64,000 nt of DNA from NCBI RefSeq assembly GCF_021730435.1, contig NZ_JABWGX010000004.1:1-64000 (forward strand), in the 5' to 3' direction. How positions within the stretch are numbered: position 1 is the first letter of the stretch; each line of letters opens with the position of its first letter. A program made the translations under genes and the position numbers. This document shows positions 1 through 64,000 of this stretch, in pieces. Origin of the DNA: Xanthobacter agilis (GTDB taxonomy: Bacteria; Pseudomonadota; Alphaproteobacteria; Rhizobiales; Xanthobacteraceae). The notes beneath the pieces were generated by a model. That model saw nothing but the letters and a program-made list of their open reading frames with translations. It did no database searches and was not told where the DNA came from.

Positions 1-24
1 ATCCCGAAGAGCATCGCAATCCAT
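1..24 (-). CDS. Start of an IS5-family-like transposase, cut by the window edge
   Basis: Only eight codons lie inside the window, reading MDCDALRD on the minus strand from an ATG at 22-24. A strong ribosome binding site (GGAGG) sits about eight bases upstream. The N-terminus resembles IS5-group transposases that begin M-x-x-x-ALRDDQW, but this is recall from a very short stretch. The inverted repeat AATCAG/CTGATT at 41-60 could lie near the terminal repeat of the element. The rest of the gene is outside the window, so the call is tentative. Confidence 0.35.
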
Positions 25-445
25 CGCCGATCCTCCAAAATCAGCGTTGAATCTGATTTGCGACCACTTGGGAATCCCAAATCCTTAAATCGTCACTACA
101 GCCTAGGCAGAGTCGCCAGCGGGGAGCGCCTGGATGACGGCTCCGGTTGAGGGTCCAGGTAAGCTGAATTGGCGCCCGTGAGCGCTTAGGCGCGGCGTCA
201 ACCCGCGACGGTGGATCCACGACAGTCGATCCCTGCTGGTCGGCACCCGCACCATGCGTGATCCGCCGTTTGCTCCGGAAGGCCCGCCAACGTGGACGTG
301 CGCCGCACAAGGGCGTTGCGATGATCGCGATGCATGGCACAGCGATGCAGGTTCGGCGGATAGCCCGACATCATCCCCGCGTCGCCCGTCCTGCGGGCGA
401 CGCATCCGCGTCGGGGCGAAGAGCGCTTGGGGGTGCCTGCGGCGA
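25..445. other. Noncoding stretch left of gcrA
   Basis: About 420 bases without a convincing gene. Short ORFs on both strands here lack a ribosome binding site and recognisable protein sequence. The left part is probably the end of an insertion element, and a short palindrome TTGGGA-A-TCCCAA is seen near 68-80. I see no tRNA or other RNA gene. Confidence 0.5.
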
Positions 446-964
446 TCAGAGGTAGGCGAGGCGACGATCCCGGCGACGATCTTGCACGGGCTGATAGGCA
501 ATGCGTGCGTGATGGCTGCAATAGGGCATGCCCGGATTGCTCTTGGCGCCGCAGAAATAGAAGCTCTCGGTGCCCGGCTCGCCCATCGGCCAGCGGCAGG
601 TGCTCTCGGTGAGGTTCATGATCGTGCAGCGCTGGGCCATGGGCAACACATTGCCGCTGGCCTGCGGCTGGGGCGCCGGGGCTTCCTCCGGCAGGTCGTC
701 GAACTCGGCCGCAAGGGCGGTGTTGCCCTGGGTCATCGGCCGCTGCGGGCGGCTCTGCTCGCGCGGATTTTCGGGCCTGGTCGGCCGCTGCGGGCGAACC
801 GCCGGGGCGGCGGTCTTGGCCCGGCCCGACAGGCCCAGCCGATGCACCTTGCCGATCACGGCATTCCGGGTGATGTCGCCTAGTTCATTCGCAATCTGGC
901 TCGCGGAGAGGCCTTCGCTCCAGAGCTTCTTCAAGAGTTCGACGCGCTCGTCATTCCAGCTCAT
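446..964 (-). CDS. gcrA: GcrA-family cell-cycle regulator
   Basis: GcrA is an alphaproteobacterial transcription factor that works with sigma-70 RNA polymerase and responds to CcrM methylation at GANTC sites. The 172-residue product starts MSWNDERVELLKKLW, the conserved N-terminal helix-turn-helix, with ITRNAVIGKVHRLGL at about 32-46. A low-complexity Pro/Arg linker follows, then a Cys-rich C-terminal part containing CTIMNL, CRWPMGEPG, FCGA and YCSHHARIAY. The start at 964 is chosen because the family begins there and GGAGAAG lies just upstream. GACTC and GAGTC (GANTC) sites occur upstream at 1063 and 1193. Family assignment is secure; the regulatory behaviour is inherited from the family. 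Confidence 0.93.
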   Translation of the reverse strand: MSWNDERVELLKKLWSEGLSASQIANELGDITRNAVIGKVHRLGLSGRAKTAAPAVRPQRPTRPENPREQSRPQRPMTQGNTALAAEFDDLPEEAPAPQPQASGNVLPMAQRCTIMNLTESTCRWPMGEPGTESFYFCGAKSNPGMPYCSHHARIAYQPVQDRRRDRRLAYL

Positions 965-1279
965 CGCTCTTCTCCATTTGCCGCATCTTTTCGGCGCCGG
1001 ATCTGCACGACGCCACCGTTCCGCCGGGGCGGCAGCACCGCCATGCTGCCGGAGATAATCCGGACTCCGTCCCCGAGCCCGCCTGCGCACCGCAAGCGGA
1101 AGGTTAACAACCCATAGGTCCCAGGAAGCTTAGTCGCACGAGATCTCGTAGGCGATGTTGCGTAGACTACAATATGCGCCGCGCCGGCGACAGAGTCGGT
1201 TAACGCCTTCAGGCCGTTTTCCCCAGATCGTTGTCCCGCCCCCCTTCCGCTGGGGCGCACGCGGGCGCCGTCAGATGTG

Positions 1280-1317
1280 TTGACCTCGTGCGCGCGATCA
1301 TTAGTATTCACGAGGTC
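1280..1317 (+). promoter_or_regulatory. Promoter-like hexamers overlapped by a 9-bp inverted repeat
   Basis: TTGACC (1280-1285) and TAGTAT (1302-1307) are separated by 16 bases, a good sigma-70-type arrangement. The perfect repeat GACCTCGTG / CACGAGGTC (1282-1290 and 1309-1317) brackets the -10 box, as an operator would. A terminator follows almost at once, so a transcript would be about 35 nt unless it reads through to argD. Function is inferred. Confidence 0.45.
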
Positions 1318-1318
1318 G

Positions 1319-1348
1319 GGCCGCTCCCCCGCTGGGGCGGCCTTTTTT
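1319..1348 (+). terminator. Intrinsic terminator upstream of argD
   Basis: A GC-rich stem with the pairing blocks GGCCG and CCCC against GGGG and CGGCC, with a small bulge, is followed by six T residues (1343-1348). It lies about 160 bases before the argD start and just after a promoter-like element. It could end a tiny RNA or attenuate argD. Confidence 0.6.
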
Positions 1349-1508
1349 AATTCTTGCCACCGCGCCCCGCCCCGCGGGGTGTCCGATGGACCAGCGTTGC
1401 GCGCGGAGGGGTGCCTTCCGTTTGGAGTGCTGGCCCACAACCAGAAATGAAGATGTCGTCTTTGGCCGGTAATGTTGCCGGTTCCGGACCCGTTTTCAGG
1501 AGGATCAC

Positions 1509-2717
1509 GTGATCGCCGCCGTTCTGCCGACCTATGCGCGCATCGACCTCGAATTCGAGCGGGGAGAGGGCTGCTGGCTCGTCACGACGGACGGGCGACG
1601 TTTCCTCGATTTCACCGCCGGCATCGCCGTGAACGTGCTGGGCCATGCCCATCCCTATCTGGTGGACGCGTTGACGCAGCAGGCTCGGAAGCTGTGGCAC
1701 ACCTCCAACCTGTTCCGCATCGTTGGTGGGGAGCGGCTGGCCGCGCGGCTTTCGGCTGTCACCTTCGCGGATACCATGTTCTTCACCAATTCCGGGGCGG
1801 AAGCGCTGGAATGCGCCATCAAGATGGCGCGAAAATATCAGTTCGCGAGCGGCAATCCCGAGAAGAACCGCATCATCACTTTCCAGGGCGCGTTCCATGG
1901 CCGCACGCTGGCGACCATTGCCGCCGGCGGCAACGCCAAGTATCTGGAGGGGTTCGAGCCGGCCCTGCCGGGCTTCGACCAGGTGCCGTTCGGCGACATC
2001 GACGCGGTGAAGGCGGCCATCACCCCCTATACTGGCGCCATCCTTCTGGAGCCGGTGCAGGGCGAAGGCGGCGTGCGGGTGCCACCGGACGGCTTTCTTG
2101 AGGCCCTGCGTGCCTTGTGCGACGAAAAGGGCCTGCTTCTGGTCCTCGACGAGGTGCAGTGCGGTGTCGGCCGCACTGGCAAGCTGTTCGCCCATGAATG
2201 GGCAGGCATCCGGCCGGACATCATGGCCGTGGCCAAGGGCATCGGCGGCGGCTTCCCCATGGGGGCCTGCCTTGCCACCGAGGCCGCCGCCAAGGGTATG
2301 ACGCTTGGCACCCACGGTTCCACGTATGGCGGCAATCCTCTGGCCATGGCGGTGGGCAATGCGGTGCTCGACCTCGTTCTGGCCGATGGCTTTTTCGACC
2401 ATGTGAATGCCATGTCGGCCCGGCTCAAGGACAAGCTGGGCGCGGTGGTGGCGCGCCATCCGCGGGTTTTGGCGGAGGTGCGCGGCAAGGGGCTGCTCCT
2501 GGGGCTCAAGGCCCAGGTGCCGGCCGGTGATCTCGTGACGGCGCTGCGCGCGGAAGGGCTGCTTGCCCCCGCCGCCGCCGACAATGTGGTGCGGCTCCTG
2601 CCGCCTCTCGTCGTTTCGGCGGACGAGGTGGATCTGGCAGCAGAAAAAATCGAAGCCGCATGTGTGCGGCTGGAAGAGGCTTCGAAGCCTCTCCCGGCCA
2701 AGGGGGCAGCGGAATGA
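1509..2717 (+). CDS. argD: Acetylornithine aminotransferase
   Basis: PLP-dependent class-III aminotransferase that makes N-acetylornithine in arginine biosynthesis. Many ArgD enzymes also act as the succinyl-diaminopimelate transaminase of lysine synthesis. The 402-residue product shows NSGAEA at about 94-99, AFHGRT at 128-133, [11 protein letters not shown] near 214-224 and the PLP lysine in [10 protein letters not shown] (K243). Length is normal. The start is a GTG at 1509 preceded by AGGAGG with ideal spacing. Its stop overlaps the argF start (ATGA), indicating translational coupling. Confidence 0.95.
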
Positions 2718-3640
2718 CGGAAAACGGTGTGCGCCACTTCCTCGACCTGTCGGAGATCCCGGCGGACGAGTTGCGCCGGGTACTGGATTTGTCCAAGGAA
2801 CTGAAGGCCAAACGCAAGGCGGGGGAGATCGATCGCCCGCTCGCCGGCAAGACCTTGGCCATGGTGTTCGACAAGCCGTCCACCCGCACCCGCGTGTCGT
2901 TCGACGTGGCCATGCGCCAGCTCGGCGGCGAGACCATCATGCTCACGGGCCAGGAGATGCAGCTCGGGCGGGGCGAGACCATCGCCGACACGGCCCGCGT
3001 GCTGTCGCGCTTCGTCGACGCCATCATGATCCGCATCCTGGATCACGACGACCTGATGCAGCTCGCCGATTACGCCACGGTGCCGGTCATCAATGGCCTC
3101 ACCCGCATCTCCCACCCCTGTCAGGTGATGGCGGACGTGCTGACCTTCGAGGAGCATCGCGGCTCGATCCAGGGGCGGCAGGTGGCCTGGACCGGCGACG
3201 CCAACAATGTGCTCGCCTCCTGGGTCCATGCCGCCGAGCGGTTCGACTTCTCCATGAAGGTGGCGACCCCGAAGGAGCTTGGGCCGCGCCAGGCGCTGAA
3301 GGATTTCGTGAAGCGCACCAAGGCCAAGGTCACCTTCATGCGGGATCCGGAAGAGGCGGTGGAGGGGGTGGATTGCGTCCTCACCGACACCTGGGTCTCC
3401 ATGGGTGACAAGGAGGCCGAGCGCCGCCACAATCTGCTGAAGCCCTATCAGGTGAACAGCGCCCTGATGGCGCGCGCCCACAAGGATGCCATCTTCATGC
3501 ACTGCCTGCCCGCCCACCGCGGCGAGGAAGTGACCAGCGCGGTGATGGACGGTCCGCAATCGGTGGTGTTCGATGAGGCCGAGAACCGCCTGCATGCCCA
3601 GAAGGGCATTCTGGCCTGGTGCTTCCACACGGCGGGCTGA
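2714..3640 (+). CDS. argF: Ornithine carbamoyltransferase
   Basis: Cytoplasmic enzyme that forms citrulline from ornithine and carbamoyl phosphate. The 308-residue protein carries the carbamoyl-phosphate-binding STRTR motif at 56-60, HPCQVMAD in the middle and the ornithine-site HCLPAHRG at 263-270. Length is typical for the anabolic enzyme. It overlaps argD by four bases and shares its operon. A GGAGG-like sequence lies inside the argD end. Confidence 0.95.
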
Positions 3641-3645
3641 GGCGG

Positions 3646-3691
3646 GCTGCGGCGCCGCAGCGGACCAAAGGATGCCGGGCGATCCCGGCAT
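3646..3691 (+). terminator. Two stem-loops between argF and hslO
   Basis: A 16-base palindrome GCTGCGGC/GCCGCAGC (3646-3661) is followed by ATGCCGGG-CGAT-CCCGGCAT (3672-3691). Neither has a T tract. They may reduce read-through from argDF into hslO or stabilise the mRNA end. Confidence 0.35.
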
Positions 3692-3720
3692 TCCGCCGAC
3701 ACAGGGATGAGGAGGGGCGC

Positions 3721-4716
3721 ATGACTGCCGCGCGCTCGCGCAGCGCCAAGGACGAGGCGCAGGACGATATTGTCACCGCCTTCCAGGTGGACGCGCTGGA
3801 CCTGCGCGGCCGCGTCGTCCGGCTCGGTTCGGCTCTCGACGCGGTGCTGGCGCACCATGATTATCCGGCCTCGGTGAAGCGGGTGCTGGGCGAGGCGGTG
3901 GCGCTGGCGGTGTTACTGGGCTCCTCCCTGAAGTTCGAGGGGCGCTTCATCCTCCAGACCCAGACCGACGGCCCGGTGGACATGGTGGTGGCGGATTTCG
4001 TGAGCCCGGACAAGATCCGCGCCTATGCCCGCTTCGACAAGGACGCGGTGGCGGCGGCGGAACAGCGCAACGACACGGCCCCGGCGGTGCTGCTCGGCCG
4101 TGGACACCTCGCCATGACCATCGACCAGGGCCTGTCCGCCAACCGGTATCAGGGGGTCGTGGCCCTCGACGGCGCGGGGCTTGAGGCGGCGGCGCACGAA
4201 TATTTCCAGCAGTCCGAGCAGATCCCCACCCGCGTGCGCCTCGCCGTTGGCGAGGAGGTGCGGCCGGGCGGGAAGGCATCGTCCTGGCGCGCCGGCGGCC
4301 TGCTCGCCCAGTTCCTGCCGGATGATCCCTCCCGCGCCCGCATGGCGGACCTCGCGCCCGGCGACGCGCCCGAGGGAACGGCGCCCCATCGCCTTGACGA
4401 GGATGACGCCTGGGCGGAGGCGCGGTCCCTCACGGCGACGCTGGAGGATGTGGAACTGCTCGACAAGGACCTGTCCAGCGAGCGGCTGCTCTATCGCCTG
4501 TTCCACGAACGCGGGGTGCGGGTGTTTGACCCGCTCGCCATCGGCGCCCACTGCTCGTGCTCGCGCGAGCGGGTCGCCGGCGTGCTCGCTTCCTTCACGG
4601 TGGAGGAGCGTCGCGGCATGATCCAGGACGACGGCAAGGTCACGGTGACCTGCGAATTCTGCGGCCGCACCTATGGCTTCCCCGCCGAGGAGGTGCTGGG
4701 CCACGGGGACGCCTGA
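3721..4716 (+). CDS. hslO: Redox-regulated chaperone Hsp33
   Basis: Hsp33 is a cytoplasmic holdase activated by oxidation, when zinc is lost from four C-terminal cysteines and disulfides form. The 331-residue product has the N-terminal Hsp33 core (FQVDALDLRGRVVRLG, then LLGSSLKFEGRF) and the redox switch C278-S-C280 plus C311-EF-C314. A strong AGGAGG precedes the ATG at 3721, which rules out the longer reading of the frame. It follows argF by 80 bases, a gene order common in Hyphomicrobiales. Confidence 0.94.
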   Translation: MTAARSRSAKDEAQDDIVTAFQVDALDLRGRVVRLGSALDAVLAHHDYPASVKRVLGEAVALAVLLGSSLKFEGRFILQTQTDGPVDMVVADFVSPDKIRAYARFDKDAVAAAEQRNDTAPAVLLGRGHLAMTIDQGLSANRYQGVVALDGAGLEAAAHEYFQQSEQIPTRVRLAVGEEVRPGGKASSWRAGGLLAQFLPDDPSRARMADLAPGDAPEGTAPHRLDEDDAWAEARSLTATLEDVELLDKDLSSERLLYRLFHERGVRVFDPLAIGAHCSCSRERVAGVLASFTVEERRGMIQDDGKVTVTCEFCGRTYGFPAEEVLGHGDA

Positions 4717-4891
4717 CGCGGAGCAGCCTTGCGCGTGTGCGGCGACGGGAGCGTTGACGCATTTTCCTCACGCGCACCGGATCCACTTCGCTTGAAACCG
4801 CTTCAAGGTGCCGGTGGTTGAGTGGTGAGGATGTATCCTGTCCCCGGCCCCGGCGCGACGGGTTGGGGCCGCGACCTTCTGGGGGACCCAA

Positions 4892-5506
4892 TTGCCCGAG
4901 ATCATCTGCTATTTCAGCCCGCAATCGGGCTATGCCTATCTGGGCCATGCCCGCCTGCGTGAGATCGCGCGGGAGGCCGGAGCCCGCATCCTCTGGCAGC
5001 CGGTGGACATCTTGAAGGTGTTCGCCGCCGGCGGCTCCACGGCGCCGGCCAAGCAGTCGCCCCAGCGCAACGCCTATCGCAAGCTGGACATCGTGCGCTG
5101 GGCCAGGCGCGCGGGTGTTTCCATCAATACGGAGCCGGCCTATTGGCCGACCGACACGCTGCCCGCCTGCCGGCTCATCGTCGCCGCGCAGATGGAGGGC
5201 ATCGACCCGGCCGATCTCATCGGCGCTTGCCTCGCCGCCGTCTGGGCGCGGGACATCCAGATCTCGGAGCGGGACAACCTCATCCGACTTGCCGACGGGC
5301 TCGGCCTCGATGGGGCGCGCCTCGCCACGCTTTCGGACACGGTGGAAGCGGCCGAGCGGGTGGAGCGCAACACCGCCGCGGCGATCGCGGCCGGCGTGTT
5401 TGGTTCGCCGTCTTATGTGGTGGGCGGAGAGCTGTATTTCGGACAGGACCGGCTGGACTTCGTGGCCGCCAAGCTGGCGGAGCTGAAGGCGGCCGGGGTG
5501 GTTTGA
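4892..5506 (+). CDS. DsbA-fold 2-hydroxychromene-2-carboxylate isomerase family protein
   Basis: The 204-residue protein belongs to the kappa-GST/DsbA-like HCCA isomerase family, glutathione-dependent thioredoxin-fold enzymes first known from naphthalene breakdown. It opens with ICYFSPQSGYAYLGHARLRE, where a serine replaces the DsbA cysteine pair. It continues with an inserted helical domain (PQRNAYRKLDIVRWARR) and ends with the conserved VFGSPSYVVGGELYFGQDRLD. The start must be the TTG at 4892, preceded by GGGGGA; no ATG or GTG fits. No catabolic genes are adjacent, so the true substrate is unknown. Confidence 0.8.
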   Translation: MPEIICYFSPQSGYAYLGHARLREIAREAGARILWQPVDILKVFAAGGSTAPAKQSPQRNAYRKLDIVRWARRAGVSINTEPAYWPTDTLPACRLIVAAQMEGIDPADLIGACLAAVWARDIQISERDNLIRLADGLGLDGARLATLSDTVEAAERVERNTAAAIAAGVFGSPSYVVGGELYFGQDRLDFVAAKLAELKAAGVV

Positions 5507-5519
5507 GCGCTGGCGGCCC

Positions 5520-5548
5520 GACGACCGGCGCGGGGCGCGCCGGTCGTC
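5520..5548. terminator. Stem-loop between convergent genes
   Basis: GACGACCGGCGC and GCGCCGGTCGTC form a perfect 12-bp stem with a 5-base loop, midway between the isomerase stop and the rppH stop. It lacks a T tract on either strand but sits where a bidirectional terminator is expected. Confidence 0.5.
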
Positions 5549-5560
5549 CCATGGCGGCCG

Positions 5561-6070
5561 TCACATGCCGGCGAAACGGCGGAAGTTCTTCACCACATCC
5601 TCATAGACGTGTCGCTTGAACGGAACGACAAGGTCGGCGATGGCGCCGATGTCTTCCCAGCGCCAGTCCATGAATTCCGGCTTGTGGACCCCGCCGCCCG
5701 GCGTGGTGATGTCGATCTCGCCATCGGCGCCGGTGAAGCGCAAGGCGAACCATTTCTGGGTCTGGCCGCGATACTTGCCTTTCCAGGCTTCTCCGGCGAT
5801 GCGACCCGGCAGGTCATAGGACAGCCACTCCTCAACCTCTCCGAGCTTGACCACGGAGCGCATGGAGGTTTCCTCATAGAGCTCGCGCAGGGCGGCATCG
5901 AAGGGCTCTTCCCCTTTGTCGATGCCGCCTTGGGGCAATTGCCATGAGTGGGTGGCGTCCACATGCTCGGGCCCGCCGATGCGGCGTCCGACGAAGACCT
6001 TGCCGGCGCCGTTGAAGACGCATAGCCCCACGCAGCGGCGATAGGGAAGTTCGTGGTGATGCTTACTCAT
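5561..6070 (-). CDS. rppH: RNA pyrophosphohydrolase (Nudix)
   Basis: RppH removes pyrophosphate from 5'-triphosphorylated RNA and so starts mRNA decay; the family also hydrolyses dinucleoside polyphosphates. The 169-residue protein begins with [13 protein letters not shown] and has the Nudix box [20 protein letters not shown] at about 48-67. The C-terminal WRWEDI and [15 protein letters not shown] are typical. The ATG at 6070 fits the family start; the frame continues upstream without a believable N-terminus. It reads convergently towards the isomerase gene. Confidence 0.93.
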
Positions 6071-6244
6071 GGCGTCCCCTTGGATCGGTTCGCCGTGTGA
6101 TGGCGCCTGCTGCGTCGCAGCGCAAGCTCTGCCGCAGGGGAAGGGGTGCGGCGGCGCGGCAGGCGGGTCGCGCTCCGGGCCGGGGGCCAGTCGCGTCCCC
6201 ACGGTCGGGGGGCGGCTGGCGATCCCTACGCCGGTGATGCGGCA

Positions 6245-6261
6245 CCCGGTCGAAGACCGGG
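6245..6261 (-). terminator. Stem-loop just after the GNAT gene
   Basis: CCCGGTC and GACCGGG pair around a UUC loop when read on the minus strand. It lies 10 bases past the stop of the acetyltransferase, so it may end the rplU-rpmA-acetyltransferase transcript. There is no U tract. Confidence 0.4.
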
Positions 6262-6270
6262 CCGCCGGGT

Positions 6271-6903
6271 TCAATGGGCGGCGGCGCGCAGGTGGGGCAG
6301 CACGGTGGTGCCCCAGGCCCGCAGCGATGCCCAGGTGCGCCGGTCGAGCTGGAACCGATCCACCGGCACCGAGGCGCCCAGCGCCCGCACCTGGCACAGG
6401 CCGACCCCGCACCACTGGAAGCCGCACTTCTCCAGCACCCGGCGCGAGCCCGGATTGACCACCCGCGCGGCGCCCGCGACCAGCGCGATGTCGGTCTGCG
6501 AGAAGACATAGTCGATGACGGCGCGGGTGGCCTCGGTGGCGATGCCACGGCCCCAATAGGGCTCTCCGACCCAATAGCCGATCTCGGGATCGGTCTCGGT
6601 GGGGCGGCGGCCAAAGCCGCACATGCCTGCGAATTCAAGGTACCCTTCGCGCTTCAGCAACAGCGCGAAGGTGGCGGCATGGGGCGTGGCGCCGAGGGTT
6701 TCGACGAAGGCGTGGGCGTCGGAGGCGCGATAGGGGAAGGGCAGGTTCGCGGTCATCTCCGCGATCCGGCGGTTGTTGGCGAGCTCCGCGATGGCTCCCA
6801 CGTCCTCGATGTGCGGCGCGCGGAGCACCAGCCGATCGGTTTCGAGGACGGGGATACTGGACTCCGCGAGCGGCCTTTCGGGCGGCACTTCGATGACGGT
6901 CAT
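6271..6903 (-). CDS. GNAT-family N-acetyltransferase (RimJ/RimL type)
   Basis: A 210-residue GCN5-related acetyltransferase of the ribosomal-protein-acetyltransferase type. The sequence has [20 protein letters not shown] near the N-terminus, [20 protein letters not shown] (acetyl-CoA loop, motif A) and [14 protein letters not shown] (motif B). A C-terminal tail of about 40 residues follows. The start at 6903 has AGGAG upstream. In many related genomes one or two such genes sit between rpmA and obgE; here rppH follows instead. The substrate cannot be told from sequence. Confidence 0.85.
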
Positions 6904-7100
6904 GGCGGGCTCCTGACGGCTGGACAAACGAAAACCGGGAAGACGTCTCGTCTCCCCGGTTCGTTCGGAGCCCAGTCCGTGAAGCCGCCCGATCTGCGAT
7001 CCGCCTTCTTGCGATCCGCTGTGGCGCTTCGGGATCCTGGCTCAGGCTCCCCCCGGTTCGACGAGACCGGCGGGATCCTGCATTGAGCGGTCTCGCCGGC

Positions 7101-7373
7101 TTACTCAGCCGCCTCTGCGGCGGTGGGAACGACCGATACGAAAGTGCGGTCGTTGGCTCGGGTGCGGAACTCGACTTTCCCTTCCACCAGGGCGAACAAG
7201 GTGTGGTCCTTGCCCATGCCCACATTGGTGCCGGGATGCCATTGGGTGCCGCGCTGACGCACGATGATGTTGCCCGGAATGACCGCCTGGCCACCGAAGC
7301 GCTTCACGCCAAGGCGTTTGCTCTCGGAATCGCGACCGTTACGGGACGAGCCGCCTGCCTTTTTATGAGCCAT
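7101..7373 (-). CDS. rpmA: 50S ribosomal protein L27
   Basis: L27 reaches the peptidyl-transferase centre with its N-terminal tail. The 90-residue product begins [20 protein letters not shown], the diagnostic N-terminus without the cleavable extension of Firmicutes, and contains [20 protein letters not shown]. The C-terminal AAEAAE tail is common in alphaproteobacteria. It lies 20 bases downstream of rplU in the same operon, with a GGAGAG-type ribosome binding site between them. Confidence 0.98.
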
Positions 7374-7393
7374 TGTTGCTCTCCTCGTTCAGA

Positions 7394-7768
7394 TCAGGCG
7401 TCGGCAGCGGCTTCAAGAGCCGGCGCGCCTTTGGTTTCGGCTTCGGCCTTGACGGTCTCGCCCAGGCCGGAAATCTCGGTGATGCGCACCACGGTCAGGT
7501 CGGCGCGGAAACCGCGCTTGCGACGGGAGTTCTGCCGGCGGCGCTTCTTGAAGGCGATGACCTTGTCACCGCGGGTCTGCTCCACCACTTCGCCGGTGAC
7601 GACGGCGCCGTCCACGTGGGGCGTGCCCACGACGGTGCTCTGGCCGCTCAGCATCAGCACCGGGAAGGTGAAGATGGAACCCACCTCGGCGTCGAGGTAG
7701 TCGATGGTGATCTTGTCGGCGGCGGCGACGCGATACTGCTTGCCGTTTGCCTTGATGACCGCGAACAT
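7394..7768 (-). CDS. rplU: 50S ribosomal protein L21
   Basis: L21 binds 23S rRNA. The 124-residue protein starts MFAVIKANGKQYRVAAADK and contains VGTPHVDGAVVTGEVVEQTRGDKVIAFKK, followed by the basic RRRQNSRRKRGFR stretch. An Ala/Glu-rich C-terminal extension of roughly 20 residues is usual in this bacterial group. The ATG at 7768 matches the family; the ORF reads further upstream but without homology. It heads the operon with rpmA. A strong hairpin lies in its leader at 7808-7830. Confidence 0.97.
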   Translation of the reverse strand: MFAVIKANGKQYRVAAADKITIDYLDAEVGSIFTFPVLMLSGQSTVVGTPHVDGAVVTGEVVEQTRGDKVIAFKKRRRQNSRRKRGFRADLTVVRITEISGLGETVKAEAETKGAPALEAAADA

Positions 7769-7807
7769 TCTGTCTCGCTTTCGTGTTCCGCCACGCCTCT
7801 TCGAGGG

Positions 7808-7830
7808 GCTTGCAAGGACACCTTGCAAGG
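7808..7830 (-). promoter_or_regulatory. Hairpin in the rplU leader
   Basis: GCTTGCAAGG-ACA-CCTTGCAAGG forms a near-perfect stem about 40 bases upstream of the rplU start. Ribosomal protein operons are often controlled by protein binding to leader structures, so this is a candidate element. It could also be a chance palindrome; no Shine-Dalgarno masking is visible. Confidence 0.35.
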
Positions 7831-7983
7831 CAGCCGGAGGGCGGGCTTCTTTCGGTCGGTTCGGGATCTGCGGGTGCAGGCACCCACGCGAAGACGGTTC
7901 GATACAGGAAGAAGGGACCCAAAGTCAATGCGCCGCAGCGCTTGCGCGGGGCGGCGCATTGGGGTCTGGCGCTGTCCGCGCGG

Positions 7984-9153
7984 CTATTTCACATCCACCG
8001 GCAGGAAGGTGAAGGGCTGCGCCAGCTCGAACGCGCGCGCCGCATTGCCGGAATAGAGCTTGCCGCCGGTCAGCGGCAGCTTCTTCACCGGCGCGCCCGG
8101 CTTCAGGTCGAGGTCGTCGAGCGGCACCCAGAAGGTGTTGGGGCTGGTGGCGGAATCGAAGAAATAGACGCGGTTCTTCTGGTCACTCACGGTGCGCCAG
8201 AGGGTGGAGGCGATGTTGGGGGAGCCGGGCTCGATGAAGCCGAGGGGCACGCTCACGGCGCGCATCACGCTGGCGACGCTGCCCACCGCCTGGTTGGCAT
8301 AGCTGTGGTCCGGCACGGCGGTGATGATGGCGGGCTCGGCCTTGGTCGGCAGCGCCTTGATGAGGAAGCTCGCCCGCGCGAAGCGGTCGGCCGCGCGGAA
8401 GGTGCCGGGCAGGAACACCGTGCCGCCGATCTCTTCCCAGTAGGAATCGAGGGCGAGCTGCTGGTCGTAGGACGGCGAATTGGTCATCACCTGGTACTGG
8501 CGCCCGTGGTGGATCACCAGCTTGCCATCCAGATACTCGAAGATGGCGCTGTCGCCCGAGGGGTCGGAGATGGCGAGATGGAGCTGCGCGGCCCGGCCGT
8601 TGGGCAGCACCGATGTGACCACCACGAACGGTTCCTTGGCGAGCGCCTCCACCGCCTCGGTCACGGTGGCGAAATTATCGAGAACATACTGCGCCCACAG
8701 GCTGATGGAGAGGGCCGGCCGGCCGTTGGGCGTGGCGTATTGGGATTCGGCCAGATAGAGCAGGTTGGCGACGAGGCCCTTCTCGTTCATGCCGTCGGCG
8801 GTGCCCACATCGTAGCCGGAAGCGATGACGCTGCCGTATTTGGCGACCCACTTCGGCGTATTGGCCCCGGCGGCGCCGTTGCGCGTGATGCCGGCCGGGA
8901 AGGCCCACAGATTCGAGCGCATGTCCTCCGACCAGTCCATGGACCGGCCGGTGACCACCATGCCCTCCCCGCCGAGATAGACGGCGCGGGTGCAGGCATC
9001 GGCGGCGCCGACGCCGAGCAGGGTTCCGCTCAGTACGGATGCGGTCATGCCAAGGGCGAGGCCGGCACGGCCGATCATGCGGGAGAGGCGGGCCGCAGCC
9101 GTGCGCAGGGGAGCTGCGCGCTTCAGGATGGAGGTTTCAGGGATGTGTCGCAT
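7984..9153 (-). CDS. Secreted linear amide C-N hydrolase (choloylglycine hydrolase family)
   Basis: An Ntn-hydrolase of the bile-salt hydrolase / penicillin V acylase superfamily (CBAH). The 389-residue precursor has a long Sec signal (hydrophobic core about 29-50) ending GVGAADA, so that C54 of CTRAVYLG becomes the N-terminal nucleophile after cleavage. Family motifs include VTGRSMDW near 70, GMNEKGLVANLLYL, and MTNSPSYDQQL. The start at 9153 has GGAGAG upstream. It stands alone on the minus strand. Relatives hydrolyse bile salts, penicillin V or acyl-homoserine lactones; the substrate here is unknown. Confidence 0.87.
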   Translation of the reverse strand: MRHIPETSILKRAAPLRTAAARLSRMIGRAGLALGMTASVLSGTLLGVGAADACTRAVYLGGEGMVVTGRSMDWSEDMRSNLWAFPAGITRNGAAGANTPKWVAKYGSVIASGYDVGTADGMNEKGLVANLLYLAESQYATPNGRPALSISLWAQYVLDNFATVTEAVEALAKEPFVVVTSVLPNGRAAQLHLAISDPSGDSAIFEYLDGKLVIHHGRQYQVMTNSPSYDQQLALDSYWEEIGGTVFLPGTFRAADRFARASFLIKALPTKAEPAIITAVPDHSYANQAVGSVASVMRAVSVPLGFIEPGSPNIASTLWRTVSDQKNRVYFFDSATSPNTFWVPLDDLDLKPGAPVKKLPLTGGKLYSGNAARAFELAQPFTFLPVDVK

Positions 9154-9459
9154 GACGGTTCTCTCCGACGAAACAATCCGCGATCCGGCGCGCCATCCCG
9201 GCGCTGTGCGGTACGCTGATATGCAAGAATCGAGCTTGAGAGAGAATAGCGAAAAGAGAAGATACCGGCTCCGCCCACACAGCCGGGCGGAGCCGGTTAT
9301 CCATGCCCTGTCTGCCCCGAAAAGACATGGACAAGTGGAGATAAACACAGTCGCCGGATCGATTCTCTGAGGTGGATCAAATTTCGGTGTGCACCGGGTT
9401 ATTTTTGTCTAATCGGAGCGTGGCCGGGTCGTGGGTCCGGCGACCTGGAGAGCGTTAGG
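9154..9459. other. Divergent intergenic region with a strong hairpin
   Basis: This 306-base gap lies between the secreted hydrolase and the thioesterase. ACCGGCTCCGCCC (9264-9276) pairs perfectly with GGGCGGAGCCGGT (9285-9297) around an 8-base loop. Read on the minus strand the stem is followed by a pyrimidine-rich CTTCTCTTTTC, so it could attenuate the hydrolase transcript about 110 bases before its start. An AT-rich stretch at 9375-9412 may hold the thioesterase promoter. Confidence 0.45.
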
Positions 9460-9855
9460 ATGCAGGATAAAGAGTCGAAGGTGCCTGATGGCATGCCGGT
9501 CATTCGCACCATTGCCATGCCGGCGGACACCAATCCGAGCGGGGACATCTTCGGCGGCTGGCTGATGTCGCAGATGGACCTTGCGGCCGGCAATCTGGCG
9601 GCCCGCCACTCCCGTGGCCGCGCGGCCACGGTGGCGGTGGAGGCCATGAGCTTTCTCTCGCCGGTGCTGGTCGGCGACGAGGTGAGCCTGTTCGCGCGCC
9701 TGGCGAAGGCGGGGCGCACCTCCATGCGCATCGAGGTGGAGGCTTGGCGCCGGGCCCGCGAAAGTGAGGAAACGACCAAGGTCACGGAAGCGGTGTTCAC
9801 GTTCGTCGCCATCGACGCTTCCGGCCGTCCGCGCGCGCTGCTGCCGGCCGCGTAG
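9460..9855 (+). CDS. Acyl-CoA thioesterase, hotdog fold (YciA type)
   Basis: A 131-residue single-domain hotdog thioesterase that cleaves acyl-CoA esters in the cytoplasm. The sequence has MPADTNPSGDIFGGWLMSQMDLAAG, the catalytic-Asp helix region of the YciA/BACH family, and AMSFLSPVLVGDEVSLFARL in the core. Length is normal for YciA. The ATG at 9460 is preceded by GGAG. It converges on hrpB and probably forms its own transcript. Confidence 0.88.
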   Translation: MQDKESKVPDGMPVIRTIAMPADTNPSGDIFGGWLMSQMDLAAGNLAARHSRGRAATVAVEAMSFLSPVLVGDEVSLFARLAKAGRTSMRIEVEAWRRARESEETTKVTEAVFTFVAIDASGRPRALLPAA

Positions 9856-9905
9856 GGCGGACCAACCCCCGCGCCGTCGCACGCGTTCAGGTGCCGCGCG
9901 CCCTT

Positions 9906-12380
9906 TCAGGTGCCGCGGGGCTTGGCGCGGGTGGTCGGGGGCGCTTCGGCCGGGTCCTCGGGCCAGGGGTGCCGGGGATAGCGTCCGCGCATCTCGGTCC
10001 GCACCTCGCGCCAGGAGCCGCGCCAGAACTGGGGCAGGTCCTTGGTCACCTGGATCGGCCGGTGGGCCGGCGACAGCAAGGCGAGGGTGAGCGGCACCCG
10101 CCCGCCGGCGATGGCGGGATGGGCCTTCAATCCGAACAGCTCCTGCACCCGCACCTCCACCTGAGGGCCGCCTTCCGCGTCATAATCGATGGCGAGGCGC
10201 GAGCCGGTGGGCGCGGTGAAATGGGTGGGCGCCTCCGCCTCCAGCCGCGCGCCCAGGCCGTAAGGCAACAGGGCGTGGAGCGCGTTCGACACCGTATCGG
10301 CGCCCACATCGGCGCGGCCGGTGCGGCCTTCCAGGAAGGGCGCGAGCCATGTGCCGGCGGTCGCGGCGAGGGTCGCATCGGACAGGTCGGGCCAATCCTC
10401 CCCCTCGGCGGCGCGCAGGAAGGCGATGCGGGCGCGCCATTGCTTCAGCGCGGGACTGAGGGGCAGGCGCGACAGGTCGGCGCCGGCCAGGCCATCGGCG
10501 AGGATGCGGGCTGTGGCGGCATCGGCCGGCACCGGCTGTGGCGCATCGGCGAGCACCAGGGCGCCGAGCCGACGCACCCGCCGGGCGCGGACCGTCCCGG
10601 ACGCCGGGTCGAAGGCGACCTCGGTGCCCTCGGTGATGGCATCGGCGAATTGGGTTTCCACCTCGTCCCCGGTCAGCGCCGCGGCGAGGGTGATGCGGGC
10701 GGCCTCGGCGCGGCCGGTCACCTCCGCCACCGCCAGGAACGGCGCGCGGGCGAGGCTCGCGGCGGGGTCCATGACGGCGCCGCGGCCGTTGGCGAGGAGG
10801 AAGCGGGTGCCGTCGCCGCGCGCTTTCGCCACCCGGTCGGGATAGGCGAGGGCGAGTAGGGCGGCGGGCGAGGGCGCTTCTTCGGACACGGTTGCGCCGC
10901 CGGCCAACTCCGCCCAGCGCCCGGCGAGGCGCCGGGCATCCTCCGCCCGGCGGGAGCGGTCGTGGCGGACCGTGTCCAGGCGGTGCAGGAGATCCACCCC
11001 GTCGCCGCCGAGGCCGCGCTCGGAGACCAAGGCGGCGATGTCGGCGGCGCGGCGCCCGGCGCCCCGGTCGGCGCCGGTCACCACCATGTGGGCGAGCCGC
11101 GGCGGCAGCGGCAGGCGCGCCATGCGCTGGCCCAGCGGCGTCACCCCGCCGCCTGTGTCAAGGGCGCCGAGCAGGCGCAGCAGCGCCTTGGCCTCGCAGA
11201 CGGCGGGGGCCGGAGGGGGATCGAGGAAGGGCAGGGTCGCCGGGTCGCGCACGCCGACGCGGGCGAGGTCCAGCACCAGGCCGGTGAGGTCGGCGGCGAG
11301 AATCTCCGGCGTGGCGAAGGCGGGCAAGGCGGCGGTTTCGCCCTCGCCCCACAGCCGGTAGCACACGCCGGGCGCGGTGCGGCCGGCGCGTCCGCGCCGC
11401 TGATCGGCGCTGGCGCGGGAGACGCGCAGGGTTTCGAGGCGCGTCAGCCCCACGTCGGGCTCGAAGCGGGGCACGCGGGCCAGGCCGCTGTCCACCACCA
11501 CCCGTACCCCCTCGATGGTGAGGGAGGTTTCGGCGATGGAGGTGGCAAGCACCACCTTGCGGCGGCCCTTGGGCGCCGGCAGCACGGCGCGGTCCTGCGC
11601 GTCCGTATCCAGGGCGCCGAACAGGGGGGCGATATCGGTGTCGGGGTCGCGCACCGCCGCCCGCAGCAGATCCTCGGTGCGGCGGATCTCGGCGGCGCCG
11701 GGCAGGAAGGCCAGCACCGAGCCGCGCTCGCGCGACAAGGCCTTGAGAACGGCATCGGCCATCTGCCGGTCGATGGGCGTGCGGGGGTCGCGGCCGAGAT
11801 AGTGCGTCTCCACCGGAAACGCCCGGCCCTCGCTCTCGACCACCGGGGCCGGGGTGGCGCCGTCGCCCATCAGGCTCGCCACGCGGGCGCCGTCGAGGGT
11901 GGCGGACATGGCGAGAAGGCGCAGGTCGGGACGCAGCGAACGTTGACTGTCGAGGGCCAGGGCCAGCCCCAGGTCGGCATCCAGGCTGCGTTCGTGGAAC
12001 TCGTCGAACAGCACGGCGGCGACGCCGCTCAGCTCCGGATCGTCCAGCACCATGCGGGTGAACACGCCTTCGGTGACCACTTCGATGCGGGTGCGGCGGG
12101 AGACTTCCGCCTTGAGGCGGACCCGGTAGCCCACCGTTTCCCCGACCCGCTCGCCCAGGGTCTGCGCCATCCGATGGGCGGCGGCGCGGGCGGCTAGGCG
12201 GCGGGGCTCCAGCACCAGGATGCGTCCGCCCTTCACCCAGGGCTGCTCCAGCAGGGCCAGGGGCACGCGCGTGGTCTTGCCCGCTCCGGGCGGCGCCACC
12301 AGAACGGCGCATGCGGACGCGGCGAGGGTGGCGGCGAGGTCGCCGAGGACGGCGTCGATGGGCAGGGGCGAGGCGTACAT
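9906..12380 (-). CDS. hrpB: ATP-dependent RNA helicase HrpB
   Basis: A DEAH-family helicase of 824 residues, the usual HrpB length. Walker A is GAGKT at 32-36, the DEAH variant reads VLFDEFHERSLDAD, motif III SATL follows, and the helicase C-terminal part has TSIAETSLTIEGV and QRRGRAGRTAPG. The C-terminal HrpB-specific region (LPQFWRGSWREVRTEMRGRY) is intact. The start MYASPLPIDAVL at 12380 matches the family. HrpB is conserved in proteobacteria but its RNA target is poorly defined. It is transcribed alone. Confidence 0.93.
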   Translation of the reverse strand: MYASPLPIDAVLGDLAATLAASACAVLVAPPGAGKTTRVPLALLEQPWVKGGRILVLEPRRLAARAAAHRMAQTLGERVGETVGYRVRLKAEVSRRTRIEVVTEGVFTRMVLDDPELSGVAAVLFDEFHERSLDADLGLALALDSQRSLRPDLRLLAMSATLDGARVASLMGDGATPAPVVESEGRAFPVETHYLGRDPRTPIDRQMADAVLKALSRERGSVLAFLPGAAEIRRTEDLLRAAVRDPDTDIAPLFGALDTDAQDRAVLPAPKGRRKVVLATSIAETSLTIEGVRVVVDSGLARVPRFEPDVGLTRLETLRVSRASADQRRGRAGRTAPGVCYRLWGEGETAALPAFATPEILAADLTGLVLDLARVGVRDPATLPFLDPPPAPAVCEAKALLRLLGALDTGGGVTPLGQRMARLPLPPRLAHMVVTGADRGAGRRAADIAALVSERGLGGDGVDLLHRLDTVRHDRSRRAEDARRLAGRWAELAGGATVSEEAPSPAALLALAYPDRVAKARGDGTRFLLANGRGAVMDPAASLARAPFLAVAEVTGRAEAARITLAAALTGDEVETQFADAITEGTEVAFDPASGTVRARRVRRLGALVLADAPQPVPADAATARILADGLAGADLSRLPLSPALKQWRARIAFLRAAEGEDWPDLSDATLAATAGTWLAPFLEGRTGRADVGADTVSNALHALLPYGLGARLEAEAPTHFTAPTGSRLAIDYDAEGGPQVEVRVQELFGLKAHPAIAGGRVPLTLALLSPAHRPIQVTKDLPQFWRGSWREVRTEMRGRYPRHPWPEDPAEAPPTTRAKPRGT

Positions 12381-12419
12381 CACGCCCGCGTCATAGGGCA
12401 GAGGGCCGGGCCAAGGCAA

Positions 12420-12551
12420 AGGGAGGATCTTTGCCGCAAAATCACATTAAATAAATGTTTAATCTATGAAATATCACATAAAATAGTGTTTTTAATTGAA
12501 TCACCCGACATTGTTGTTTAAGGAGGCACCGAACGTCCATCGGAGCCCCTC
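12420..12551 (+). promoter_or_regulatory. AT-rich promoter segment before the binding-protein gene
   Basis: Bases 12437-12500 are strikingly AT-rich compared with the surrounding GC-rich DNA (runs such as CATTAAATAAATGTTTAATC and AAAATAGTGTTTTTAATTG). It ends with the GGAGGC ribosome binding region and the start at 12552. Such a segment would serve as promoter or as a site for nucleoid proteins; exact boxes are not clear. Confidence 0.4.
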
Positions 12552-13748
12552 ATGCGTGCCCTTCTCGCCCTCGCCGCCGTTTTCGGCCTCGCGTCCACGG
12601 CCGCCCTCGCGGAGCCCGCGCCGCTGAAGATCGGCGTGCTCAACGACCAGTCGGGAATCTATGCGGACATGGCCGGCCCCGGCTCGGTCATCGCCGCGCA
12701 AATGGCGGTTGAGGATTTCGGCGGCAGCGTGCTCGGCCGCCCCATCGCGATCGTGGCGGGCGACCACCAGAACAAGCCGGACGTGGGCGCGGCGCTGGTC
12801 AATCGGTGGATCGACGAGGATGGGGTGGAGGTGATCGCCGACATTCCCACCTCATCGGTGCTGCTGGCGGTGCAGGAGATCGGCCGGCGCAAGAACAAGC
12901 TGGTGCTGGCCTCCACCGGCGGCTCGTCCGACTTCACGGGCAAGGCCTGCGCGCCCACCGGCATCCATTGGACCTATGACACCTACGCGCTGGCCGCCGG
13001 CACCGGGAAGTCGCTGGCCAAGGATGGGCCGTGGTTCTTCATTACCGCGGATTATGCCTTCGGCGCGGCGCTGGAGCGCGACACCGCCAAGGCGGTGGAG
13101 GAGAGTGGCGGCAAGATCGTGGGAGCGGTGAAGCATCCCCAGGGCACCACCGATTTTTCCTCCTATCTGCTCCAGGCCCAGGGCTCGGGCGCCAAGCTAA
13201 TCGCCTTCGCCAATTCGGGCGCCGACCAGGTGAACGCCATCAAGCAGGCCAACGAATTCGGCATTCCCCAGTCGGGCGTGAAGCTGGCGGGGCTCTACCT
13301 GCACATCACCGACATCCACGCCATCGGCCTCGATGTGGCCCAGGGGCTCATCCTCACCCAGGGCTTTTACTGGGACCTGAACGAGGAGACCCGCGCCTGG
13401 TCGAAGCGCTTCTACGCGCGGCACAAGGCGATGCCGACCATGGGCCAGGCCGGCACCTATTCCGCCATCCTGCATTATCTGAAGGCGGTGAAGGCCGCCG
13501 GCACCACCGACACCGACAAGGTGGTGGCCCAGATGAAGGCCACCCCGGTGGATGACTTCTTCTCCCACGGCGGCCGGATCCGCGAGGACGGGCGCATGGT
13601 GCACGACCTCTATCTGCTCCAGGTGAAGGCGCCCTCCGAGCAGAAATACCCTTGGGACTATCTCAAGCTCATCCGCGTCATTCCGGGCGACGAGGCGTTC
13701 CGTCCCCTCAAGGACGGCGGCTGCCCGCTGGCGACGGCGGGCCACTGA
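12552..13748 (+). CDS. Branched-chain-amino-acid-type ABC transporter substrate-binding protein
   Basis: A periplasmic binding protein of the Peripla_BP_6 / LivK family. The 398-residue precursor has a Sec signal peptide with likely cleavage after residue 20 (AALA). The mature protein begins PLKIGVLNDQSGIYADMAGPGS and shows VLASTGGSSDFTGKAC, FFITADYAFGAALE and TYSAILHYLKAVKAAGTTDT, all typical. No permease or ATPase genes are adjacent, so it either feeds a transporter encoded elsewhere or has a sensing role. Members of this subgroup often bind amides, urea or aromatic compounds. The ligand cannot be read from sequence. Confidence 0.85.
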   Translation: MRALLALAAVFGLASTAALAEPAPLKIGVLNDQSGIYADMAGPGSVIAAQMAVEDFGGSVLGRPIAIVAGDHQNKPDVGAALVNRWIDEDGVEVIADIPTSSVLLAVQEIGRRKNKLVLASTGGSSDFTGKACAPTGIHWTYDTYALAAGTGKSLAKDGPWFFITADYAFGAALERDTAKAVEESGGKIVGAVKHPQGTTDFSSYLLQAQGSGAKLIAFANSGADQVNAIKQANEFGIPQSGVKLAGLYLHITDIHAIGLDVAQGLILTQGFYWDLNEETRAWSKRFYARHKAMPTMGQAGTYSAILHYLKAVKAAGTTDTDKVVAQMKATPVDDFFSHGGRIREDGRMVHDLYLLQVKAPSEQKYPWDYLKLIRVIPGDEAFRPLKDGGCPLATAGH

Positions 13749-13824
13749 CCCGGCTGCCGAAGTCCGCTCGCGCCGCCGGTTCGCGCCACGGGCCGGACCG
13801 AGCGACGCGAACGGTCCTTGCGGT

Positions 13825-13866
13825 GACGGCCGCGGAACGCCTAAACGAGGGCATTCCGCGGCCGTC
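13825..13866 (+). terminator. Long stem-loop after the binding-protein gene
   Basis: GACGGCCGCGGAA (13825-13837) pairs perfectly with TTCCGCGGCCGTC (13854-13866) around a 16-base loop. It lies 77 bases past the stop codon and ends 22 bases before the WD40 gene start. There is no T run, so it may stabilise or partly terminate the transcript. Confidence 0.4.
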
Positions 13867-13888
13867 GCGTTTGGGGAGTTCCGCCGTC

Positions 13889-14908
13889 ATGTCCTCCGCC
13901 CCGTCCAGCCTCTCCGACAAGGTGCTGCCGTTCTCCGTGGACGGCGCGATCATCGCCGCCGCCTTTCTCGGCGCGGTGCCTGCCCTCGTCACCGGCGGTG
14001 GCAAGATCGTGCTGGAGGGCGCGGCGCCGGTGACGGTGGAGGCCCATGGCGGCGCCATCCTGGCCGCCGCGGGCGACGGCACCCGCCTCGTGACCGGCGG
14101 CGACGACGGCCGGGTGATGGAGACCGTGGCCGATGGCACCTCGCGCATCCTGGCCGAGCACAAGGGGCGCTGGATCGACCGGGTGGCCGTGGGGCCCGAC
14201 GGCGCGGTGGCCTATTCCGCCGGCAAGACCGCTTATGTGCTGAGTGGCAAGGGCGCGGCGACCGGGGGTGAGCCGAAGAGTTTCGAGGCACCCTCCACGG
14301 TGGGCGGCCTGGCGTTCGCGCCCAAGGGCTTGCGCCTCGCCGTCGCCCATTACGGCGGGGTGAGCCTGTGGTTTCCCAATGCGGCGGGGGCGAAGCCGGA
14401 GCTGCTGGGCTGGAAAGGCTCGCACCTTGGGGTTGCCTTCTCGCCCGATGGCCGGTTCGTGGTGACCACGATGCAGGAGCCGGCCCTGCACGGCTGGCGG
14501 GTGGTGGACGGCGCCCATATGCGCATGAGCGGCTATCCCTCGCGGGTGAAGTCCTTCGCCTTCACCGCCGATGGCAAGTGGCTCGCCAGCTCCGGTTCGG
14601 GGGAGGCCATCCTGTGGCCGTTCCAGTCGAAGGACGGCCCCATGGGCAAGCAGCCCACCATGCTGGCGCCATCGCCCACCTCGCGGGTGACGGTGGTGGC
14701 GCCCCACCCCAAGGATCCGGTGGTGGCCGTGGGCTACGAAGATGGCATGGTGATGATGGCGCGCATCTCCGACGGTGCCGAGATCCTGCTGCGGGCGCCC
14801 ACCAACGCCGCCGGCGGCGACGGCGTGAGCGCCATCGCCTGGCATCCGGCGGGCGGCGCGGTGGTGTTCGGCACCGCCACCGGCAAGGCCGGGCGTCTCG
14901 TTTTCTGA
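13889..14908 (+). CDS. WD40-repeat protein
   Basis: A 339-residue cytoplasmic protein without signal peptide or membrane segment, made of WD40-like beta-propeller blades. Blades are visible around [63 protein letters not shown] and [21 protein letters not shown], with a last one ending near the C-terminus. The start at 13889 has GGGGAG upstream. Such proteins are widespread in Hyphomicrobiales and act as protein-interaction scaffolds; no specific role is known to me. It may be co-transcribed with the upstream binding protein. Confidence 0.8.
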
Positions 14909-15033
14909 CGGAACAGGAACGATTTGGCCGTGTTGCGGAATCCGCGTCGCGGGGGTGTCACGGCGCGGCATTATTGGCTAACGTGTCCTGCCTCTCGCAT
15001 CCGCGAGATCCGCGCAGCCGGAGATTTCCGCCG

Positions 15034-15783
15034 ATGAAGATCGACGACGTCCGCCGCACCGCCTATTCGATGCCGCTTACCAGTCCCTCCTTTCCCAGGG
15101 GCCCCTATCGTTTCATCGACCGCGAATTCCTCACCATCACCTACCGCACCGATCCGGAGGCGCTGGCGAAGGTGGTGCCCGAGCCGCTCGAGATCGTTGA
15201 GCCGGTGGTCAAGTATGAGTTCATCCGCATGCCGGACTCCACCGGCTTCGGCGACTATACCGAGACCGGACAGGTCATTCCGGTGAAGTTCAACGGTGTC
15301 GAGGGCGGCTATGTGCACGCCATGTATCTCGACGATGAATCGCCCATCGCCGGTGGTCGCGAGCTGTGGGGCTTCCCCAAGAAGTTCGCCAACCCCAAGC
15401 TCAAGGTGGAGAAGGATACCCTGGTCGGCACCCTGCACTACGGCAGCGTGCTGTGCGCCCAGGGCACCATGGGCTACAAGCATGTGGCCGCCGACAAGGA
15501 GAAGGTGCTCGCCTCCCTCCTGGCACCCAATTACATGCTGAAGATCATCCCCCATGTGGACGGCACCGCCCGTGTGTGCGAGCTGGTGCGTTACTTCCTG
15601 GAAGAGGTGACGCTGAAGGAATGCTGGGTGGGGCCCGCCGCCCTCGGCCTTTATCCGCACGCCTTGTGCACCGTGGCGCAACTGCCGGTGCTGGAGGTGC
15701 TCTCCGCCGTGCACCTGAAGGCGGACCTCACCCTCGGCCTCGGCACGGTGATCTACGACTATCTCGACGAACCGGCGAAATGA
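15034..15783 (+). CDS. adc: Acetoacetate decarboxylase
   Basis: Converts acetoacetate to acetone and CO2 through a Schiff base on lysine. The 249-residue protein shows [42 protein letters not shown] (the GFPKK region carries the active-site lysine pair) and a C-terminal [18 protein letters not shown]. Length agrees with the family. The ATG at 15034 follows a GGAG-like sequence. It lies 150 bases upstream of a patatin gene on the same strand. In several related bacteria these two genes accompany 3-hydroxybutyrate dehydrogenase, linking them to ketone-body or polyhydroxybutyrate turnover. Confidence 0.9.
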
Positions 15784-15933
15784 GCCGCGGCCGGCGCCCT
15801 CCAGGCGCCGGCCCACCCGTTCGCGACGATGCCGCGCCGCGGCCGGTCCCTGGCCGCGTGCCGCTCCACCGTGAGGCCGGGGTCCGTTTCGGGGCTCGCT
15901 GCCAGACAGAACACGTTGTTAGGACAAAAGGCC

Positions 15934-17091
15934 ATGACCGACAGCCCGCGCGCGAAGAAGGCCCTGCCGCCTGATCTGTGTGACATCGTCAAGCAATATG
16001 AGCGCACGGCCCTGGTGTTCCAGGGCGGCGGCGCGCTCGGGGCCTATCAGGCCGGCGTCTACGAGGCCCTGGCCGAGGTGGGCTGCGAGCCCAACTGGAT
16101 CTCCGGCGTTTCCATCGGCGCCATCAATTCCGCCATCATCGCCGGCAACACCCCCGAAAACCGGGTGCCGCGCCTGCGCGAGTTCTGGGAAACCATCTCG
16201 GCCCGCAAGGCCGCGCCCTGGGCGCCGGAAGGCGATATTTACCGCCAGTTGCGCAACCAGGTGAGCGCCACCCTCACCATCTTGCAGGGACAGCCCGGCT
16301 TCTTCCGGCCGCGCGTGCCCAGCCCATGGCTGCTGCCGGCGGGCGCGACCGGCGCCACCTCTTTCTATGATACCTCGCCCCTGCGCGACACGCTGCTGAA
16401 GCTGGTGGACTTCGACCTCATCAATTCCGGCGAGAAGCGGTTCTCGGTGGGCGCGGTGAATGTGCGCACCGGCAACTTCATCTATTTCGACAACAAGGAC
16501 ACCGTCATCGCCCCCGAGCACATCATGGCCTCGGGCGCGCTGCCGCCGGGGTTCCCGGCGGTCAAGATCGACAGCGAATACTATTGGGACGGCGGCGTCG
16601 TCTCCAACACCCCCCTTCAGTTCCTGCTCGACCAGCCCGATCACCCGAGCGCGCTGGTGTTCCAGGTGGATCTGTTCAGCGCCCGCGGGCCGCTGCCGCG
16701 CGACATGTACGACGTCGCCGAGCGGCAGAAGGACATCACCTATTCCAGCCGCACCCGCTACACCACCGACGTGTTCCGCCGGGTGCAAGAGCTGCGGCAG
16801 AAGCTTTATGAATCGCTGCAGCGTATTCCCGAGCAGTTGCGCACCGAAGAGGACATGGCCCTCATCGACGATTATGCGTCCTCGGGGCCGGTCAACATCT
16901 GCCACCTGATCTACCAGGAAAAGCCCTACGAGCGGGAATCGAAGGACTACGAGTTTTCCTACACCACCATGCGCGAGCATTGGCAGACCGGCTACGAAGA
17001 CACGGTGAAGACCTTGCAGCGGCGCGAATGGCTGAAGATGCCGGACGATATCGGCATCGTCGTGCACGACATCCACCGCATCTCCGAATAG
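15934..17091 (+). CDS. Patatin-like phospholipase with DUF3734 C-terminus
   Basis: A 385-residue serine hydrolase. The patatin domain has the oxyanion-hole GGGALGAYQAG at 31-41, the nucleophile elbow GVSIG with S60, and the catalytic aspartate in DGG (D219). The C-terminal DUF3734 region contains FSYTTMREHWQTGYEDTVKTL. No signal peptide is seen, so it acts on intracellular lipid or polyhydroxybutyrate granules. The start at 15934 has AGGA upstream; the longer frame has no homology. It follows acetoacetate decarboxylase and is closed by a very strong terminator at 17195. The 3-hydroxybutyrate dehydrogenase gene often found next to it is absent. Confidence 0.88.
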   Translation: MTDSPRAKKALPPDLCDIVKQYERTALVFQGGGALGAYQAGVYEALAEVGCEPNWISGVSIGAINSAIIAGNTPENRVPRLREFWETISARKAAPWAPEGDIYRQLRNQVSATLTILQGQPGFFRPRVPSPWLLPAGATGATSFYDTSPLRDTLLKLVDFDLINSGEKRFSVGAVNVRTGNFIYFDNKDTVIAPEHIMASGALPPGFPAVKIDSEYYWDGGVVSNTPLQFLLDQPDHPSALVFQVDLFSARGPLPRDMYDVAERQKDITYSSRTRYTTDVFRRVQELRQKLYESLQRIPEQLRTEEDMALIDDYASSGPVNICHLIYQEKPYERESKDYEFSYTTMREHWQTGYEDTVKTLQRREWLKMPDDIGIVVHDIHRISE

Positions 17092-17421
17092 GCGCGGCGA
17101 CGATCGGGCATCGGGGGCGGTTCTGCGCGGCCCGACCCGATGCCGGCACCGTGGGCCGTGCCGGAGGCGGGCATGATACGCGGGCATGACACAAGGCGCG
17201 TGGGATCCGGGGATCCCACGCGCCTTTTTTGCGCCCCGCGCCGGGGGTGGGTCGCGTCGGTGCGGGCGGACGGATGGCAGACCCCCCGATCGGTCCGGGC
17301 TTCTTCCATTTCCGCGACGGCTACCCGTGCCGCCCACAGACAAGCGGGGGCAAGGGCTGATGGCACCCATGTGGCCACTGCCCACGACACCGCCCCCGCC
17401 GAGCAACGGAAAGGATGACCG
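17092..17421. other. Gap between patatin and the accessory patch
   Basis: About 330 bases. It holds the terminator at 17195-17230 and a GC-rich stretch with no believable gene. The ribosome binding site of the next gene (GGAAAGGATGACCG) is at its right end. I find no copy of the tRNA-Leu 3' end here that could serve as the left attachment site of an island. Confidence 0.5.
17195..17230 (+). terminator. Strong intrinsic terminator
   Basis: GGCGCGTGGGAT and ATCCCACGCGCC pair perfectly across a CCGGGG loop, followed by six T residues at 17225-17230. It lies about 100 bases after the patatin stop and marks the left boundary of the accessory patch. Confidence 0.85.
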
Positions 17422-17904
17422 ATGGCCGATTTCGATTTCGTGATTCACCAGCGCACGGGCGTGAAGCGCCGGCTCATGCCGGGGGACACCATGCGCACGG
17501 GCGAGGTGATGTACATGCCCATGGAGGGGATGCACCAGTCTGCCACCCTCAAGCTGTCTGACACGACCGTGACCGCCTTCATTCGGAACGCGGCCGGCGG
17601 CGGCAAGCCCGACGACGTGCCCGCCGGCTTCTTCCGCGACGGCTACGGCCGGCTCCTGCCTACGGGCACCACCTGTGGCGATGACCGGGCGGACGGCAAG
17701 GCGCTCGGCTTCCGGCTGGCCTACGAGGCCGACCTGCGGGACGCGTACAAGGCCGGCGACGCCGAGCCTGCGGACAGGTCGGCGAACACCACACCCACCA
17801 TCGCCCGGCACGGCGAGCAGGAAGGCCCCGAGGCAAAGAAGGCCCGCGAGAGGTACGAGAACGACATGCGCGACGCGTGGCGGCAGAGCAATCCTAGCGC
17901 TTGA
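17422..17904 (+). CDS. Unrecognised 160-residue protein next to the TIR gene
   Basis: I do not recognise the family. The protein is soluble, without signal peptide or membrane segment. It begins MADFDFVIHQRTGVKRRLMP and has a Gly/Pro-rich centre with FFRDGYGRLLPTG. Its C-terminus, KARERYENDMRDAWRQ, is a charged helix that resembles the tail of small phage or island proteins in rhizobia. The start at 17422 follows GGAAAGGATGACC. It is unrelated to the upstream metabolic genes and ends 32 bases before the preferred start of the TIR gene, so the two are probably co-transcribed. Confidence 0.6.
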   Translation: MADFDFVIHQRTGVKRRLMPGDTMRTGEVMYMPMEGMHQSATLKLSDTTVTAFIRNAAGGGKPDDVPAGFFRDGYGRLLPTGTTCGDDRADGKALGFRLAYEADLRDAYKAGDAEPADRSANTTPTIARHGEQEGPEAKKARERYENDMRDAWRQSNPSA

Positions 17905-17936
17905 GCGCGACAGCGGCGTTCGATATCATTGGTTGT

Positions 17937-18644
17937 ATGGCTAGATGCACTGCACCAGTACAAGGTCATCGCTCAGCAAGCGCTGCTGCGGCCTGTCCCG
18001 CATGTCGTGGTAGCTATGGCCGCAGGTACAGCAGCTATAGCGACTACACGTCGTATCCTCTCCCTTCCTACTCCACTTCGGGGGGCAGCGGGGGCAGCCG
18101 GATCAGCGGTAGTGGGTCCGGCAGCAGCGTAAGGCCGAGATGGTCGCGAGCCGGTTCCTCCGTTGTGTACACGCCTGCCGAAGTGCGGACACTCACGCCC
18201 TACCGCGAGAGTGTCGAGAAGAGAGCGCCCCTGCCGGACCTTCGGGACGTTTTTCTCTGCCACGCATGGGACGACCGTGGAGGTGCCGCCAAGGAGCTGC
18301 ATGATCTGCTAGAGTCGCGCGGTGTTTCGGTCTGGTTCAGCGAAAAGGATGTCCTCCTAGGGGCGCCCCTGCTCCGCGAAATCGACAAGGGGCTGGCAAA
18401 GTCGCGAGTCGGGATTGTGCTAGTAACACCGGCTCTGCTGCGCCGTGTCCAAGGCGAGGGCATCGCCGACAAAGAGCTTTCGGCACTCTTAGCGCGCGAC
18501 CAGCTCGTGCCCATCGTGCACGACACGACGTATGAAGCTCTCCGCGAAGTCAGCCCCTTGCTCGGCTCGCGAAGCGGCCTGAGCACTGCAGAAAATACGA
18601 TGGCAGACGTCGCGGCCAAGCTCGCCGAGTTGGTCGCCCCCTAG
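17937..18644 (+). CDS. TIR-domain protein with N-terminal Cys/His motif
   Basis: The 235-residue protein has three parts. Residues 1-30 carry C4, GHR (H11) and CPACR (C20, C23), a likely small zinc-binding motif. Residues 30-75 are a Ser/Tyr/Gly-rich linker. Residues 100-235 are a TIR domain: DVFLCHAWDD (strand A), GVSVWFSEKDV with E136 as candidate NADase glutamate, then GIVLVTPALL, ADKELSALL and LVPIVHDTT. Bacterial TIR domains usually cleave NAD+ or make cyclic-ADP-ribose signals, often in phage defence. The ATG at 17937 is chosen because the Cys/His motif starts there; a TTG at 17901 is the alternative. It lies in a lower-GC patch beside tRNA-Leu, suggesting transfer. Confidence 0.85.
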   Translation: MARCTAPVQGHRSASAAAACPACRGSYGRRYSSYSDYTSYPLPSYSTSGGSGGSRISGSGSGSSVRPRWSRAGSSVVYTPAEVRTLTPYRESVEKRAPLPDLRDVFLCHAWDDRGGAAKELHDLLESRGVSVWFSEKDVLLGAPLLREIDKGLAKSRVGIVLVTPALLRRVQGEGIADKELSALLARDQLVPIVHDTTYEALREVSPLLGSRSGLSTAENTMADVAAKLAELVAP

Positions 18645-18691
18645 CTCTGGCCGGGGTAGTCGGTTGCTGAAAGGCTCTGCGCCGCTAGCAT

Positions 18692-18717
18692 CGCCCGCCC
18701 TACAGGCGGGCGTTTTG
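18692..18717 (+). terminator. Intrinsic terminator after the TIR gene
   Basis: CGCCCGCC and GGCGGGCG form an 8-bp stem with a short loop followed by TTTT (18713-18716). It lies about 50 bases past the TIR stop codon. Confidence 0.75.
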
Positions 18718-18923
18718 CGTTGAGTTCACACTCCGGATGCCCCACCAGAAAACTGCAAGGCGCCCTTGCGTCACCTGAATAGCCTCCCCATTTTGATGGA
18801 GTTGACGAAATAGCCGCAGCGGTTTGGGGGTACTCAAAGCGGTTAACTTGAGAACCCCCACTGCTGGCCCATCCACGAAGGCGGCTACCGGAAGGGACCC
18901 TCGTGGTGATACAGGAGGTGCGA

Positions 18924-19049
18924 GTGATCGCATTCGTCTGTGTCGAAGCCAGCCAGTCGGGTGCGTCGAGCAGTTATCGTCTGGTTGTGGGGTGCAGCGT
19001 TCATCCCACGATGGTTTCGATGATTGTTTGGTTCGCTCGACTGTTTTGA
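18924..19049 (+). CDS. Possible 41-residue small protein
   Basis: A GTG at 18924 is preceded by an excellent AGGAGG (18913-18918) with good spacing and opens a 41-codon frame beginning MIAFVCVEASQSGASSSYRL. It ends in a hydrophobic tail SMIVWFARLF before TGA. A GC stem with a T-rich tail follows within six bases, as expected for a short monocistronic gene. I do not recognise the product. The hydrophobic end suggests membrane contact. The case rests on translation signals alone, so it could be spurious. Confidence 0.35.
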   Translation: MIAFVCVEASQSGASSSYRLVVGCSVHPTMVSMIVWFARLF

Positions 19050-19054
19050 TGGAG

Positions 19055-19087
19055 GGGCGCCTCGGCGACGGGGCGCCCTTCTGTTTT
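19055..19087 (+). terminator. Terminator-like hairpin behind the small ORF
   Basis: GGGCGCC (19055-19061) pairs with GGCGCCC (19072-19078) and is followed by TTCTGTTTT. It starts six bases after the stop of the 41-codon frame, so something in this stretch is probably transcribed rightward. Confidence 0.55.
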
Positions 19088-19386
19088 AAGGCAGACTGAT
19101 TGCTGGGGCCTTCTTTTGCCCACGCCATGGCGAGCCCTGCGACTTCGCGGAAGGCGCCCGCTGCGCCGAGATGCCCGCCACGGGGTGCCGCTGTGGGCAT
19201 AGCATAGCCCCGCCGCGCCGTTGGTCCGGCGGCTCACCCCGTCGCCCTGGTACAGTGGCGAAATTGTGGCAAATAGGTGAGCGATGCTTACCCGAATCCA
19301 GCCCGCAACGCCTAAAACCAAACCGGGGGCTATTCGGGGGCTACCTAGGAAGCCGGGTCAAAAAACCCAATGTTTTCAAAGGTAAA

Positions 19387-19473
<87 letters not shown>

Positions 19474-19503
19474 CCCGCGACCGTTAGGTCGTTGGGAGCG
19501 CGA

Positions 19504-19532
19504 CAATTAATGAGCGGGTTGCCGCTTGTCAA
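19504..19532 (-). promoter_or_regulatory. Promoter of tRNA-Leu
   Basis: On the minus strand TTGACA (19532-19527) and TAATTG (19509-19504) are separated by 17 bases, about 30 bases before the tRNA 5' end. This is a strong consensus-like sigma-70 promoter. Confidence 0.7.
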
Positions 19533-19576
19533 CACGGCTCAGCTTTCCATCGCGAAGAATTTGAACTGTCCACAGG

Positions 19577-19638
19577 AGCCGGCGCGGGTGGCCGGCTCAA
19601 GCGCCAAGGGCGGGCTTCGTCGAAGCCCGCCCTTGGCG
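19577..19638 (-). terminator. Two stem-loops after the enoyl-CoA hydratase gene
   Basis: An 18-bp perfect stem built from CGCCAAGGGCGGGCTTCG and its complement spans 19602-19638. A second stem GAGCCGGC/GCCGGCTC lies at 19577-19598. Both sit between the hydratase gene and tRNA-Leu on the minus strand. The T-rich tail lies on the plus-strand side, so termination efficiency for the hydratase mRNA is uncertain. Confidence 0.5.
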
Positions 19639-19740
19639 TATTTTCTGTTCGCTTGGGCTTAACGTGTTCCGCGCAAGAGCCTTGAGCCCGCAGGTTTTTG
19701 CCCGGCGGGCCGGAGGCGGCTTCGCGCAACCGCGCCGGCG

Positions 19741-20511
19741 TCAGCGGCGGAAGTTCGGCGGCCGCTTTTCCATGAAGGCACGCATGCCTTCCTTCTGATG
19801 CTCCAGCGCGAACATGGCCTGGAACACCCGGCGCTCGAAGCGGATGCCTTCGGCGAGGGTGGTCTCGTAGGAGCGGTTCACGCTTTCCTTGGTCTGCATG
19901 GCGACCGTCGGCGACATGTCGGCGATGGTTTTGGCCACCGCCAGGGCTTCGCTCACCAGATCGGCGGCGGGGACCACCCGCGAGACGAGGCCGGCGCGTT
20001 CCGCCTCGGCGGCGCCCATGAGGCGGCCGGAAAGGCACATCTCCATGGCCTTGGACTTGCCCACGAAGCGGGTCAGGCGCTGGGTGCCGCCGGCGCCGGG
20101 CATCACCCCGAGCTTGATCTCGGGCTGGCCGAACTTGGCGGTGTCGGCGGCGAGAATGAAGTCGCACATCATGGCGAGCTCGCAGCCGCCGCCGAGCGCG
20201 AAGCCGGCCACCGCCGCGATCACCGGCTTGCGCACCCGCGACAGGCGCTCCCAGGAGGTGATGAAATCGTTATCGTAGCTCTCGGGATAGGTCAGCGCGT
20301 GCATCTCGGTGATGTCGGCACCGGCGGCGAATGCCTTGTCCGATCCGGTGATGACGATGCAACCGATGTCCGCATCCGCCTCGAAGGCGTCGAGCACCAC
20401 GTTGAGCTCGCCGATCAGGTCGGAATTGAGCGCGTTCAGAACCTTCGGCCGGTTCAGGCGGATCAGGCCGACGCGCTCGTGCCGCTCTACCAGAATTGTC
20501 TCGAATGCCAT
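19741..20511 (-). CDS. Enoyl-CoA hydratase
   Basis: A crotonase-fold enzyme that hydrates trans-2-enoyl-CoA in fatty-acid beta-oxidation. The 256-residue protein shows [15 protein letters not shown] near the N-terminus, the CoA/oxyanion loop [11 protein letters not shown], and the catalytic region [32 protein letters not shown] with the expected glutamate. The C-terminus ends [11 protein letters not shown]. It lies downstream of mutM on the same strand, as in many Hyphomicrobiales near the replication origin. There rpsT and dnaA normally follow; here tRNA-Leu follows. Confidence 0.93.
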
Positions 20512-20669
20512 TCCTGTCTCTCCCCGTGGCCGCCCGCGAGCTGGACGGCCATGTTCCCTCTCAAGGCTGCACCTTGTGCTCTAGCCCGAGTTCGGGCTTT
20601 GGGGAATGGGGGAACGAAAAATAGCATGGCATTGCTGTATCGATCCGCTGATGCGCGGCGCCATGGGCA

Positions 20670-21551
20670 TCAGCGCTGGCAGACGGGGCAGAAGAACGTG
20701 GAGCGTCCGCCCTGGACGATGCGCTGGATGGTGCCCTTGCAATGCAGGGTCGGGCAGCGCTCGCCCTCGCGATCATAGACCCGGAAGGCGTGCTGGAAAT
20801 AGCCGAGCTGGCCGTCGACTTGGCGGTGGTCCTTGAGCGAGGAGCCGCCCGCCTGGATCGCTTCGCGCAGCACGTCGCGGATGGCGACGACCAGCCGTTC
20901 CGCCCGCCGCGTCGGGGCGCCCTCGCGGGTGGCGATGGTGTGGGCGCCGCGGCGCGGCGAAAGGCCGGCGCGGTGCAACGCCTCGCATACATAGATGTTG
21001 CCGAGCCCCGCCACCAGCTTCTGGTCCAGGAGCGCCGATTTGAGGCAGGTGTGCCGCCGCGCGCAGGCTTGGGCGAGATATGCGGCGTTGAAGGCGTTGC
21101 CGAGCGGCTCGGGCCCCAGGTTTTGCAGCAGCGGGTGGTTGTGCAGCCCGTCGTAGGGGACGATCAGGATGGCGCCGAAGCGGCGCGGATCGTTGAAGGT
21201 CACCGTGGCGCCACCGGCGAGGTGCAGCACGACATGGTCGTGGGGGCCGCTCTCCGACCGCGGGTGGTGGAACACGCCGGGCCGTCCCTTTATCGTGGTG
21301 CCGTCGATGCGGATCGAGCCGGACATGCCGAGGTGCATGATCATCACCTCGCCCCCGGACAAATCGGCCAGCAAATATTTGGCGCGGCGCCCCAGCGCTT
21401 CCACCCGCCGGCCGGCGAGGCGCGCGGCGAAGTTTTCGGGCAGGGGCCAGCGCAGGTCGGGGCGTCGCGCCTCTGCGCTTTCAATCACGGCGCCTTGCAG
21501 GACGGGGATGAGGCCCCGGCGGACGGTTTCCACCTCGGGCAGTTCAGGCAT
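20670..21551 (-). CDS. mutM: Formamidopyrimidine-DNA glycosylase
   Basis: MutM (Fpg) excises 8-oxoguanine and ring-opened purines and nicks the abasic site. The 293-residue protein begins [14 protein letters not shown], with P2 as nucleophile and E3 as general acid after Met removal. It has the conserved lysine loop, the H2TH region [20 protein letters not shown] and a C-terminal zinc finger with cysteines in CPTLHC and FFCPVC. Length is normal. It is on the same strand as the enoyl-CoA hydratase gene, 158 bases upstream of it. Confidence 0.96.
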
Positions 21552-21642
21552 TTTGGTTCAGCTCGCCGGTGCAGCGGTAGGGCTCGGATTCGGTCATTAG
21601 CGATACAGAATCAGGCAGCTCGCGACTTTGCGCAAGATGTAA

Positions 21643-22788
21643 TCACACGTTCTGCCCGCTTTCCGGGTGGAGCGGCGCTGTAAATTCCAATTGTTCCAGG
21701 CGCATGCCCCGCTTGGCGATCTTGTCGGCGGAAATCAGCACCTTGGCCACGTCGTCGCCTACCTGGCCGAAATGACGGGAAAGCTCGCCCACCCGCTCGC
21801 GCAGGCGCGCCACATCCTCCACCAGGGCGCCCACCTCGGTGCGGATGTGGTCCGCCTCGGCGCGCATGCGGGCGTCCTTGGCGATGGCCTGGACCAGTTG
21901 CACCGCCAGCATCAGCAGCGTGGGCGAGACCAGCACCACGCGGGCGCGGAACGCGGCCTGCACCACCGCGTCGAAATGCTCCTGGATCTCGCCATAGACC
22001 GATTCCGACGGCACGAAGATCAAGGCGATGTCCTGGGTTTCGCCGGGTAGCAGATAGCGCTCGGCCACATCGTTCACATGCTTCATGAGGTCGGCCTTGA
22101 GCCGCGCGGTCGCCACCTTGCGGGCCTCGGCCGTCGGCGCCTCGCGGAAGGCCGTCACCGATTCCAGGGGAAACTTGGCGTCGATCGCGAGCGGGCGGGC
22201 GTCCCCCGGAAGGAAGATGGCGCAGTCCGGCCGGCGGCCATTGGACAGGGTGTATTGGAAGGCGAACGAATCCTTCGGCAGCCCGTCGGAAATGAGCGCT
22301 TCCATCCGCGCCTGGCCGAACGCGCCGCGCGCCTGCTTGTTGGCGAGGGTGTCGCGCAGGGACACCACTTGCGCCGACAGGTCGGAGAGGCTGCGCTCGG
22401 CCTTCTCCACCATCACCAGGCGCTCGGCGATGCGGGTGAGGCTTTCGTGGGTGGCGCGCGCGGAGGCGCTCATGCTCTCGCCAATGCGGTAGGAGGTGGC
22501 GTCGAGCCGCTCCGCCACGGCGCGGGCCAACTCGCTCTGGCGCTGGGAAAGCACCTCGGCAAGGCTCTGCACCCGGCCCGCTGTTTCATGTTGGATGCGG
22601 GCCAGATCGCGCATCCGGCGATCGAACTCCTGCGCCCGCAGCGCCTCCTCGGCGGCCCGTGTCGCCCGCGCGGTCGCGCCCCGCCACAGGCCGGCGGCCA
22701 GCAGCGCCAGCCCCACCGCGAGGATGGCGGCGAGGGCTTCCCCCATCGGCACCGGATGACCGGCGAGGCTGAACAGCACATCGGACAT
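21643..22788 (-). CDS. rmuC: DNA recombination protein RmuC
   Basis: A 381-residue RmuC-family protein, linked genetically to limiting DNA inversions; it carries a predicted nuclease-like core. An N-terminal membrane segment is at about 12-33 ([20 protein letters not shown]). A coiled coil of roughly 130 residues follows, then the RmuC core with [34 protein letters not shown] and a C-terminal [15 protein letters not shown]. The start at 22788 ([10 protein letters not shown]) is preferred over an upstream Met without a ribosome binding site. It is divergent from def with 80 bases between. Confidence 0.92.
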
Positions 22789-22868
22789 GCGTTTCCATAG
22801 CCCGATTCGGATTTGGAACAAAGTATGAACATATTGACCGCGCGCGCGCTATCGCTTATTTCCCTCCG

Positions 22869-23387
22869 ATGACTACGCGACCCATCCTCATCATTCCCGA
22901 TAGCAAGCTGCGGACCATTTCGGAGCCCGTGGGCAAGATCGATTCCGAGATCAAAAAGCTGGTCGAGGACATGTTCGAGACCATGTATGAGGCGCCGGGC
23001 ATCGGCCTTGCCGCCATCCAGGTGGGCGTGCAGAGGCGGGTCATCACCATCGATATCGCGCGCGAGGACGAGGGGAAGAAGCCGGTGGCGCTCATCAACC
23101 CCGAGATCATCGCCGCATCCGAGGAAACCTCGGTCTATAGCGAGGGGTGCCTGTCCATTCCCGAATATTATGAGGAAGTGGAGCGGCCGGCGCGGGTGGC
23201 GGTGCGCTTCCAGGACGTGGACGGCGCGGTGCGGGAGGTGGAGGCCGATGGGCTGTTCGCCACCTGCATCCAGCACGAGATCGATCACCTGAATGGCGTG
23301 TTGTTCATCGACCACATTTCCAAACTCAAGCGCGACCGGGTGATGAAGAAGTTCACCAAGGCGGCGCGGCGCGAGGCCGCGAGCTGA
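22869..23387 (+). CDS. def: Peptide deformylase
   Basis: Removes the formyl group from nascent N-formyl-Met. The 172-residue metalloenzyme has all three motifs: [10 protein letters not shown] at 44-53, EGCLS at 92-96 with ligand C94, and HEIDH at 136-140 giving two histidine ligands and the catalytic glutamate. Length is typical. It begins a translation-maturation operon with fmt, 32 bases downstream, and truA. Confidence 0.97.
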
Positions 23388-23419
23388 CGGCGCGCGGCCC
23401 GGACGGACGTTGGAATTTC

Positions 23420-24343
23420 ATGCGCATCGTTTTCATGGGCACGCCGGATTTCGCCGTGCCCACTCTCTCCGAGATCGTCGGGCACGGCCATGAAGTGGTG
23501 GCGGTCTATACCCGCGCGCCGGCTCCGGCCGGTCGGCGCGGGCTCGATCTTACCCCTTCGCCCGTGCACAAGGTGGCCGAGCGCTTCGGGCTGCCGGTGC
23601 TGACGCCGACATCCCTGCGCTCGAACGCGGCGACCGAGACCTTTCGCGGTCATGGAGCCGATGTGGCGGTGGTGGTGGCCTATGGCATGATCCTGCCGCC
23701 GGCCATCCTGGAGGTGCCGCGACTGGGCTGCCTCAACCTGCACGGGTCACTGTTGCCGCGCTGGCGCGGCGCCGCGCCGATCCAGCGGGCGATCATGGCG
23801 GGGGATGCCGAGACCGGTGTCGCCGTCATGAAGATGGAGGCGGGGCTCGACACCGGGCCGGTGGGGGTGGTGGAGCGCATCGCCATCGGGCCGGACATGA
23901 CCGCCGGCGAGCTGCATGATCGCATGATGCTGGTGGGGGCCGACCTCATGGGTCGGGCGCTGGCCGCCCTGGAGCGGGGCGGGCTGGTGTTCACGCCGCA
24001 GCCTGAGGCGGGCGTCACCTATGCGGCGAAGATCGAGAAGGGCGAGACCCGGATCGACTGGACCCAGCCGGCCCAGGTGGTGCATGACCGCATCCGCGGT
24101 CTGTCGCCCTTCCCCGGATCGTGGTTCCCGATGGGCGAGCCCGAGGCGCGGGTGAAGGTGCTGCGCTCGACCCTGGTGGCGGGCGAAGGCGCACCCGGCG
24201 AGGTGCTCGACGATCAGCTCGCTATCGCCTGCGGCACCGGCGCCGTGCGCCTGCTGGAGCTGCAGAAGGCCGGCAAGCAGCCGGTGGCCGCCGCGTCTTT
24301 CCTCAACGGCAATGCGGTGCCTCCGGGCCGCCGGCTGGCCTGA
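23420..24343 (+). CDS. fmt: Methionyl-tRNA formyltransferase
   Basis: Formylates initiator Met-tRNA using 10-formyltetrahydrofolate. The 307-residue protein shows [19 protein letters not shown], the active-site segment [21 protein letters not shown], and [14 protein letters not shown]. The C-terminal domain has [10 protein letters not shown]. It sits directly after def, the usual pairing because formylation and deformylation are coupled. A GGAAT-type ribosome binding site precedes the ATG at 23420. Confidence 0.97.
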
Positions 24344-24358
24344 GCCGGCAAGCGCCCG

Positions 24359-25096
24359 ATGCCACGCTACAAACTTATCATCGAATATGATGGCACGCCT
24401 TTCGCCGGCTGGCAGGTGCAGGCCGGGCTGCCCACGGTACAGGGGGTTCTGGCGGAGGCGTTCCGGCGCTTTTGCGGCGAGGCGGTGCAGGTGTCCGGTG
24501 CCGGGCGGACCGATGCGGGGGTGCATGCCACCGGGCAGGTGGCCCATGTGGACCTCGCCCGCGAGTGGCGCACGGACACGGTGCGCGACGCGATGACCGC
24601 CCAGCTTCGGCCCCATCCGGTGGCGGTGCTCCAGGCGGAGCGGGTGCCGGACAGTTTCGACGCGCGCTTTTCGGCCACCAAGCGGCATTATCTCTATCGC
24701 ATCGTCAATCGGCGGCCGGACCTCGCCCTTGATCGTGACCGGGCGTGGCGCATTCCGCAGAAGCTGGATGCGCAGGCCATGCACGGCGCGGCGCAGCGGC
24801 TGTTGGGCAAGCACGATTTCTCCACCTTCCGCGCGGCCGAATGCCAGGCGGCCTCCCCTGTGAAGACACTCGAGCAGCTCGACGTGGCGCAGGTGGGGGA
24901 CGAGATCCGCGTGGTGACCTCGGCGCGCTCCTTCCTGCACCATCAGGTGCGCTCCATGGTGGGGTCGTTGATGCGGGTGGGGGAGGGGCGCTGGAGCGCG
25001 GACGACCTGGAAGCGGCGCTGAATGCTGCCGATCGCACCCGGTGCGGGCCCATGGCACCGGCGTCGGGCCTTTATCTTGCGGCGGTGAGCTACTGA
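24359..25096 (+). CDS. truA: tRNA pseudouridine synthase A
   Basis: Modifies U38-U40 in the anticodon stem-loop of many tRNAs. The 245-residue protein begins [19 protein letters not shown] and has the catalytic aspartate in [14 protein letters not shown]. It also carries RHYLYRI and the C-terminal [14 protein letters not shown]. The start lies 16 bases after fmt, so def-fmt-truA form one operon. Length is normal. Confidence 0.97.
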
Positions 25097-25546
25097 GGAG
25101 CCGTGGCCGGGCGGCCACAGGGTTGAGGATGATGGTCGGCGCCGGGGTCTTCGCCACATTGCGGACCGAAAAAGCCGATACCGCAAACGTGAACGCCGCC
25201 GCATCCGCTCGCGGGTCGGCGCGGGGGTCCTGGGGGGCGGTCCTGGGGGGCGGTCCTGGGGCGTGGTCCTGGGGCGCGCGCGGGCGGCGCGCAAAACAGG
25301 TCCGGATTTCGGCACCCCTGCCGGGCCGGGCCGAGCGCACCGGGCGGGGCAAGGACGGGGACGGCCGCAGGGCATTCTTGTCCTGAGCCGGGATCCTGCT
25401 AAAAGGCGTCTTCAGGCGAATTGGGTATCCGTTCGTGTGAAGAAAACGCGGCAATGCAATGGCCTGGAGCATTTTGCCGGTTCATCGGCGCTCTGGAATG
25501 TTCTAGAAGATCGACGCCATCCGGCGCGGGACGGAACCTGATCGTG
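25097..25546. other. Gap between truA and bamD
   Basis: A 450-base region without a believable gene. It contains four tandem copies of a 13-base GC-rich unit (25226-25277) and then less GC-rich DNA (about 25390-25520) that probably holds the bamD promoter. Reading frames through the repeats give low-complexity peptides only. Confidence 0.5.
25226..25277. repeat. Tandem repeat, four copies of a 13-base unit
   Basis: The unit is GGTCCTGGGGGGC. Copies one and two are identical; copies three and four end GGCGT and GGCGC. The G-runs could form quadruplex-like structures. It lies in the truA-bamD intergenic region and probably changes length by slippage. Confidence 0.85.
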
Positions 25547-26413
25547 ATGACTTTCATCGAGACGGCGCAGCGCGTGCGCGCGATCATCAAGGGCAGGGGC
25601 CGGGCCTTCAGCCTCGCCCTGGTGCTGGCCGGCGGCACCTTGCTTTCGGCCTGTGCCAGCGACAAGGACGACGTGATTCCGCCCGACGAGCCGGCGGAGA
25701 AGATCTACAATGAGGGCCTCACCCTGCTGCGCAAGCAGGAGCCCGAGAAGGCCGCCAAGCGCTTCGAGGACGTGGACCGCACCCACCCCTACTCGGAGTG
25801 GGCGCGCAAGTCCCTCATCATGACCACCTTCGCCTATTTCGAGGCCGGCAAGTACGACGAGGCCATCGCCTCCGGCCGGCGCTACGTCTCGCTGTATCCG
25901 GGCTCGCAGGATGCGGCCTATGCCCAGTATCTGGTGGCATCCGCCCTCTACGAGAACATTCCCGACATCACCCGCGACCAGCGCAAGACCCGCCAGGCGC
26001 TCGACGCCCTGGAAGAGGTGGTGCGCAAGTATCCTAATACGGAGTACGCTGCGACCGCCAAGAAGAAGATCGAGGTGGCGCGCGACCAGCTGGCCGGCAA
26101 GGAGATGCTGATCGGCCGCTATTATCTCGAGCAGCGCAACTATACCGGCGCCATCAACCGCTTTAAGATTGTGGTGACACAATACCAGACCACCCGGCAG
26201 GTGGAGGAAGCACTGTTCCGCCTCACCGAGGCTTATATGGCGCTCGGCGTGGTGAACGAGGCGCAGACGGCGGCCGCGGTTCTTGGCTATAACTTCCCGG
26301 ACAGCCAATGGTATAAGGACGCCTACAAGCTCGTTCATGCCGGCGGCATGGAGCCGCAGGAAAACAAGGCGTCCTGGATTAGCCAGGCGTTCAAGAAGAT
26401 GGGGCTCGGCTGA
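25547..26413 (+). CDS. bamD: Outer membrane assembly lipoprotein BamD
   Basis: BamD is the essential lipoprotein partner of BamA in inserting beta-barrel proteins into the outer membrane. The 288-residue precursor has a signal peptide with lipobox LLSAC (C36 lipidated). Five TPR-like repeats follow, including YNEGLTLLRKQEPEKAAKRFEDV, AYFEAGKYDEAIASGRRYV and GRYYLEQRNYTGAINRFKIV. The ATG at 25547 sits in a weak ribosome-binding context, with a GTG one codon earlier as an alternative. It is followed closely by recN, the usual alphaproteobacterial arrangement. Confidence 0.95.
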   Translation: MTFIETAQRVRAIIKGRGRAFSLALVLAGGTLLSACASDKDDVIPPDEPAEKIYNEGLTLLRKQEPEKAAKRFEDVDRTHPYSEWARKSLIMTTFAYFEAGKYDEAIASGRRYVSLYPGSQDAAYAQYLVASALYENIPDITRDQRKTRQALDALEEVVRKYPNTEYAATAKKKIEVARDQLAGKEMLIGRYYLEQRNYTGAINRFKIVVTQYQTTRQVEEALFRLTEAYMALGVVNEAQTAAAVLGYNFPDSQWYKDAYKLVHAGGMEPQENKASWISQAFKKMGLG

Positions 26414-26419
26414 TCCTCC

Positions 26420-28120
26420 ATGCTGGCATCGCTCTCGATCCGGGACATCGTCCTCATCGAGAAGCTCGATCTCACCTTGTCGGACGGGCTCACCGTCCTC
26501 ACCGGTGAGACGGGGGCGGGGAAGTCCATTCTGCTCGATTCGGTGTCCCTCGCCCTGGGTGGGCGGGGCGACGGCGCGCTGGTACGGCATGGCCAGCCGA
26601 AAGGGCAGGTCACGCTCGCCTTCGACCTTTCGAGCGACCATCCGGCCCATGCCATCCTCGCCGCCGCGGATCTGCCCGACGAGGACCATCTCGTCATCCG
26701 CCGCATCCAGATGGCCGACGGGCGCACCCGTGCCTTTGTGAACGAGGAGGCGGTGAGCGTGCAGGCTCTGCGGCTCATCGGCGCCAGCCTCGTTGAACTC
26801 CACGGCCAGCATGCCGACCGGGCGCTGGTGGATCCCGCGACCCACCGTGCTCTGCTGGATGCTTATGGCGGCCTCTCGGCCGATGTGGTGGCGCTGGGCG
26901 GCCTGTGGCGGCACTGGCGTGCGGCCCGCGAGACCGCGCGCGAGGAGCGCGTGCGCCTGGAGGCGGCGGAGAAGGAAGCCGATTACATCCGCCATGCCGT
27001 GGAAGAGCTGACCGCGCTTGGCGCCGAGGTCGGGGAGGAGGCGGCGCTGTCCGAGCGGCGCAGCGCCATGATGCGATCGGAGAAGATCGCAGCCGATCTG
27101 TCGGAGGCCCTCAATGCGGTGGCGGGCGGCGGCTCGCCGATTCCCTCGCTGTCGGCGGCGGTGCGGCGGCTGGAGCGGCGGGCGGGCGAGTCCCAGGATG
27201 TGATCCGGCCTGCGGTGGAGGCCATCGACCAGGCCCTCGACGCGCTGGAGCTGGCGCGCGGCCATCTGGAAGCCGCACTGGCCGATGCGGACTTTGAACC
27301 GCGCGAGCTGGAGCGGATCGAAGAGCGCCTGTTCGCCTTGCGCGGCGCGGCCCGCAAATATGCGGTGAGCCCGGATGTGCTGCCGGAAGTGGCGGCCCGC
27401 TTCGTGGCGCAACTGGAGCATCTCGACCAATCGGAAGCGCGCCTGGCGCGGCTAGATGCCGCAGCAATGGAGGCGGAGACGGCCTATCGCCACGCGGCTG
27501 AACGCCTCTCGGCGGCGCGCCGCGCCGCGGCGGACGCCCTCGATGGCGCGGTGGGCGCGGAGCTGCCGCCGCTCAAGCTGGAGCGGGCGGAGTTTCTCAC
27601 CAAGGTCACCGCCGATCCCGCCGCCGCCGGGCCGGAGGGCTGCGACGGAGTGGAATTCTGGGTGCGTACCAATCCCGGAAGCCGGCCGGGGCCCATGATG
27701 AAGGTGGCGTCGGGTGGCGAGCTGGCGCGCTTCCTGCTCGCGCTCAAGGTGGTGCTGGCGGACCGCGGATCGGCGCCGACGCTGATCTTCGACGAGATCG
27801 ACACGGGGGTGGGGGGCGCGGTGGCCGACGCCATCGGCCAGCGACTGGCGCGGCTGTCGCAGAAGGTCCAGGTGCTGTGCGTCACCCATGCGCCGCAGGT
27901 GGCGGCGCGGGCGCACCACCATCTGCTCATCGCGAAGGCCGCCCACCCGGCGTCGGCGGATGGGGCGGGCGCGGCCGATGGCGAAGTGCCGGTGACGACC
28001 CGCGTCGCCGCCCTCACTCCGGCCCTGCGCAAGGAGGAGATCGCCCGCATGCTGGCGGGCGCCTCCGTGACCGCCGAGGCGCGGGCGGCGGCCGAGCGGC
28101 TGCTGAAGGCGGCGCGCTGA
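26420..28120 (+). CDS. recN: DNA repair protein RecN
   Basis: An SMC-like ATPase that acts early in double-strand break repair. The 566-residue protein has Walker A GETGAGKS at 29-36, a long coiled-coil middle, the ABC signature VASGGELARFLLALK, and Walker B TLIFDEIDTGVGG near 455-467. The histidine switch lies in CVTHAPQVAARA. It starts six bases after bamD, so the two share a transcript. I see no clear alphaproteobacterial LexA box upstream. Confidence 0.96.
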   Translation: MLASLSIRDIVLIEKLDLTLSDGLTVLTGETGAGKSILLDSVSLALGGRGDGALVRHGQPKGQVTLAFDLSSDHPAHAILAAADLPDEDHLVIRRIQMADGRTRAFVNEEAVSVQALRLIGASLVELHGQHADRALVDPATHRALLDAYGGLSADVVALGGLWRHWRAARETAREERVRLEAAEKEADYIRHAVEELTALGAEVGEEAALSERRSAMMRSEKIAADLSEALNAVAGGGSPIPSLSAAVRRLERRAGESQDVIRPAVEAIDQALDALELARGHLEAALADADFEPRELERIEERLFALRGAARKYAVSPDVLPEVAARFVAQLEHLDQSEARLARLDAAAMEAETAYRHAAERLSAARRAAADALDGAVGAELPPLKLERAEFLTKVTADPAAAGPEGCDGVEFWVRTNPGSRPGPMMKVASGGELARFLLALKVVLADRGSAPTLIFDEIDTGVGGAVADAIGQRLARLSQKVQVLCVTHAPQVAARAHHHLLIAKAAHPASADGAGAADGEVPVTTRVAALTPALRKEEIARMLAGASVTAEARAAAERLLKAAR

Positions 28121-28234
28121 GCGCCGCACGGCGTTGGCTTCAACCCGATCGGCTGCGGCTTTGAGCGATGTCCAGGGGGGATCGGTCGCACCGCCGCGCG
28201 GCACGCTTGGCGGCATGCTTGCGGGCGTCGGGTC

Positions 28235-28264
28235 TCAGTCCAGGTGCGGTCAGTCCAGGTGCGG
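28235..28264. repeat. 15-base tandem duplication at the arfB stop
   Basis: TCAGTCCAGGTGCGG occurs twice head to tail (28235-28249 and 28250-28264). The second copy encodes the last codons and stop of arfB on the minus strand, so the duplication repeats PHLD-stop in frame just beyond the gene. Confidence 0.9.
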
Positions 28265-28672
28265 CTTGTTCTGGCGCAGGGTCTTGATGTGGCCGCGCCG
28301 CTCCTTGGCGGCAAGGCGTCGTTCCTTGGAGCCGAGGGTGGGGCGCGTGGGGCGGCGCGGCGGGGCCACCACCGTGGCGCTGCGAATGAGCTCCACCAGC
28401 CGCTCGATGGCGTCGTCGCGGTTGCGCTCCTGGGTCCGGAAGCGCTGGGCCTGGATGACGATGACCCCATCCTGGGTCAGTCGGCGGCCGGCAAGGCGCG
28501 CGAGGCGCTCCTTCACCGGGCCGGGGAGATCGGGCGAGCGGGCCATGTGGAAGCGCAGCTGCACCGCGCTCGACACCTTGTTCACATTCTGCCCGCCCGG
28601 CCCCGAGGCGCGCACGAACGCATACTCGATGTCGTCCTCGGAAATGGCGATGCGGGGTGTGATCTCGATCAT
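28250..28672 (-). CDS. arfB: Alternative ribosome-rescue factor ArfB (GGQ peptidyl-tRNA hydrolase)
   Basis: ArfB (YaeJ) hydrolyses peptidyl-tRNA on ribosomes stalled at mRNA ends. The 140-residue protein has the GGQ motif in ASGPGGQNVNKVSS (GGQ at 26-28) and lacks codon-recognition domains. It ends in the basic tail (SKERRLAAKERRGHIKTLRQNK) that enters the empty mRNA channel. The start at 28672 gives the standard N-terminus MIEITPRIAI. It is not in an obvious operon. Confidence 0.93.
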   Translation of the reverse strand: MIEITPRIAISEDDIEYAFVRASGPGGQNVNKVSSAVQLRFHMARSPDLPGPVKERLARLAGRRLTQDGVIVIQAQRFRTQERNRDDAIERLVELIRSATVVAPPRRPTRPTLGSKERRLAAKERRGHIKTLRQNKPHLD

Positions 28673-29011
28673 GGGCGGTTCAGATGGGTGACGGCGCACC
28701 CTAGAGCAATTTCAGCAAAAGTGTGCAGCGGTTTTGCGTCTGAAATTGCGATAAAATAAGGAGCTAGAGCATTTTCGCGGGCCGAGGATACTAGCGCGCG
28801 GCGCGTCAGCCATTTGTCGATTCATCGGACACGGGCGCACCCTCGGCACGGCCGCGGCGGATGGGCGCCGTCGCAGCCGTCAAGCGACATCCGGTGTCGC
28901 GGCGAGAAGCGGTAACCCCCGCGACACGGACGCGGGGCCGGTGGAAACGCCAGCTCCGCAGGCATCCCGGCGGTTCGCCCGTCGCGATGCCGGCCGGTGC
29001 CGGCGGGCGGA
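28673..29011. other. Gap between arfB and the OlsB-like gene
   Basis: About 340 bases. It contains an intergenic palindromic repeat at 28701-28772 and otherwise GC-rich DNA with only short, unsupported ORFs. No tRNA or promoter stands out. Confidence 0.5.
28701..28772. repeat. Alphaproteobacterial intergenic palindromic repeat
   Basis: The element runs from CTAGAGCAATTTCAG to GCTAGAGCATT. Outer arms GCAATTTCAG (28706-28715) and CTGAAATTGC (28740-28749) are perfectly complementary. Inner arms CAAAA/TTTTG enclose GTGTGCAGCGG. This looks like a class of small mosaic palindromes scattered between genes in rhizobia and relatives. It could fold into a cruciform or an RNA hairpin. Other copies are needed to confirm it. 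Confidence 0.6.
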
Positions 29012-30121
29012 TCAAATGGCGTGCCGGTTGGCGGTGGGGCCGAAATGCTCCACGTAGCGCGGGCTGATGACCGAGACCGGCAGGATGATGAGCACGTCGG
29101 TGGTGCCGAACTGGCGGTCCACCACCGCGCCGTCGCCCACGAAGCCGCCGAGCCGCAGGTAGCCCTTCACCAAGGGCGGCAGGCTCTGCACCGCCGCCTT
29201 GGGCGAGATGTCAGCCTTGGCCATGCGGTTCATCTCCACGCGGCGGCCGGGCAGTGCGTGGGCCCGCCATTCCTCGGGCGCGAGCGCGTTGTGGTGCAGG
29301 AAGGACAGAGGCAAGGCGAGCGCGTCCGGGTCGGTGCCTTCAAGGCTGGCGCAGCCGAACATCACGTCGATCTTGTTGCGCAGCACATAGGTCCAGATCC
29401 CGTGCCACAGCAGTTCCACCGTGCGCTTGTTGCGGTAGGACTTCAGCACGCAGGAGCGGCCGAGTTCCAGGAACCGCAGGTCGGGATGGGCGGCGATGAT
29501 CGGCGCCACATCGAACTCGCCCTGGGTGTAGAACCCGCCGTGACGGGCCGCGACATCCTGGCGCAACACGCGATAGGTGCCCACCACCTTGGGCTTGCGG
29601 CGGCCGAGCACCACCTTGCCGGCGTCGTAGTCGAGGACCAGCAGGTGGTCGCAAATGGCGTCGAAACTGTCCATGTCGCGCCGGGCCAGACGCGTGGTGG
29701 CGTCGGGCAAGGCCGACATTTCCTCATAGAAGACCTTGTAGCGCAGGCGCTGGGCGCGGCGCACGTCGCGCGCGGTGCGGGCCAGGCGCACTTCCAGCGG
29801 CCCGAGGCGTCCCAGCACCAGGGCCTCGTCGCCCGGCACCGCTTCACGGTGGCGGATGCCGGAATAGGCCCGCAGATCGGCCACCAGCTTCTGCGGTGCC
29901 GGCAGCGGGGGCCGTCCGCCGGCCTCGACCTTGGCTTTCTCGAAGAAGGCGAAGGGGGTGTCGCGGCCGAACAGCGGCGCGCGCTTCTCCACGCCTTCGG
30001 CAGGCTTGAAGCCGGGCCAGCGGGCGAAGCTCTCCTTGGCCACTTCGCGCGCGGCGTCGAAACCGCGCCCCACCAAGGCCGGCAGGTTGAAGGCGTCTTC
30101 CGTGTCACCGATGCGCTTCAT
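29012..30121 (-). CDS. GNAT acyltransferase, OlsB-like (ornithine lipid synthesis type)
   Basis: A 369-residue protein. The C-terminal two thirds match the OlsB / hemolysin-like acyltransferase family, with EVRLARTARDVRRAQRLRYKVFYEEM, CDHLLVLD, VVGTYRVLRQDVA, FLELGRSCV and a late VDVMFGCASLEGTDP-type segment. OlsB transfers 3-hydroxyacyl groups to ornithine, the first step of ornithine lipids. The roughly 100-residue N-terminal extension is Pro/Ala-rich and longer than in classic OlsB. No olsA neighbour is present, so the substrate is inferred only. Start 30121 is an ATG. Confidence 0.75.
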   Translation of the reverse strand: MKRIGDTEDAFNLPALVGRGFDAAREVAKESFARWPGFKPAEGVEKRAPLFGRDTPFAFFEKAKVEAGGRPPLPAPQKLVADLRAYSGIRHREAVPGDEALVLGRLGPLEVRLARTARDVRRAQRLRYKVFYEEMSALPDATTRLARRDMDSFDAICDHLLVLDYDAGKVVLGRRKPKVVGTYRVLRQDVAARHGGFYTQGEFDVAPIIAAHPDLRFLELGRSCVLKSYRNKRTVELLWHGIWTYVLRNKIDVMFGCASLEGTDPDALALPLSFLHHNALAPEEWRAHALPGRRVEMNRMAKADISPKAAVQSLPPLVKGYLRLGGFVGDGAVVDRQFGTTDVLIILPVSVISPRYVEHFGPTANRHAI

Positions 30122-30450
30122 GCGTCGACCCTCCCCGAGCCGCCGCCGGCGACGAAACCGTCATCTCGCGGGCCGCCCACCCTTTTGGTGCCGTCGCGGG
30201 CCGCGCCGGTTCGTCCCGTGCAGCTATCGCGATCTTCAGCGCCTGTCGTGACATGCGTCTGAATGTGACCGTCACATTCACCATAGATTTCATACGCGCA
30301 TGTGACAATGGTTTCGGTCGTGTTCGCACGGTCTTAAGGCTTCCGAGCGATTATCCGGGCACGGAGTTGTGACAGCGGTGCGGAATCTGGCTTTATCGGG
30401 CCGCGGCGCGGATGCCGGCGGGGCCGGACGCGCGATCATCGGGGGGTATC
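30122..30450. other. Divergent intergenic region with a palindromic operator
   Basis: A 329-base gap between the OlsB-like gene and a secreted protein gene. It holds the 21-base palindrome at 30260-30280, then a less GC-rich stretch (30285-30345), suitable for promoters in both directions. No gene is seen. Confidence 0.5.
30260..30280. promoter_or_regulatory. Palindromic operator candidate
   Basis: TGAATGTGA and TCACATTCA are perfect complements around a CCG centre. It resembles a CRP-like TGTGA/TCACA pair but with a 3-base rather than 6-base spacer. It lies between two divergent genes and may control either. Confidence 0.5.
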
Positions 30451-31044
30451 ATGAAGACTTATCTCGTGGCGGCGGCTGTGTCCGCCCTGGTGGCGCTCGG
30501 CGCCGGCGGCGCCGTGGCCCAGCCGCAGCCGACCGCGACCGAAACCGTGGTCATCGCGGGCGTGGGGACGGTGCCGGTTCTGGTCTACCAGGCGCGGTTC
30601 GTCTCGGCCGATCCGGCCACTCGCCGCATGGTGCTGGAACTGCCCAACGGCAAGCGCTGGGCGATCGTCGCGCCGCCGATCCTGGGCGACCTCGAGGCCT
30701 ACCGCAACAGCGAGCGGCTGCTCATCCGCGTGGTGCCGGGCATCGTCACCGGGCTCGGCAAGGCGCGCCAGGGCACGCCCGGCGAGGTGCTGAGCGAAGT
30801 CGCCATCAATGACGGCCTGCCGGGCTGGCCGGAGGGCTTCGGCATCCGCGCGGTGACGCTCACCACCATTTTCGTGGACGTGAACCGCCAGGCTGGCACC
30901 GTCACCTTCGAAGGCCCCGACGGCGGCGTGCGCACGCTGCGCGCGGTGGACCCCAAGGTGCTGGCCGACCTGCAGCAGGTCAATCCCGGCGACCTCGCCC
31001 AGATCAGCTATCTGGAAGGCATCGCCATCAACGCTGGTCGGTGA
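30451..31044 (+). CDS. Secreted protein of unknown function
   Basis: The 197-residue precursor has a clear Sec signal (MKTYLVAAAVSALVALGAGG, cleavage probably after AVA near 27). The mature part is beta-rich with no family I recognise. It contains ATRRMVLELPNGKRWAIVAP and a repeat-like TVTFEGPDGGVRTL stretch. The ATG at 30451 follows a GGGGGG-rich region. A complete IS element lies 75 bases downstream. A periplasmic location is inferred from the signal only. Confidence 0.7.
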   Translation: MKTYLVAAAVSALVALGAGGAVAQPQPTATETVVIAGVGTVPVLVYQARFVSADPATRRMVLELPNGKRWAIVAPPILGDLEAYRNSERLLIRVVPGIVTGLGKARQGTPGEVLSEVAINDGLPGWPEGFGIRAVTLTTIFVDVNRQAGTVTFEGPDGGVRTLRAVDPKVLADLQQVNPGDLAQISYLEGIAINAGR

Positions 31045-31217
31045 GGCTCGCGCCTGCGGGGCGGGCTCGGCCCGCTCCGCACGGTACGTGGATGGGAGCG
31101 AGGCGTGTTCCCGTTCCGCTAGGCAGTGTGGACGGTTTTCCGCCGGTTGAGGCGGAGGGGATTCCCTTTTTGTGCTTTCGGTGATTCATAGCGGGTCGGC
31201 TTTTGGCGAGGTCGACC

Positions 31218-31646
31218 ATGCTGACGCGGATGACGGATGAGGATTGGGCAGTGGCTCTGGAGGTGTTCCGCGCCTGCCGGTCGCGACGCGGCGACAAGGG
31301 CCGCGACGATCGCAAGTTCCTTGAAGCCATGCACTATTTCACCGTGCACAACATCTCCTGGCGGGCCCTGCCCGCCGAGTTCGGACCCTGGAACAGCGTC
31401 TGGAAAAGGTTCTGGCGGCTGCGCCAGGCCGGCGTGTTCGAGCTGTTCTTTGAAACCCTGGCCTCCCTCAGCCGCACCGCGCATCTGGTGCAGATGTTCG
31501 ATTCCACCGTGGTGCGCGCCCATGTTTCCGCCGCCGGCGCAAAAGGGGGCAGCAAGGCCAGGCCCTCGGCCGCTCGCGCGGCGGCTTCTCCACCAAGATC
31601 CACCTCAAGAGCGACTTCGATGGCCACCCGCTCGCCTTCCACCTGA
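31218..31646 (+). CDS. IS5-family transposase, upstream frame
   Basis: This frame encodes the N-terminal part of the transposase, MLTRMTDEDWAVALEVFRAC onward, with FTVHNISWRALPAEFG and WKRFWRLRQAGVFE typical of the IS427 group. It carries the first catalytic aspartate in QMFDSTVVRAH. After the A4G5 run at 31541 the frame goes on with arginine-rich sequence that is not transposase. A -1 shift there leads to GQALGRSRGGFSTKIHLKSD. An upstream TTG at 31203 is an alternative start. Confidence 0.88.
   Translation: MLTRMTDEDWAVALEVFRACRSRRGDKGRDDRKFLEAMHYFTVHNISWRALPAEFGPWNSVWKRFWRLRQAGVFELFFETLASLSRTAHLVQMFDSTVVRAHVSAAGAKGGSKARPSAARAAASPPRSTSRATSMATRSPST
31541..31549 (+). promoter_or_regulatory. 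Slippery run for -1 frameshifting in the transposase
   Basis: AAAAGGGGG lies where homology passes from the upstream to the downstream frame. Such A/G runs drive programmed -1 frameshifting in many IS5-family elements. Confidence 0.65.
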
Positions 31647-31999
31647 CCGGCGGCGAGGTCGGCGACAGCCCGCTGTTCAAGCTGCTGTTGGATCTGGGGC
31701 CGGACGTCACGCCACGCGCGGCGCTCGCCGACAAGGGCTATGACGCCAAGGCCAACCGGGCCATTGCCCGGGCTCGGGGCATCGCGCCGGCCATCCCCTT
31801 CAAATCCAACGCGAAGCACCGGCCAACCTTCTTCCCGAAGGCGCTCTACCAGGGCCGTGCCCGCATCGAACAGTGCTTCGGAAAACTGAAGCGATTCAAG
31901 CGCGTCGCCCTGCGCTGCGAGAAGACCGAATGCGGCTTCGCCGCCATCGTCGCCCTCGCCCTGAGCTTCATCCTCATCAAATCCGTCCACACTGCCTAG
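31550..31999 (+). CDS. IS5-family transposase, downstream frame
   Basis: Entered by -1 frameshift, this frame continues the transposase. It contains STKIHLKSDFDGHPLAFHLT, the second catalytic aspartate in LADKGYDAKANR, and the glutamate in RIEQCFGKLKRFKR. It ends HTA-stop, and the TAG stop is provided by the CTAG at the right end. An internal ATG at 31688 could start it separately, but the product would lack conserved sequence. Confidence 0.82.
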   Translation, partial: QQGQALGRSRGGFSTKIHLKSDFDGHPLAFHLTGGEVGDSPLFKLLLDLGPDVTPRAALADKGYDAKANRAIARARGIAPAIPFKSNAKHRPTFFPKALYQGRARIEQCFGKLKRFKRVALRCEKTECGFAAIVALALSFILIKSVHTA

Positions 32000-33528
32000 G
32001 CGGCGGCCCGAGGGCGGTCGGCGGCGGCGCGATAGGCGAGGGCTTCGGCCAGATGGCGCCGGCCGACGCCCTCCGACCCGTCGAGATCGGCCAGGGTGCG
32101 GGCCACCTTCAGTACGCGATGGTAGCCGCGGGCGGTGAGCCGCATGGCGTCGGCGGCGTCGCGCAGCAGGGTGGCGCCTCCGGCGTCGGGCTGGGCCACG
32201 GTTTCGAGCAGGGGGCCTGAGGCTTCCGCATTGGTGCGCACATCCGGCCGGCCGAGGGCGGCATAGCGCTCCATCTGCATGTTGCGTGCCTGCGCCACCC
32301 GCGCGGCCACCTCGCGCGAGCCTTCCGTTGGGGCCGGCAGCACGAGGTCCGCCGCGCGCACCGCCGGCACCTCCAGGTGAATGTCGATGCGGTCGAGGAA
32401 GGGACCGGACAGCCGGGCCTGATACTCGTCGGCGCAGCGCGGCCCCCGCTTGCAGGTATAGCCCGGCTCGCCCGCGCGTCCGCAGCGGCAGGGGTTCATG
32501 GCGGCGATGAGCTGGAACCGCGCCGGATAGGTGACGCGGTGGTTGGCGCGGGCGATCAGAACCTCCCCGCTCTCCAGCGGCTGGCGCAGGGAATCGAGCA
32601 CCTGGGGCGAGAATTCCGGCAGCTCGTCGAGGAACAGAACGCCGTTGTGGGCGAGCGACACCTCGCCGGGGCGGGCCTTGGCGCCGCCGCCCACCATGGC
32701 CGCCATGCTCGCCGAATGGTGGGGCGCGCGGAACGGTCGCCGGCTGACCAGGGCCCCATCCTCGATGGCGCCGGCCACCGAGGCGATCATGGACACGTCC
32801 AGCATCTCGGCCGGGGCCAGCGGCGGCAGGATGGAGGGCAGGCGCTGCGCCAGCATGGACTTGCCGGCGCCGGGCGGTCCGATGAAGATGAGATTGTGTC
32901 CGCCCGCGGCGGCGACCTCCAGGGCGCGCTTGGCGGTTTCCTGCCCCTTCACGTCCCTGAGATCCAGCTCGGCCACGCTGCCGGCCTTCATGCGCGGTTC
33001 GGGGCGGCTCATCACCTGGCGTCCGGTCATGTGATTGGCAAGTTCGAGCAGGGAGGCGGGCGCAAGGATGTCCATCTCGGGGCTGGCCCAGGCGGCTTCC
33101 GCGCCGCAGGGCTCGGGGCAGATGAGCCCGTGGCCGCGGGCATTGGCGCCGATGGCGGCCGGCAGCACGCCCGCCACCGCCGCCACGGTGCCGTCGAGCG
33201 CCAGTTCGCCCACCACGGTAAAGCCGGCAAGGGCATCGCCCGGAATGGCGCCGATGGCGGCCATGAGCCCGAGGGCGATGGGCAGGTCGTAATGGGAGCC
33301 TTCCTTCGGCAGGTCGGCGGGGGCAAGATTGATGGTGATGCGCCGCGCCGGCAAGGCGAGCCCGGAGGCGATCAATGCCGCCCGCACCCGCTCCTTCGCC
33401 TCGGTGACGGCCTTGTCGGGCAGGCCGACGATGGTGAAGGCGGGCAGGCCTGCCGCCACATGCACCTGCACATCCACCGGGCGTGCCTCCACCCCTTCGA
33501 ATGCGACCGTCGCCACCCGCTGGATCAC
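31996..33528 (-). CDS. comM: YifB/ComM-family AAA+ ATPase (Mg-chelatase-like)
   Basis: ComM is a hexameric helicase that promotes branch migration in natural transformation. The 510-residue protein has the N-terminal Lon-protease-like fold domain (MIQRVATVAFEGVEARPVDVQ), Walker A FIGPPGAGKSMLAQ near 220, Walker B VLFLDELPEF, and a zinc motif with CRCG and C-x6-C in RCGRAGEPGYTCKRGPRC. It closes with the Mg-chelatase C-terminal domain. The start is a GTG at 33528, matching the family. Its TAG stop lies in the CTAG target of the IS element, but the C-terminus has normal length, so the gene appears intact. Confidence 0.93.
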   Translation of the reverse strand: MIQRVATVAFEGVEARPVDVQVHVAAGLPAFTIVGLPDKAVTEAKERVRAALIASGLALPARRITINLAPADLPKEGSHYDLPIALGLMAAIGAIPGDALAGFTVVGELALDGTVAAVAGVLPAAIGANARGHGLICPEPCGAEAAWASPEMDILAPASLLELANHMTGRQVMSRPEPRMKAGSVAELDLRDVKGQETAKRALEVAAAGGHNLIFIGPPGAGKSMLAQRLPSILPPLAPAEMLDVSMIASVAGAIEDGALVSRRPFRAPHHSASMAAMVGGGAKARPGEVSLAHNGVLFLDELPEFSPQVLDSLRQPLESGEVLIARANHRVTYPARFQLIAAMNPCRCGRAGEPGYTCKRGPRCADEYQARLSGPFLDRIDIHLEVPAVRAADLVLPAPTEGSREVAARVAQARNMQMERYAALGRPDVRTNAEASGPLLETVAQPDAGGATLLRDAADAMRLTARGYHRVLKVARTLADLDGSEGVGRRHLAEALAYRAAADRPRAAA

Positions 33529-33631
33529 CGCCGCGCCCCCCGTTCAGCCCCGTTGCTACTCACGGTAGCGGAAGGTTTCCTGAGCGGCAAGAACGAAACT
33601 GGAACAAGACTGAAGTCGGCATGCGCGCCGG

Positions 33632-34423
33632 TCAATCCGCCGGCATCAGCACCACCAGCCGGGCGCCGGCATCGGGCAGCGGCACCAGGGTCAGCTGATC
33701 GTAATGGTGCTCCGCGCCCGCCGGATCGGAAAAGGCGCGGCGGCCCCCTTCCCGGCCGAGCACCGCCTGGCTGTTCCACAGTCGGGCGAACAAGGGGGAG
33801 CCGGCGGCGAGTTCGGCGATGAGGGCGGCCAGGGCTGGATCGGCGAAGCGCCGCGAGTAATCGGCGCGCAGCTCGGCCAGCACGCGGCCGGCGCGGTCGT
33901 CGAAGTGCGGGATCAGGCGCGGTGCATGGGGGGAAAGGAAGATGAAGCGCAACAGGTTGCGGTCACCCGGCTGGTCCAGCCAGCCGCGGAACAGGGCGGC
34001 GGCGGAGACGTTCCAGGCGAGGGCGTTCCAGTGGCGATCCACGAGATAGGCCGGATGGGGCAGGTCGCGCACCAGCCGGGCCAGGGCCGGGGGTGGTGCG
34101 GCCTCTTCCGGCGGGGGCTCGGGATCGTGACGGCCGGCGAGATCGAACACATAGGCCCGCTCCGCCGGGGTCAGGCCCAGGGCGCCGGCGAGCCGGGCGA
34201 GGGCGGCGGCGGACAGGGACACCTCGCGCCCCTGCTCGATCCAACTGTACCAGGTGGCGCTGAGACCAGCGATCTGGGCGACTTCCTCGCGGCGCAGGCC
34301 GGGGGTGCGCCGCCGCCGCAGGTCGGTGATGCCGAAGGCCTTGGGGTCCATCTGCTCGCGATGCGCCCGGAGGAAGGCGCCGAGCGCGGCGCGGGTCTGG
34401 CCGGTGGTGTCGGGTGGGGTCAT
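33632..34423 (-). CDS. XRE-family regulator with MmyB-like ligand-binding domain
   Basis: The 263-residue protein has an N-terminal helix-turn-helix (LRRRRTPGLRREEVAQIAGLSATWYSWIEQG, about 35-65). Its C-terminal MLTR/MmyB-like domain (PAYLVDRHWNALAWNVSAAALF, then RNLLRFIFLSP) belongs to a PAS-like ligand-binding family. Members usually repress an adjacent, divergent gene and respond to small hydrophobic ligands. Here the divergent neighbour is a methyltransferase. Possible operator half-sites TACCAG and CTGGCA lie between them. The start at 34423 is a clean ATG. Confidence 0.88.
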   Translation of the reverse strand: MTPPDTTGQTRAALGAFLRAHREQMDPKAFGITDLRRRRTPGLRREEVAQIAGLSATWYSWIEQGREVSLSAAALARLAGALGLTPAERAYVFDLAGRHDPEPPPEEAAPPPALARLVRDLPHPAYLVDRHWNALAWNVSAAALFRGWLDQPGDRNLLRFIFLSPHAPRLIPHFDDRAGRVLAELRADYSRRFADPALAALIAELAAGSPLFARLWNSQAVLGREGGRRAFSDPAGAEHHYDQLTLVPLPDAGARLVVLMPAD

Positions 34424-34437
34424 GTGGGGAGATGTTA

Positions 34438-34462
34438 TACCAGGATAAAATCGGCTCTGGCA
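34438..34462. promoter_or_regulatory. Possible operator between regulator and methyltransferase
   Basis: TACCAG and CTGGCA form an imperfect inverted repeat with a 13-base spacer. The spacer holds GATAAAAT, the least GC-rich run in this gap. The position, 15 bases before the regulator start, suits autoregulation. The evidence is weak. Confidence 0.3.
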
Positions 34463-34542
34463 CCGGTTTAAGACACCTCTATGTCTGGCCGTGCGGCAGC
34501 CTGCCGCCGACGTGCGCCATCGGGGCGCGACAGGAGGAGATG

Positions 34543-35334
34543 ATGGGCGAAGTTCAGTCGGGCACCGCGGCCGAGAGCAGCCACGAAGGCCGGGTTTCGG
34601 CCCAGTTCGGGCCGCAGGCGGCGGCCTATGTGGCGAGCGCGGTGCATGCGCGCGGGCCGGATCTGGACGCGCTGGCGACCATTCTGCAGCGCGAGCGGCC
34701 GCATCGGCTGCTGGATCTGGGGTGCGGCGGCGGTCATGTGAGTTTCACCGCGGCGCCGTTCGTGGGTGAGGTGGTGGCCTATGACCTGTCCGAGGCGATG
34801 CTGGAGGCGGTGCGGGTCGAGGCGGCCCGGCGCGGCGTGTCCAACATCGCCACGCGGCAGGGCGTGGCCGAGGCGCTGCCGTTCCCGCACGCCGCGTTCG
34901 ACGCGGTGGCCTCGCGCTACAGCGCCCACCATTGGCGGAACCTGAAGGTTGGCCTCGCCGAGGCGCGGCGGGTGCTGAAGGCCGGTGGGCGGGCGGTGTT
35001 CATGGATGTGGTGGCGCCGCAATGGCCGGTGGCGGATACCTTCCTCCAGGCCATCGAACTGCTGCGCGATCCCTCCCACGGTCGCAATTTCTCGCGTGGG
35101 GAATGGGATGCGCACCTCGCGCAGGCGGGGTTCGTGGTGGAAGCGGTGACCGCGCATCGGCTGCGGCTGGAGTTCGCCTCCTGGGTGGCGCGCATCCGCA
35201 CGCCGGAGCTGCATGCGGCCGCGATCCGCAGCCTGCAGCAGGGGGCCAGCGCCGAGGTCGCCCGGCATTTCGAGATCGAGCCGGACGGCACCTTCACCCT
35301 CGATACGCTGACCCTGGTGGCGCGGGCGGTCTGA
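34543..35334 (+). CDS. Class I SAM-dependent methyltransferase (UbiE/COQ5 type)
   Basis: A 263-residue methyltransferase. Motif I is LLDLGCGGGHVSF at about 51-63, followed by VVAYDLSEAMLEAV and the motif around GVAEALPFPHAAFDAVASRY, typical of Methyltransf_11. The C-terminal half has ARRVLKAGGRAVFMDVV. The second ATG (34543) is preferred because AGGAGG lies five bases upstream; the first is too close. It is divergent from an XRE regulator that probably controls it. The substrate is unknown; small-molecule or quinone-type substrates are likely. Confidence 0.85.
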   Translation: MGEVQSGTAAESSHEGRVSAQFGPQAAAYVASAVHARGPDLDALATILQRERPHRLLDLGCGGGHVSFTAAPFVGEVVAYDLSEAMLEAVRVEAARRGVSNIATRQGVAEALPFPHAAFDAVASRYSAHHWRNLKVGLAEARRVLKAGGRAVFMDVVAPQWPVADTFLQAIELLRDPSHGRNFSRGEWDAHLAQAGFVVEAVTAHRLRLEFASWVARIRTPELHAAAIRSLQQGASAEVARHFEIEPDGTFTLDTLTLVARAV

Positions 35335-35353
35335 CACCCGCGCCACCGCGCCC

Positions 35354-35809
35354 TCAATCGGGCTTGGAGGAGCGGATGGCGCCGGTCATGGGGTCGATCT
35401 CGGCCTCGGTGCGCGCGCCGGCGCGGTCGGTGAGGTCGACCTCGTAGCCGGCGGCCTCGGTCTCGATCTTGCGCACGGTGAAGCCTTGACCCTCCAGGTG
35501 GCGGGCCACCTGGGCGAGGGTGAGCCACTGCTCGTGCACCGGGCCGGCGCGGCCCTCATACTTGGTGGTCACCAGTTCGGCGGTGACGGGGTTCACCCGC
35601 GCCTCCACCCGGTTGCCCTGGCGGTCGATGAGGTCGGCCTCGAAGCCATCGCTCTCCCGATCGAGCTTCATCACGCGGAAGCCGTTTTCCGCCAGATGGG
35701 TGGCGATGTCGGCAACGGACAACCATGGGGCCGCCGGCGGGGTTTGCGCCCGCGCGGGCAGGGTGAGAAGCGCGAGCGCGGCCAAGGCGGGAACAAAGAG
35801 ACGCGTCAT
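35354..35809 (-). CDS. Periplasmic double PepSY-domain protein
   Basis: The 151-residue precursor has a signal peptide (MTRLFVPALAALALLTLPARA, cleavage near 21). Two copies of a PepSY-type unit follow. Each has a helix such as SVADIATHLAENGFRVMKL or TLAQVARHLEGQGFTVRKI, then a strand region (ADLIDRQGNRVEARVNPVT; VDLTDRAGARTEAEIDPMT). PepSY units often inhibit proteases or regulate envelope functions. It lies 37 bases downstream of gshB on the same strand and is probably co-transcribed. Confidence 0.8.
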   Translation of the reverse strand: MTRLFVPALAALALLTLPARAQTPPAAPWLSVADIATHLAENGFRVMKLDRESDGFEADLIDRQGNRVEARVNPVTAELVTTKYEGRAGPVHEQWLTLAQVARHLEGQGFTVRKIETEAAGYEVDLTDRAGARTEAEIDPMTGAIRSSKPD

Positions 35810-35846
35810 GGCAATCTTCTCCGCGGTCAGAGGGGGCGCCGGGCGA

Positions 35847-36791
35847 TCAGGCGCGGCGCTTGTCCTCGATCCTGTCCCAGATCTGGGCGGCGATGTCGGG
35901 GCCGCCCAGGCGCTTGATGGCTCTCAGGCCGGTGGGGGAGGTGACGTTGATCTCGGTCAGGTTGCCGTCGATCACGTCGATGCCCACGAAGAGGAGGCCC
36001 ATGGCCTTCAGCGACGGGCCGATGCGGGCGCAGATCTCCAGTTCCCGGTCGGTGAGGTCGGTGGGCCGGGCGGCGCCGCCACGCACCATGTTGGACCGGA
36101 GGTCGCCCTCATTGGGCACCCGGTTCACGGCGCCGGCGGCCTCGCCATCCACCAGGATGATGCGCTTGTCGCCGTGCTTCACCGCCGGCAGGAAGCGCTG
36201 GATAACCCAGGGTTCGCGGAAGGTGGTGGCGAACAGGTCGTAGAGCGAGCCGAAATTGAGGTCGTCGGCGGTGAGGCGGAACACGGCGGCGCCGCCGTTG
36301 CCATAGAGCGGCTTCATCACCACATCGCCGTGCTCGGCGCGGAACGCCTTGATCTCGTCGAGGTCGCGGGTGATGAGGGTCGGCGGCATCAGCTCCGGGA
36401 AATGGGTGACGAAGATCTTCTCCGGCGCGTTGCGCACATGGGCCGGGTCGTTCACCACCAGGGTCTTCGGGTGGATGCGCTCCAGCAGGTGGGTGGTGGT
36501 CACATAGGCCATGTCGAACGGCGGGTCCTGCCGCAACAGCACCACGTCCATCTGAGAGAGGGCCACGCGGCGCTTCTCGCCGAGCACGAAATGGGCGCCC
36601 GCCTCGTCCTTCACGCTCAGGCTCTCAAGGGTGGCGAAGACGGTGCCGTCGCGCATCGCGAGGCGGTCGGGGGTGTAGTGAAACAGCGTGTGGCCGCGCC
36701 GCTGGGCTTCCAGCAGCAGGGCGAAGGTGGAATCGCCGGCGACGTTGATGGTGGCGATGTGGTCCATCTGGACCGCGACCTGAAGGGTCAT
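35847..36791 (-). CDS. gshB: Glutathione synthetase
   Basis: Ligates glycine to gamma-glutamylcysteine with ATP, the last step of glutathione synthesis. The 314-residue ATP-grasp enzyme begins [22 protein letters not shown] and has [20 protein letters not shown]. Other motifs are [35 protein letters not shown] and the metal-binding [17 protein letters not shown]. Length is normal for the proteobacterial enzyme. It is downstream of yraN and rsmI on the same strand, a common order. Confidence 0.96.
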
Positions 36792-37016
36792 GACAATCTC
36801 CGGCGCCCGTGGCGGGCTCTGACAAGGGAGCGGATGCGTTCGACCTGAGGCGTGACGATCTGAGGCGTATAGAGTGAGGCCCCGGTGTTCGACCGGCGCG
36901 GGACGGGACGGCGTGGGGGCCGCACGGGCTCCTGCCTTATCTATAGCGCGGGCGTGCCGCCCGCCAGTTCACGCGCGTCATGTCAGTCCTGCCGTTTGGC
37001 GCGCGGGGCGGAGCGA

Positions 37017-37394
37017 TCACCCGGCCTCGAAGGCGCCCGGCAGGTGCTCGGCCGCCGTGCCGGCGATGAGGATGGCGTCAAACCGCATGTCCAGGGGCGA
37101 AAGCTCGGGCCGCTCCGCGAGCCAGGCTTCGGCGGCGGCGGCAATGCGCCGCTGCTGGCGCGTCAGGAGGGATTCGGCGGCGGCGGCGAGGCTGGCGCGC
37201 TGCTTGACCTCGCAGAACACCAGCAGATCGCCGCGCCGGGCGATCAGGTCGATCTCCCCGGCCTTGGTGCGGGCGCGGCGGGCGACGATGGCGAAGCCCT
37301 GTGCCTCCAGCAGTCGCGCGGCCCGTCCTTCCGCCGCCACGCCGCGGGCATGGGCGGCGCGCTGGGCGGGCGTGCGCGGTGCCGGTTCAGGCAT
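37017..37394 (-). CDS. yraN: UPF0102 family protein YraN
   Basis: A 125-residue predicted Holliday-junction-resolvase-like nuclease of the UPF0102 family. The core shows GVAAEGRAARLLEAQGFAIVARR, KAGEIDLIARRGDLLVFCEVKQR (the PD-(D/E)xK-like catalytic region with D and ExK), and a C-terminal RFDAILIAG. The ATG at 37394 overlaps the rsmI stop by eight bases, so the two are translationally coupled. Function is not established experimentally to my knowledge. Confidence 0.9.
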   Translation of the reverse strand: MPEPAPRTPAQRAAHARGVAAEGRAARLLEAQGFAIVARRARTKAGEIDLIARRGDLLVFCEVKQRASLAAAAESLLTRQQRRIAAAAEAWLAERPELSPLDMRFDAILIAGTAAEHLPGAFEAG

Positions 37395-38400
37395 CGTCTT
37401 GGGGCGGATCGCGGTCGGCGCAAGGTGGCTCCGCAGACGGGTGTCCGGTGGTCTGGCGTCCCTCCGCCAGGGCCAGGGCGCGGGCATAGACCTCGCGCTT
37501 GGGCCGGCCGGTCACGGCGGCGACGGCGGCCACGGCATCCTTCAGGGAGGCGTCGTTCAGGGCGCGGGCGAGGGCGGCGTCCACCGCCTCGTCCCCGGCC
37601 GCCGCCTCCAGGGGCGGGCCCACCACCAGCACGATTTCGCCCTTGGGCGTGTCGGCCGCGGCATAATGGGCGGCGAGGGACGGCAGGTCGCCGCGGCGCA
37701 CCTCCTCGAACGTCTTGGTCAGCTCCCGGCAGACGGCGGCGCGGCGCGGGCCGAGCACGGCGGAAAGGTCGGCCAGGCTTTCGGCCAGACGCGGGCCGCT
37801 CTCGTAGAAGACGAGGGTGGCCGGCACCTGGGCCAGCGCGGTGAGGCGGTTCTTCCGCTGGCCGGCCTTGGGCGGCAGGAAGCCGTCGAACAGGAAGCAG
37901 TCGGTGGGCAGGCCCGCCGCCACCAGCGCCGCCAGCAGCGCCGAGGCGCCGGGCAGGGGGTGCACCGTGTGGCCTTCGCCCGCCGCCTCCACCACCAGCT
38001 TGAAGCCGGGATCGGACACCAGCGGCGTGCCGGCATCGGAAATGAGCGCGACCTTGTCCCCCGCCGCGAGGCGCGCCAGGAGCTTCGGCCGCGCGCTGGC
38101 GCCGTTGTGGTCGTGATAGGGCACGAGCGGCGTGTGGATGGCGTAGCGGTCCAGCAGCCGGCGCGAGACGCGGGTGTCCTCGCAGGCGATGACATCGGCC
38201 GCCGCCAGGGTTTCGAGCGCGCGCAGCGTGATGTCGCCGAGGTTGCCGATGGGGGTTGCCACCACATGCAGGCCGCCTGCCAGCCGTGGCGCGGTCACGG
38301 TGGTGCCGGCGATCTGGAAGGTGCGCGGGTGGTCGGCGCTGCCGGTGGCGGCAGGGTGGGAGGCGGTCGCGCCGGAATGCGGGCTCGAATGCGTATTCAT
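37387..38400 (-). CDS. rsmI: 16S rRNA (cytidine-1402-2'-O)-methyltransferase
   Basis: RsmI 2'-O-methylates C1402 in the decoding centre of 16S rRNA. The 337-residue tetrapyrrole-methylase-fold protein shows GGLHVVATPIGNLGDITLRAL, ACEDTRVSRRLL, LISDAGTPLVSDPGF and PLPGASALLAALVAAGLPTD, all hallmark motifs. A roughly 38-residue disordered N-terminus precedes the domain. The start at 38400 (MNTHSSP) is preferred; an earlier Met has no support. It is divergent from hupT. Confidence 0.94.
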   Translation of the reverse strand: MNTHSSPHSGATASHPAATGSADHPRTFQIAGTTVTAPRLAGGLHVVATPIGNLGDITLRALETLAAADVIACEDTRVSRRLLDRYAIHTPLVPYHDHNGASARPKLLARLAAGDKVALISDAGTPLVSDPGFKLVVEAAGEGHTVHPLPGASALLAALVAAGLPTDCFLFDGFLPPKAGQRKNRLTALAQVPATLVFYESGPRLAESLADLSAVLGPRRAAVCRELTKTFEEVRRGDLPSLAAHYAAADTPKGEIVLVVGPPLEAAAGDEAVDAALARALNDASLKDAVAAVAAVTGRPKREVYARALALAEGRQTTGHPSAEPPCADRDPPQDDA

Positions 38401-38543
38401 GGACCGACCATAGCGCCGGACGGGCGCGAATGGGAGCACCCGCGCCCCTCATTGCACCGGGGCGAGCGGCGGGATTAGCATGGCCAGCCTTCGCGCCGCG
38501 CGACGGGCCGAAATGCCGCGCCTTGAACCTTAAGGATCACGCC

Positions 38544-39929
38544 ATGCCCGCGGGGGAGGACATTCCGCTCGTGCCCCCGCTCCCGGCCTTCGGGCGGGAG
38601 GGGGACCTTGGCGCGGCCGAGGCGGACCAGGCCTGGATCGCCGTCATCCAGAAGATGGACGAGACCTATGCCGAGCTGGTGAGCCAGCAGGTGGAGCTGG
38701 AGGCCAAGAACGCGGCGCTGGAGGAGGCGCAAGGTTTCATCGCCGGCCTGCTCGGCGCCATGACCGACGTGCTGGTCGCCTGCGACCTCACCGGCCGGGT
38801 GGAGCAGGTGAACCGGGCCGCCGAGCGCGCCTTCGGCCAGCCGGCCGAGGCCCTCCTCGGGCGGCCGCTCGCCACGCTCATTGATCCGGCCTCGCCCACC
38901 AGCGCCGCCGATGTGCTGGCCACCATGGCCAGCCGCGCCCGCATCGTTGATCGCGAGTTCTCCCTCGCCACGCCGGACGGGCCGCAGCCGGTGGCGGTGA
39001 ACGGAGCCCTGCGGTTCGATCCGCGCGGGCGCGCGGTGGGCATCGTGCTGGTGGGACGGCCCATCGGCGAGCTGAAGCAGGCTTATTCGGACCTCGCCAG
39101 CGCCCACGAGCATTTGAAGCGCACCCAGCAACAGCTTGTCCATGCTGAGAAGATGGCCTCCCTCGGCCGGCTGGTGGCGGGGGTGGCGCACGAATTGAAC
39201 AATCCGATCTCCTTCGTCTATGGCAACGCCCATGCGCTCAAGCGCTATGTGGACCGGCTGATGGCCTATCTCGATGCCGTGCATGGCGGCGATGCGGCCG
39301 CCGCCGCCCAGGTGCGCGCCGAATTGCGGGTGGACCGGGTGCTGGCCGACATCCCCTCCGCCTTCGCCGGCATGCTGGAGGGGGCGGAGCGGGTGCGCGA
39401 TATCGTGGCCGACCTGCGCCGCTTCTCCTCCGACCGGCGCGAGGCGCGCGAGCCGTTCGACCTCGCTGGCGTGGTGCGCTCAGCGGTGGACTGGGTGGCG
39501 AAATCGCAGATGCCCGATCTTCAGACCCGCGTGGAGCTGCCGGAGAATTTCACCACCGTCGACCATCCCGGCCATATCCACCAGGTGGTCATGAACCTCG
39601 TCCAGAACGCCATCGACGCCATGGAGGGGCGGCCCGCGCCGCGCCTCGACATCCACGGCAGCCGCGCCGCCGACGCCGTGGTGCTGGAGGTGCGCGACAG
39701 CGGGCCGGGACTTGCGCCAGAGGTGGAGGGGCGGGTGTTCGACCCCTTCTTCACCACTAAGCCGGTGGGCAAGGGCACCGGGCTCGGCCTGTCCATCTGC
39801 TACCGCATCGTGGAGGAGCACGAAGGCCGGCTCACCATCGATAACGCGCCGGGCGGCGGCGCGGTCGCCACCCTCACCCTCCCGGCGCTGTCGGGTCGGG
39901 GGGGGGCGGGCGGAGGGAGCCGGACATGA
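38544..39929 (+). CDS. hupT: Sensor histidine kinase HupT/HoxJ of the hydrogen-sensing system
   Basis: A 461-residue soluble kinase. Residues about 30-66 form a coiled coil. A PAS domain spans about 65-175 (GAMTDVLVACDLTGRVEQVNRAAE). HisKA follows with H216 in GRLVAGVAHELNNP, and HATPase_c has VVMNLVQNAIDA and GTGLGLSICYRIV. In Rhodobacter and Ralstonia HupT/HoxJ receives the hydrogen signal from HupUV/HoxBC and acts on HupR/HoxA, which is not in this window. The start at 38544 has AAGGA upstream. Its end overlaps hupU by four bases. Confidence 0.9.
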   Translation: MPAGEDIPLVPPLPAFGREGDLGAAEADQAWIAVIQKMDETYAELVSQQVELEAKNAALEEAQGFIAGLLGAMTDVLVACDLTGRVEQVNRAAERAFGQPAEALLGRPLATLIDPASPTSAADVLATMASRARIVDREFSLATPDGPQPVAVNGALRFDPRGRAVGIVLVGRPIGELKQAYSDLASAHEHLKRTQQQLVHAEKMASLGRLVAGVAHELNNPISFVYGNAHALKRYVDRLMAYLDAVHGGDAAAAAQVRAELRVDRVLADIPSAFAGMLEGAERVRDIVADLRRFSSDRREAREPFDLAGVVRSAVDWVAKSQMPDLQTRVELPENFTTVDHPGHIHQVVMNLVQNAIDAMEGRPAPRLDIHGSRAADAVVLEVRDSGPGLAPEVEGRVFDPFFTTKPVGKGTGLGLSICYRIVEEHEGRLTIDNAPGGGAVATLTLPALSGRGGAGGGSRT

Positions 39930-40933
39930 GTGCGCCCTTCCATATCCTGTGGCTGCAATCGGGCGGCTGCGGCGGCTGCACCATGTCGTTGCTGTGCGCC
40001 GAGGCGCCGGACCTTGCCACCACCCTGGCGGGCGCCGGCATCCGCATCCTGTGGCATCCCACCCTGTCGGAAGAGACGGGAGCGGAGGCGGTGGCCCTGT
40101 TCGCGCGCATCCTTGCCGGCGAGATCCCGCTTGACGCCCTGTGCGTGGAAGGCGCGCTGCTGCGCGGGCCGAACGGCACCGGGCGCTTCCACATCCTTGC
40201 CGGCACCGACCGGCCGATGCTGGAGTGGGTGCGGGAACTGGCCGCCGTGGCGCGGCATGTGGTGGCGGTGGGCACCTGCGCCGCCTATGGCGGCGTCACC
40301 GCCGCCGGGGTCAATCCGGCCGATGCCTGCGGCCTGCAATATGACGGGCGCCGGAGGGGCGGGGCGCTCGGCGTGGAGTTCCGGGCGCGCGGCGGCCTGC
40401 CGGTGGTCAATGTGGCCGGCTGCCCGACCCATCCCAACTGGGTCACGGAAACCTTGATGCTGCTGTCGGCGGGCCTGCTGGCCGAACCTGATCTCGACGT
40501 CTACGGTCGGCCGCGCTTCTATGCCGATTATCTGGTGCACCATGGCTGCCCGCGCAACGAATATTACGAATACAAGGCCAGCGCCGAGAAGATGAGCGAT
40601 CTCGGCTGCATGATGGAGCATCTGGGCTGCCTCGGCACCCAGGCCCATGCCGATTGCAACACCCGGCTGTGGAACGGCGAGGGCTCCTGCACACGCGGCG
40701 GCTACGCGTGCATCAACTGCACCGCGCCGGAGTTCGAGGAGCCGGGCCACGCCTTTCTCGACACGCCGAAGATCGGCGGCATCCCGGTGGGTCTGCCCAC
40801 CGACATGCCCAAGGCCTGGTTCATCGCCCTCTCGTCGCTGGCCAAGGCGGCGACACCCGAGCGCCTGCGCCGCAACGCCACTTCGGATCGCGTGCTGACG
40901 CCGCCCATGGTGCGGGACATCAAGAAGCGATGA
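39926..40933 (+). CDS. hupU: Regulatory [NiFe] hydrogenase small subunit HupU/HoxB
   Basis: Small subunit of the hydrogen-sensing hydrogenase, which carries three iron-sulfur clusters. The 335-residue protein lacks a Tat signal peptide, the hallmark of the cytoplasmic sensor rather than the membrane-bound enzyme. Cluster ligands appear in GGCGGCTM (C15, C18), VGTCAAYGG, VAGCPTHPNW, HHGCPRNEYYEYKAS, GCMMEHLGCLG and CTRGGYACINC. It overlaps hupT and hupV by ATGA-type junctions, so the three are coupled. Confidence 0.94.
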   Translation: MSAPFHILWLQSGGCGGCTMSLLCAEAPDLATTLAGAGIRILWHPTLSEETGAEAVALFARILAGEIPLDALCVEGALLRGPNGTGRFHILAGTDRPMLEWVRELAAVARHVVAVGTCAAYGGVTAAGVNPADACGLQYDGRRRGGALGVEFRARGGLPVVNVAGCPTHPNWVTETLMLLSAGLLAEPDLDVYGRPRFYADYLVHHGCPRNEYYEYKASAEKMSDLGCMMEHLGCLGTQAHADCNTRLWNGEGSCTRGGYACINCTAPEFEEPGHAFLDTPKIGGIPVGLPTDMPKAWFIALSSLAKAATPERLRRNATSDRVLTPPMVRDIKKR

Positions 40934-42384
40934 GCGAGAACACGACGCGGCTGGTGGTGGGCCCCTTCAACCGGGTGGAGGGCGACCTGGAAGTGCGGCT
41001 CGACATCGCCGACGGGGCGGTGCGGGCGGCCTATGTGTCGTCGCCCTTGTTCCGCGGCTTCGAACGGATCCTGGAGGGGCGCGACCCGCGCGATGCCTTG
41101 GTGATCGCGCCGCGCATCTGCGGCATCTGCTCGGTCTCCCAGTCCCACGCGGCGGCCCTGGCGCTGGCGGAATTACAGGGCCTCGCGCCCACCCGCAACG
41201 GGCGCCGCGCCACCAATCTGATGGTGGCGACCGAGAACGTGGCCGATCACCTGACCCATTTCCATGTCTTCTTCATGCCGGATTTCGCCCGCGCCGCTTA
41301 CGCGGGCCGTCCCTGGTTCGGCGCGGTCGAGCGCGGCTTCAAGGCGGCGCGGGGGCACAGCGTGACCCGCGCGCTCGCGACCCGCGCCAGCCTGCTGCAT
41401 GTGATGGGACTGCTGGCCGGGCGCTGGCCGCACACTCTCGCCCTCCAGCCCGGCGGGGTGAGCCGCAGCGCCGACCCGCGCGACCAGATGCGCCTTCTCG
41501 CCACCCTCTCGGCGGCGCGGGCGGCGCTGGAGGAACACCTGTTCGCCGGGCCGCTGGAGGAGGTGGAGGCGCTGTCCAGCGTGGCGGAGCTGGAGGCGTG
41601 GGCGCATGGGCGCGGCGGCGATTTCGCCTTGTTCCTCGCCATCGCCGCCGATCTCGGCCTCGACCGGCTCGGTCGCGCCTATGACCGCTTCCTGTCCTAC
41701 GGCGCCTATCCGGGGGACGAGGGCCGGCTCTACCGCGCCGGCACCTTTGCCGACGGTCGGCCGGGGCCGCTTCAGGTGGAGGCCATCACCGAGGATCACA
41801 GCTTCGCCCGCATGGAGGGGCGGGAGGCGCCCCACGCCCCGTTCGAGGGCTCGACCTTTCCCGATGCGGCGGACGAGACCGGCTACACCTGGTGCAAGGC
41901 GCCGCGCCTTGCCGGCCTGCCGTTCGAGACCGGGGCGCTGGCGCGGCAGGTGGTGGACGGCCACCCCCTCGCCCGCGATCTGGTGGCGCGGGAGGGGGCG
42001 AGCGTGCGCGCGCGGGTGGTGGGCCGCCTTCTGGAGACGGCCCGCACGCTGCGCGTCATGGCGGCCTGGGTGCGGGAGCTGGAGCCGGCCGCGCCCTGGT
42101 GCGCGCAGGGGGAACTGCCCGCCGCGGGCCGCGCCTTCGGCCTGACCGAGGCGGCGCGCGGGGCGCTGGGTCATTGGCTGGTGGTGGAGAAAGGGCGCAT
42201 CGCCCGGTACCAGATCATCGCCCCCACCACCTGGAATTTCTCGCCCCGCGATGCGGCCGGCGTGCCCGGTCCGTTGGAAGCTGCGCTGGTGGGCGCGCCA
42301 GTGGCGCTGGGGGAGACGACGCCCGTGAGTGTGCAGCACATTGTGCGCGCGTTCGATCCCTGCATGGTGTGCACGGTGCATTGA
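40930..42384 (+). CDS. hupV: Regulatory [NiFe] hydrogenase large subunit HupV/HoxC
   Basis: Large subunit holding the NiFe site. The 484-residue protein has the L1 motif PRICGIC (C64, C67) and the L2 motif DPCMVC (C478, C481). It ends at histidine directly after it (CTVH). The lack of a cleavable C-terminal peptide is typical of sensor hydrogenases, which need no maturation protease. VGPFNRVEGDLEV is the conserved N-terminus. It overlaps hupU by four bases and is followed by hypF after three bases. Confidence 0.94.
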   Translation: MSENTTRLVVGPFNRVEGDLEVRLDIADGAVRAAYVSSPLFRGFERILEGRDPRDALVIAPRICGICSVSQSHAAALALAELQGLAPTRNGRRATNLMVATENVADHLTHFHVFFMPDFARAAYAGRPWFGAVERGFKAARGHSVTRALATRASLLHVMGLLAGRWPHTLALQPGGVSRSADPRDQMRLLATLSAARAALEEHLFAGPLEEVEALSSVAELEAWAHGRGGDFALFLAIAADLGLDRLGRAYDRFLSYGAYPGDEGRLYRAGTFADGRPGPLQVEAITEDHSFARMEGREAPHAPFEGSTFPDAADETGYTWCKAPRLAGLPFETGALARQVVDGHPLARDLVAREGASVRARVVGRLLETARTLRVMAAWVRELEPAAPWCAQGELPAAGRAFGLTEAARGALGHWLVVEKGRIARYQIIAPTTWNFSPRDAAGVPGPLEAALVGAPVALGETTPVSVQHIVRAFDPCMVCTVH

Positions 42385-42387
42385 GCC

Positions 42388-44697
42388 ATGACCGACAACG
42401 GGGCGGACTCAGCGGAAATCGGGATCGAGATCACCCTCGGCGGCATCGTCCAGGGGGTGGGCTTCCGCCCCTTCGTCTATCGTTTGGCGCGGCGCCTGGG
42501 GCTGCGCGGCACGGTCTGCAATCGCGGCGACCGGGTGGTGATCCATGTGGCGGGGCCGGGCGCGCGCCTGGATGCGTTCGTGGCGGCCCTCACGGCCGAG
42601 GCGCCGCCTCTGGCGCGCGTCGATCAGGTCTCCCGGAGCGTGGCGCCGATGCCGGAGGGCGCCGATTTCCGCATCATCGAGAGCGGAGCCGGGACCGTCT
42701 CCGTGGGGGTGGTGCCGGACATCGCCACCTGCCCCGCGTGCCGGGCCGAGATGGCTGATCCCAAGGCCCGGCGCTTCCGCTACGCCTTCACCAATTGCAC
42801 CGATTGCGGACCGCGCTTCTCCATCGTCACCGGCCTGCCCTATGACCGTTCGGCCACCACCATGGCGGGCTTTGCCATGTGCCCCGACTGCGCGGCCGAA
42901 TATGGCGACCCCGCCGACCGCCGCTTCCATGCCCAGCCCATCGCCTGCCCCCGCTGCGGGCCGCGCCTGTGGCTGGAGGGGGTGGATGCGGGGCCGGGCG
43001 ATCCCATCGCCAGGGCGGCGGAGGTGCTGCTGCGGGGCGGGATCGTGGCGGTCAAGGGCATCGGCGGCTTCCACCTTGCCTGTGATGCCACCCAGGCCGC
43101 GGCTGTGGACGAATTGCGCCGACGCAAGCGGCGGCCCACCAAGCCGCTGGCGGTGATGGCGGATGCCGCCACCCTCGCGCGCCTGTGCGCGGTGGGGGCG
43201 GCGGAAGGGGCGGCCCTCGCCGGACCCTCGGCGCCCATCGTGCTGCTGCCGGTGCAGCCGGACGCCCCGCTGGCGCCCGGCATCGCCCCCGGTCAGCGGC
43301 AGGTGGGGATGATGCTGCCCTACACGCCTTTGCATCACCTGCTGGTGGCGGCGGTGGGGCGGCCGCTGGTGATGACCTCGGGCAATGGCTCCGGCGCGCC
43401 CCAGGTGATCGACAATGAGGAGGCGCGTACCGTCCTCGCCGGTATCGCCGATGCCCTCTTGATGCACGACCGTCCGATCGCGCGGCGGCTCGACGACAGC
43501 GTGGTGCGCCTTGCCGCCGGCCGGATGCGGGTGTTGCGGCGCGGGCGCGGGCTTGCGCCCCTGCCGCTCGCCTTGCCCGAGGATTTCGCGGACGCGCCGC
43601 CGGTGCTGGCGCTGGGCGCGGAACTGAAAAGCGCCATCTGCCTCACCCATGGGGAGAAGGCGCTGCTCTCCCACCATCTCGGCGATCTCGACGAGCCCGG
43701 CACCGCCGACGCCTTCGAGGCGGCCATAGCCGATTACGGGGCCTTGTTCGCCCACGCGCCCGCCGTGGTGGCGGTGGACCTGCACCCCGGCTACCACGCC
43801 ACCCGGCTCGGCACCGCGCGCGCGGCGGCGCTCGGCGTGCCGCTGGAGCCGGTCGGGCACCACCATGCCCACATGGCCGCGGCCATGGCCGAAGCGGGCT
43901 GGCGCCGCCGCGACGGGCCGGTGGTGGGGGTGATCCTCGACGGGCTGGGGTTCGGCGCCGACGGCAGCCTCTGGGGCGCCGAGATCCTGGTCGGGGATTA
44001 TGCCGCGGTTCGGCGGGTGGGCCGGCTCTCGCCCATTCCGCTCCTGGGCGGCGATGCGGCAAGCCGCGAGCCGTGGCGGGTGCTGCTCGCCCATCTCGAC
44101 CGGGCGCTCGGCCGCGCCGCCGTGGACGGCGAACCGAGCCTGCGGCCGGTGTTCGCGGGGCGGCCGGTCGCCACCCTGCGGGCCATGGCGGACAAGGGGC
44201 TCAACGCGCCCTTGTCCAGCTCCGCCGGACGCCTGTTCGACGCGATGGCGATGCTGCTCGGCTGCGCGCCGGGGCGCCTCAGCCACGAGGGGGAGGCGGC
44301 CATGGCCCTCGAAGCCTGCGCGCAGGCGGACGCGGCGCCTTATCCGTTCGTGCTTCGGGAAAACGACGGCCTGCTGGAGATCGACCCCGCGCCCCTGTGG
44401 CGGCATGTGCTGCGCGACCGCGCGGCGGGGGCTTCGTGCGGCGCCATGGCGGGGGGCTTCCACTCCGGGCTTGCGGCGGCGTTCGCCGATGCGGCGGCCG
44501 GGGTGGCGCGGCGGGCCGCCATCGGCGCCGTGGCTTTGTCCGGCGGCGTCTTTCAAAATGCGCTGCTGCTGCAGGACATGACGCGCCGCCTGGAAGGGCA
44601 GGGGGTGCGGGTGCTTGCGCCGGCCGAGGTTCCGGCCAACGATGGCGGCCTCGCGCTCGGACAGGCGGTGGTGGCCGCCGCCCGACACCTCGGCTGA
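42388..44697 (+). CDS. hypF: Carbamoyltransferase HypF (hydrogenase maturation)
   Basis: HypF makes the thiocarbamate on HypE that becomes the CN ligands of the NiFe site. The 769-residue protein has an acylphosphatase domain at about 10-95 (GGIVQGVGFRPFVYRLA). Two zinc-finger pairs follow (CPACRAEM, NCTDCGPRFS, CPDCAAEY, CPRCGPRLW), then a YrdC-like domain (GGIVAVKGIGGFHLACDA). The C-terminal Kae1-like domain has HHHAHMAAAMAE and ALSGGVFQNALLL. All domains are present. The link to the sensor hydrogenase genes is tight, while hypABCDE lie outside the window. Confidence 0.95.
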   Translation: MTDNGADSAEIGIEITLGGIVQGVGFRPFVYRLARRLGLRGTVCNRGDRVVIHVAGPGARLDAFVAALTAEAPPLARVDQVSRSVAPMPEGADFRIIESGAGTVSVGVVPDIATCPACRAEMADPKARRFRYAFTNCTDCGPRFSIVTGLPYDRSATTMAGFAMCPDCAAEYGDPADRRFHAQPIACPRCGPRLWLEGVDAGPGDPIARAAEVLLRGGIVAVKGIGGFHLACDATQAAAVDELRRRKRRPTKPLAVMADAATLARLCAVGAAEGAALAGPSAPIVLLPVQPDAPLAPGIAPGQRQVGMMLPYTPLHHLLVAAVGRPLVMTSGNGSGAPQVIDNEEARTVLAGIADALLMHDRPIARRLDDSVVRLAAGRMRVLRRGRGLAPLPLALPEDFADAPPVLALGAELKSAICLTHGEKALLSHHLGDLDEPGTADAFEAAIADYGALFAHAPAVVAVDLHPGYHATRLGTARAAALGVPLEPVGHHHAHMAAAMAEAGWRRRDGPVVGVILDGLGFGADGSLWGAEILVGDYAAVRRVGRLSPIPLLGGDAASREPWRVLLAHLDRALGRAAVDGEPSLRPVFAGRPVATLRAMADKGLNAPLSSSAGRLFDAMAMLLGCAPGRLSHEGEAAMALEACAQADAAPYPFVLRENDGLLEIDPAPLWRHVLRDRAAGASCGAMAGGFHSGLAAAFADAAAGVARRAAIGAVALSGGVFQNALLLQDMTRRLEGQGVRVLAPAEVPANDGGLALGQAVVAAARHLG

Positions 44698-45310
44698 TGC
44701 CGCCCCGCTGCGCGGGCTTCGATTTCACCGGGCGGGTCCCTGATCTCCTCAAATCTGCGCGCGGACGGGGCGGGAAACCGAGCCGTCTCATTTCTTAGGT
44801 GACGAATGGTATTTTGAGGTGTAAAATGTCAGCATTGTTGTCGGGTCAAGAGGAGCTGACATTTATATGAGGGAATAGCGTGGTCCTCCGATGTCCGGAG
44901 AGGCGTGCGGATTGTATGCAGCACGCGCTTCATTGTCGGGATTCTGACAATTTTTGTCGTTTCCCGTCATGGGGACTATGGGCGTGGCGTGAACTTGTGG
45001 TTGTGTGTGGGGCGGAAGTATTTTTGCTCCATTGATCCCGCGCGGGGAGCTCCTTTCATGCGCGGGCCATGCAGGTATCCAGGCTGTTATTAGAAGAGAT
45101 TAAATGTGTCGCGGAATCACTATGTTCCACGTTGAATGAAGTTTGGTTTCTGGTAAGTTTTCATCCCATTCCTCGATTTGTAATGGCGTCGGCGTTGGGT
45201 GATTTGTTTTGTGTTGGACTCCACTTTGTGGTCCGCCGGAAATAGCCTTGTGATCTGAGAGTATATGATTCGTTTTCCTGCCGTATTGTTGTGGTGGGGT
45301 GAGGGTTGCC
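44698..45310. other. AT-richer intergenic region before the chemoreceptor gene
   Basis: About 610 bases with clearly lower GC than its neighbours. It contains a perfect 10-base inverted repeat AAATGTCAGC / GCTGACATTT (44824-44833 and 44855-44864) with a 21-base loop. The rest is low-complexity promoter-like DNA up to GGGGTGAGG before the ATG at 45311. Two short ORFs here look spurious. The base composition suggests acquired DNA or a large regulatory region. Confidence 0.5.
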
Positions 45311-46660
45311 ATGTCATCTGACCTCAATATGCGTGAGCGGTTGAATTTTAATCTCATTGACGCTGAGGCCGTTCAATTACTAAGGTCTTCGAAGGAGTGT
45401 ATTCTTCCGCTCCTCGATGGTGTTCTGGATAGATTCTACGAACATGTCGGGTCCATTGCGGAGACGCGGAGATTTTTCGGGGGGCCTGAGCAGATGGCGC
45501 GTGCCAAGCGCATGCAGCTCACGCACTGGGGTGTCATTCTGGATGCGCGCTTCGACGAGGAATACGAAGCCTCGGTGACCCGCATCGGCGAGATGCACAA
45601 TAAGCTTGGGCTGGATCCCCATTGGTATATTGGCGGCTACAGCTTTCTCATCAGTCATCTGGTGCAGGCTCTCGGCGGCGATCTCGGCGCCACGTTGTTC
45701 GCGCGGAAAAAGGCCGAGCAGGCGCTGAAACTTCAGACCGCCGTCATTCGCGTGGCGATTCTCGACATGGACCTTGCGATCCACGTCTATCTCCAGGCCG
45801 GGCGGCGCGACCGCAGGGCTACCCTCGACCGGCTCGCGCAGTCGTTCGAGGCGTCGGTGGGCTCGGTGGTTTCCCTGGTCTCGTCCTCTGTCGTTGATCT
45901 TCATACGACGGCGAAGGGCATGACCGCCTTCGTGGAGGAAACCTCGGTGCAGTCGCGGGCGGTCGCCGCCGCGTCCGAGCAGGCCTCGGACAACGTGGCG
46001 ACGGTGGCGGCCGCCACCGAGGAATTGTCGGCGTCGGTGCGCGAGATCAGCCGCCAGGTGGCGCAATCGGCCGATGTCACCTCCCGCGCCGTGCTCGACG
46101 TGGAGCAGGCGAGCACCAAGGTGAAGACCTTGGCGGAGGCGACCGATCGCATCGGCAGCATTATCGGGCTCATCCGCGAGATCGCGGGGCGCACCAATCT
46201 CCTGGCCCTCAACGCCACCATCGAGGCCGCCCATGCCGGCGTTGCCGGCAAAGGCTTCGCGGTGGTGGCCGACGAGGTCAAGCAGCTGGCCGAGCAGACC
46301 GGCAAGGCGACGGCGGAGATCCGCTCCCAGATCGAGACCATCCAGGCGGATACCGACGCCACCCTCGTCACCATCGAGAGCATCTCGGGCACCATCGGGA
46401 CCATCAACACGGTGGCCGAATCCATCGCCGATTCGGTGCGGCAGCAGGAGAATGCCGCGCGGGAGATTGCCCGCAACATTCACGATGCCTCGCAGGGCAC
46501 CATCGAGGTGTCCTCCAGCATCGGCCGCGTGACCGACGCGATGACCCAGTCCAACACGGCGGCCACACGGGTGTTTTCGGCGGCCTCCGGCCTCACGCAG
46601 CAGCTCGATGAGCTGAACGGCGAGGTGCGGCGGTTCCTCGCTGACATCAAGGTGGCCTGA
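45311..46660 (+). CDS. Globin-coupled methyl-accepting chemotaxis protein (HemAT-like aerotaxis sensor)
   Basis: A 449-residue soluble chemoreceptor without membrane segments. Residues about 10-165 form a protoglobin domain with the proximal histidine in [19 protein letters not shown] (H96). The C-terminal part is an MCP signalling domain, with the hairpin tip [13 protein letters not shown]...[22 protein letters not shown] and [13 protein letters not shown]. Such proteins bind heme and sense oxygen for aerotaxis. GGGTGAGG precedes the ATG at 45311; a GTG at 45299 is the alternative. No che genes are nearby. Confidence 0.93.
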
Positions 46661-46670
46661 GATCCGAGCG

Positions 46671-46688
46671 GCCGGGGCACGCCCCGGC
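46671..46688. terminator. Stem-loop between convergent genes
   Basis: GCCGGGGC and GCCCCGGC pair perfectly over a 2-base centre, between the chemoreceptor stop (46660) and the stop of the next gene (46718). It has no T tract but its placement suits a shared terminator. Confidence 0.5.
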
Positions 46689-46717
46689 GCGGGGCCGTCA
46701 GGGAACTGCCAGGGGGC

Positions 46718-47677
46718 TCAGCGTGCGTCGACGCCGTCGCGGATGGCGCGAAAGCGCGGGTAGAGCTCCGGGAAGGCGTCGACCTTTGAGATGCCCACCA
46801 TGCGCATGTGGCCGGTCTGGCCGAACCGCAGCCACTGGATGATCTTCACCGGCTCGCCGGTCTTGGCGTCCACGGCCTGGGCCATCACCTCGAAACCGGG
46901 CACCTGGGAGATGCGCAGCGGCTCCGCCCGCTCCAGCCGCATGTCCTTCAGGCCGGACAAGGTGGAGAGCGCCCGCAAGGCGAATTGGCGCCGCTCGTCC
47001 TCGCGCGGGGCGCCGACCGCCACCGACACCACGAAATAGGGCTGTTCCGCCCCTTCGATCACATTCTTCGGGCCATCGGTGAGCATCACGGTGGACCCGC
47101 CGAAGGTCCGCACCACGCGGAAGCCGGCGAGGTCGGTCAGGGTGAAGGGCAGCGCCGCCACCTGCGATTCCGGCGAGCGGAAGGCGAGGCTCGCCAGCGC
47201 CGCGCGCACCTCGGCGTCGGGCAGGGTGGCGGCATCGGTCTCGGCCACCTGCACCGTGACGAGGGCGGTCACGAGGTCGGTTCCCGCCAGCAGCACCCAC
47301 TTGCGCACGCGGAACGGCCCGGCGGTCTGGGTACCGGTAACAAGATAGCCCTTGGCCCCGGAAATGGCGAAGGGGCCGCGCGATTCCACGGTGATGCCCT
47401 TGGCCGCCAGGGCGGCATCGGAAAAGCCGCCCTCAAGCTGTCCATAGGCCTCCGGCGGCATGTCCACGATCAGGATGGAAGCGTTATGGGCGCGGTCCTC
47501 GAAGCCGGAAAAGGTGGTGCTCTCCACCATTCCGGGCGGCGGCGCGAGCCCCACCACCGCGCCGCGCGGAAACACGACCTCGCCGGCGAGGGCGGCGGTA
47601 GCCGTCACGATGATCGCGTACGACAGGCAAAGGGCGGCGAGCCCGGTCATTCCACGGCGCAGCAGGCCACGACGCAT
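46718..47677 (-). CDS. Secreted or membrane-anchored protein of unknown function
   Basis: The 319-residue protein has an N-terminal signal (MRRGLLRRGMTGLAALCLSY with hydrophobic core about 11-30, possible cleavage after ALA near 31). The rest is soluble and beta-rich, with VVFPRGAVVGLAPPPGM, SRGPFAISGAKGYLVTGTQ and WVLLAGTDLVTALVTVQV. I recognise no named family; it resembles conserved hypothetical proteins of Hyphomicrobiales. The start at 47677 has GGAGC upstream. It lies 94 bases downstream of alkB on the same strand. Confidence 0.7.
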   Translation of the reverse strand: MRRGLLRRGMTGLAALCLSYAIIVTATAALAGEVVFPRGAVVGLAPPPGMVESTTFSGFEDRAHNASILIVDMPPEAYGQLEGGFSDAALAAKGITVESRGPFAISGAKGYLVTGTQTAGPFRVRKWVLLAGTDLVTALVTVQVAETDAATLPDAEVRAALASLAFRSPESQVAALPFTLTDLAGFRVVRTFGGSTVMLTDGPKNVIEGAEQPYFVVSVAVGAPREDERRQFALRALSTLSGLKDMRLERAEPLRISQVPGFEVMAQAVDAKTGEPVKIIQWLRFGQTGHMRMVGISKVDAFPELYPRFRAIRDGVDAR

Positions 47678-47771
47678 CGGGAAAGCTCCAATCGAGGGTG
47701 CCGGGGCGCGGACGAGGCCCGAATCGGCCCGGCAAAATCGTTGGAAGGGTGGCATGAATGGCGGGCCCGCG

Positions 47772-48392
47772 TCACCCGGTACAGCTCACCCGCCGCAATG
47801 TCAGGTTGAACCGGCCACCCTCCTGCAGCAGGCGGGAGGAGCCCCCGAGGATGCGGTCGACGCCGTGAAAGGCCAGGCGGCTCGGTCCCGACAACACGAA
47901 CACGTCGCCGGAGGCCAGCCGGATCGCTTGCGTGGCGCCGCCGCGTTCCGGGCCGCCGAGCCGGAACAGCGCGGTATCGCCGAGGGAGAGGGACACCACC
48001 GGTGCCGTGAGGTCGGCCTCGTCGCGATCCTGGTGCAGGCTCATGCGCGCGTCGGGCGCATAATAATTGATGAGGCACGCCTCGGCCGGGGTGGCGGCGC
48101 CGAAGCGGGCATAGGCCGCCTGGAGACGGTCCGGCAGGGGCGGCCAGGGCTGGCGGGTATCGGGGTGGAAGCTCTGGTAGCGATAGCCGGAACCGTCGGA
48201 GACCCAGCCCAGCGGCCCGCAATTGCTCATGCGCACGGAGAAGCTCTTGCCGGTGCGCGGCATGGTGGGGGTGAACAGGGGTGCCTGGGCCAAGACGGCG
48301 CGGACATCGGCCAGCAGATCCGCCTGCGCTCGCGCATCGAAGGCGGCCGGATACCAGAAGGCGCCGGGGGCGAGCTCAAGACGATCGGTCAC
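47772..48392 (-). CDS. alkB: DNA oxidative demethylase AlkB
   Basis: AlkB repairs 1-methyladenine and 3-methylcytosine using Fe(II), oxygen and 2-oxoglutarate. The 206-residue protein has the iron ligands H120 and D122 in SLHQDRDE and H176 in LAFHGVDR. The 2-oxoglutarate-binding arginines are in GGRFNLTLRRV (R194, R200). NYYAPDARMSLHQDRDE is a family signature. Length is normal. The start is an ATG at 48392. It diverges from the VOC protein gene. Confidence 0.95.
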   Translation of the reverse strand: MTDRLELAPGAFWYPAAFDARAQADLLADVRAVLAQAPLFTPTMPRTGKSFSVRMSNCGPLGWVSDGSGYRYQSFHPDTRQPWPPLPDRLQAAYARFGAATPAEACLINYYAPDARMSLHQDRDEADLTAPVVSLSLGDTALFRLGGPERGGATQAIRLASGDVFVLSGPSRLAFHGVDRILGGSSRLLQEGGRFNLTLRRVSCTG

Positions 48393-48521
48393 GGCGGCCT
48401 CCGGCGCGGGGCGGGATCTTGCCCTTGGGAAACCTTACCCGCGCGCGCGAAGAAGACAAATGGGATCGCGCCGATGGTCGGGACTTCCTGTAAACAGGGC
48501 CATCGCACGGAGGAGACAGTC

Positions 48522-48902
48522 ATGGCCCTGCACGGGAAATTCTACTGGAACGAGCTGATGACCGACGATGTGGAGAAGGCCAAGGCCTTCTATGGGGCCA
48601 CGCTCGGCTGGTCGTTCAGCGAGATGCCGTCCGAGGGGGGGCCCAGTTATTATGTCGCGCACCTCGGGGACGAGCCGGTGGCCGGCCTCATGGACAAGAC
48701 CGACATCCTGCCGCCGGAAGTGCCGCCCCACTGGTTCCCTTATATCAATGTGGACGACCTGGAGGCGCGGCTGAAGCTGCTGGAGGCGAATGGCGGCCAT
48801 GTGATCCGCCCGCCGTTCGAGGTGCCGGGGATCGGCCGGATCGCCATCGTGGTCGACGCCACCGGTGCCGCCATGGGCTGGATGACGGCGGCCGAGATGT
48901 GA
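48522..48902 (+). CDS. VOC-family protein (glyoxalase/bleomycin-resistance fold)
   Basis: A 126-residue single-domain VOC protein. Motifs are FYWNELMTDDVEKAKAFYGATLGWSF, YYVAHLGDEPVAGLMD, and HWFPYINVDDLEARLKLLEANGG with a later IGRIAIVVDATGA. Typical members bind a metal through His/Glu pairs. Here the first histidine position is partly lost (the N-terminal HG lies elsewhere), so catalysis is uncertain. A strong GGAGGAG precedes the ATG at 48522. The stop codon is part of a palindrome shared with the convergent nicotinamidase gene. Confidence 0.85.
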   Translation: MALHGKFYWNELMTDDVEKAKAFYGATLGWSFSEMPSEGGPSYYVAHLGDEPVAGLMDKTDILPPEVPPHWFPYINVDDLEARLKLLEANGGHVIRPPFEVPGIGRIAIVVDATGAAMGWMTAAEM

Positions 48903-48917
48903 CCCCGCGCGGGGTCA
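48900..48917. terminator. Palindrome formed by both convergent stop codons
   Basis: TGACCCCGC and GCGGGGTCA form a perfect 18-base palindrome. It begins exactly with the TGA of the VOC gene and ends with the TGA (read on the other strand) of the nicotinamidase gene. It may act as a bidirectional terminator or mRNA-stabilising end. Confidence 0.6.
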
Positions 48918-49598
48918 GGCGCGGAGCGCATCAAGCCGCGTGCGCTTGACCCCGGCCGCGTTCATCTGCGCCCAGGCCTTGTCCAGCGAGCCGTTCACGT
49001 CGATGGCGCGGCAGGCATCCTCCACCACATAGGTGGTAAATCCATGGCGCGCCGCGTCCACCGCCGAGCAGGAGACGCAGAAATCGGTGGCGAGGCCGAG
49101 CAGATAGACGGTCTCGATCCCTCGGTCGCGCAGATAGCCGGTGAGGCCGGTGGGGGTGGTGCGGTCCGCCTCGTAGAAGGTGGAATAGCTGTCGATCGCC
49201 CGATGGTGTCCCTTGCGGATGATGAGCTGGGCATGGGGGATCTCAAGGCGCGAGGCGAGGCGCGCGCCGATGCTGTCCTCGACGCAGTGGACCGGCCACA
49301 GCACCTGCTCGCCATAGGGCAGGGCGATGGTGTCATAGGGCGCCTTGCCGGGATGGTTGGCGGCGAATGAGATATGGTCCGCCGGGTGCCAGTCCTGGGT
49401 CAGCACCACGTTGCGGAAGAACTGGGCCGCATGGTTGGCGAGCGGGAGGATCTCGTGTCCCCCGGCCACCGCCAATGCGCCGCCGGGCAGGAAGTCCACC
49501 TGCAGGTCCACGGCGATGAGCGCCGTGCGGTCGGCGGCACTGTGGCCGGGAAGTCCGGCAGGGGAAGAGGCGGGCACGGGCGACATCGGGGGCGTCAT
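48915..49598 (-). CDS. pncA: Nicotinamidase / pyrazinamidase
   Basis: Converts nicotinamide to nicotinate in NAD salvage. The 227-residue isochorismatase-fold enzyme has the catalytic aspartate in VDLQVDFLPGGALAV (D31). Metal ligands are in TQDWHPADHISFAANH, the lysine in IIRKGHH and the nucleophilic cysteine in GLATDFCVSCSAVDA. The start at 49598 is a choice among close ATGs (49586 is the next). An N-terminal extension of roughly 20 residues precedes the fold. It is transcribed away from dnaK. Confidence 0.93.
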   Translation of the reverse strand: MTPPMSPVPASSPAGLPGHSAADRTALIAVDLQVDFLPGGALAVAGGHEILPLANHAAQFFRNVVLTQDWHPADHISFAANHPGKAPYDTIALPYGEQVLWPVHCVEDSIGARLASRLEIPHAQLIIRKGHHRAIDSYSTFYEADRTTPTGLTGYLRDRGIETVYLLGLATDFCVSCSAVDAARHGFTTYVVEDACRAIDVNGSLDKAWAQMNAAGVKRTRLDALRA

Positions 49599-49642
49599 CC
49601 TCGCGGGGGCGTGAAAAAGGGCGCATCGGCCTGCTACCACGC

Positions 49643-49674
49643 CTTGCGGCGCCAAATCACCCCCCCTATATCCG
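49643..49674 (+). promoter_or_regulatory. RpoH (sigma-32) promoter for dnaK
   Basis: CTTG (49643-49646), 18 bases, then CCTATAT (49665-49671) and a G three bases later match the alphaproteobacterial RpoH consensus CTTG-N17-18-CYTATNTNNG. It lies about 135 bases before dnaK. No CIRCE (HrcA) element is seen. Confidence 0.7.
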
Positions 49675-49809
49675 CCTCGATCGTCGTATTCGCGACGAAC
49701 CCCAATTTCAAGTGAAGGGGGCCGGCGGATCGGCTGCGGGAGGGGCTCGCGGCCTGTTCCAGGCGGGTGCCGCAAGGGCCCGGCCGGTCTGCCGACAAGG
49801 AGAAACTAT

Positions 49810-51708
<1,899 letters not shown>

Positions 51709-52013
51709 CGACGCGGCGGCGGGCGCTGACGCCCGCCGTTCTCCCTGCCCGGCAGGGAATGGATTTTCAACCGCTGCGGCATGATCCGTGGAGACCGGCC
51801 TTGTGCCGGGCACCGGATCTGCCCCGGCCTCCCGATGGAGCCGGGTCGCAGCGACAGATGAAACGGAACCGCCTGTCCCCGGCGCCCGGCCTTTGGCGCC
51901 TTCGCTCCGGTGCCTGCACCCTCGGTCCGCGCAAAGCGCGGTGCCTGCGGGTCAGGGGCGGAGCACGGACCGGGTGGCGGACCAGGGCCGGTTGCGGCGG
52001 GTGAAGAGCAAGC
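51709..52013. other. Spacer between dnaK and dnaJ with a strong stem-loop
   Basis: A 305-base spacer. CGGCGGGCG and CGCCCGCCG form a perfect 9-bp stem with a CTGA loop at 51717-51738, directly after dnaK. A second short palindrome CCCTGCC/GGCAGGG follows. These would terminate part of the dnaK transcripts, giving less dnaJ than dnaK. No gene is seen. Confidence 0.55.
51717..51738 (+). terminator. Stem-loop after dnaK
   Basis: Perfect 9-bp GC stem with tetraloop CTGA starting nine bases after the dnaK stop, followed by TTCTCC. It is probably a partial terminator or mRNA stabiliser within dnaK-dnaJ. Confidence 0.55.
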
Positions 52014-53195
52014 ATGGCCAAGCGCGATTACTATGAAACCCTCGGCTGCGACCGCGGCGCCGACGAGACGGTGCTGAAGGCCTCCTATCGCAAGCTGGCC
52101 ATGAAATGGCATCCGGACCGCAATCAGGGGGATGCGGACGCCGAGATCCGGTTCAAGGAAGTCAACGAGGCCTACGAGATCCTGAAGGATCCGCAGAAGC
52201 GCGCCGCTTATGACCGGTTCGGCCATGCCGCCTTCGAGAATGGCGGCGGCGGGGCGGGTCCCGGCTTCGGTTCCGATTTCGCGTCCTCCTTCGCGGACAT
52301 TTTCGACGATCTGTTCGGCGGCACCATGGGGCGCGGCGGCGGTGGCGGTGGTGGCCGCTCGGGCCAGGCGCGCGGGCGCGGGGCGGATCTGCGCTACAAT
52401 ATGGAGATCACGCTGGAGGAAGCGTTCTCCGGCAAGACCGCTCAGATCAAGATCCCGACCTCGGTCGCCTGCGAGGCCTGCAACGGCACCGGCGCCAAGG
52501 CCGGCACTGCACCTAAGCCCTGCCGCACCTGCGGCGGCGCCGGCAAGATCCGCCACGCCCAGGGCTTTTTCACCCTGGAGCGCACCTGCCCGAGCTGCCA
52601 GGGGCGCGGCTCGGTTATCGAGGATCCGTGCGGCGCCTGCGGCGGCGCGGGCCGGGTGACGCGCGAGCGCACCCTTTCGGTGCAGATTCCGGCCGGAGTC
52701 GAGGACGGTACCCGCATCCGCCTCGGCGGCGAGGGCGAAGCCGGCGTGCGCGGCGGACCGCCCGGCGACCTTTACATCTTCCTGTCCCTGGAGCCCCACC
52801 CCTTCTTCCAGCGCGAGGGGGCGGACCTGTATTGCCGCGTCCCCATCGCCATGGTCACCGCGGCCCTCGGCGGCCAGGTGGAGGTGCCGACCATCGGCGG
52901 CGAGAAGACCAAGGTGAAGATTCCCGAGGGCACCCAGTCGCAGAAGCGCTTCCGCCTCACCGGCGAGGGTATGCCGGTGCTGCGCACGCGCAACTTCGGC
53001 GACATGTATGTGCAGGTGGTGGTGGAAACCCCGCAGAAGCTGACCAAGCGCCAGCGGGAGCTGCTGACCGAGTTCGACAAGGAATGCTCGGGCGAGACCC
53101 ATCCTGAATCCACCGGCTTCTTCGCCAAGGTGAAGGAATTCTTCCAGGGCGCGGCCGGTGCTGGCGCCACGGGAACCACCGGCGACGGGGCGTGA
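52014..53195 (+). CDS. dnaJ: Chaperone DnaJ (Hsp40)
   Basis: Co-chaperone that stimulates the DnaK ATPase. The 393-residue protein has a J domain at 1-70 ([21 protein letters not shown], with HPD in WHPDRNQ), then a Gly/Phe region. Four zinc-finger repeats follow ([40 protein letters not shown]), then the C-terminal substrate domain with [20 protein letters not shown] Gly/Ala-rich C-terminal tail is slightly longer than usual. It lies downstream of dnaK, the standard pair. Confidence 0.97.
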
Positions 53196-53201
53196 CGCCC
53201 C
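53187..53201. terminator. Short hairpin over the dnaJ stop
   Basis: GGGGCG-TGA-CGCCCC: the dnaJ stop codon sits in the loop. It lies between convergent genes and may serve both ends. Confidence 0.35.
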
Positions 53202-53219
53202 GCGCCTCTCTCACCCGCC

Positions 53220-54209
53220 TCATGACCGGCGCAGGGCGCGGCGGGCGGCATCGAGGGTGCGGGCGATCCCCTCGGCGTAGGAGGTCTTGGGGATGGGTCC
53301 GATGAGCCGGGCGAGGGCGTGGTCGTCGAAGATGACCGGGTCGCTCATCAGGTAGCGCATCTCCACCAGCTCCCGCATGACGGGATCGAACAGGCCGGCG
53401 AGGCGCAGCAGCAGCGCATTGGCCACGAACAGCTTCGGGTTTTGCCGCATCAGCATGAACGCCTGCTCGGCCACGTTGCGCACCGTGATGGTGCCGGCGC
53501 CGCCGAGGTTGAAGGTGTGGCCGAACGCGCCCGCGCTCGCCAGCAGCCGCAGCACCACCGGCCCCACGTCGGGCACGAAGACGAATTCGTGGGGCGTGTC
53601 GATGGGACCCATCACCTTCGCGCGGCGGCCGGCGGCAGCGGCGGCGAAGATGTCGGCGAGATAGCTGCGCTCCACATCGGGACCGTAGAAATCGGGCAGG
53701 CGCAGGATGGAGGTGGCGATCCGCCCCCGGGCGTGCGCCTCCAGCACCAGGTCTTCCTGTTCCTTGCGCATGCGGCCCTTGAAGGTATGGGGCGCGCGGG
53801 GATGGTTCTCGTCCACCCGCGCGGTGCGGGGCCGGCCGAACGGATAGGCGGTGCCGATGAGCAGCAGCCGGCGCACGCCCTCCGCCTCGGCCGCCTCCAG
53901 GGTGCGCCGCATGAGCGGGGGATGCAGATGAAAGGCGTCGTAGGGCACGCCCACCATGTAGACGAGCGTGTCGATGCCGCGCACGGCGGCGCGGATGCGC
54001 GCGGGGTCTTCAGGATCCCAGCCGCGGGCCTCGACCGCCGGGATCGCGGCAAAGCGGGTGGCGATGGACGAACTGTCGCGGCCGATGACCGCAAACGGCG
54101 TGCCGGTCGCGGCGAGGGCCGTGCCGATGCTGGCGCCGATGGGGCCGGTGCCGCCGACCAGGGCAATGCGAGGGACGAGCGGCGCTTGCGCGGAAGGGGC
54201 GTTGGACAT
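53220..54209 (-). CDS. NAD(P)-dependent epimerase/dehydratase family protein (extended SDR)
   Basis: A 329-residue Rossmann-fold protein. The nucleotide motif is VGGTGPIGASIG at about 18-29. It shows VRRLLLIGTAYPFGRP, a variant of the SDR active-site region, and RLPDFYGPDV. The usual YxxxK is not evident, so catalysis may differ, as in NmrA-like or atypical SDRs. It is divergent from a TetR gene and separated from it by a 27-base palindromic operator, so it is the likely regulated target. The substrate is unknown. Confidence 0.82.
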   Translation of the reverse strand: MSNAPSAQAPLVPRIALVGGTGPIGASIGTALAATGTPFAVIGRDSSSIATRFAAIPAVEARGWDPEDPARIRAAVRGIDTLVYMVGVPYDAFHLHPPLMRRTLEAAEAEGVRRLLLIGTAYPFGRPRTARVDENHPRAPHTFKGRMRKEQEDLVLEAHARGRIATSILRLPDFYGPDVERSYLADIFAAAAAGRRAKVMGPIDTPHEFVFVPDVGPVVLRLLASAGAFGHTFNLGGAGTITVRNVAEQAFMLMRQNPKLFVANALLLRLAGLFDPVMRELVEMRYLMSDPVIFDDHALARLIGPIPKTSYAEGIARTLDAARRALRRS

Positions 54210-54220
54210 AGAACAGCTCC

Positions 54221-54247
54221 TGAACAGCGTTCACTGAACGATGTTCA
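54221..54247. promoter_or_regulatory. 27-base palindromic TetR-type operator
   Basis: The sequence runs TGAACA-G-CGTTCA-C-TGAACG-A-TGTTCA. It equals its reverse complement except at the centre and one symmetric pair of positions. It begins 12 bases from the SDR start and ends 40 bases before the TetR start. A further CGTTCA half-site lies at 54260-54265. It most likely binds the adjacent TetR protein. Confidence 0.8.
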
Positions 54248-54286
54248 TAAACTAAACGCCGTTCATGTCAACGGGTGAAAGAGTCC

Positions 54287-54913
54287 ATGTCGGACAACGA
54301 GAGCCCGAGCCCCCGCCTCCGCCGGAAGGAGGATGCCCGCGCGCACATTCTTCAGGCCGCGCGGCGCATCGTTCTCGACGAAGGATTCGCGGCGCTCACC
54401 ATGCGTCGCATTGCCGCCGAGGTGGGCTATTCGCCGGCCGCCCTGTACCTGCATTTCGAGAGTCGGGAGGCCATCGCCCGCGAACTCGGCGGGGCTGGCA
54501 TGCGCTCTCTTCATGGGCGGCTGGCGCGGGCGGCCGAAACCGTCGATCCCCTGGCGCGGATTTCCGCCTTGGGCGCGGCCTATGTCGCGTTCGCTCGGGA
54601 GGAGCCGGAAACCTACCGCCTGATCTTCATGGAGCCGGGTTTTGCGGCGAGCGCCCTGGGGGGCGAGGACGAGGCCGGCGCCGCCGCCTTCGCCCTGCTG
54701 GCGGGGGCCTTTGCCGAGCTGGCGGCGGCCGGCCGCCTGCGCGCCGCGGCGGATCCGGCGGCGCTCGCGACCGGCCTGTGGGTGCTGCTGCATGGCATCG
54801 CCAGCCTTAAGATGACGTGTTCCGCCTTCCTTGCGACGCCGGAGGAACCACTCCTTGCGTCGATGCTCGACAGCCTCCTGAACGGGGTGCTGCGCCGGGT
54901 CGACCAACCTTGA
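54287..54913 (+). CDS. TetR-family repressor (WHG domain)
   Basis: A 208-residue regulator. The N-terminal helix-turn-helix is ARAHILQAARRIVLDEGFAALTMRRIAAEVGYSPAALYLHF at about 16-56. The C-terminal part fits the TetR_C_13 / WHG domain (ARISALGAAYVAFAREEPETYRLIF). It is divergent from an SDR gene across a palindromic operator, so autoregulation and control of that gene are likely. The ATG at 54287 with GAAAGAG upstream is preferred over a GTG at 54275. The inducer is unknown. Confidence 0.9.
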   Translation: MSDNESPSPRLRRKEDARAHILQAARRIVLDEGFAALTMRRIAAEVGYSPAALYLHFESREAIARELGGAGMRSLHGRLARAAETVDPLARISALGAAYVAFAREEPETYRLIFMEPGFAASALGGEDEAGAAAFALLAGAFAELAAAGRLRAAADPAALATGLWVLLHGIASLKMTCSAFLATPEEPLLASMLDSLLNGVLRRVDQP

Positions 54914-54979
54914 CCATCGTCCCGTTCCCGTCTAATCGCCTGACATTCTTTCGATGACCGGGCGCCAGAGGTGCCGCTG

Positions 54980-55609
54980 ATGTTGCATTCCCGAGAGTCG
55001 CGCAAGTCCACCGCCAAATCCGCAGCCAAGCCCTCCCCCTTCAAGCCGGGCCTCAACGATGAGGTCCGCTTCCTCCAGTCGTGGTTCCGCAACCCGCTGA
55101 AGACGGGCGCGGTTTCCCCTTCCAGTCCCGGCCTCGCCAAGATGATGGCGAGCTATCTCGATCCCCGGCACGACGGCCCGGTGATCGAGCTCGGGCCAGG
55201 CACCGGCCCGGTGACCAAGGCGCTGCTGGCGCGGGGCTTCGCGCCCGAGCGTCTGTTCCTGATCGAGTACAATCCGGAATTCTGCGCCCTGCTGCGCCGG
55301 CGCTATCCGGGTGTCACGGTCATCCATGGCGACGCCTATGCCATGCGCAAGACCCTGGGCGACCAATTGCCCGGCAAGGCGGTGGGCACCATTTCGTCGC
55401 TGCCGTTGTTCACCATGCCCCAGCCCGAGCGCCATCGCATGGTCAACGAGGCGTTCGACATGTCGATCCCCGGCGCGCCGTTCGTGCAGTTCACCTATGC
55501 GGTGGTCTCCCCGGTGCCGCTACTGCCCGGCAAGATCGAGGGCAAGGTGTCGCCGCGGGTGTGGATGAACCTGCCGCCGGCGCGGGTGTGGGTCTATCAC
55601 CGGCCCTGA
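54980..55609 (+). CDS. pmtA: Phospholipid N-methyltransferase (PmtA type)
   Basis: A 209-residue SAM-dependent methyltransferase similar to rhizobial/Rhodobacter-type PmtA, which methylates phosphatidylethanolamine towards phosphatidylcholine. It shows FLQSWFRNPLKTGAVSPSSPGLAKMMASY, motif I VIELGPGTGPVTKALLARG, FLIEYNPEFCALLRRRYP and VGTISSLPLFTMP, the characteristic family segment. The basic N-terminus (SRKSTAKSAAKPS) could bind membranes. The start at 54980 is preferred over a GTG at 54971. The name is by family resemblance; other lipid or rRNA substrates cannot be excluded. Confidence 0.82.
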   Translation: MLHSRESRKSTAKSAAKPSPFKPGLNDEVRFLQSWFRNPLKTGAVSPSSPGLAKMMASYLDPRHDGPVIELGPGTGPVTKALLARGFAPERLFLIEYNPEFCALLRRRYPGVTVIHGDAYAMRKTLGDQLPGKAVGTISSLPLFTMPQPERHRMVNEAFDMSIPGAPFVQFTYAVVSPVPLLPGKIEGKVSPRVWMNLPPARVWVYHRP

Positions 55610-55805
55610 GCGCGCGCGGACGGCGTTTTCGCACGGGTTTTCGTGGCGCGGGATGCAGGATTACCCGCGCCGGACATGGCCTGTGCCAGACATTTCCCGT
55701 GGCATGGCTTGCCTCCCGCCGCAGCGACGGCTACGCCTCGTCTCGCCAGGAGCGCGGGGCGGTGCCGCTGCGGCGCGCGAGGCGCGGCACAATCTTGGAG
55801 GGGGC

Positions 55806-56546
55806 ATGAGCGCGGAGCTTTCGGGCGGAGATGACCAGGGCGCCGCGCCGCGCCTTGCGGCCGCGCGCGAGCGCCTCATCGTGGCGTTGGACTATGCCAA
55901 TGTGGGCGCCGCCGAAGCGCTGGTGTGGCAGCTCGGCGACGATATCTCCTTCTACAAGATCGGCCTGGAGCTCACCATCGCCGGCGGGCTGGATCTCGCC
56001 GCCGACCTCATCGGCTCCGGCAAGCGGGTGTTCCTGGACCTGAAGCTGCACGACATCGGCAATACGGTGGAGCGCGCCACGGCCGCCGCCGCCGCCCGTG
56101 GCGTGAGCCTGCTCACCGTCCATGCCTATCCCCAGACCCTGGCCGCCGCCGCGCGCGGCGCCGCCGGCAGCCCGCTCAAGGTGCTGGGCGTGACCGTGCT
56201 CACCTCTTATGACGATGCCGACCTCGCCGCCGCCGGCTATGCCGCGGGCGTGACCGACACCGTGCGCCGCCGCGCCGGGGATGCTCGCGATGCCGGGGTC
56301 GCCGGCGTCATCTGCGCTCCGACCGATGCGCGCATGGTGCGCGAGGTGCTGGGACCTGGTGGCCTGGTGGTGACCCCCGGCGTGCGTCCGGCGGGTGCCG
56401 CCGTGGGCGACCAGAAGCGGGTCGCGAGCCCGGCCGATGCGGTCAGGGCGGGGGCGGACATGATCGTCGTGGGGCGGCCCATCATCGCCGCGCCGGACCC
56501 GCGGGAAGCCGCCCGCCAGATCCTTTCGGAACTCGCCGGCGCCTGA
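55806..56546 (+). CDS. pyrF: Orotidine-5'-phosphate decarboxylase
   Basis: Last enzyme of UMP synthesis. The 246-residue TIM-barrel protein has LIVALDYANVGAAEALVWQLG, the catalytic DLKLHDIGNT (DxKxxD), TVHAYPQTLAAAA, and the phosphate loop VTPGVRPAG...GADMIVVGRPI. An extension of about 20 residues precedes the domain. GGAGGGG lies upstream of the ATG at 55806; the longer frame has no support. It begins a pyrF-DUF1330-dapB-gpmA run on the plus strand. Confidence 0.95.
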   Translation: MSAELSGGDDQGAAPRLAAARERLIVALDYANVGAAEALVWQLGDDISFYKIGLELTIAGGLDLAADLIGSGKRVFLDLKLHDIGNTVERATAAAAARGVSLLTVHAYPQTLAAAARGAAGSPLKVLGVTVLTSYDDADLAAAGYAAGVTDTVRRRAGDARDAGVAGVICAPTDARMVREVLGPGGLVVTPGVRPAGAAVGDQKRVASPADAVRAGADMIVVGRPIIAAPDPREAARQILSELAGA

Positions 56547-56566
56547 GGCACGAGAGGGGGGTAAGC

Positions 56567-57208
56567 ATGGCCAAGGGGTATTGGTTCATCAATGTGGATG
56601 TGGTCGATCCTGTCGACTTCATCAGCTATGCGCATGCCAACGTCTCCTTCCTGGCGGAGCGCAAGGCGAAATTCCTGATCGCCGGGGGCGATTTCGAGCA
56701 CATGGAGGGCATCAAGCGCCATCGCAACGCGCTGGTGGAATGGCCCTCCTATGAGGTGGCTCTCGACGCCTATCGCTCGCCCGAATACCAGCGCATCGCC
56801 GCGCAGCGGGGTGAGTGCGCCATCACCGACGTGGCCGTTGTCGAAGGCTATGACGGCGAGCAGCCGAGCGCGGCGGAACCGGCGGACAGCACCCCCCAGT
56901 TCCCGCGCGGCTATTGGATGGTCCGCATGGACGTGACCGATCCCGCCGGCTACGAGCACTATCGGGCCGAGAATGTGAAGGCGCTGGCCCAGTTCGGCGG
57001 CTGGTTCCTGGTGCGCAGCGGGCGCAGCACGGTGGTGGAGGGCAAGGGCCGCTCGCAATATATCGTGATCGCCTTCCCGGATCTCGCCAGCGCCCGCGCC
57101 TGCTATCACTCCTTCGACTATCAGCAGGCGTTCGCCCGTCGCAAGCTCGCCGCCCAGGGCGATCTCATCATCCTGTCCGGCCATGCGGGCCGCCAGCCCG
57201 CCCTCTGA
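56567..57208 (+). CDS. Protein with two tandem DUF1330 domains
   Basis: A 213-residue protein with two copies of the DUF1330 ferredoxin-like fold. The first is at about 1-95 (GYWFINVDVVDPVDFISYAHAN...FLIAGGDF), the second at about 113-205 (GYWMVRMDVTDPAGYEHYRAEN...FLVRSGRST). An acidic linker GEQPSAAEPADSTPQ joins them. Most DUF1330 proteins have a single domain. The function is unknown. It is 20 bases after pyrF and 30 before dapB and is probably co-transcribed. Confidence 0.88.
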   Translation: MAKGYWFINVDVVDPVDFISYAHANVSFLAERKAKFLIAGGDFEHMEGIKRHRNALVEWPSYEVALDAYRSPEYQRIAAQRGECAITDVAVVEGYDGEQPSAAEPADSTPQFPRGYWMVRMDVTDPAGYEHYRAENVKALAQFGGWFLVRSGRSTVVEGKGRSQYIVIAFPDLASARACYHSFDYQQAFARRKLAAQGDLIILSGHAGRQPAL

Positions 57209-57238
57209 GCCGGCCGGCCCGCTTCAAGGAGCATACGC

Positions 57239-58054
57239 GTGTCCGACCTGCGCATTGTCATTGCCGGAGCCGGCGGCCGCATGGGCCGCACCCTCATCAA
57301 GGCCATCTGCGACCATGAGGGACTGACCCTCGCCGGAGCGCTGGAGCACGCCGGCAGCACCCATCTGGGCGCCGATGCGGGCGTGGTGGCCGGTCTTCCG
57401 GCCGTGGGCGTGACGGTGGAGGCCGACGGTACCGCCAGCCTCGCCGGCGCCGACGTGGTGATCGACTTTTCGTCGCCGGCGGCGTCGGTGCATCTGGCGG
57501 AGCGGGCGGCGGCGCGCGGGGTGGCCATGGTCATCGGCACCACCGGCTTCTCGGCCCAGGACAATGCGGCCCTTGGCGCCGCGGCGGGGCGCACCGCCAT
57601 CGTGAAGTCCGGCAACATGAGCCTCGGCGTCAACCTGCTCGCTGCCCTGACGCGCCGCGTGGCGGCGACCCTCGACGATACGTTCGACATCGAGATCCTC
57701 GAGATGCACCACAACAAGAAGGTGGATGCCCCCTCGGGTACCGCGTTGCTGCTGGGCGAGGCGGCGGCCAAGGGGCGCCAGCGCGATCTCGACGCGTGGT
57801 CCGAGCGGGGCCGCGACGGCCAGACCGGCGCCCGCAAGGCCGGGGCCATCGGCTTCGCCAGCCTGCGCGGCGGCTCGGTGGTGGGCGAGCATGCGGTGAT
57901 CTTCGCCGGCCCGGCCGAACGCATCGAGCTGGTGCACAAGGCCGAGGACCGGATGATCTTCGCCCATGGGGCGCTGGTGGCGGCGCGTTGGGTGACCGGG
58001 CGGCAGCCGGGTCTCTATTCCATGGCCGACGTGCTCGGCCTCTCCGATTTCTGA
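57239..58054 (+). CDS. dapB: 4-hydroxy-tetrahydrodipicolinate reductase
   Basis: NAD(P)H-dependent step of lysine and meso-diaminopimelate synthesis. The 271-residue protein has the dinucleotide motif [35 protein letters not shown] and [15 protein letters not shown]. It also has the substrate motif [15 protein letters not shown] (about 160-174), with catalytic His and Lys. The start is a GTG at 57239, preceded by AAGGAG. It is followed by gpmA after 21 bases. Confidence 0.96.
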
Positions 58055-58075
58055 ACGCTGCTCGCGGAGCTTTCG

Positions 58076-58699
58076 ATGTCCGACCGTATCCTCGTGCTCG
58101 TCCGTCACGGACAGAGCGAGTGGAACCTCAAGAACCTGTTCACCGGCTGGCGCGATCCGGCGCTGACCGAGCAGGGCGTGATGGAAGCCAAGCGCGCCGG
58201 CGTGCGGCTGAAGGCGGAGGGCCTGGTGTTCGACGCCGCCTTCACCTCGGCGTTGACCCGCGCCCAGAACACGTGCGCCCTCATTCTGAACGAGATGGGG
58301 CAGGGCGCCCTGGAGCCGGTGAAGAACCAGGCTTTGAACGAGCGCGACTATGGCGACCTCTCCGGCCTCAACAAGGACGATGCCCGCGGCAAATGGGGCG
58401 AGGCGCAGGTGCACCTCTGGCGCCGCTCCTATGACGTGCCCCCGCCTGGCGGCGAGAGCCTGCGCGACACGGTGGCCCGCACGCTGCCTTATTATGTGCA
58501 GGAGATCCTGCCGAGCGTGCTGCGCGGCAACCGCACGCTGGTGACCGCCCACGGCAATTCGCTGCGGGCTCTCATCATGGTGCTGGAGAAGCACACGCCG
58601 GAGAGTATCCTGAAGCGGGAGCTGGCCACCGGCTCGCCCATCATCTACCGCCTGAACGCCGATTCCACGGTGGAGCAGAAGCTCGACCTCGCGGCCTGA
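58076..58699 (+). CDS. gpmA: 2,3-bisphosphoglycerate-dependent phosphoglycerate mutase
   Basis: Interconverts 3- and 2-phosphoglycerate. The 207-residue protein has the phosphohistidine motif [18 protein letters not shown] (H11), [21 protein letters not shown] and [13 protein letters not shown] with the second histidine. Length fits the shorter alphaproteobacterial form. It lies downstream of dapB on the same strand, a frequent pair in this group. Confidence 0.95.
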
Positions 58700-58753
58700 G
58701 CGGGCCTTGAGCGGACCCAATGGTTGCCCGGTCGAAGGCCGGGGCCGATGGTC

Positions 58754-59476
58754 TCATTCGAGTTCCGGCGGACTTTGGTGGGTCCAGATACCCGGCCGGG
58801 GCTGCGGCCCGTCCGGCGCGGCGGCGGTGGACGGGGTCGAGGGCTGCGGGTAGCGGGCGGCCAGCGCCTCGGCGCGCCGCATGTTGGCGGTGATGAGGCA
58901 CAGCGCCCGCTCCTCGAAATTGCCGATGCCGCGCCGGCCCTCGAATGGCGCCACGCTTTGGCAGTCGAAATTACGAAAGAGCAGGAACCGCGATTGCGCC
59001 TCGTCCAGCAGCTCGGTCCAGCGATTGCGCTGCACCGGGGCGAGGTCGCTGCGCGCCGCGATGACGCGCATGGCGTTGGCGACCTCCGCTTCCAAGGCCT
59101 GCTCGCTGGTGCGGATGGCCTCGTAAAGGCAATGGCTGCGCGCGGTGGCGGCGATCTGGTCGGGCGGACAGAGGGCGGCTGATGTTGAGGCTTCCACGAC
59201 CGGCGAGACGCTGTCCAAGGTGTGGTCCAAGGTGTGCTCCAAGGCGCGGAGCACGGGCGGGCTGCCGGCCTCGGCGCGGGCGGCGGGTGCGGCGCCGGGC
59301 GGCGTCAGCACCACGGGGCCGGGGAACAGCGAGGCGCCGGGCTCCGGCGCCACCGGTCGCGACACCAGCAGGGCCGCCGGGCTCACCGCCAGGGCGAGCG
59401 CGAGGAGGCCGAGCCCCCAACGCGGCCGAGCGCGCCTTGGGCGGTTGCGGTCGCTGGCGCCCCGGTGCTCCGTCAT
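58754..59476 (-). CDS. LprI-like (DUF1311) envelope protein
   Basis: A 240-residue protein with an N-terminal membrane anchor or signal (about 20-40, LGLLALALAVSPAALLVSR) after a basic start. An Ala/Pro-rich segment follows. A C-terminal LprI/DUF1311-type helical domain spans about 110-220, with cysteines in AALCPPDQ, SHCLYEA, NFDCQSV and RALCLITANM. DUF1311 proteins include lysozyme inhibitors, but this role is not shown here. The gene converges on gpmA. Small 15-base tandem repeats lie just upstream of its start. Confidence 0.7.
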   Translation of the reverse strand: MTEHRGASDRNRPRRARPRWGLGLLALALAVSPAALLVSRPVAPEPGASLFPGPVVLTPPGAAPAARAEAGSPPVLRALEHTLDHTLDSVSPVVEASTSAALCPPDQIAATARSHCLYEAIRTSEQALEAEVANAMRVIAARSDLAPVQRNRWTELLDEAQSRFLLFRNFDCQSVAPFEGRRGIGNFEERALCLITANMRRAEALAARYPQPSTPSTAAAPDGPQPRPGIWTHQSPPELE

Positions 59477-59528
59477 GGGGTCAATGGCGCCGGGCGGCCG
59501 GCGTGGGCCTCTGCGCGCTGCAGGATGT

Positions 59529-59573
59529 GGGGCGAGAGGACACGGGGCGAGCGGATTCGGGGCGAGCGGATTC
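59529..59573. repeat. Tandem repeat, three copies of a 15-base unit
   Basis: Two exact copies of GGGGCGAGCGGATTC (59544-59558 and 59559-59573) follow a degenerate copy (59529-59543). They lie between sufE and the LprI-like gene, outside any supported gene. Confidence 0.85.
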
Positions 59574-59739
59574 GGATCGCGAGCGCAGCCACGCGGCGGA
59601 TGCGCTCGCGATCCGTCGCGCCGGGCAGGTTCCGCCGGCCCGGCCGGACCCCTTCCGCGCTTGGGACATCGGTCGAAGCGGACGGGATGCGGCGCGCGGC
59701 GGCGTCCGTTTCCATCGGCGCGCCCGCGTGCCGCACGCC

Positions 59740-60165
59740 TCAGGCGACGGCCAGCGCCGCGCGGGCGTGGGTGCGGATGCGTTCCACCATGGACCTCAAG
59801 CCGTTGGAGCGCTGGGGGGTGAGGTGCCCTTCAAGGCCGATCTGCCGGAAGATGCCGAGAATGTCGGTTTCCAGGATGTCCTTGGGGCTGTGGCCGGACA
59901 CCAGCGTCAGCAGCACGGCAACGAGCCCCTTGACGATATGCGCGTCCGAATCCCCCTGGAATTCCAGCACGGTGCCCTTGGGAGTCGTCTTCGCTTCGCC
60001 GATAAGCCACACTTGGCTGGCGCAGCCCTGCACCTTGTTGGTCTCGTTGCGCTCGGCCTCGGGAAACGGCGGCAGCGCCTTGCCGAGTTCGATCACGTGG
60101 CGGTAGCGGTCTTCCCAATTGTCCAGGAATTCGAAATCGGAGATCAGGTCGTCCTTGGTGGTCAT
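59740..60165 (-). CDS. sufE: SufE-family cysteine-desulfurase activator
   Basis: SufE takes persulfide sulfur from SufS for iron-sulfur cluster assembly. The 141-residue protein begins MTTKDDLISDFEFLDNWEDR and has the active cysteine in NKVQGCASQVWL (C48). It also has FQGDSDAHIVKGLVAVLL and a C-terminal LTPQRSNGLRSMVERIR. Length is standard. The start at 60165 fits the family; an earlier Met is unsupported. It is not linked to other suf genes here. Confidence 0.95.
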   Translation of the reverse strand: MTTKDDLISDFEFLDNWEDRYRHVIELGKALPPFPEAERNETNKVQGCASQVWLIGEAKTTPKGTVLEFQGDSDAHIVKGLVAVLLTLVSGHSPKDILETDILGIFRQIGLEGHLTPQRSNGLRSMVERIRTHARAALAVA

Positions 60166-60322
60166 GAAACCGGTCCCTTCGTCCAATGCGCCGGGCCTAT
60201 GAGCGGTCTAGCAATGGGCGCCGCGGTGGCGGCGTGCGGTGCAATACACGCGCAGCATATCGCGAGACCCGCAGGGGGGCAAAGGGAAGAGCGATCGCGG
60301 AGCGCGCTCGCGCCCGGTGGGC

Positions 60323-60733
60323 TCAGCCTTGGCGCTTGGCAGGCGCGGGCACGGGCTGCGGCGCGCTCGCCGGCTGCACCTTTTCGCCGCTGCCCCAGGC
60401 CGGGGCCAGATCCTGCGGCGTGAGGTCTTGCGGCGTGAGGTTCTGCGGCGCGCCGGTGGCGGTGGCGCCGCTGGAGCCATGGCTCGACAAGGTGTCTGAA
60501 AGCCACTTGGCGCCGGCCTGGGCCTTCTCGGTGAGGTGGGTCACCATTTGCCCGCCCACCGCGCAGGCGTCCGGCTGGCGGGTGCAGAAGCCGCGGACAT
60601 CGGCCACCACCGCCTGAGCGGCGCCGAAGGCGTCGAACACGCTCACATCCTGCCCGGTGGTGCCCTTGAGGCCGAGCGGCAGCAGCAGCAGCACCAGGGC
60701 GATCCAGAACGCCATTCGCAGCAGGAAGAACAT
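60323..60733 (-). CDS. DUF5330-type small membrane protein
   Basis: A 136-residue protein with a single N-terminal membrane segment (MFFLLRMAFWIALVLLLLPLGL, about 4-22). A short periplasmic or cytoplasmic domain has CTRQPDACAVGGQMVTHLTE, the signature of DUF5330. The C-terminus is Pro/Gln-rich with a small internal repeat (LTPQDLTPQDLAP) that reflects 15-base DNA repeats. The function is unknown. It is divergent from the histidine kinase gene. Confidence 0.8.
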   Translation of the reverse strand: MFFLLRMAFWIALVLLLLPLGLKGTTGQDVSVFDAFGAAQAVVADVRGFCTRQPDACAVGGQMVTHLTEKAQAGAKWLSDTLSSHGSSGATATGAPQNLTPQDLTPQDLAPAWGSGEKVQPASAPQPVPAPAKRQG

Positions 60734-61066
60734 CGCGCCCTCTTCAGATCATGCCGCGGAGCCCGTCTCCCTTGGAGCCTGGACGTTTGCCGTGGCGAAG
60801 GTCTTGCCGGCGTGCCGCAGGGGCGGTTGAGGTCCTCGGGCTCCCGTCTTCGCGCCTGATGCCGCAAGCCTGCCGAACATACCACTGACGCTCCGGATTG
60901 CGGTGGCGCGCGGCGCGGGCGCACAGGGGCTTTTCAAGACATCGTTAACGCTCGGCGCGTCGGCACCGGGCGGGCTTAGCGTTCGCTTAAAGCCTCAGTG
61001 CGAGAGTGGTGCCATTCCACGACACCGGGAACCGACTCACTCCCCATGCCGGCGCTTGAGAGGAAC
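60734..61066. other. Divergent intergenic region with a CtrA-like site
   Basis: A 333-base gap between the DUF5330 gene and a histidine kinase gene. It has a near-consensus CtrA box at 60976-60990, a GTTAAC at 60943-60948 and a GACTC (GANTC) at 61034-61038. No gene is seen. Confidence 0.5.
60976..60990 (+). promoter_or_regulatory. CtrA-like box before the histidine kinase
   Basis: TTAG-N7-TTAA (60976-60990) differs by one base from the CtrA consensus TTAA-N7-TTAA. It lies about 75 bases before the kinase start. Confidence 0.45.
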
Positions 61067-62548
61067 ATGGTGCGGTCACGCGCTTTCAACGGGTTTGGCG
61101 ACCTCGCCCCCGCGCCTGCCGGAACCTCCGAGGCGGAGGCGGCGGGCCTGCCGCGTCTCGCCCGGCTCGGCCGGGTGATGGCGGTGGTGCTGGGCGCCCT
61201 CGGGGCGCTGGCGCTGGCAAGCGCGGGCGCGGTGCTGGTCGCCCAGGCCTCCGGCCTGATCGTGGGCGAGCCGGCCGATGCCTTGTCGCTGCTGGCGGCG
61301 GGCCTGCTGTGCGCGGCGCTGGCTGGCATGGCGGCGGGGGTGGCGCGGGCGGCGAGCGGGGTATCCGATGCGGAGCTCCGGGCCGGGGCTGTGCTGGTGA
61401 GCGTGCATGACGCCCAGGGCGACGCGGTGGAGGTGGAGAGCCAGACCGGCGTTCTCGCCCGGACCCCGGCGGAGGCGTTGCGGGGGGCGGGCCTGTTCGG
61501 TCGGGTGCTGGTGGCGGATCGCCCCGCCTTCCTGTCGGCGGTGCGAACGGCGGCGGAGGGACGCGCCGCGGTGGCGTGCGACGTGCGCCTGAGCTGCGTC
61601 TCGGAGACCGCCGGCACCGCCTTCCTGCCGCTTGAGGTGCGCTGCCTGCCGGCGGCGGAGGGGCGGGCGCGATTGATCTGGCGGGAGGCGCGGGTGTCCC
61701 GGCAGGAGGTGGACGACGAGGTCCGCGCCCGCGCCGACGCCGAGGAGGCGAACGCCGCCAAGAGTCGTTTCCTCGCCGCCATGAGCCATGAGCTGCGCAC
61801 GCCGCTCAACGCCATTCTCGGCTTTTCCGAATTGCTTTCCACCGACACCGGCGCGCCGCTCGACGATGCCCGCAAGGCGGAATACGCGCGCATCATCCAC
61901 GAGAGCGGCCAGCATCTGCTGGGGCTCGTCAACGACATTCTCGACCTGTCGCGGGTGGAGGCCGGGGCCTATGCCCTGGAGCTGGAACCCATAAATGTGG
62001 CCGAGCTGGTGGGGGGCTGCCGCGAGATGGTGGCGCTGGACGCCGCGCGCAAGGGCGTGCGGGTGCGCACGCTCGCCGCCGCCACGCTGCCGCTTGTCGC
62101 GGCGGACCGGCGGGCGCTGCGGCAGATCGTGCTCAATCTGCTGTCCAATGCGGTGAAGTTCACTCCCGAGGGCGGGCGGGTGCAGCTCACCGCGCGGCGG
62201 CAGGGGGATCGCCTGGCGCTGCGGGTGCGCGACACCGGGCCCGGCATCCGCCCGGAAGATGTGGCGCGGCTTGGCGAACCCTTCTTCCAGACCGGCGAGG
62301 TGGCGCAGCGGGCGCGCGGCAGTGGGCTCGGCCTGGCCGTGGTGAAGGGGCTGGTGAAGCTCCATGACGGGACGTTCCGGGTGGACAGCGTGCCGGGCCG
62401 AGGTACGACCGTCACGGTGACCTTGCCTCAGGGGCCGGTCCGTGCCGGCGCCGACGGAACCGTGAAGGCCGATGGCCGCGGCGACGACGTGGTGGCCGCG
62501 TTTCCCGCTCACCGCACAGCAGAAGCCCGCGCAAGGAGGATGGCATGA
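61067..62548 (+). CDS. Membrane sensor histidine kinase
   Basis: A 493-residue kinase with two predicted membrane segments at about 37-60 (GRVMAVVLGALGALALASAG) and 72-97. A PAS-like segment without strong motifs follows. HisKA is at about 235-305 with MSHELRTPLNAILGFSELL, and HATPase_c has IVLNLLSNAVKFTPEGG, DTGPGIRPEDVARL and GSGLGLAVVKGLVKLHDG. The ATG at 61067 has GAGAGGAAC upstream; GTG 60998 and ATG 61046 are weaker. No response regulator is adjacent. The architecture resembles the PleC/DivJ/PdhS group. Its stop overlaps the next start (ATGA). Confidence 0.85.
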   Translation: MVRSRAFNGFGDLAPAPAGTSEAEAAGLPRLARLGRVMAVVLGALGALALASAGAVLVAQASGLIVGEPADALSLLAAGLLCAALAGMAAGVARAASGVSDAELRAGAVLVSVHDAQGDAVEVESQTGVLARTPAEALRGAGLFGRVLVADRPAFLSAVRTAAEGRAAVACDVRLSCVSETAGTAFLPLEVRCLPAAEGRARLIWREARVSRQEVDDEVRARADAEEANAAKSRFLAAMSHELRTPLNAILGFSELLSTDTGAPLDDARKAEYARIIHESGQHLLGLVNDILDLSRVEAGAYALELEPINVAELVGGCREMVALDAARKGVRVRTLAAATLPLVAADRRALRQIVLNLLSNAVKFTPEGGRVQLTARRQGDRLALRVRDTGPGIRPEDVARLGEPFFQTGEVAQRARGSGLGLAVVKGLVKLHDGTFRVDSVPGRGTTVTVTLPQGPVRAGADGTVKADGRGDDVVAAFPAHRTAEARARRMA

Positions 62549-63297
62549 GGCTCGACACCGCCCCCGCGCTTGCGGCGCCCGCCATCGAGGTGGCCGACGA
62601 TCCCTTCGCGCCGCCCCCAGTGCATGGCGGCCGGCGCCTGAAGCTGCTGGATGTCCTGGTGGCGGCGGTGGTGGTGGCCGCCGGCGGCGCCGTGGCCTCC
62701 AATGCGCTCCTGATGCAGGTGCCGGCGCAGCATGCCGCCTTCGCCCCCGCCGTGCCCGATGCGGCGGCCGGCGGTGGCAAGGCGAAGCCGGCCCGCAGCC
62801 CCGCCAATTCCGTGTCCATTCCCCTGCCGCCCGTCAACCCCAACGGTCACGCCGTCGGCAGCGGCGGGGGCGAGACCAACGGCACGCTGGGCTACCTCGC
62901 CTCCAAGACCTCCGTCACCGGCATGTCCACGACGCTCAAACCGGTGAGCGCGGAGGAGGCGGCGGCCGGCGCCATCGCCGCGCCGCGTCCCGTGTCGAGC
63001 ATCAAGCCGCCGCTCAAGGTGGGCCCCCTGGCCGCGACCGGGCCGATGAGCGTCTCGGCGGAGGTCGATCCGATCCGCCCGCCGGCGAATGTGCCCACTT
63101 CGCCACGCGTGGCGGCGGTGCAGCGCGCGCTCGCCAAGATCGGCTATGGTCCACTCAAGGCCAGCGGCGTGCTGACCCTGGAAACCCGCGAGGCCATCCG
63201 CCGCTTCGAGCGCGACCGCCGGCTACCGGTGGACGGCAACGTCTCCGATGGGCTGGTGCGCGAGCTGAGCGTGATCTCGGGCATCGCGATCAACTGA
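62545..63297 (+). CDS. Peptidoglycan-binding domain protein with one membrane segment
   Basis: A 250-residue protein with a short cytoplasmic N-terminus, one membrane segment at about 34-55 (LDVLVAAVVVAAGGAVASNAL) and a long Ala/Pro/Gly-rich linker. A C-terminal PG_binding_1 domain spans about 188-240 (RVAAVQRALAKIGYGPLKASGVLTLETREAIRRFERD). This layout reaches from the inner membrane to the wall. It overlaps the kinase gene by four bases and is followed by the DUF1491 gene, so the three likely form a unit. Confidence 0.88.
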   Translation: MRLDTAPALAAPAIEVADDPFAPPPVHGGRRLKLLDVLVAAVVVAAGGAVASNALLMQVPAQHAAFAPAVPDAAAGGGKAKPARSPANSVSIPLPPVNPNGHAVGSGGGETNGTLGYLASKTSVTGMSTTLKPVSAEEAAAGAIAAPRPVSSIKPPLKVGPLAATGPMSVSAEVDPIRPPANVPTSPRVAAVQRALAKIGYGPLKASGVLTLETREAIRRFERDRRLPVDGNVSDGLVRELSVISGIAIN

Positions 63298-63311
63298 AGT
63301 GAAGGGGCGTC

Positions 63312-63656
63312 ATGCGCCTGAAGAGCGGCATATTCGTTTCAGCCCTGCTGCGACGCGCCCAGGTGGAGGGCGCCTTCGGCGTCGTCGCGCGGCGCGGCTC
63401 GGAAGAGGCGGGCGCGGTGTTCGTGAAGGTGACGCCTCTGGATGGCACCGCCGCCCTCTATGGCCCAGCCCCGCAGAGCGCCTTCGATGAGGATGATCCA
63501 GGGGATCGCAAGTTCTGCATGCTGGTCCCCCCCGGCCGCCCCGAGGCGGAGGCCGATGCCCGCATGGCCAAGGAGATCCGGTTCGATCCGGATCTGTACC
63601 TGGTGGCGATCGAGGACCGCGCGGGCCGTCATTTCCTGGATCTCGTCACGCCGTGA
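63312..63656 (+). CDS. DUF1491 family protein
   Basis: A 114-residue soluble protein of the DUF1491 family, common in alphaproteobacteria and without known function. Motifs are FVSALLRRAQVEGAFGVVARRGSEEAGAVFVKV and the C-terminal EIRFDPDLYLVAIEDRAGRHFL. It lies 14 bases after the peptidoglycan-binding gene, at the end of the operon. A CtrA box follows downstream. Confidence 0.9.
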   Translation: MRLKSGIFVSALLRRAQVEGAFGVVARRGSEEAGAVFVKVTPLDGTAALYGPAPQSAFDEDDPGDRKFCMLVPPGRPEAEADARMAKEIRFDPDLYLVAIEDRAGRHFLDLVTP

Positions 63657-63702
63657 GGCTGGGCGCCGGCCGGGGGCGCGCGCACCTGCCGCAGGGGGAT
63701 CG

Positions 63703-63717
63703 TTAACGATCCGTTAA
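63703..63717 (+). promoter_or_regulatory. Perfect CtrA box
   Basis: TTAA-N7-TTAA matches the CtrA consensus exactly. It lies 68 bases before the start of the last gene and after the DUF1491 stop, so it most likely controls the last gene. Confidence 0.6.
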
Positions 63718-63784
63718 GCTTGGTGAAACCATAAGGGCGCAATCGACGTTGTGGTCATGGCTGTTGCACTGGAGGACCAGGGGC

Positions 63785-64000
63785 ATGAGCACTGTCATTG
63801 CGTTTCCCCCGGCGCGGGACACGGCGGCGCAAGCCGTCGCGGACAGGCCGAGGGCAGAGTTGTCCGGACCGAGGGTCGTCATACTTCCGGTGGTGCGGAT
63901 CGAGCGCCATGGAAATGAGGGCCGGGAGATGGACCGGGAAGCGGAGCGAGAGATGGAGCGGGATGCGGGCGCGCCGGTGCGCCTGGACGCTGCCCGCGCC
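63785..64000 (+). CDS. Start of an unrecognised gene, cut by the window edge
   Basis: Seventy-two codons without a stop run to the window end. The product starts MSTVIAFPPARDTAAQAV and continues with a strand VVILPVVRIERHG and a highly charged Glu/Arg segment. A GGAGG ribosome binding site precedes the ATG, and a perfect CtrA box lies upstream. I recognise no family from this part. The truncation is due to the window edge. Confidence 0.7.
   Translation, partial: MSTVIAFPPARDTAAQAVADRPRAELSGPRVVILPVVRIERHGNEGREMDREAEREMERDAGAPVRLDAARA

Follow-up and report, generated by a model that had tools for sequence, protein, structure and literature searches.

What can a TIR-domain gene do when it lies beside a tRNA gene with no fixed neighbour, and how did it come to lie there? 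This question is raised by a gene in Xanthobacter agilis, located in a stretch of 64,000 nucleotides (contig NZ_JABWGX010000004.1, positions 1 to 64,000), which is referred to here as the window. The encoded protein consists of a head (residues 1-23), a linker (residues ~24-66), a short conserved lead (residues 67-101) and a TIR domain (residues 102-233). The coordinates of all features, including those of an insertion sequence that carries the gene in Klebsiella, are collected in Table 1.

Table 1. Positions of the features discussed, in window coordinates unless a locus is named.
Feature	Position	Strand	Basis or remark
TIR-domain gene, 235 aa	17937..18644	+	ORF with ATG start
Sigma-70-like promoter: TTGAGC (17901-17906), 17-nt spacer, TATCAT (17924-17929)	17901..17929	+	pattern scan
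Inverted repeat GCGCT-TG-AGCGC, two 5-bp arms, 2-bp centre	17897..17908	.	sequence reading; contains the -35 box
N-terminal Cys/His head, residues 1-23, CTAPxxGH...CPxC	17937..18005	+	invariant residues in alignments
Low-complexity Ser/Gly/Tyr/Arg linker, residues ~24-66	18006..18134	+	composition, disorder in model
TIR domain, residues 102-233	18240..18635	+	Pfam, structure comparison
E136, BB loop	codon 18342-18344	+	alignment to AbTir
E180, putative catalytic glutamate	codon 18474-18476	+	aligned to AbTir E208
Intrinsic-terminator-like hairpin and T run	18692..18712	+	47 nt past stop codon
160-aa ORF, no family match	17422-17904		just upstream of TIR gene
tRNA-Leu(CAG)	19387..19473	-	3' end faces TIR gene; probable integration site
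Klebsiella insertion sequence with TIR passenger	L085:4180-6665; L156:2501-4986; L157:2501-4987; L158:2501-4986

A probable one-gene unit with its own promoter-like site

The reading frame for 235 residues reported in the first-pass annotation is real. The start codon chosen by the ORF listing, TTG at 17901, was set aside in favor of ATG at 17937, because this TTG falls within a promoter-like site and the relatives start at the same place as the ATG. Only one promoter-like site, TTGAGC-17-TATCAT, is present between 17380 and 19400 (shuffled sequences: mean 0.4), and since its -10 box ends 7 nt 5' of the ATG, the mRNA of the TIR gene is probably leaderless. In the same interval, three terminator-like sites were found (shuffles: mean 1.4). 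With promoter-like and terminator-like sites of its own, the TIR gene thus appears to form a complete unit by itself. The inverted repeat that overlaps the promoter may be an operator, and it may also have arisen by chance.

The upstream regions of 79 relatives were compared with that of the window gene, which after removal of two near-copies gave 78 distinct regions. Promoter-like sites with at least 9 of 12 matches are found in ten of these when the gap between -10 box and start codon is limited to 3-12 nt, and in eight of the ten, including the window gene, this gap is exactly 7 nt. Other offsets occur in one to four of the 78 regions (shuffles: mean 2.15, maximum 5 in 20 shuffles), and the remaining 68 regions stay below that promoter score at 3-12 nt. 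The eight sites with the 7-nt offset belong to members of the Alphaproteobacteria, Acidobacteriota, Deinococcota, Actinomycetota, Myxococcota and Verrucomicrobiota. A Shine-Dalgarno-like word is present in none of the ten regions with such a site, compared to 31 of the 78 overall. In addition, a GCGxTTGA-type word is found 39-40 nt before the start codon in nine of the 78 regions, again including the window, and at 62 nt in a tenth, and these recurring words suggest a promoter or operator that moves with the TIR gene. As far as the upstream sequences tell, the promoter goes along with the gene in some lineages.

A Cys/His head on a flexible linker

The conservation of the N-terminal part was followed in an alignment of 121 complete members of the family (116 distinct), which are 52-88% identical to the window protein. 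This set is biased, as 80 genome loci entered it by matching at least one of six exact peptide patterns and by best scores, and 14 members were chosen for containing CTAP and FLCHA. Broken copies of the family exist and were left out (L151, with an annotated frameshift, L194, L199, L203, G174 and G235), as were repeats of proteins already included (L153, L156-L158, L180 and L204). The residues C4, H11, C20 and C23, which had been proposed to form a compact zinc-binding head, are at the places given and are invariant in 121/121 complete members of this partly motif-selected set. The same holds for T5, A6, P7, G10 and P21, and all nine residues are also invariant in a set of 46 (46/46), which was likewise selected in part by motif.

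The Ser/Tyr/Gly-rich linker is also present as described. Over 107 members it is composed of 37% Ser, 23% Gly, 13% Tyr and 10% Arg, with 0.0% Cys. Its length varies from 32 to 52 residues with the composition being kept, and its net charge is +1 to +6 (median +4, n=121). A full-length AlphaFold2 model, built from an alignment of 60 out of 81 family members, has a mean pLDDT of 71.5 and a pTM of 0.63, and residues 26-63 are disordered in it (pLDDT <50). Alignment and model together support a compact, conserved Cys/His head that is tethered to the TIR domain by a flexible linker. For the head itself, the full-length model gives block means of 62 and 71 (residues 1-20) and 50 (residues 21-30). 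Modelled alone from 46 out of 101 family members, the head reaches a mean pLDDT of 67.8 and a pTM of 0.29, which is too poor for a claim about its fold; this low-confidence model shows 23 residues with short helices, and a zinc geometry is therefore without structural support. In the reading preferred below, the head is probably a small zinc-binding knuckle.

A search with the head matched 56 plasmid records; 40 of them carry the name TIR, and the other 16 are without a gene name, called 'hypothetical protein' or unannotated. Eight of these 16 were read: three encode complete TIR members, three are broken copies, and two encode proteins of Mycolicibacterium. The Mycolicibacterium plasmid proteins (L196:2501-2998 and L197:2501-3034) begin with a head-like motif (weak match, E 0.5-0.6), in one of them with His in place of C23. 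After the motif come two hydrophobic stretches and another Cys/His motif in place of a TIR domain, and a related stretch of M. avium is without the head motif. In 396 genomes of Rubrobacter's phylum, the head matches at E 0.01 in 38, and the four strong matches are TIR proteins. Seven weaker matches were read and none contains the full motif; one has CTAP and GHR, with no CPxC.

The TIR domain and its unusual active site

The TIR domain was recognized earlier and is matched by Pfam TIR_2 at residues 105-198 (E 1e-14). Its ten-residue blocks have pLDDT values of 72-93 in the full-length model, except for 61 and 66 at residues 131-150, and the BB loop (136-142) is below 50. The best solved matches of the model are the crystal structures of TcpB, PdTIR, AbTir and BtTir (Z 16-18), with TcpB at the top (Z 17.8, 1.6 Å over 130 residues), followed by PdTIR (Z 17.4, 1.5 Å over 127 residues) and AbTir (Z 16.6, 2.0 Å over 132 residues).

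The active site was mapped by aligning the family profile to AbTir (7uwg, 8g83), with numbering taken from the chain range 131-267, which agrees with the residue letters named in the part of PMC11374754 consulted. In this alignment, E180 corresponds to E208 of the WxxxE motif, I176 to W204, S135 to D167 and C108 to S140. The first-pass annotation had named E136 as candidate catalytic glutamate. As E180 occupies the position of the WxxxE glutamate, E136 is not the catalytic residue, and the alignment and the account of WxxxE in the excerpt of PMC11374754, according to which NADase function depends on this glutamate, rule it out. The conservation expected of E136 is nevertheless seen, as C108, W111, S135, E136 and E180 are invariant in 121/121 complete members. 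E136 lies one residue past the D167 position, at the start of the BB loop, and on the basis of this placement it might partly assume the role of D167.

The residues S140, D167 and W204 of AbTir are missing from the family: Cys108 and Ser135 are found in 121/121 members, and position 176 is Ile in 94 and Val in 27. The excerpt of PMC11374754 reports loss of NADase activity for AbTir S140A, D167A and W204A, and describes W240 of TcpC, the equivalent of W204, as dispensable in that protein. Every aligned member deviates from AbTir at these three positions, so NAD+ may be a poor substrate, may be turned over differently or may not be used at all, and the chemistry of this family may differ from that of AbTir.

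An altered active site joined to a Cys/His head also fits a nucleic-acid-directed TIR protein, in which the head and the cationic linker would bind RNA or DNA and the TIR domain would act on NAD-capped RNA or another nucleotide, not on free NAD+. The Ser/Gly/Tyr/Arg composition and the median charge of +4 agree with this, as does the removal of nicotinamide from NAD-RNA by AbTir, BtpA and PdTir described in the excerpt of PMC10937652. However, any flexible tether resembles such a linker, and this explanation is considered very improbable.

A foreign or rearranged stretch next to tRNA-Leu

The tRNA-Leu that had been placed beside the gene is a tRNA-Leu(CAG), 742 bases past the gene end. The lower-GC patch in which the gene was said to stand is only partly borne out: positions 18001-19000 have a GC fraction of 0.621, the second lowest of 64 kilobase bins, but the effect is modest. 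The lowest kilobase of the window (45001-46000, 0.564) is located away from the TIR gene.

An enoyl-CoA hydratase gene adjoins tRNA-Leu(CAG) in 8/8 relatives fetched (15 searched), and in all eight the homology to the window stops at most 17 bp from the 3' end of the tRNA gene. On the other side, the patatin gene is located elsewhere in 11/11 relatives fetched, with homology stopping at 17082-17102, around the patatin stop codon; in the fetched stretches of these 11, no hydratase gene and no tRNA-Leu(CAG) was found, apart from one 37-bp match. As hydratase and tRNA stay together in the relatives and patatin is found elsewhere, the ~2.3 kb in between are foreign or rearranged. This stretch contains the TIR gene and the 160-aa ORF, of which partial relatives occur in 2 of 13 same-genus genomes, so it is accessory. 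On the far side of this tRNA end, one of the eight relatives (G007) encodes a phage-type tyrosine integrase (Arm-DNA-bind_3, Phage_integrase), and the 3' end of tRNA-Leu(CAG) is probably an integration site. No copy of this 3' end was found between 17000 and 19600, and the left edge of the element is therefore not delimited; a single 14-nt match of 86% between the tRNA interior and 18945-18958 appears to be fortuitous. In G004, the nearest relative, the patatin gene is shortly followed by a tRNA-Leu(CAA) (L087:1154-1240), so that each end of the foreign stretch adjoins a tRNA-Leu in one relative or another.

Distribution and horizontal transfer

Relatives of the TIR gene number at least 489 among the 593 pattern-matching stretches listed in genome contigs; the best 80 of these are full length, 67-86% identical and come from many phyla. 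A profile search (E 0.001) of 299 genomes, sampled evenly across the phylum to which the window belongs, gave 12 genomes with a match: six full-length, unbroken copies (that of the window genome included), the copies of G174 and G235, and four partial ones. The G235 copy ends at a contig edge, and in the G174 copy (L186/L192, G174:C12) the head is split between the His and the CPxC part by an insertion of ~2.5 kb. Within the genus, a full-length relative is present in 0/13 genomes, with only a 31% TIR match in G002.

In a tree with 21 of 75 inner branches well supported, the window gene pairs with a relative from Methylosinus (88% identity, support 100/92), and the next rows by tree path are Gemmatimonadota, Myxococcota and Acidobacteriota. 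The relatives in the tree cover 12 phylum groups and need 19 changes, compared to a minimum of 11. The phylum labels are clustered on the tree all the same, as shuffled labels need 34.8 changes on average and 0/200 shuffles were as low. A tree that crosses phyla, together with the 0/13 same-genus relatives, points to a recent horizontal arrival of the TIR gene.

A phage gene as origin was set aside, as 50,697 phage records gave only two weak matches (28-32% identity). Full-length relatives are present on twenty IMG/VR contigs. A scan of 119 of the 124 neighbouring ORFs there (five of L168 were left out) gave integrases and tail tape-measure proteins among others, so some of these contigs are probably prophages. 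Plasmid records matching at E 1e-5 number 343, with other TIR proteins among them.

Four Klebsiella plasmids were read in detail, and in each the TIR gene is enclosed, together with an ISNCY/IS1202-type element, in a unit of 2,486-2,487 bp. The four copies have the same ends, with one base different in one copy, and a dif-like site, read by eye, adjoins them. Perfect 5-bp target duplications (AAGGT and TGCAT) flank two of the four copies (L156 and L157) and are not seen at the other two; in one unit the transposase is unannotated. At least 80% of the unit is held by 119 of 1,551 matching plasmid records. Elsewhere, at L155:1724-1993, another ISNCY-type transposase is followed by a putative zinc-binding protein of the ECs_2282 family, possibly another insertion sequence passenger. 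Other carriers differ in form: in E. coli, the bare TIR gene with ~125 bp upstream is found on islands of the chromosome, where inovirus Gp2- and YagK-type genes are its neighbours (three regions read). The mobilizable Pediococcus plasmid pCM59 (L224:1-3915, 3,915 bp) has four annotated genes, in a gene table that may be incomplete: besides mobV, a small repA protein and a replication protein, the TIR gene is its only annotated cargo. In an A. pittii plasmid, toxin-antitoxin genes adjoin the TIR gene.

These carriers bear on the question of whom the gene serves. It could serve plasmids and other mobile elements for stabilisation or exclusion, with a TIR toxin that would harm cells receiving or losing a competing element and so benefit the element instead of the host. 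That the gene is common on plasmids, is the only annotated cargo of pCM59, lies inside an insertion sequence and, in A. pittii, adjoins toxin-antitoxin genes favors this, but it is also present in many genome contigs, chromosomes among them, and in the E. coli islands, and no conserved neighbour could act as antitoxin. This explanation is considered unlikely, and anti-phage and element-serving roles are compatible with each other.

Neighbours and the Thoeris label

Clustering of 1,377 neighbour ORFs from 81 loci, several of them with short flanks, gave a largest cluster that is found in 8/81 loci, and a conserved neighbour as partner was rejected on this count. The largest clusters are resolvases and, mainly in roseobacters, ImmA-like proteins. 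Family scans covered 290 of 298 neighbour ORFs (left out were those of L022 and L024, with TIR proteins identical to that of L020, and one of L036), with the 25 commonest families considered per scan. Among these are the restriction enzymes XhoI, BglII, Mrr and type IIG, as well as Abi_2, Abi_alpha, AbiJ_NTD4, DRT and retron reverse transcriptases, an ABC-3C domain and a CAP12-type TIR. Resolvases, integrases and transposases are also found in these scans, along with ordinary metabolic and ribosomal genes. Mobility and defence-type genes, which had been named as a sign to look for, thus lie beside a number of relatives, which suggests, in scans made without a control set, that the relatives sit in defence islands.

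The first-pass annotation mentioned similar architectures in databases with no described function. A full-length family model does exist, as PADLOC PDLC00424 (ThsB1|ThsB) covers residues 1-234 of 235 (415 bits, E 2.1e-125), but it is filed as ThsB of the Thoeris system. The TIR gene therefore belongs to a catalogued family, and the Thoeris label is doubtful. Thoeris membership was dropped as main reading, as the STALD domain (PF18185, the SLOG part of the SIR2-type ThsA), and with it this type of ThsA, was missing from nearly all genomes searched. STALD was not found in the X. agilis genome, and a test of 50 carrier genomes, chosen from the 80 loci, gave a match in one; 14 control genomes gave no match in either search. 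The single carrier match is a frame of 487 aa that reads like SIR2-SLOG and lies outside the fetched surroundings of the TIR gene of that genome. This clear match means that the search is able to find ThsA. A SIR2-SLOG ThsA is also not a conserved neighbour of the TIR gene in the 81 loci.

Several ThsB proteins can serve one ThsA. The full-length match to PDLC00424 could mark an orphan ThsB, which would make a signal of the cyclic-ADP-ribose type that is read by a ThsA encoded elsewhere in the cell or on another element. This is quite improbable, as STALD is so rare in the carriers and no ThsA, whether of the SIR2-SLOG or the macro type, is among the commonest 25 neighbour families of each scan. 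In addition, AbTir W204, which is required for 2'cADPR according to the excerpt of PMC11374754, is Ile or Val here; the excerpt of PMC10937652 reports that loss of W204 reduced 2'cADPR and did not abolish it. Searching for orphan system genes gave many matches and proved unproductive, according to the part of PMC8565338 (PADLOC) consulted.

Proposed function

The reading that is preferred, which is given about as much chance of being right as of being wrong, is that of a stand-alone, horizontally moving TIR defence gene with a logic like that of SpbK, with the head and linker as sensor or clustering part. The gene, its promoter- and terminator-like sites, the conserved head, the TIR fold, the place of E180, the mobility and the lack of a fixed neighbour were computed, while zinc binding, sensing, assembly, NAD+ cleavage and defence are inferred parts of it. 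In the stand-alone reading, the TIR protein would be produced from its own promoter and stay inactive at rest. The Cys/His head and the positively charged linker would recognise, or gather on, something made during phage or plasmid invasion, and this gathering would join the TIR domains in an assembly as in other TIR NADases. In this assembly, E180 would serve as the catalytic acid for cleavage of NAD+ or a related nucleotide, which would kill or stall the cell (abortive infection), and no partner gene would be required. The reading is supported by the fold, E180, the invariant head, the single-gene unit, the lack of a conserved neighbour, pCM59, the insertion sequence passenger, the matches on plasmid records, the 0/13 same-genus genomes, the defence-type families near relatives and the analogy with SpbK. 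Points that weigh against it are the changes at S140, D167 and W204 of AbTir, the low confidence of the head model and the existence of broken copies.

A bolder combination can also be imagined, to which we give a distinctly low probability. The head and cationic linker would be a portable sensor that condenses on foreign nucleic acid, mostly attached to this TIR domain and in some Mycolicibacterium plasmids to a membrane-spanning effector. The TIR domain, with Cys108, Ser135 and Ile/Val176 instead of the usual residues, would yield a product that is none of the cADPR isomers known so far. The alarm would travel as one gene with a leaderless promoter, even as cargo of an insertion sequence.

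The family is widespread, yet its label assigns it to a two-gene system, and the second gene of that system was found in only one of the 50 carrier genomes. If the stand-alone reading is right and the gene works alone, defence annotation misfiles the family, and a sensor of only 23 residues, as the head would then be, is remarkably small. The active site, odd yet fixed, allows for a direct test of TIR chemistry, and an immune-type gene inside an insertion sequence provides a simple route for the spread of defence.

Comparison with known systems

No earlier description of the Cys/His head or of a TIR passenger in an insertion sequence, and no experiment covering this family, was found in the open-licence literature. 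The head, the odd active site and the way of travelling seem to be undescribed so far, while the family itself is already in databases. It is the same family as Thoeris ThsB by PDLC00424, with the difference that the STALD of the implied ThsA partner was not found here or in 49 of the 50 carriers.

SpbK, as described in the excerpt of PMC12847820, is a single TIR protein encoded on an integrative and conjugative element (ICEBs1 of Bacillus subtilis) that is activated by clustering on the phage portal, and consists of a sensor domain, an 18-residue linker and a C-terminal TIR domain. The likeness lies in the single gene on a mobile element and in the order of N-terminal part, flexible linker and C-terminal TIR. 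According to the same excerpt, however, the N-terminal part of SpbK is a four-helix bundle of 94 residues, whereas a 23-residue Cys/His head and a linker of 32-52 residues are found here.

With AbTir, PdTIR, TcpB/BtpA and BtTir, the family shares the fold, the position of the WxxxE glutamate (E180) and a basic residue at the R151 position, which is Lys or Arg in 117/121 members. It differs from these proteins in the N-terminal part, with an identity of ~24-30% in the TIR domain, and from AbTir in having Cys, Ser and Ile/Val in place of S140, D167 and W204.

The Klebsiella element resembles the transporter insertion sequences, which the excerpt of PMC10132070 places in the IS1202 family, such as ISKpn21, ISKpn65 and ISRel10: the ends, the 5-bp duplications, the dif-like site and the presence of one extra ORF in an element of 2,486 bp are alike. 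The difference lies in the cargo, as the extra ORFs of the three named elements matched no Pfam protein of known function in that excerpt, whereas the extra ORF of the Klebsiella element is the TIR gene.
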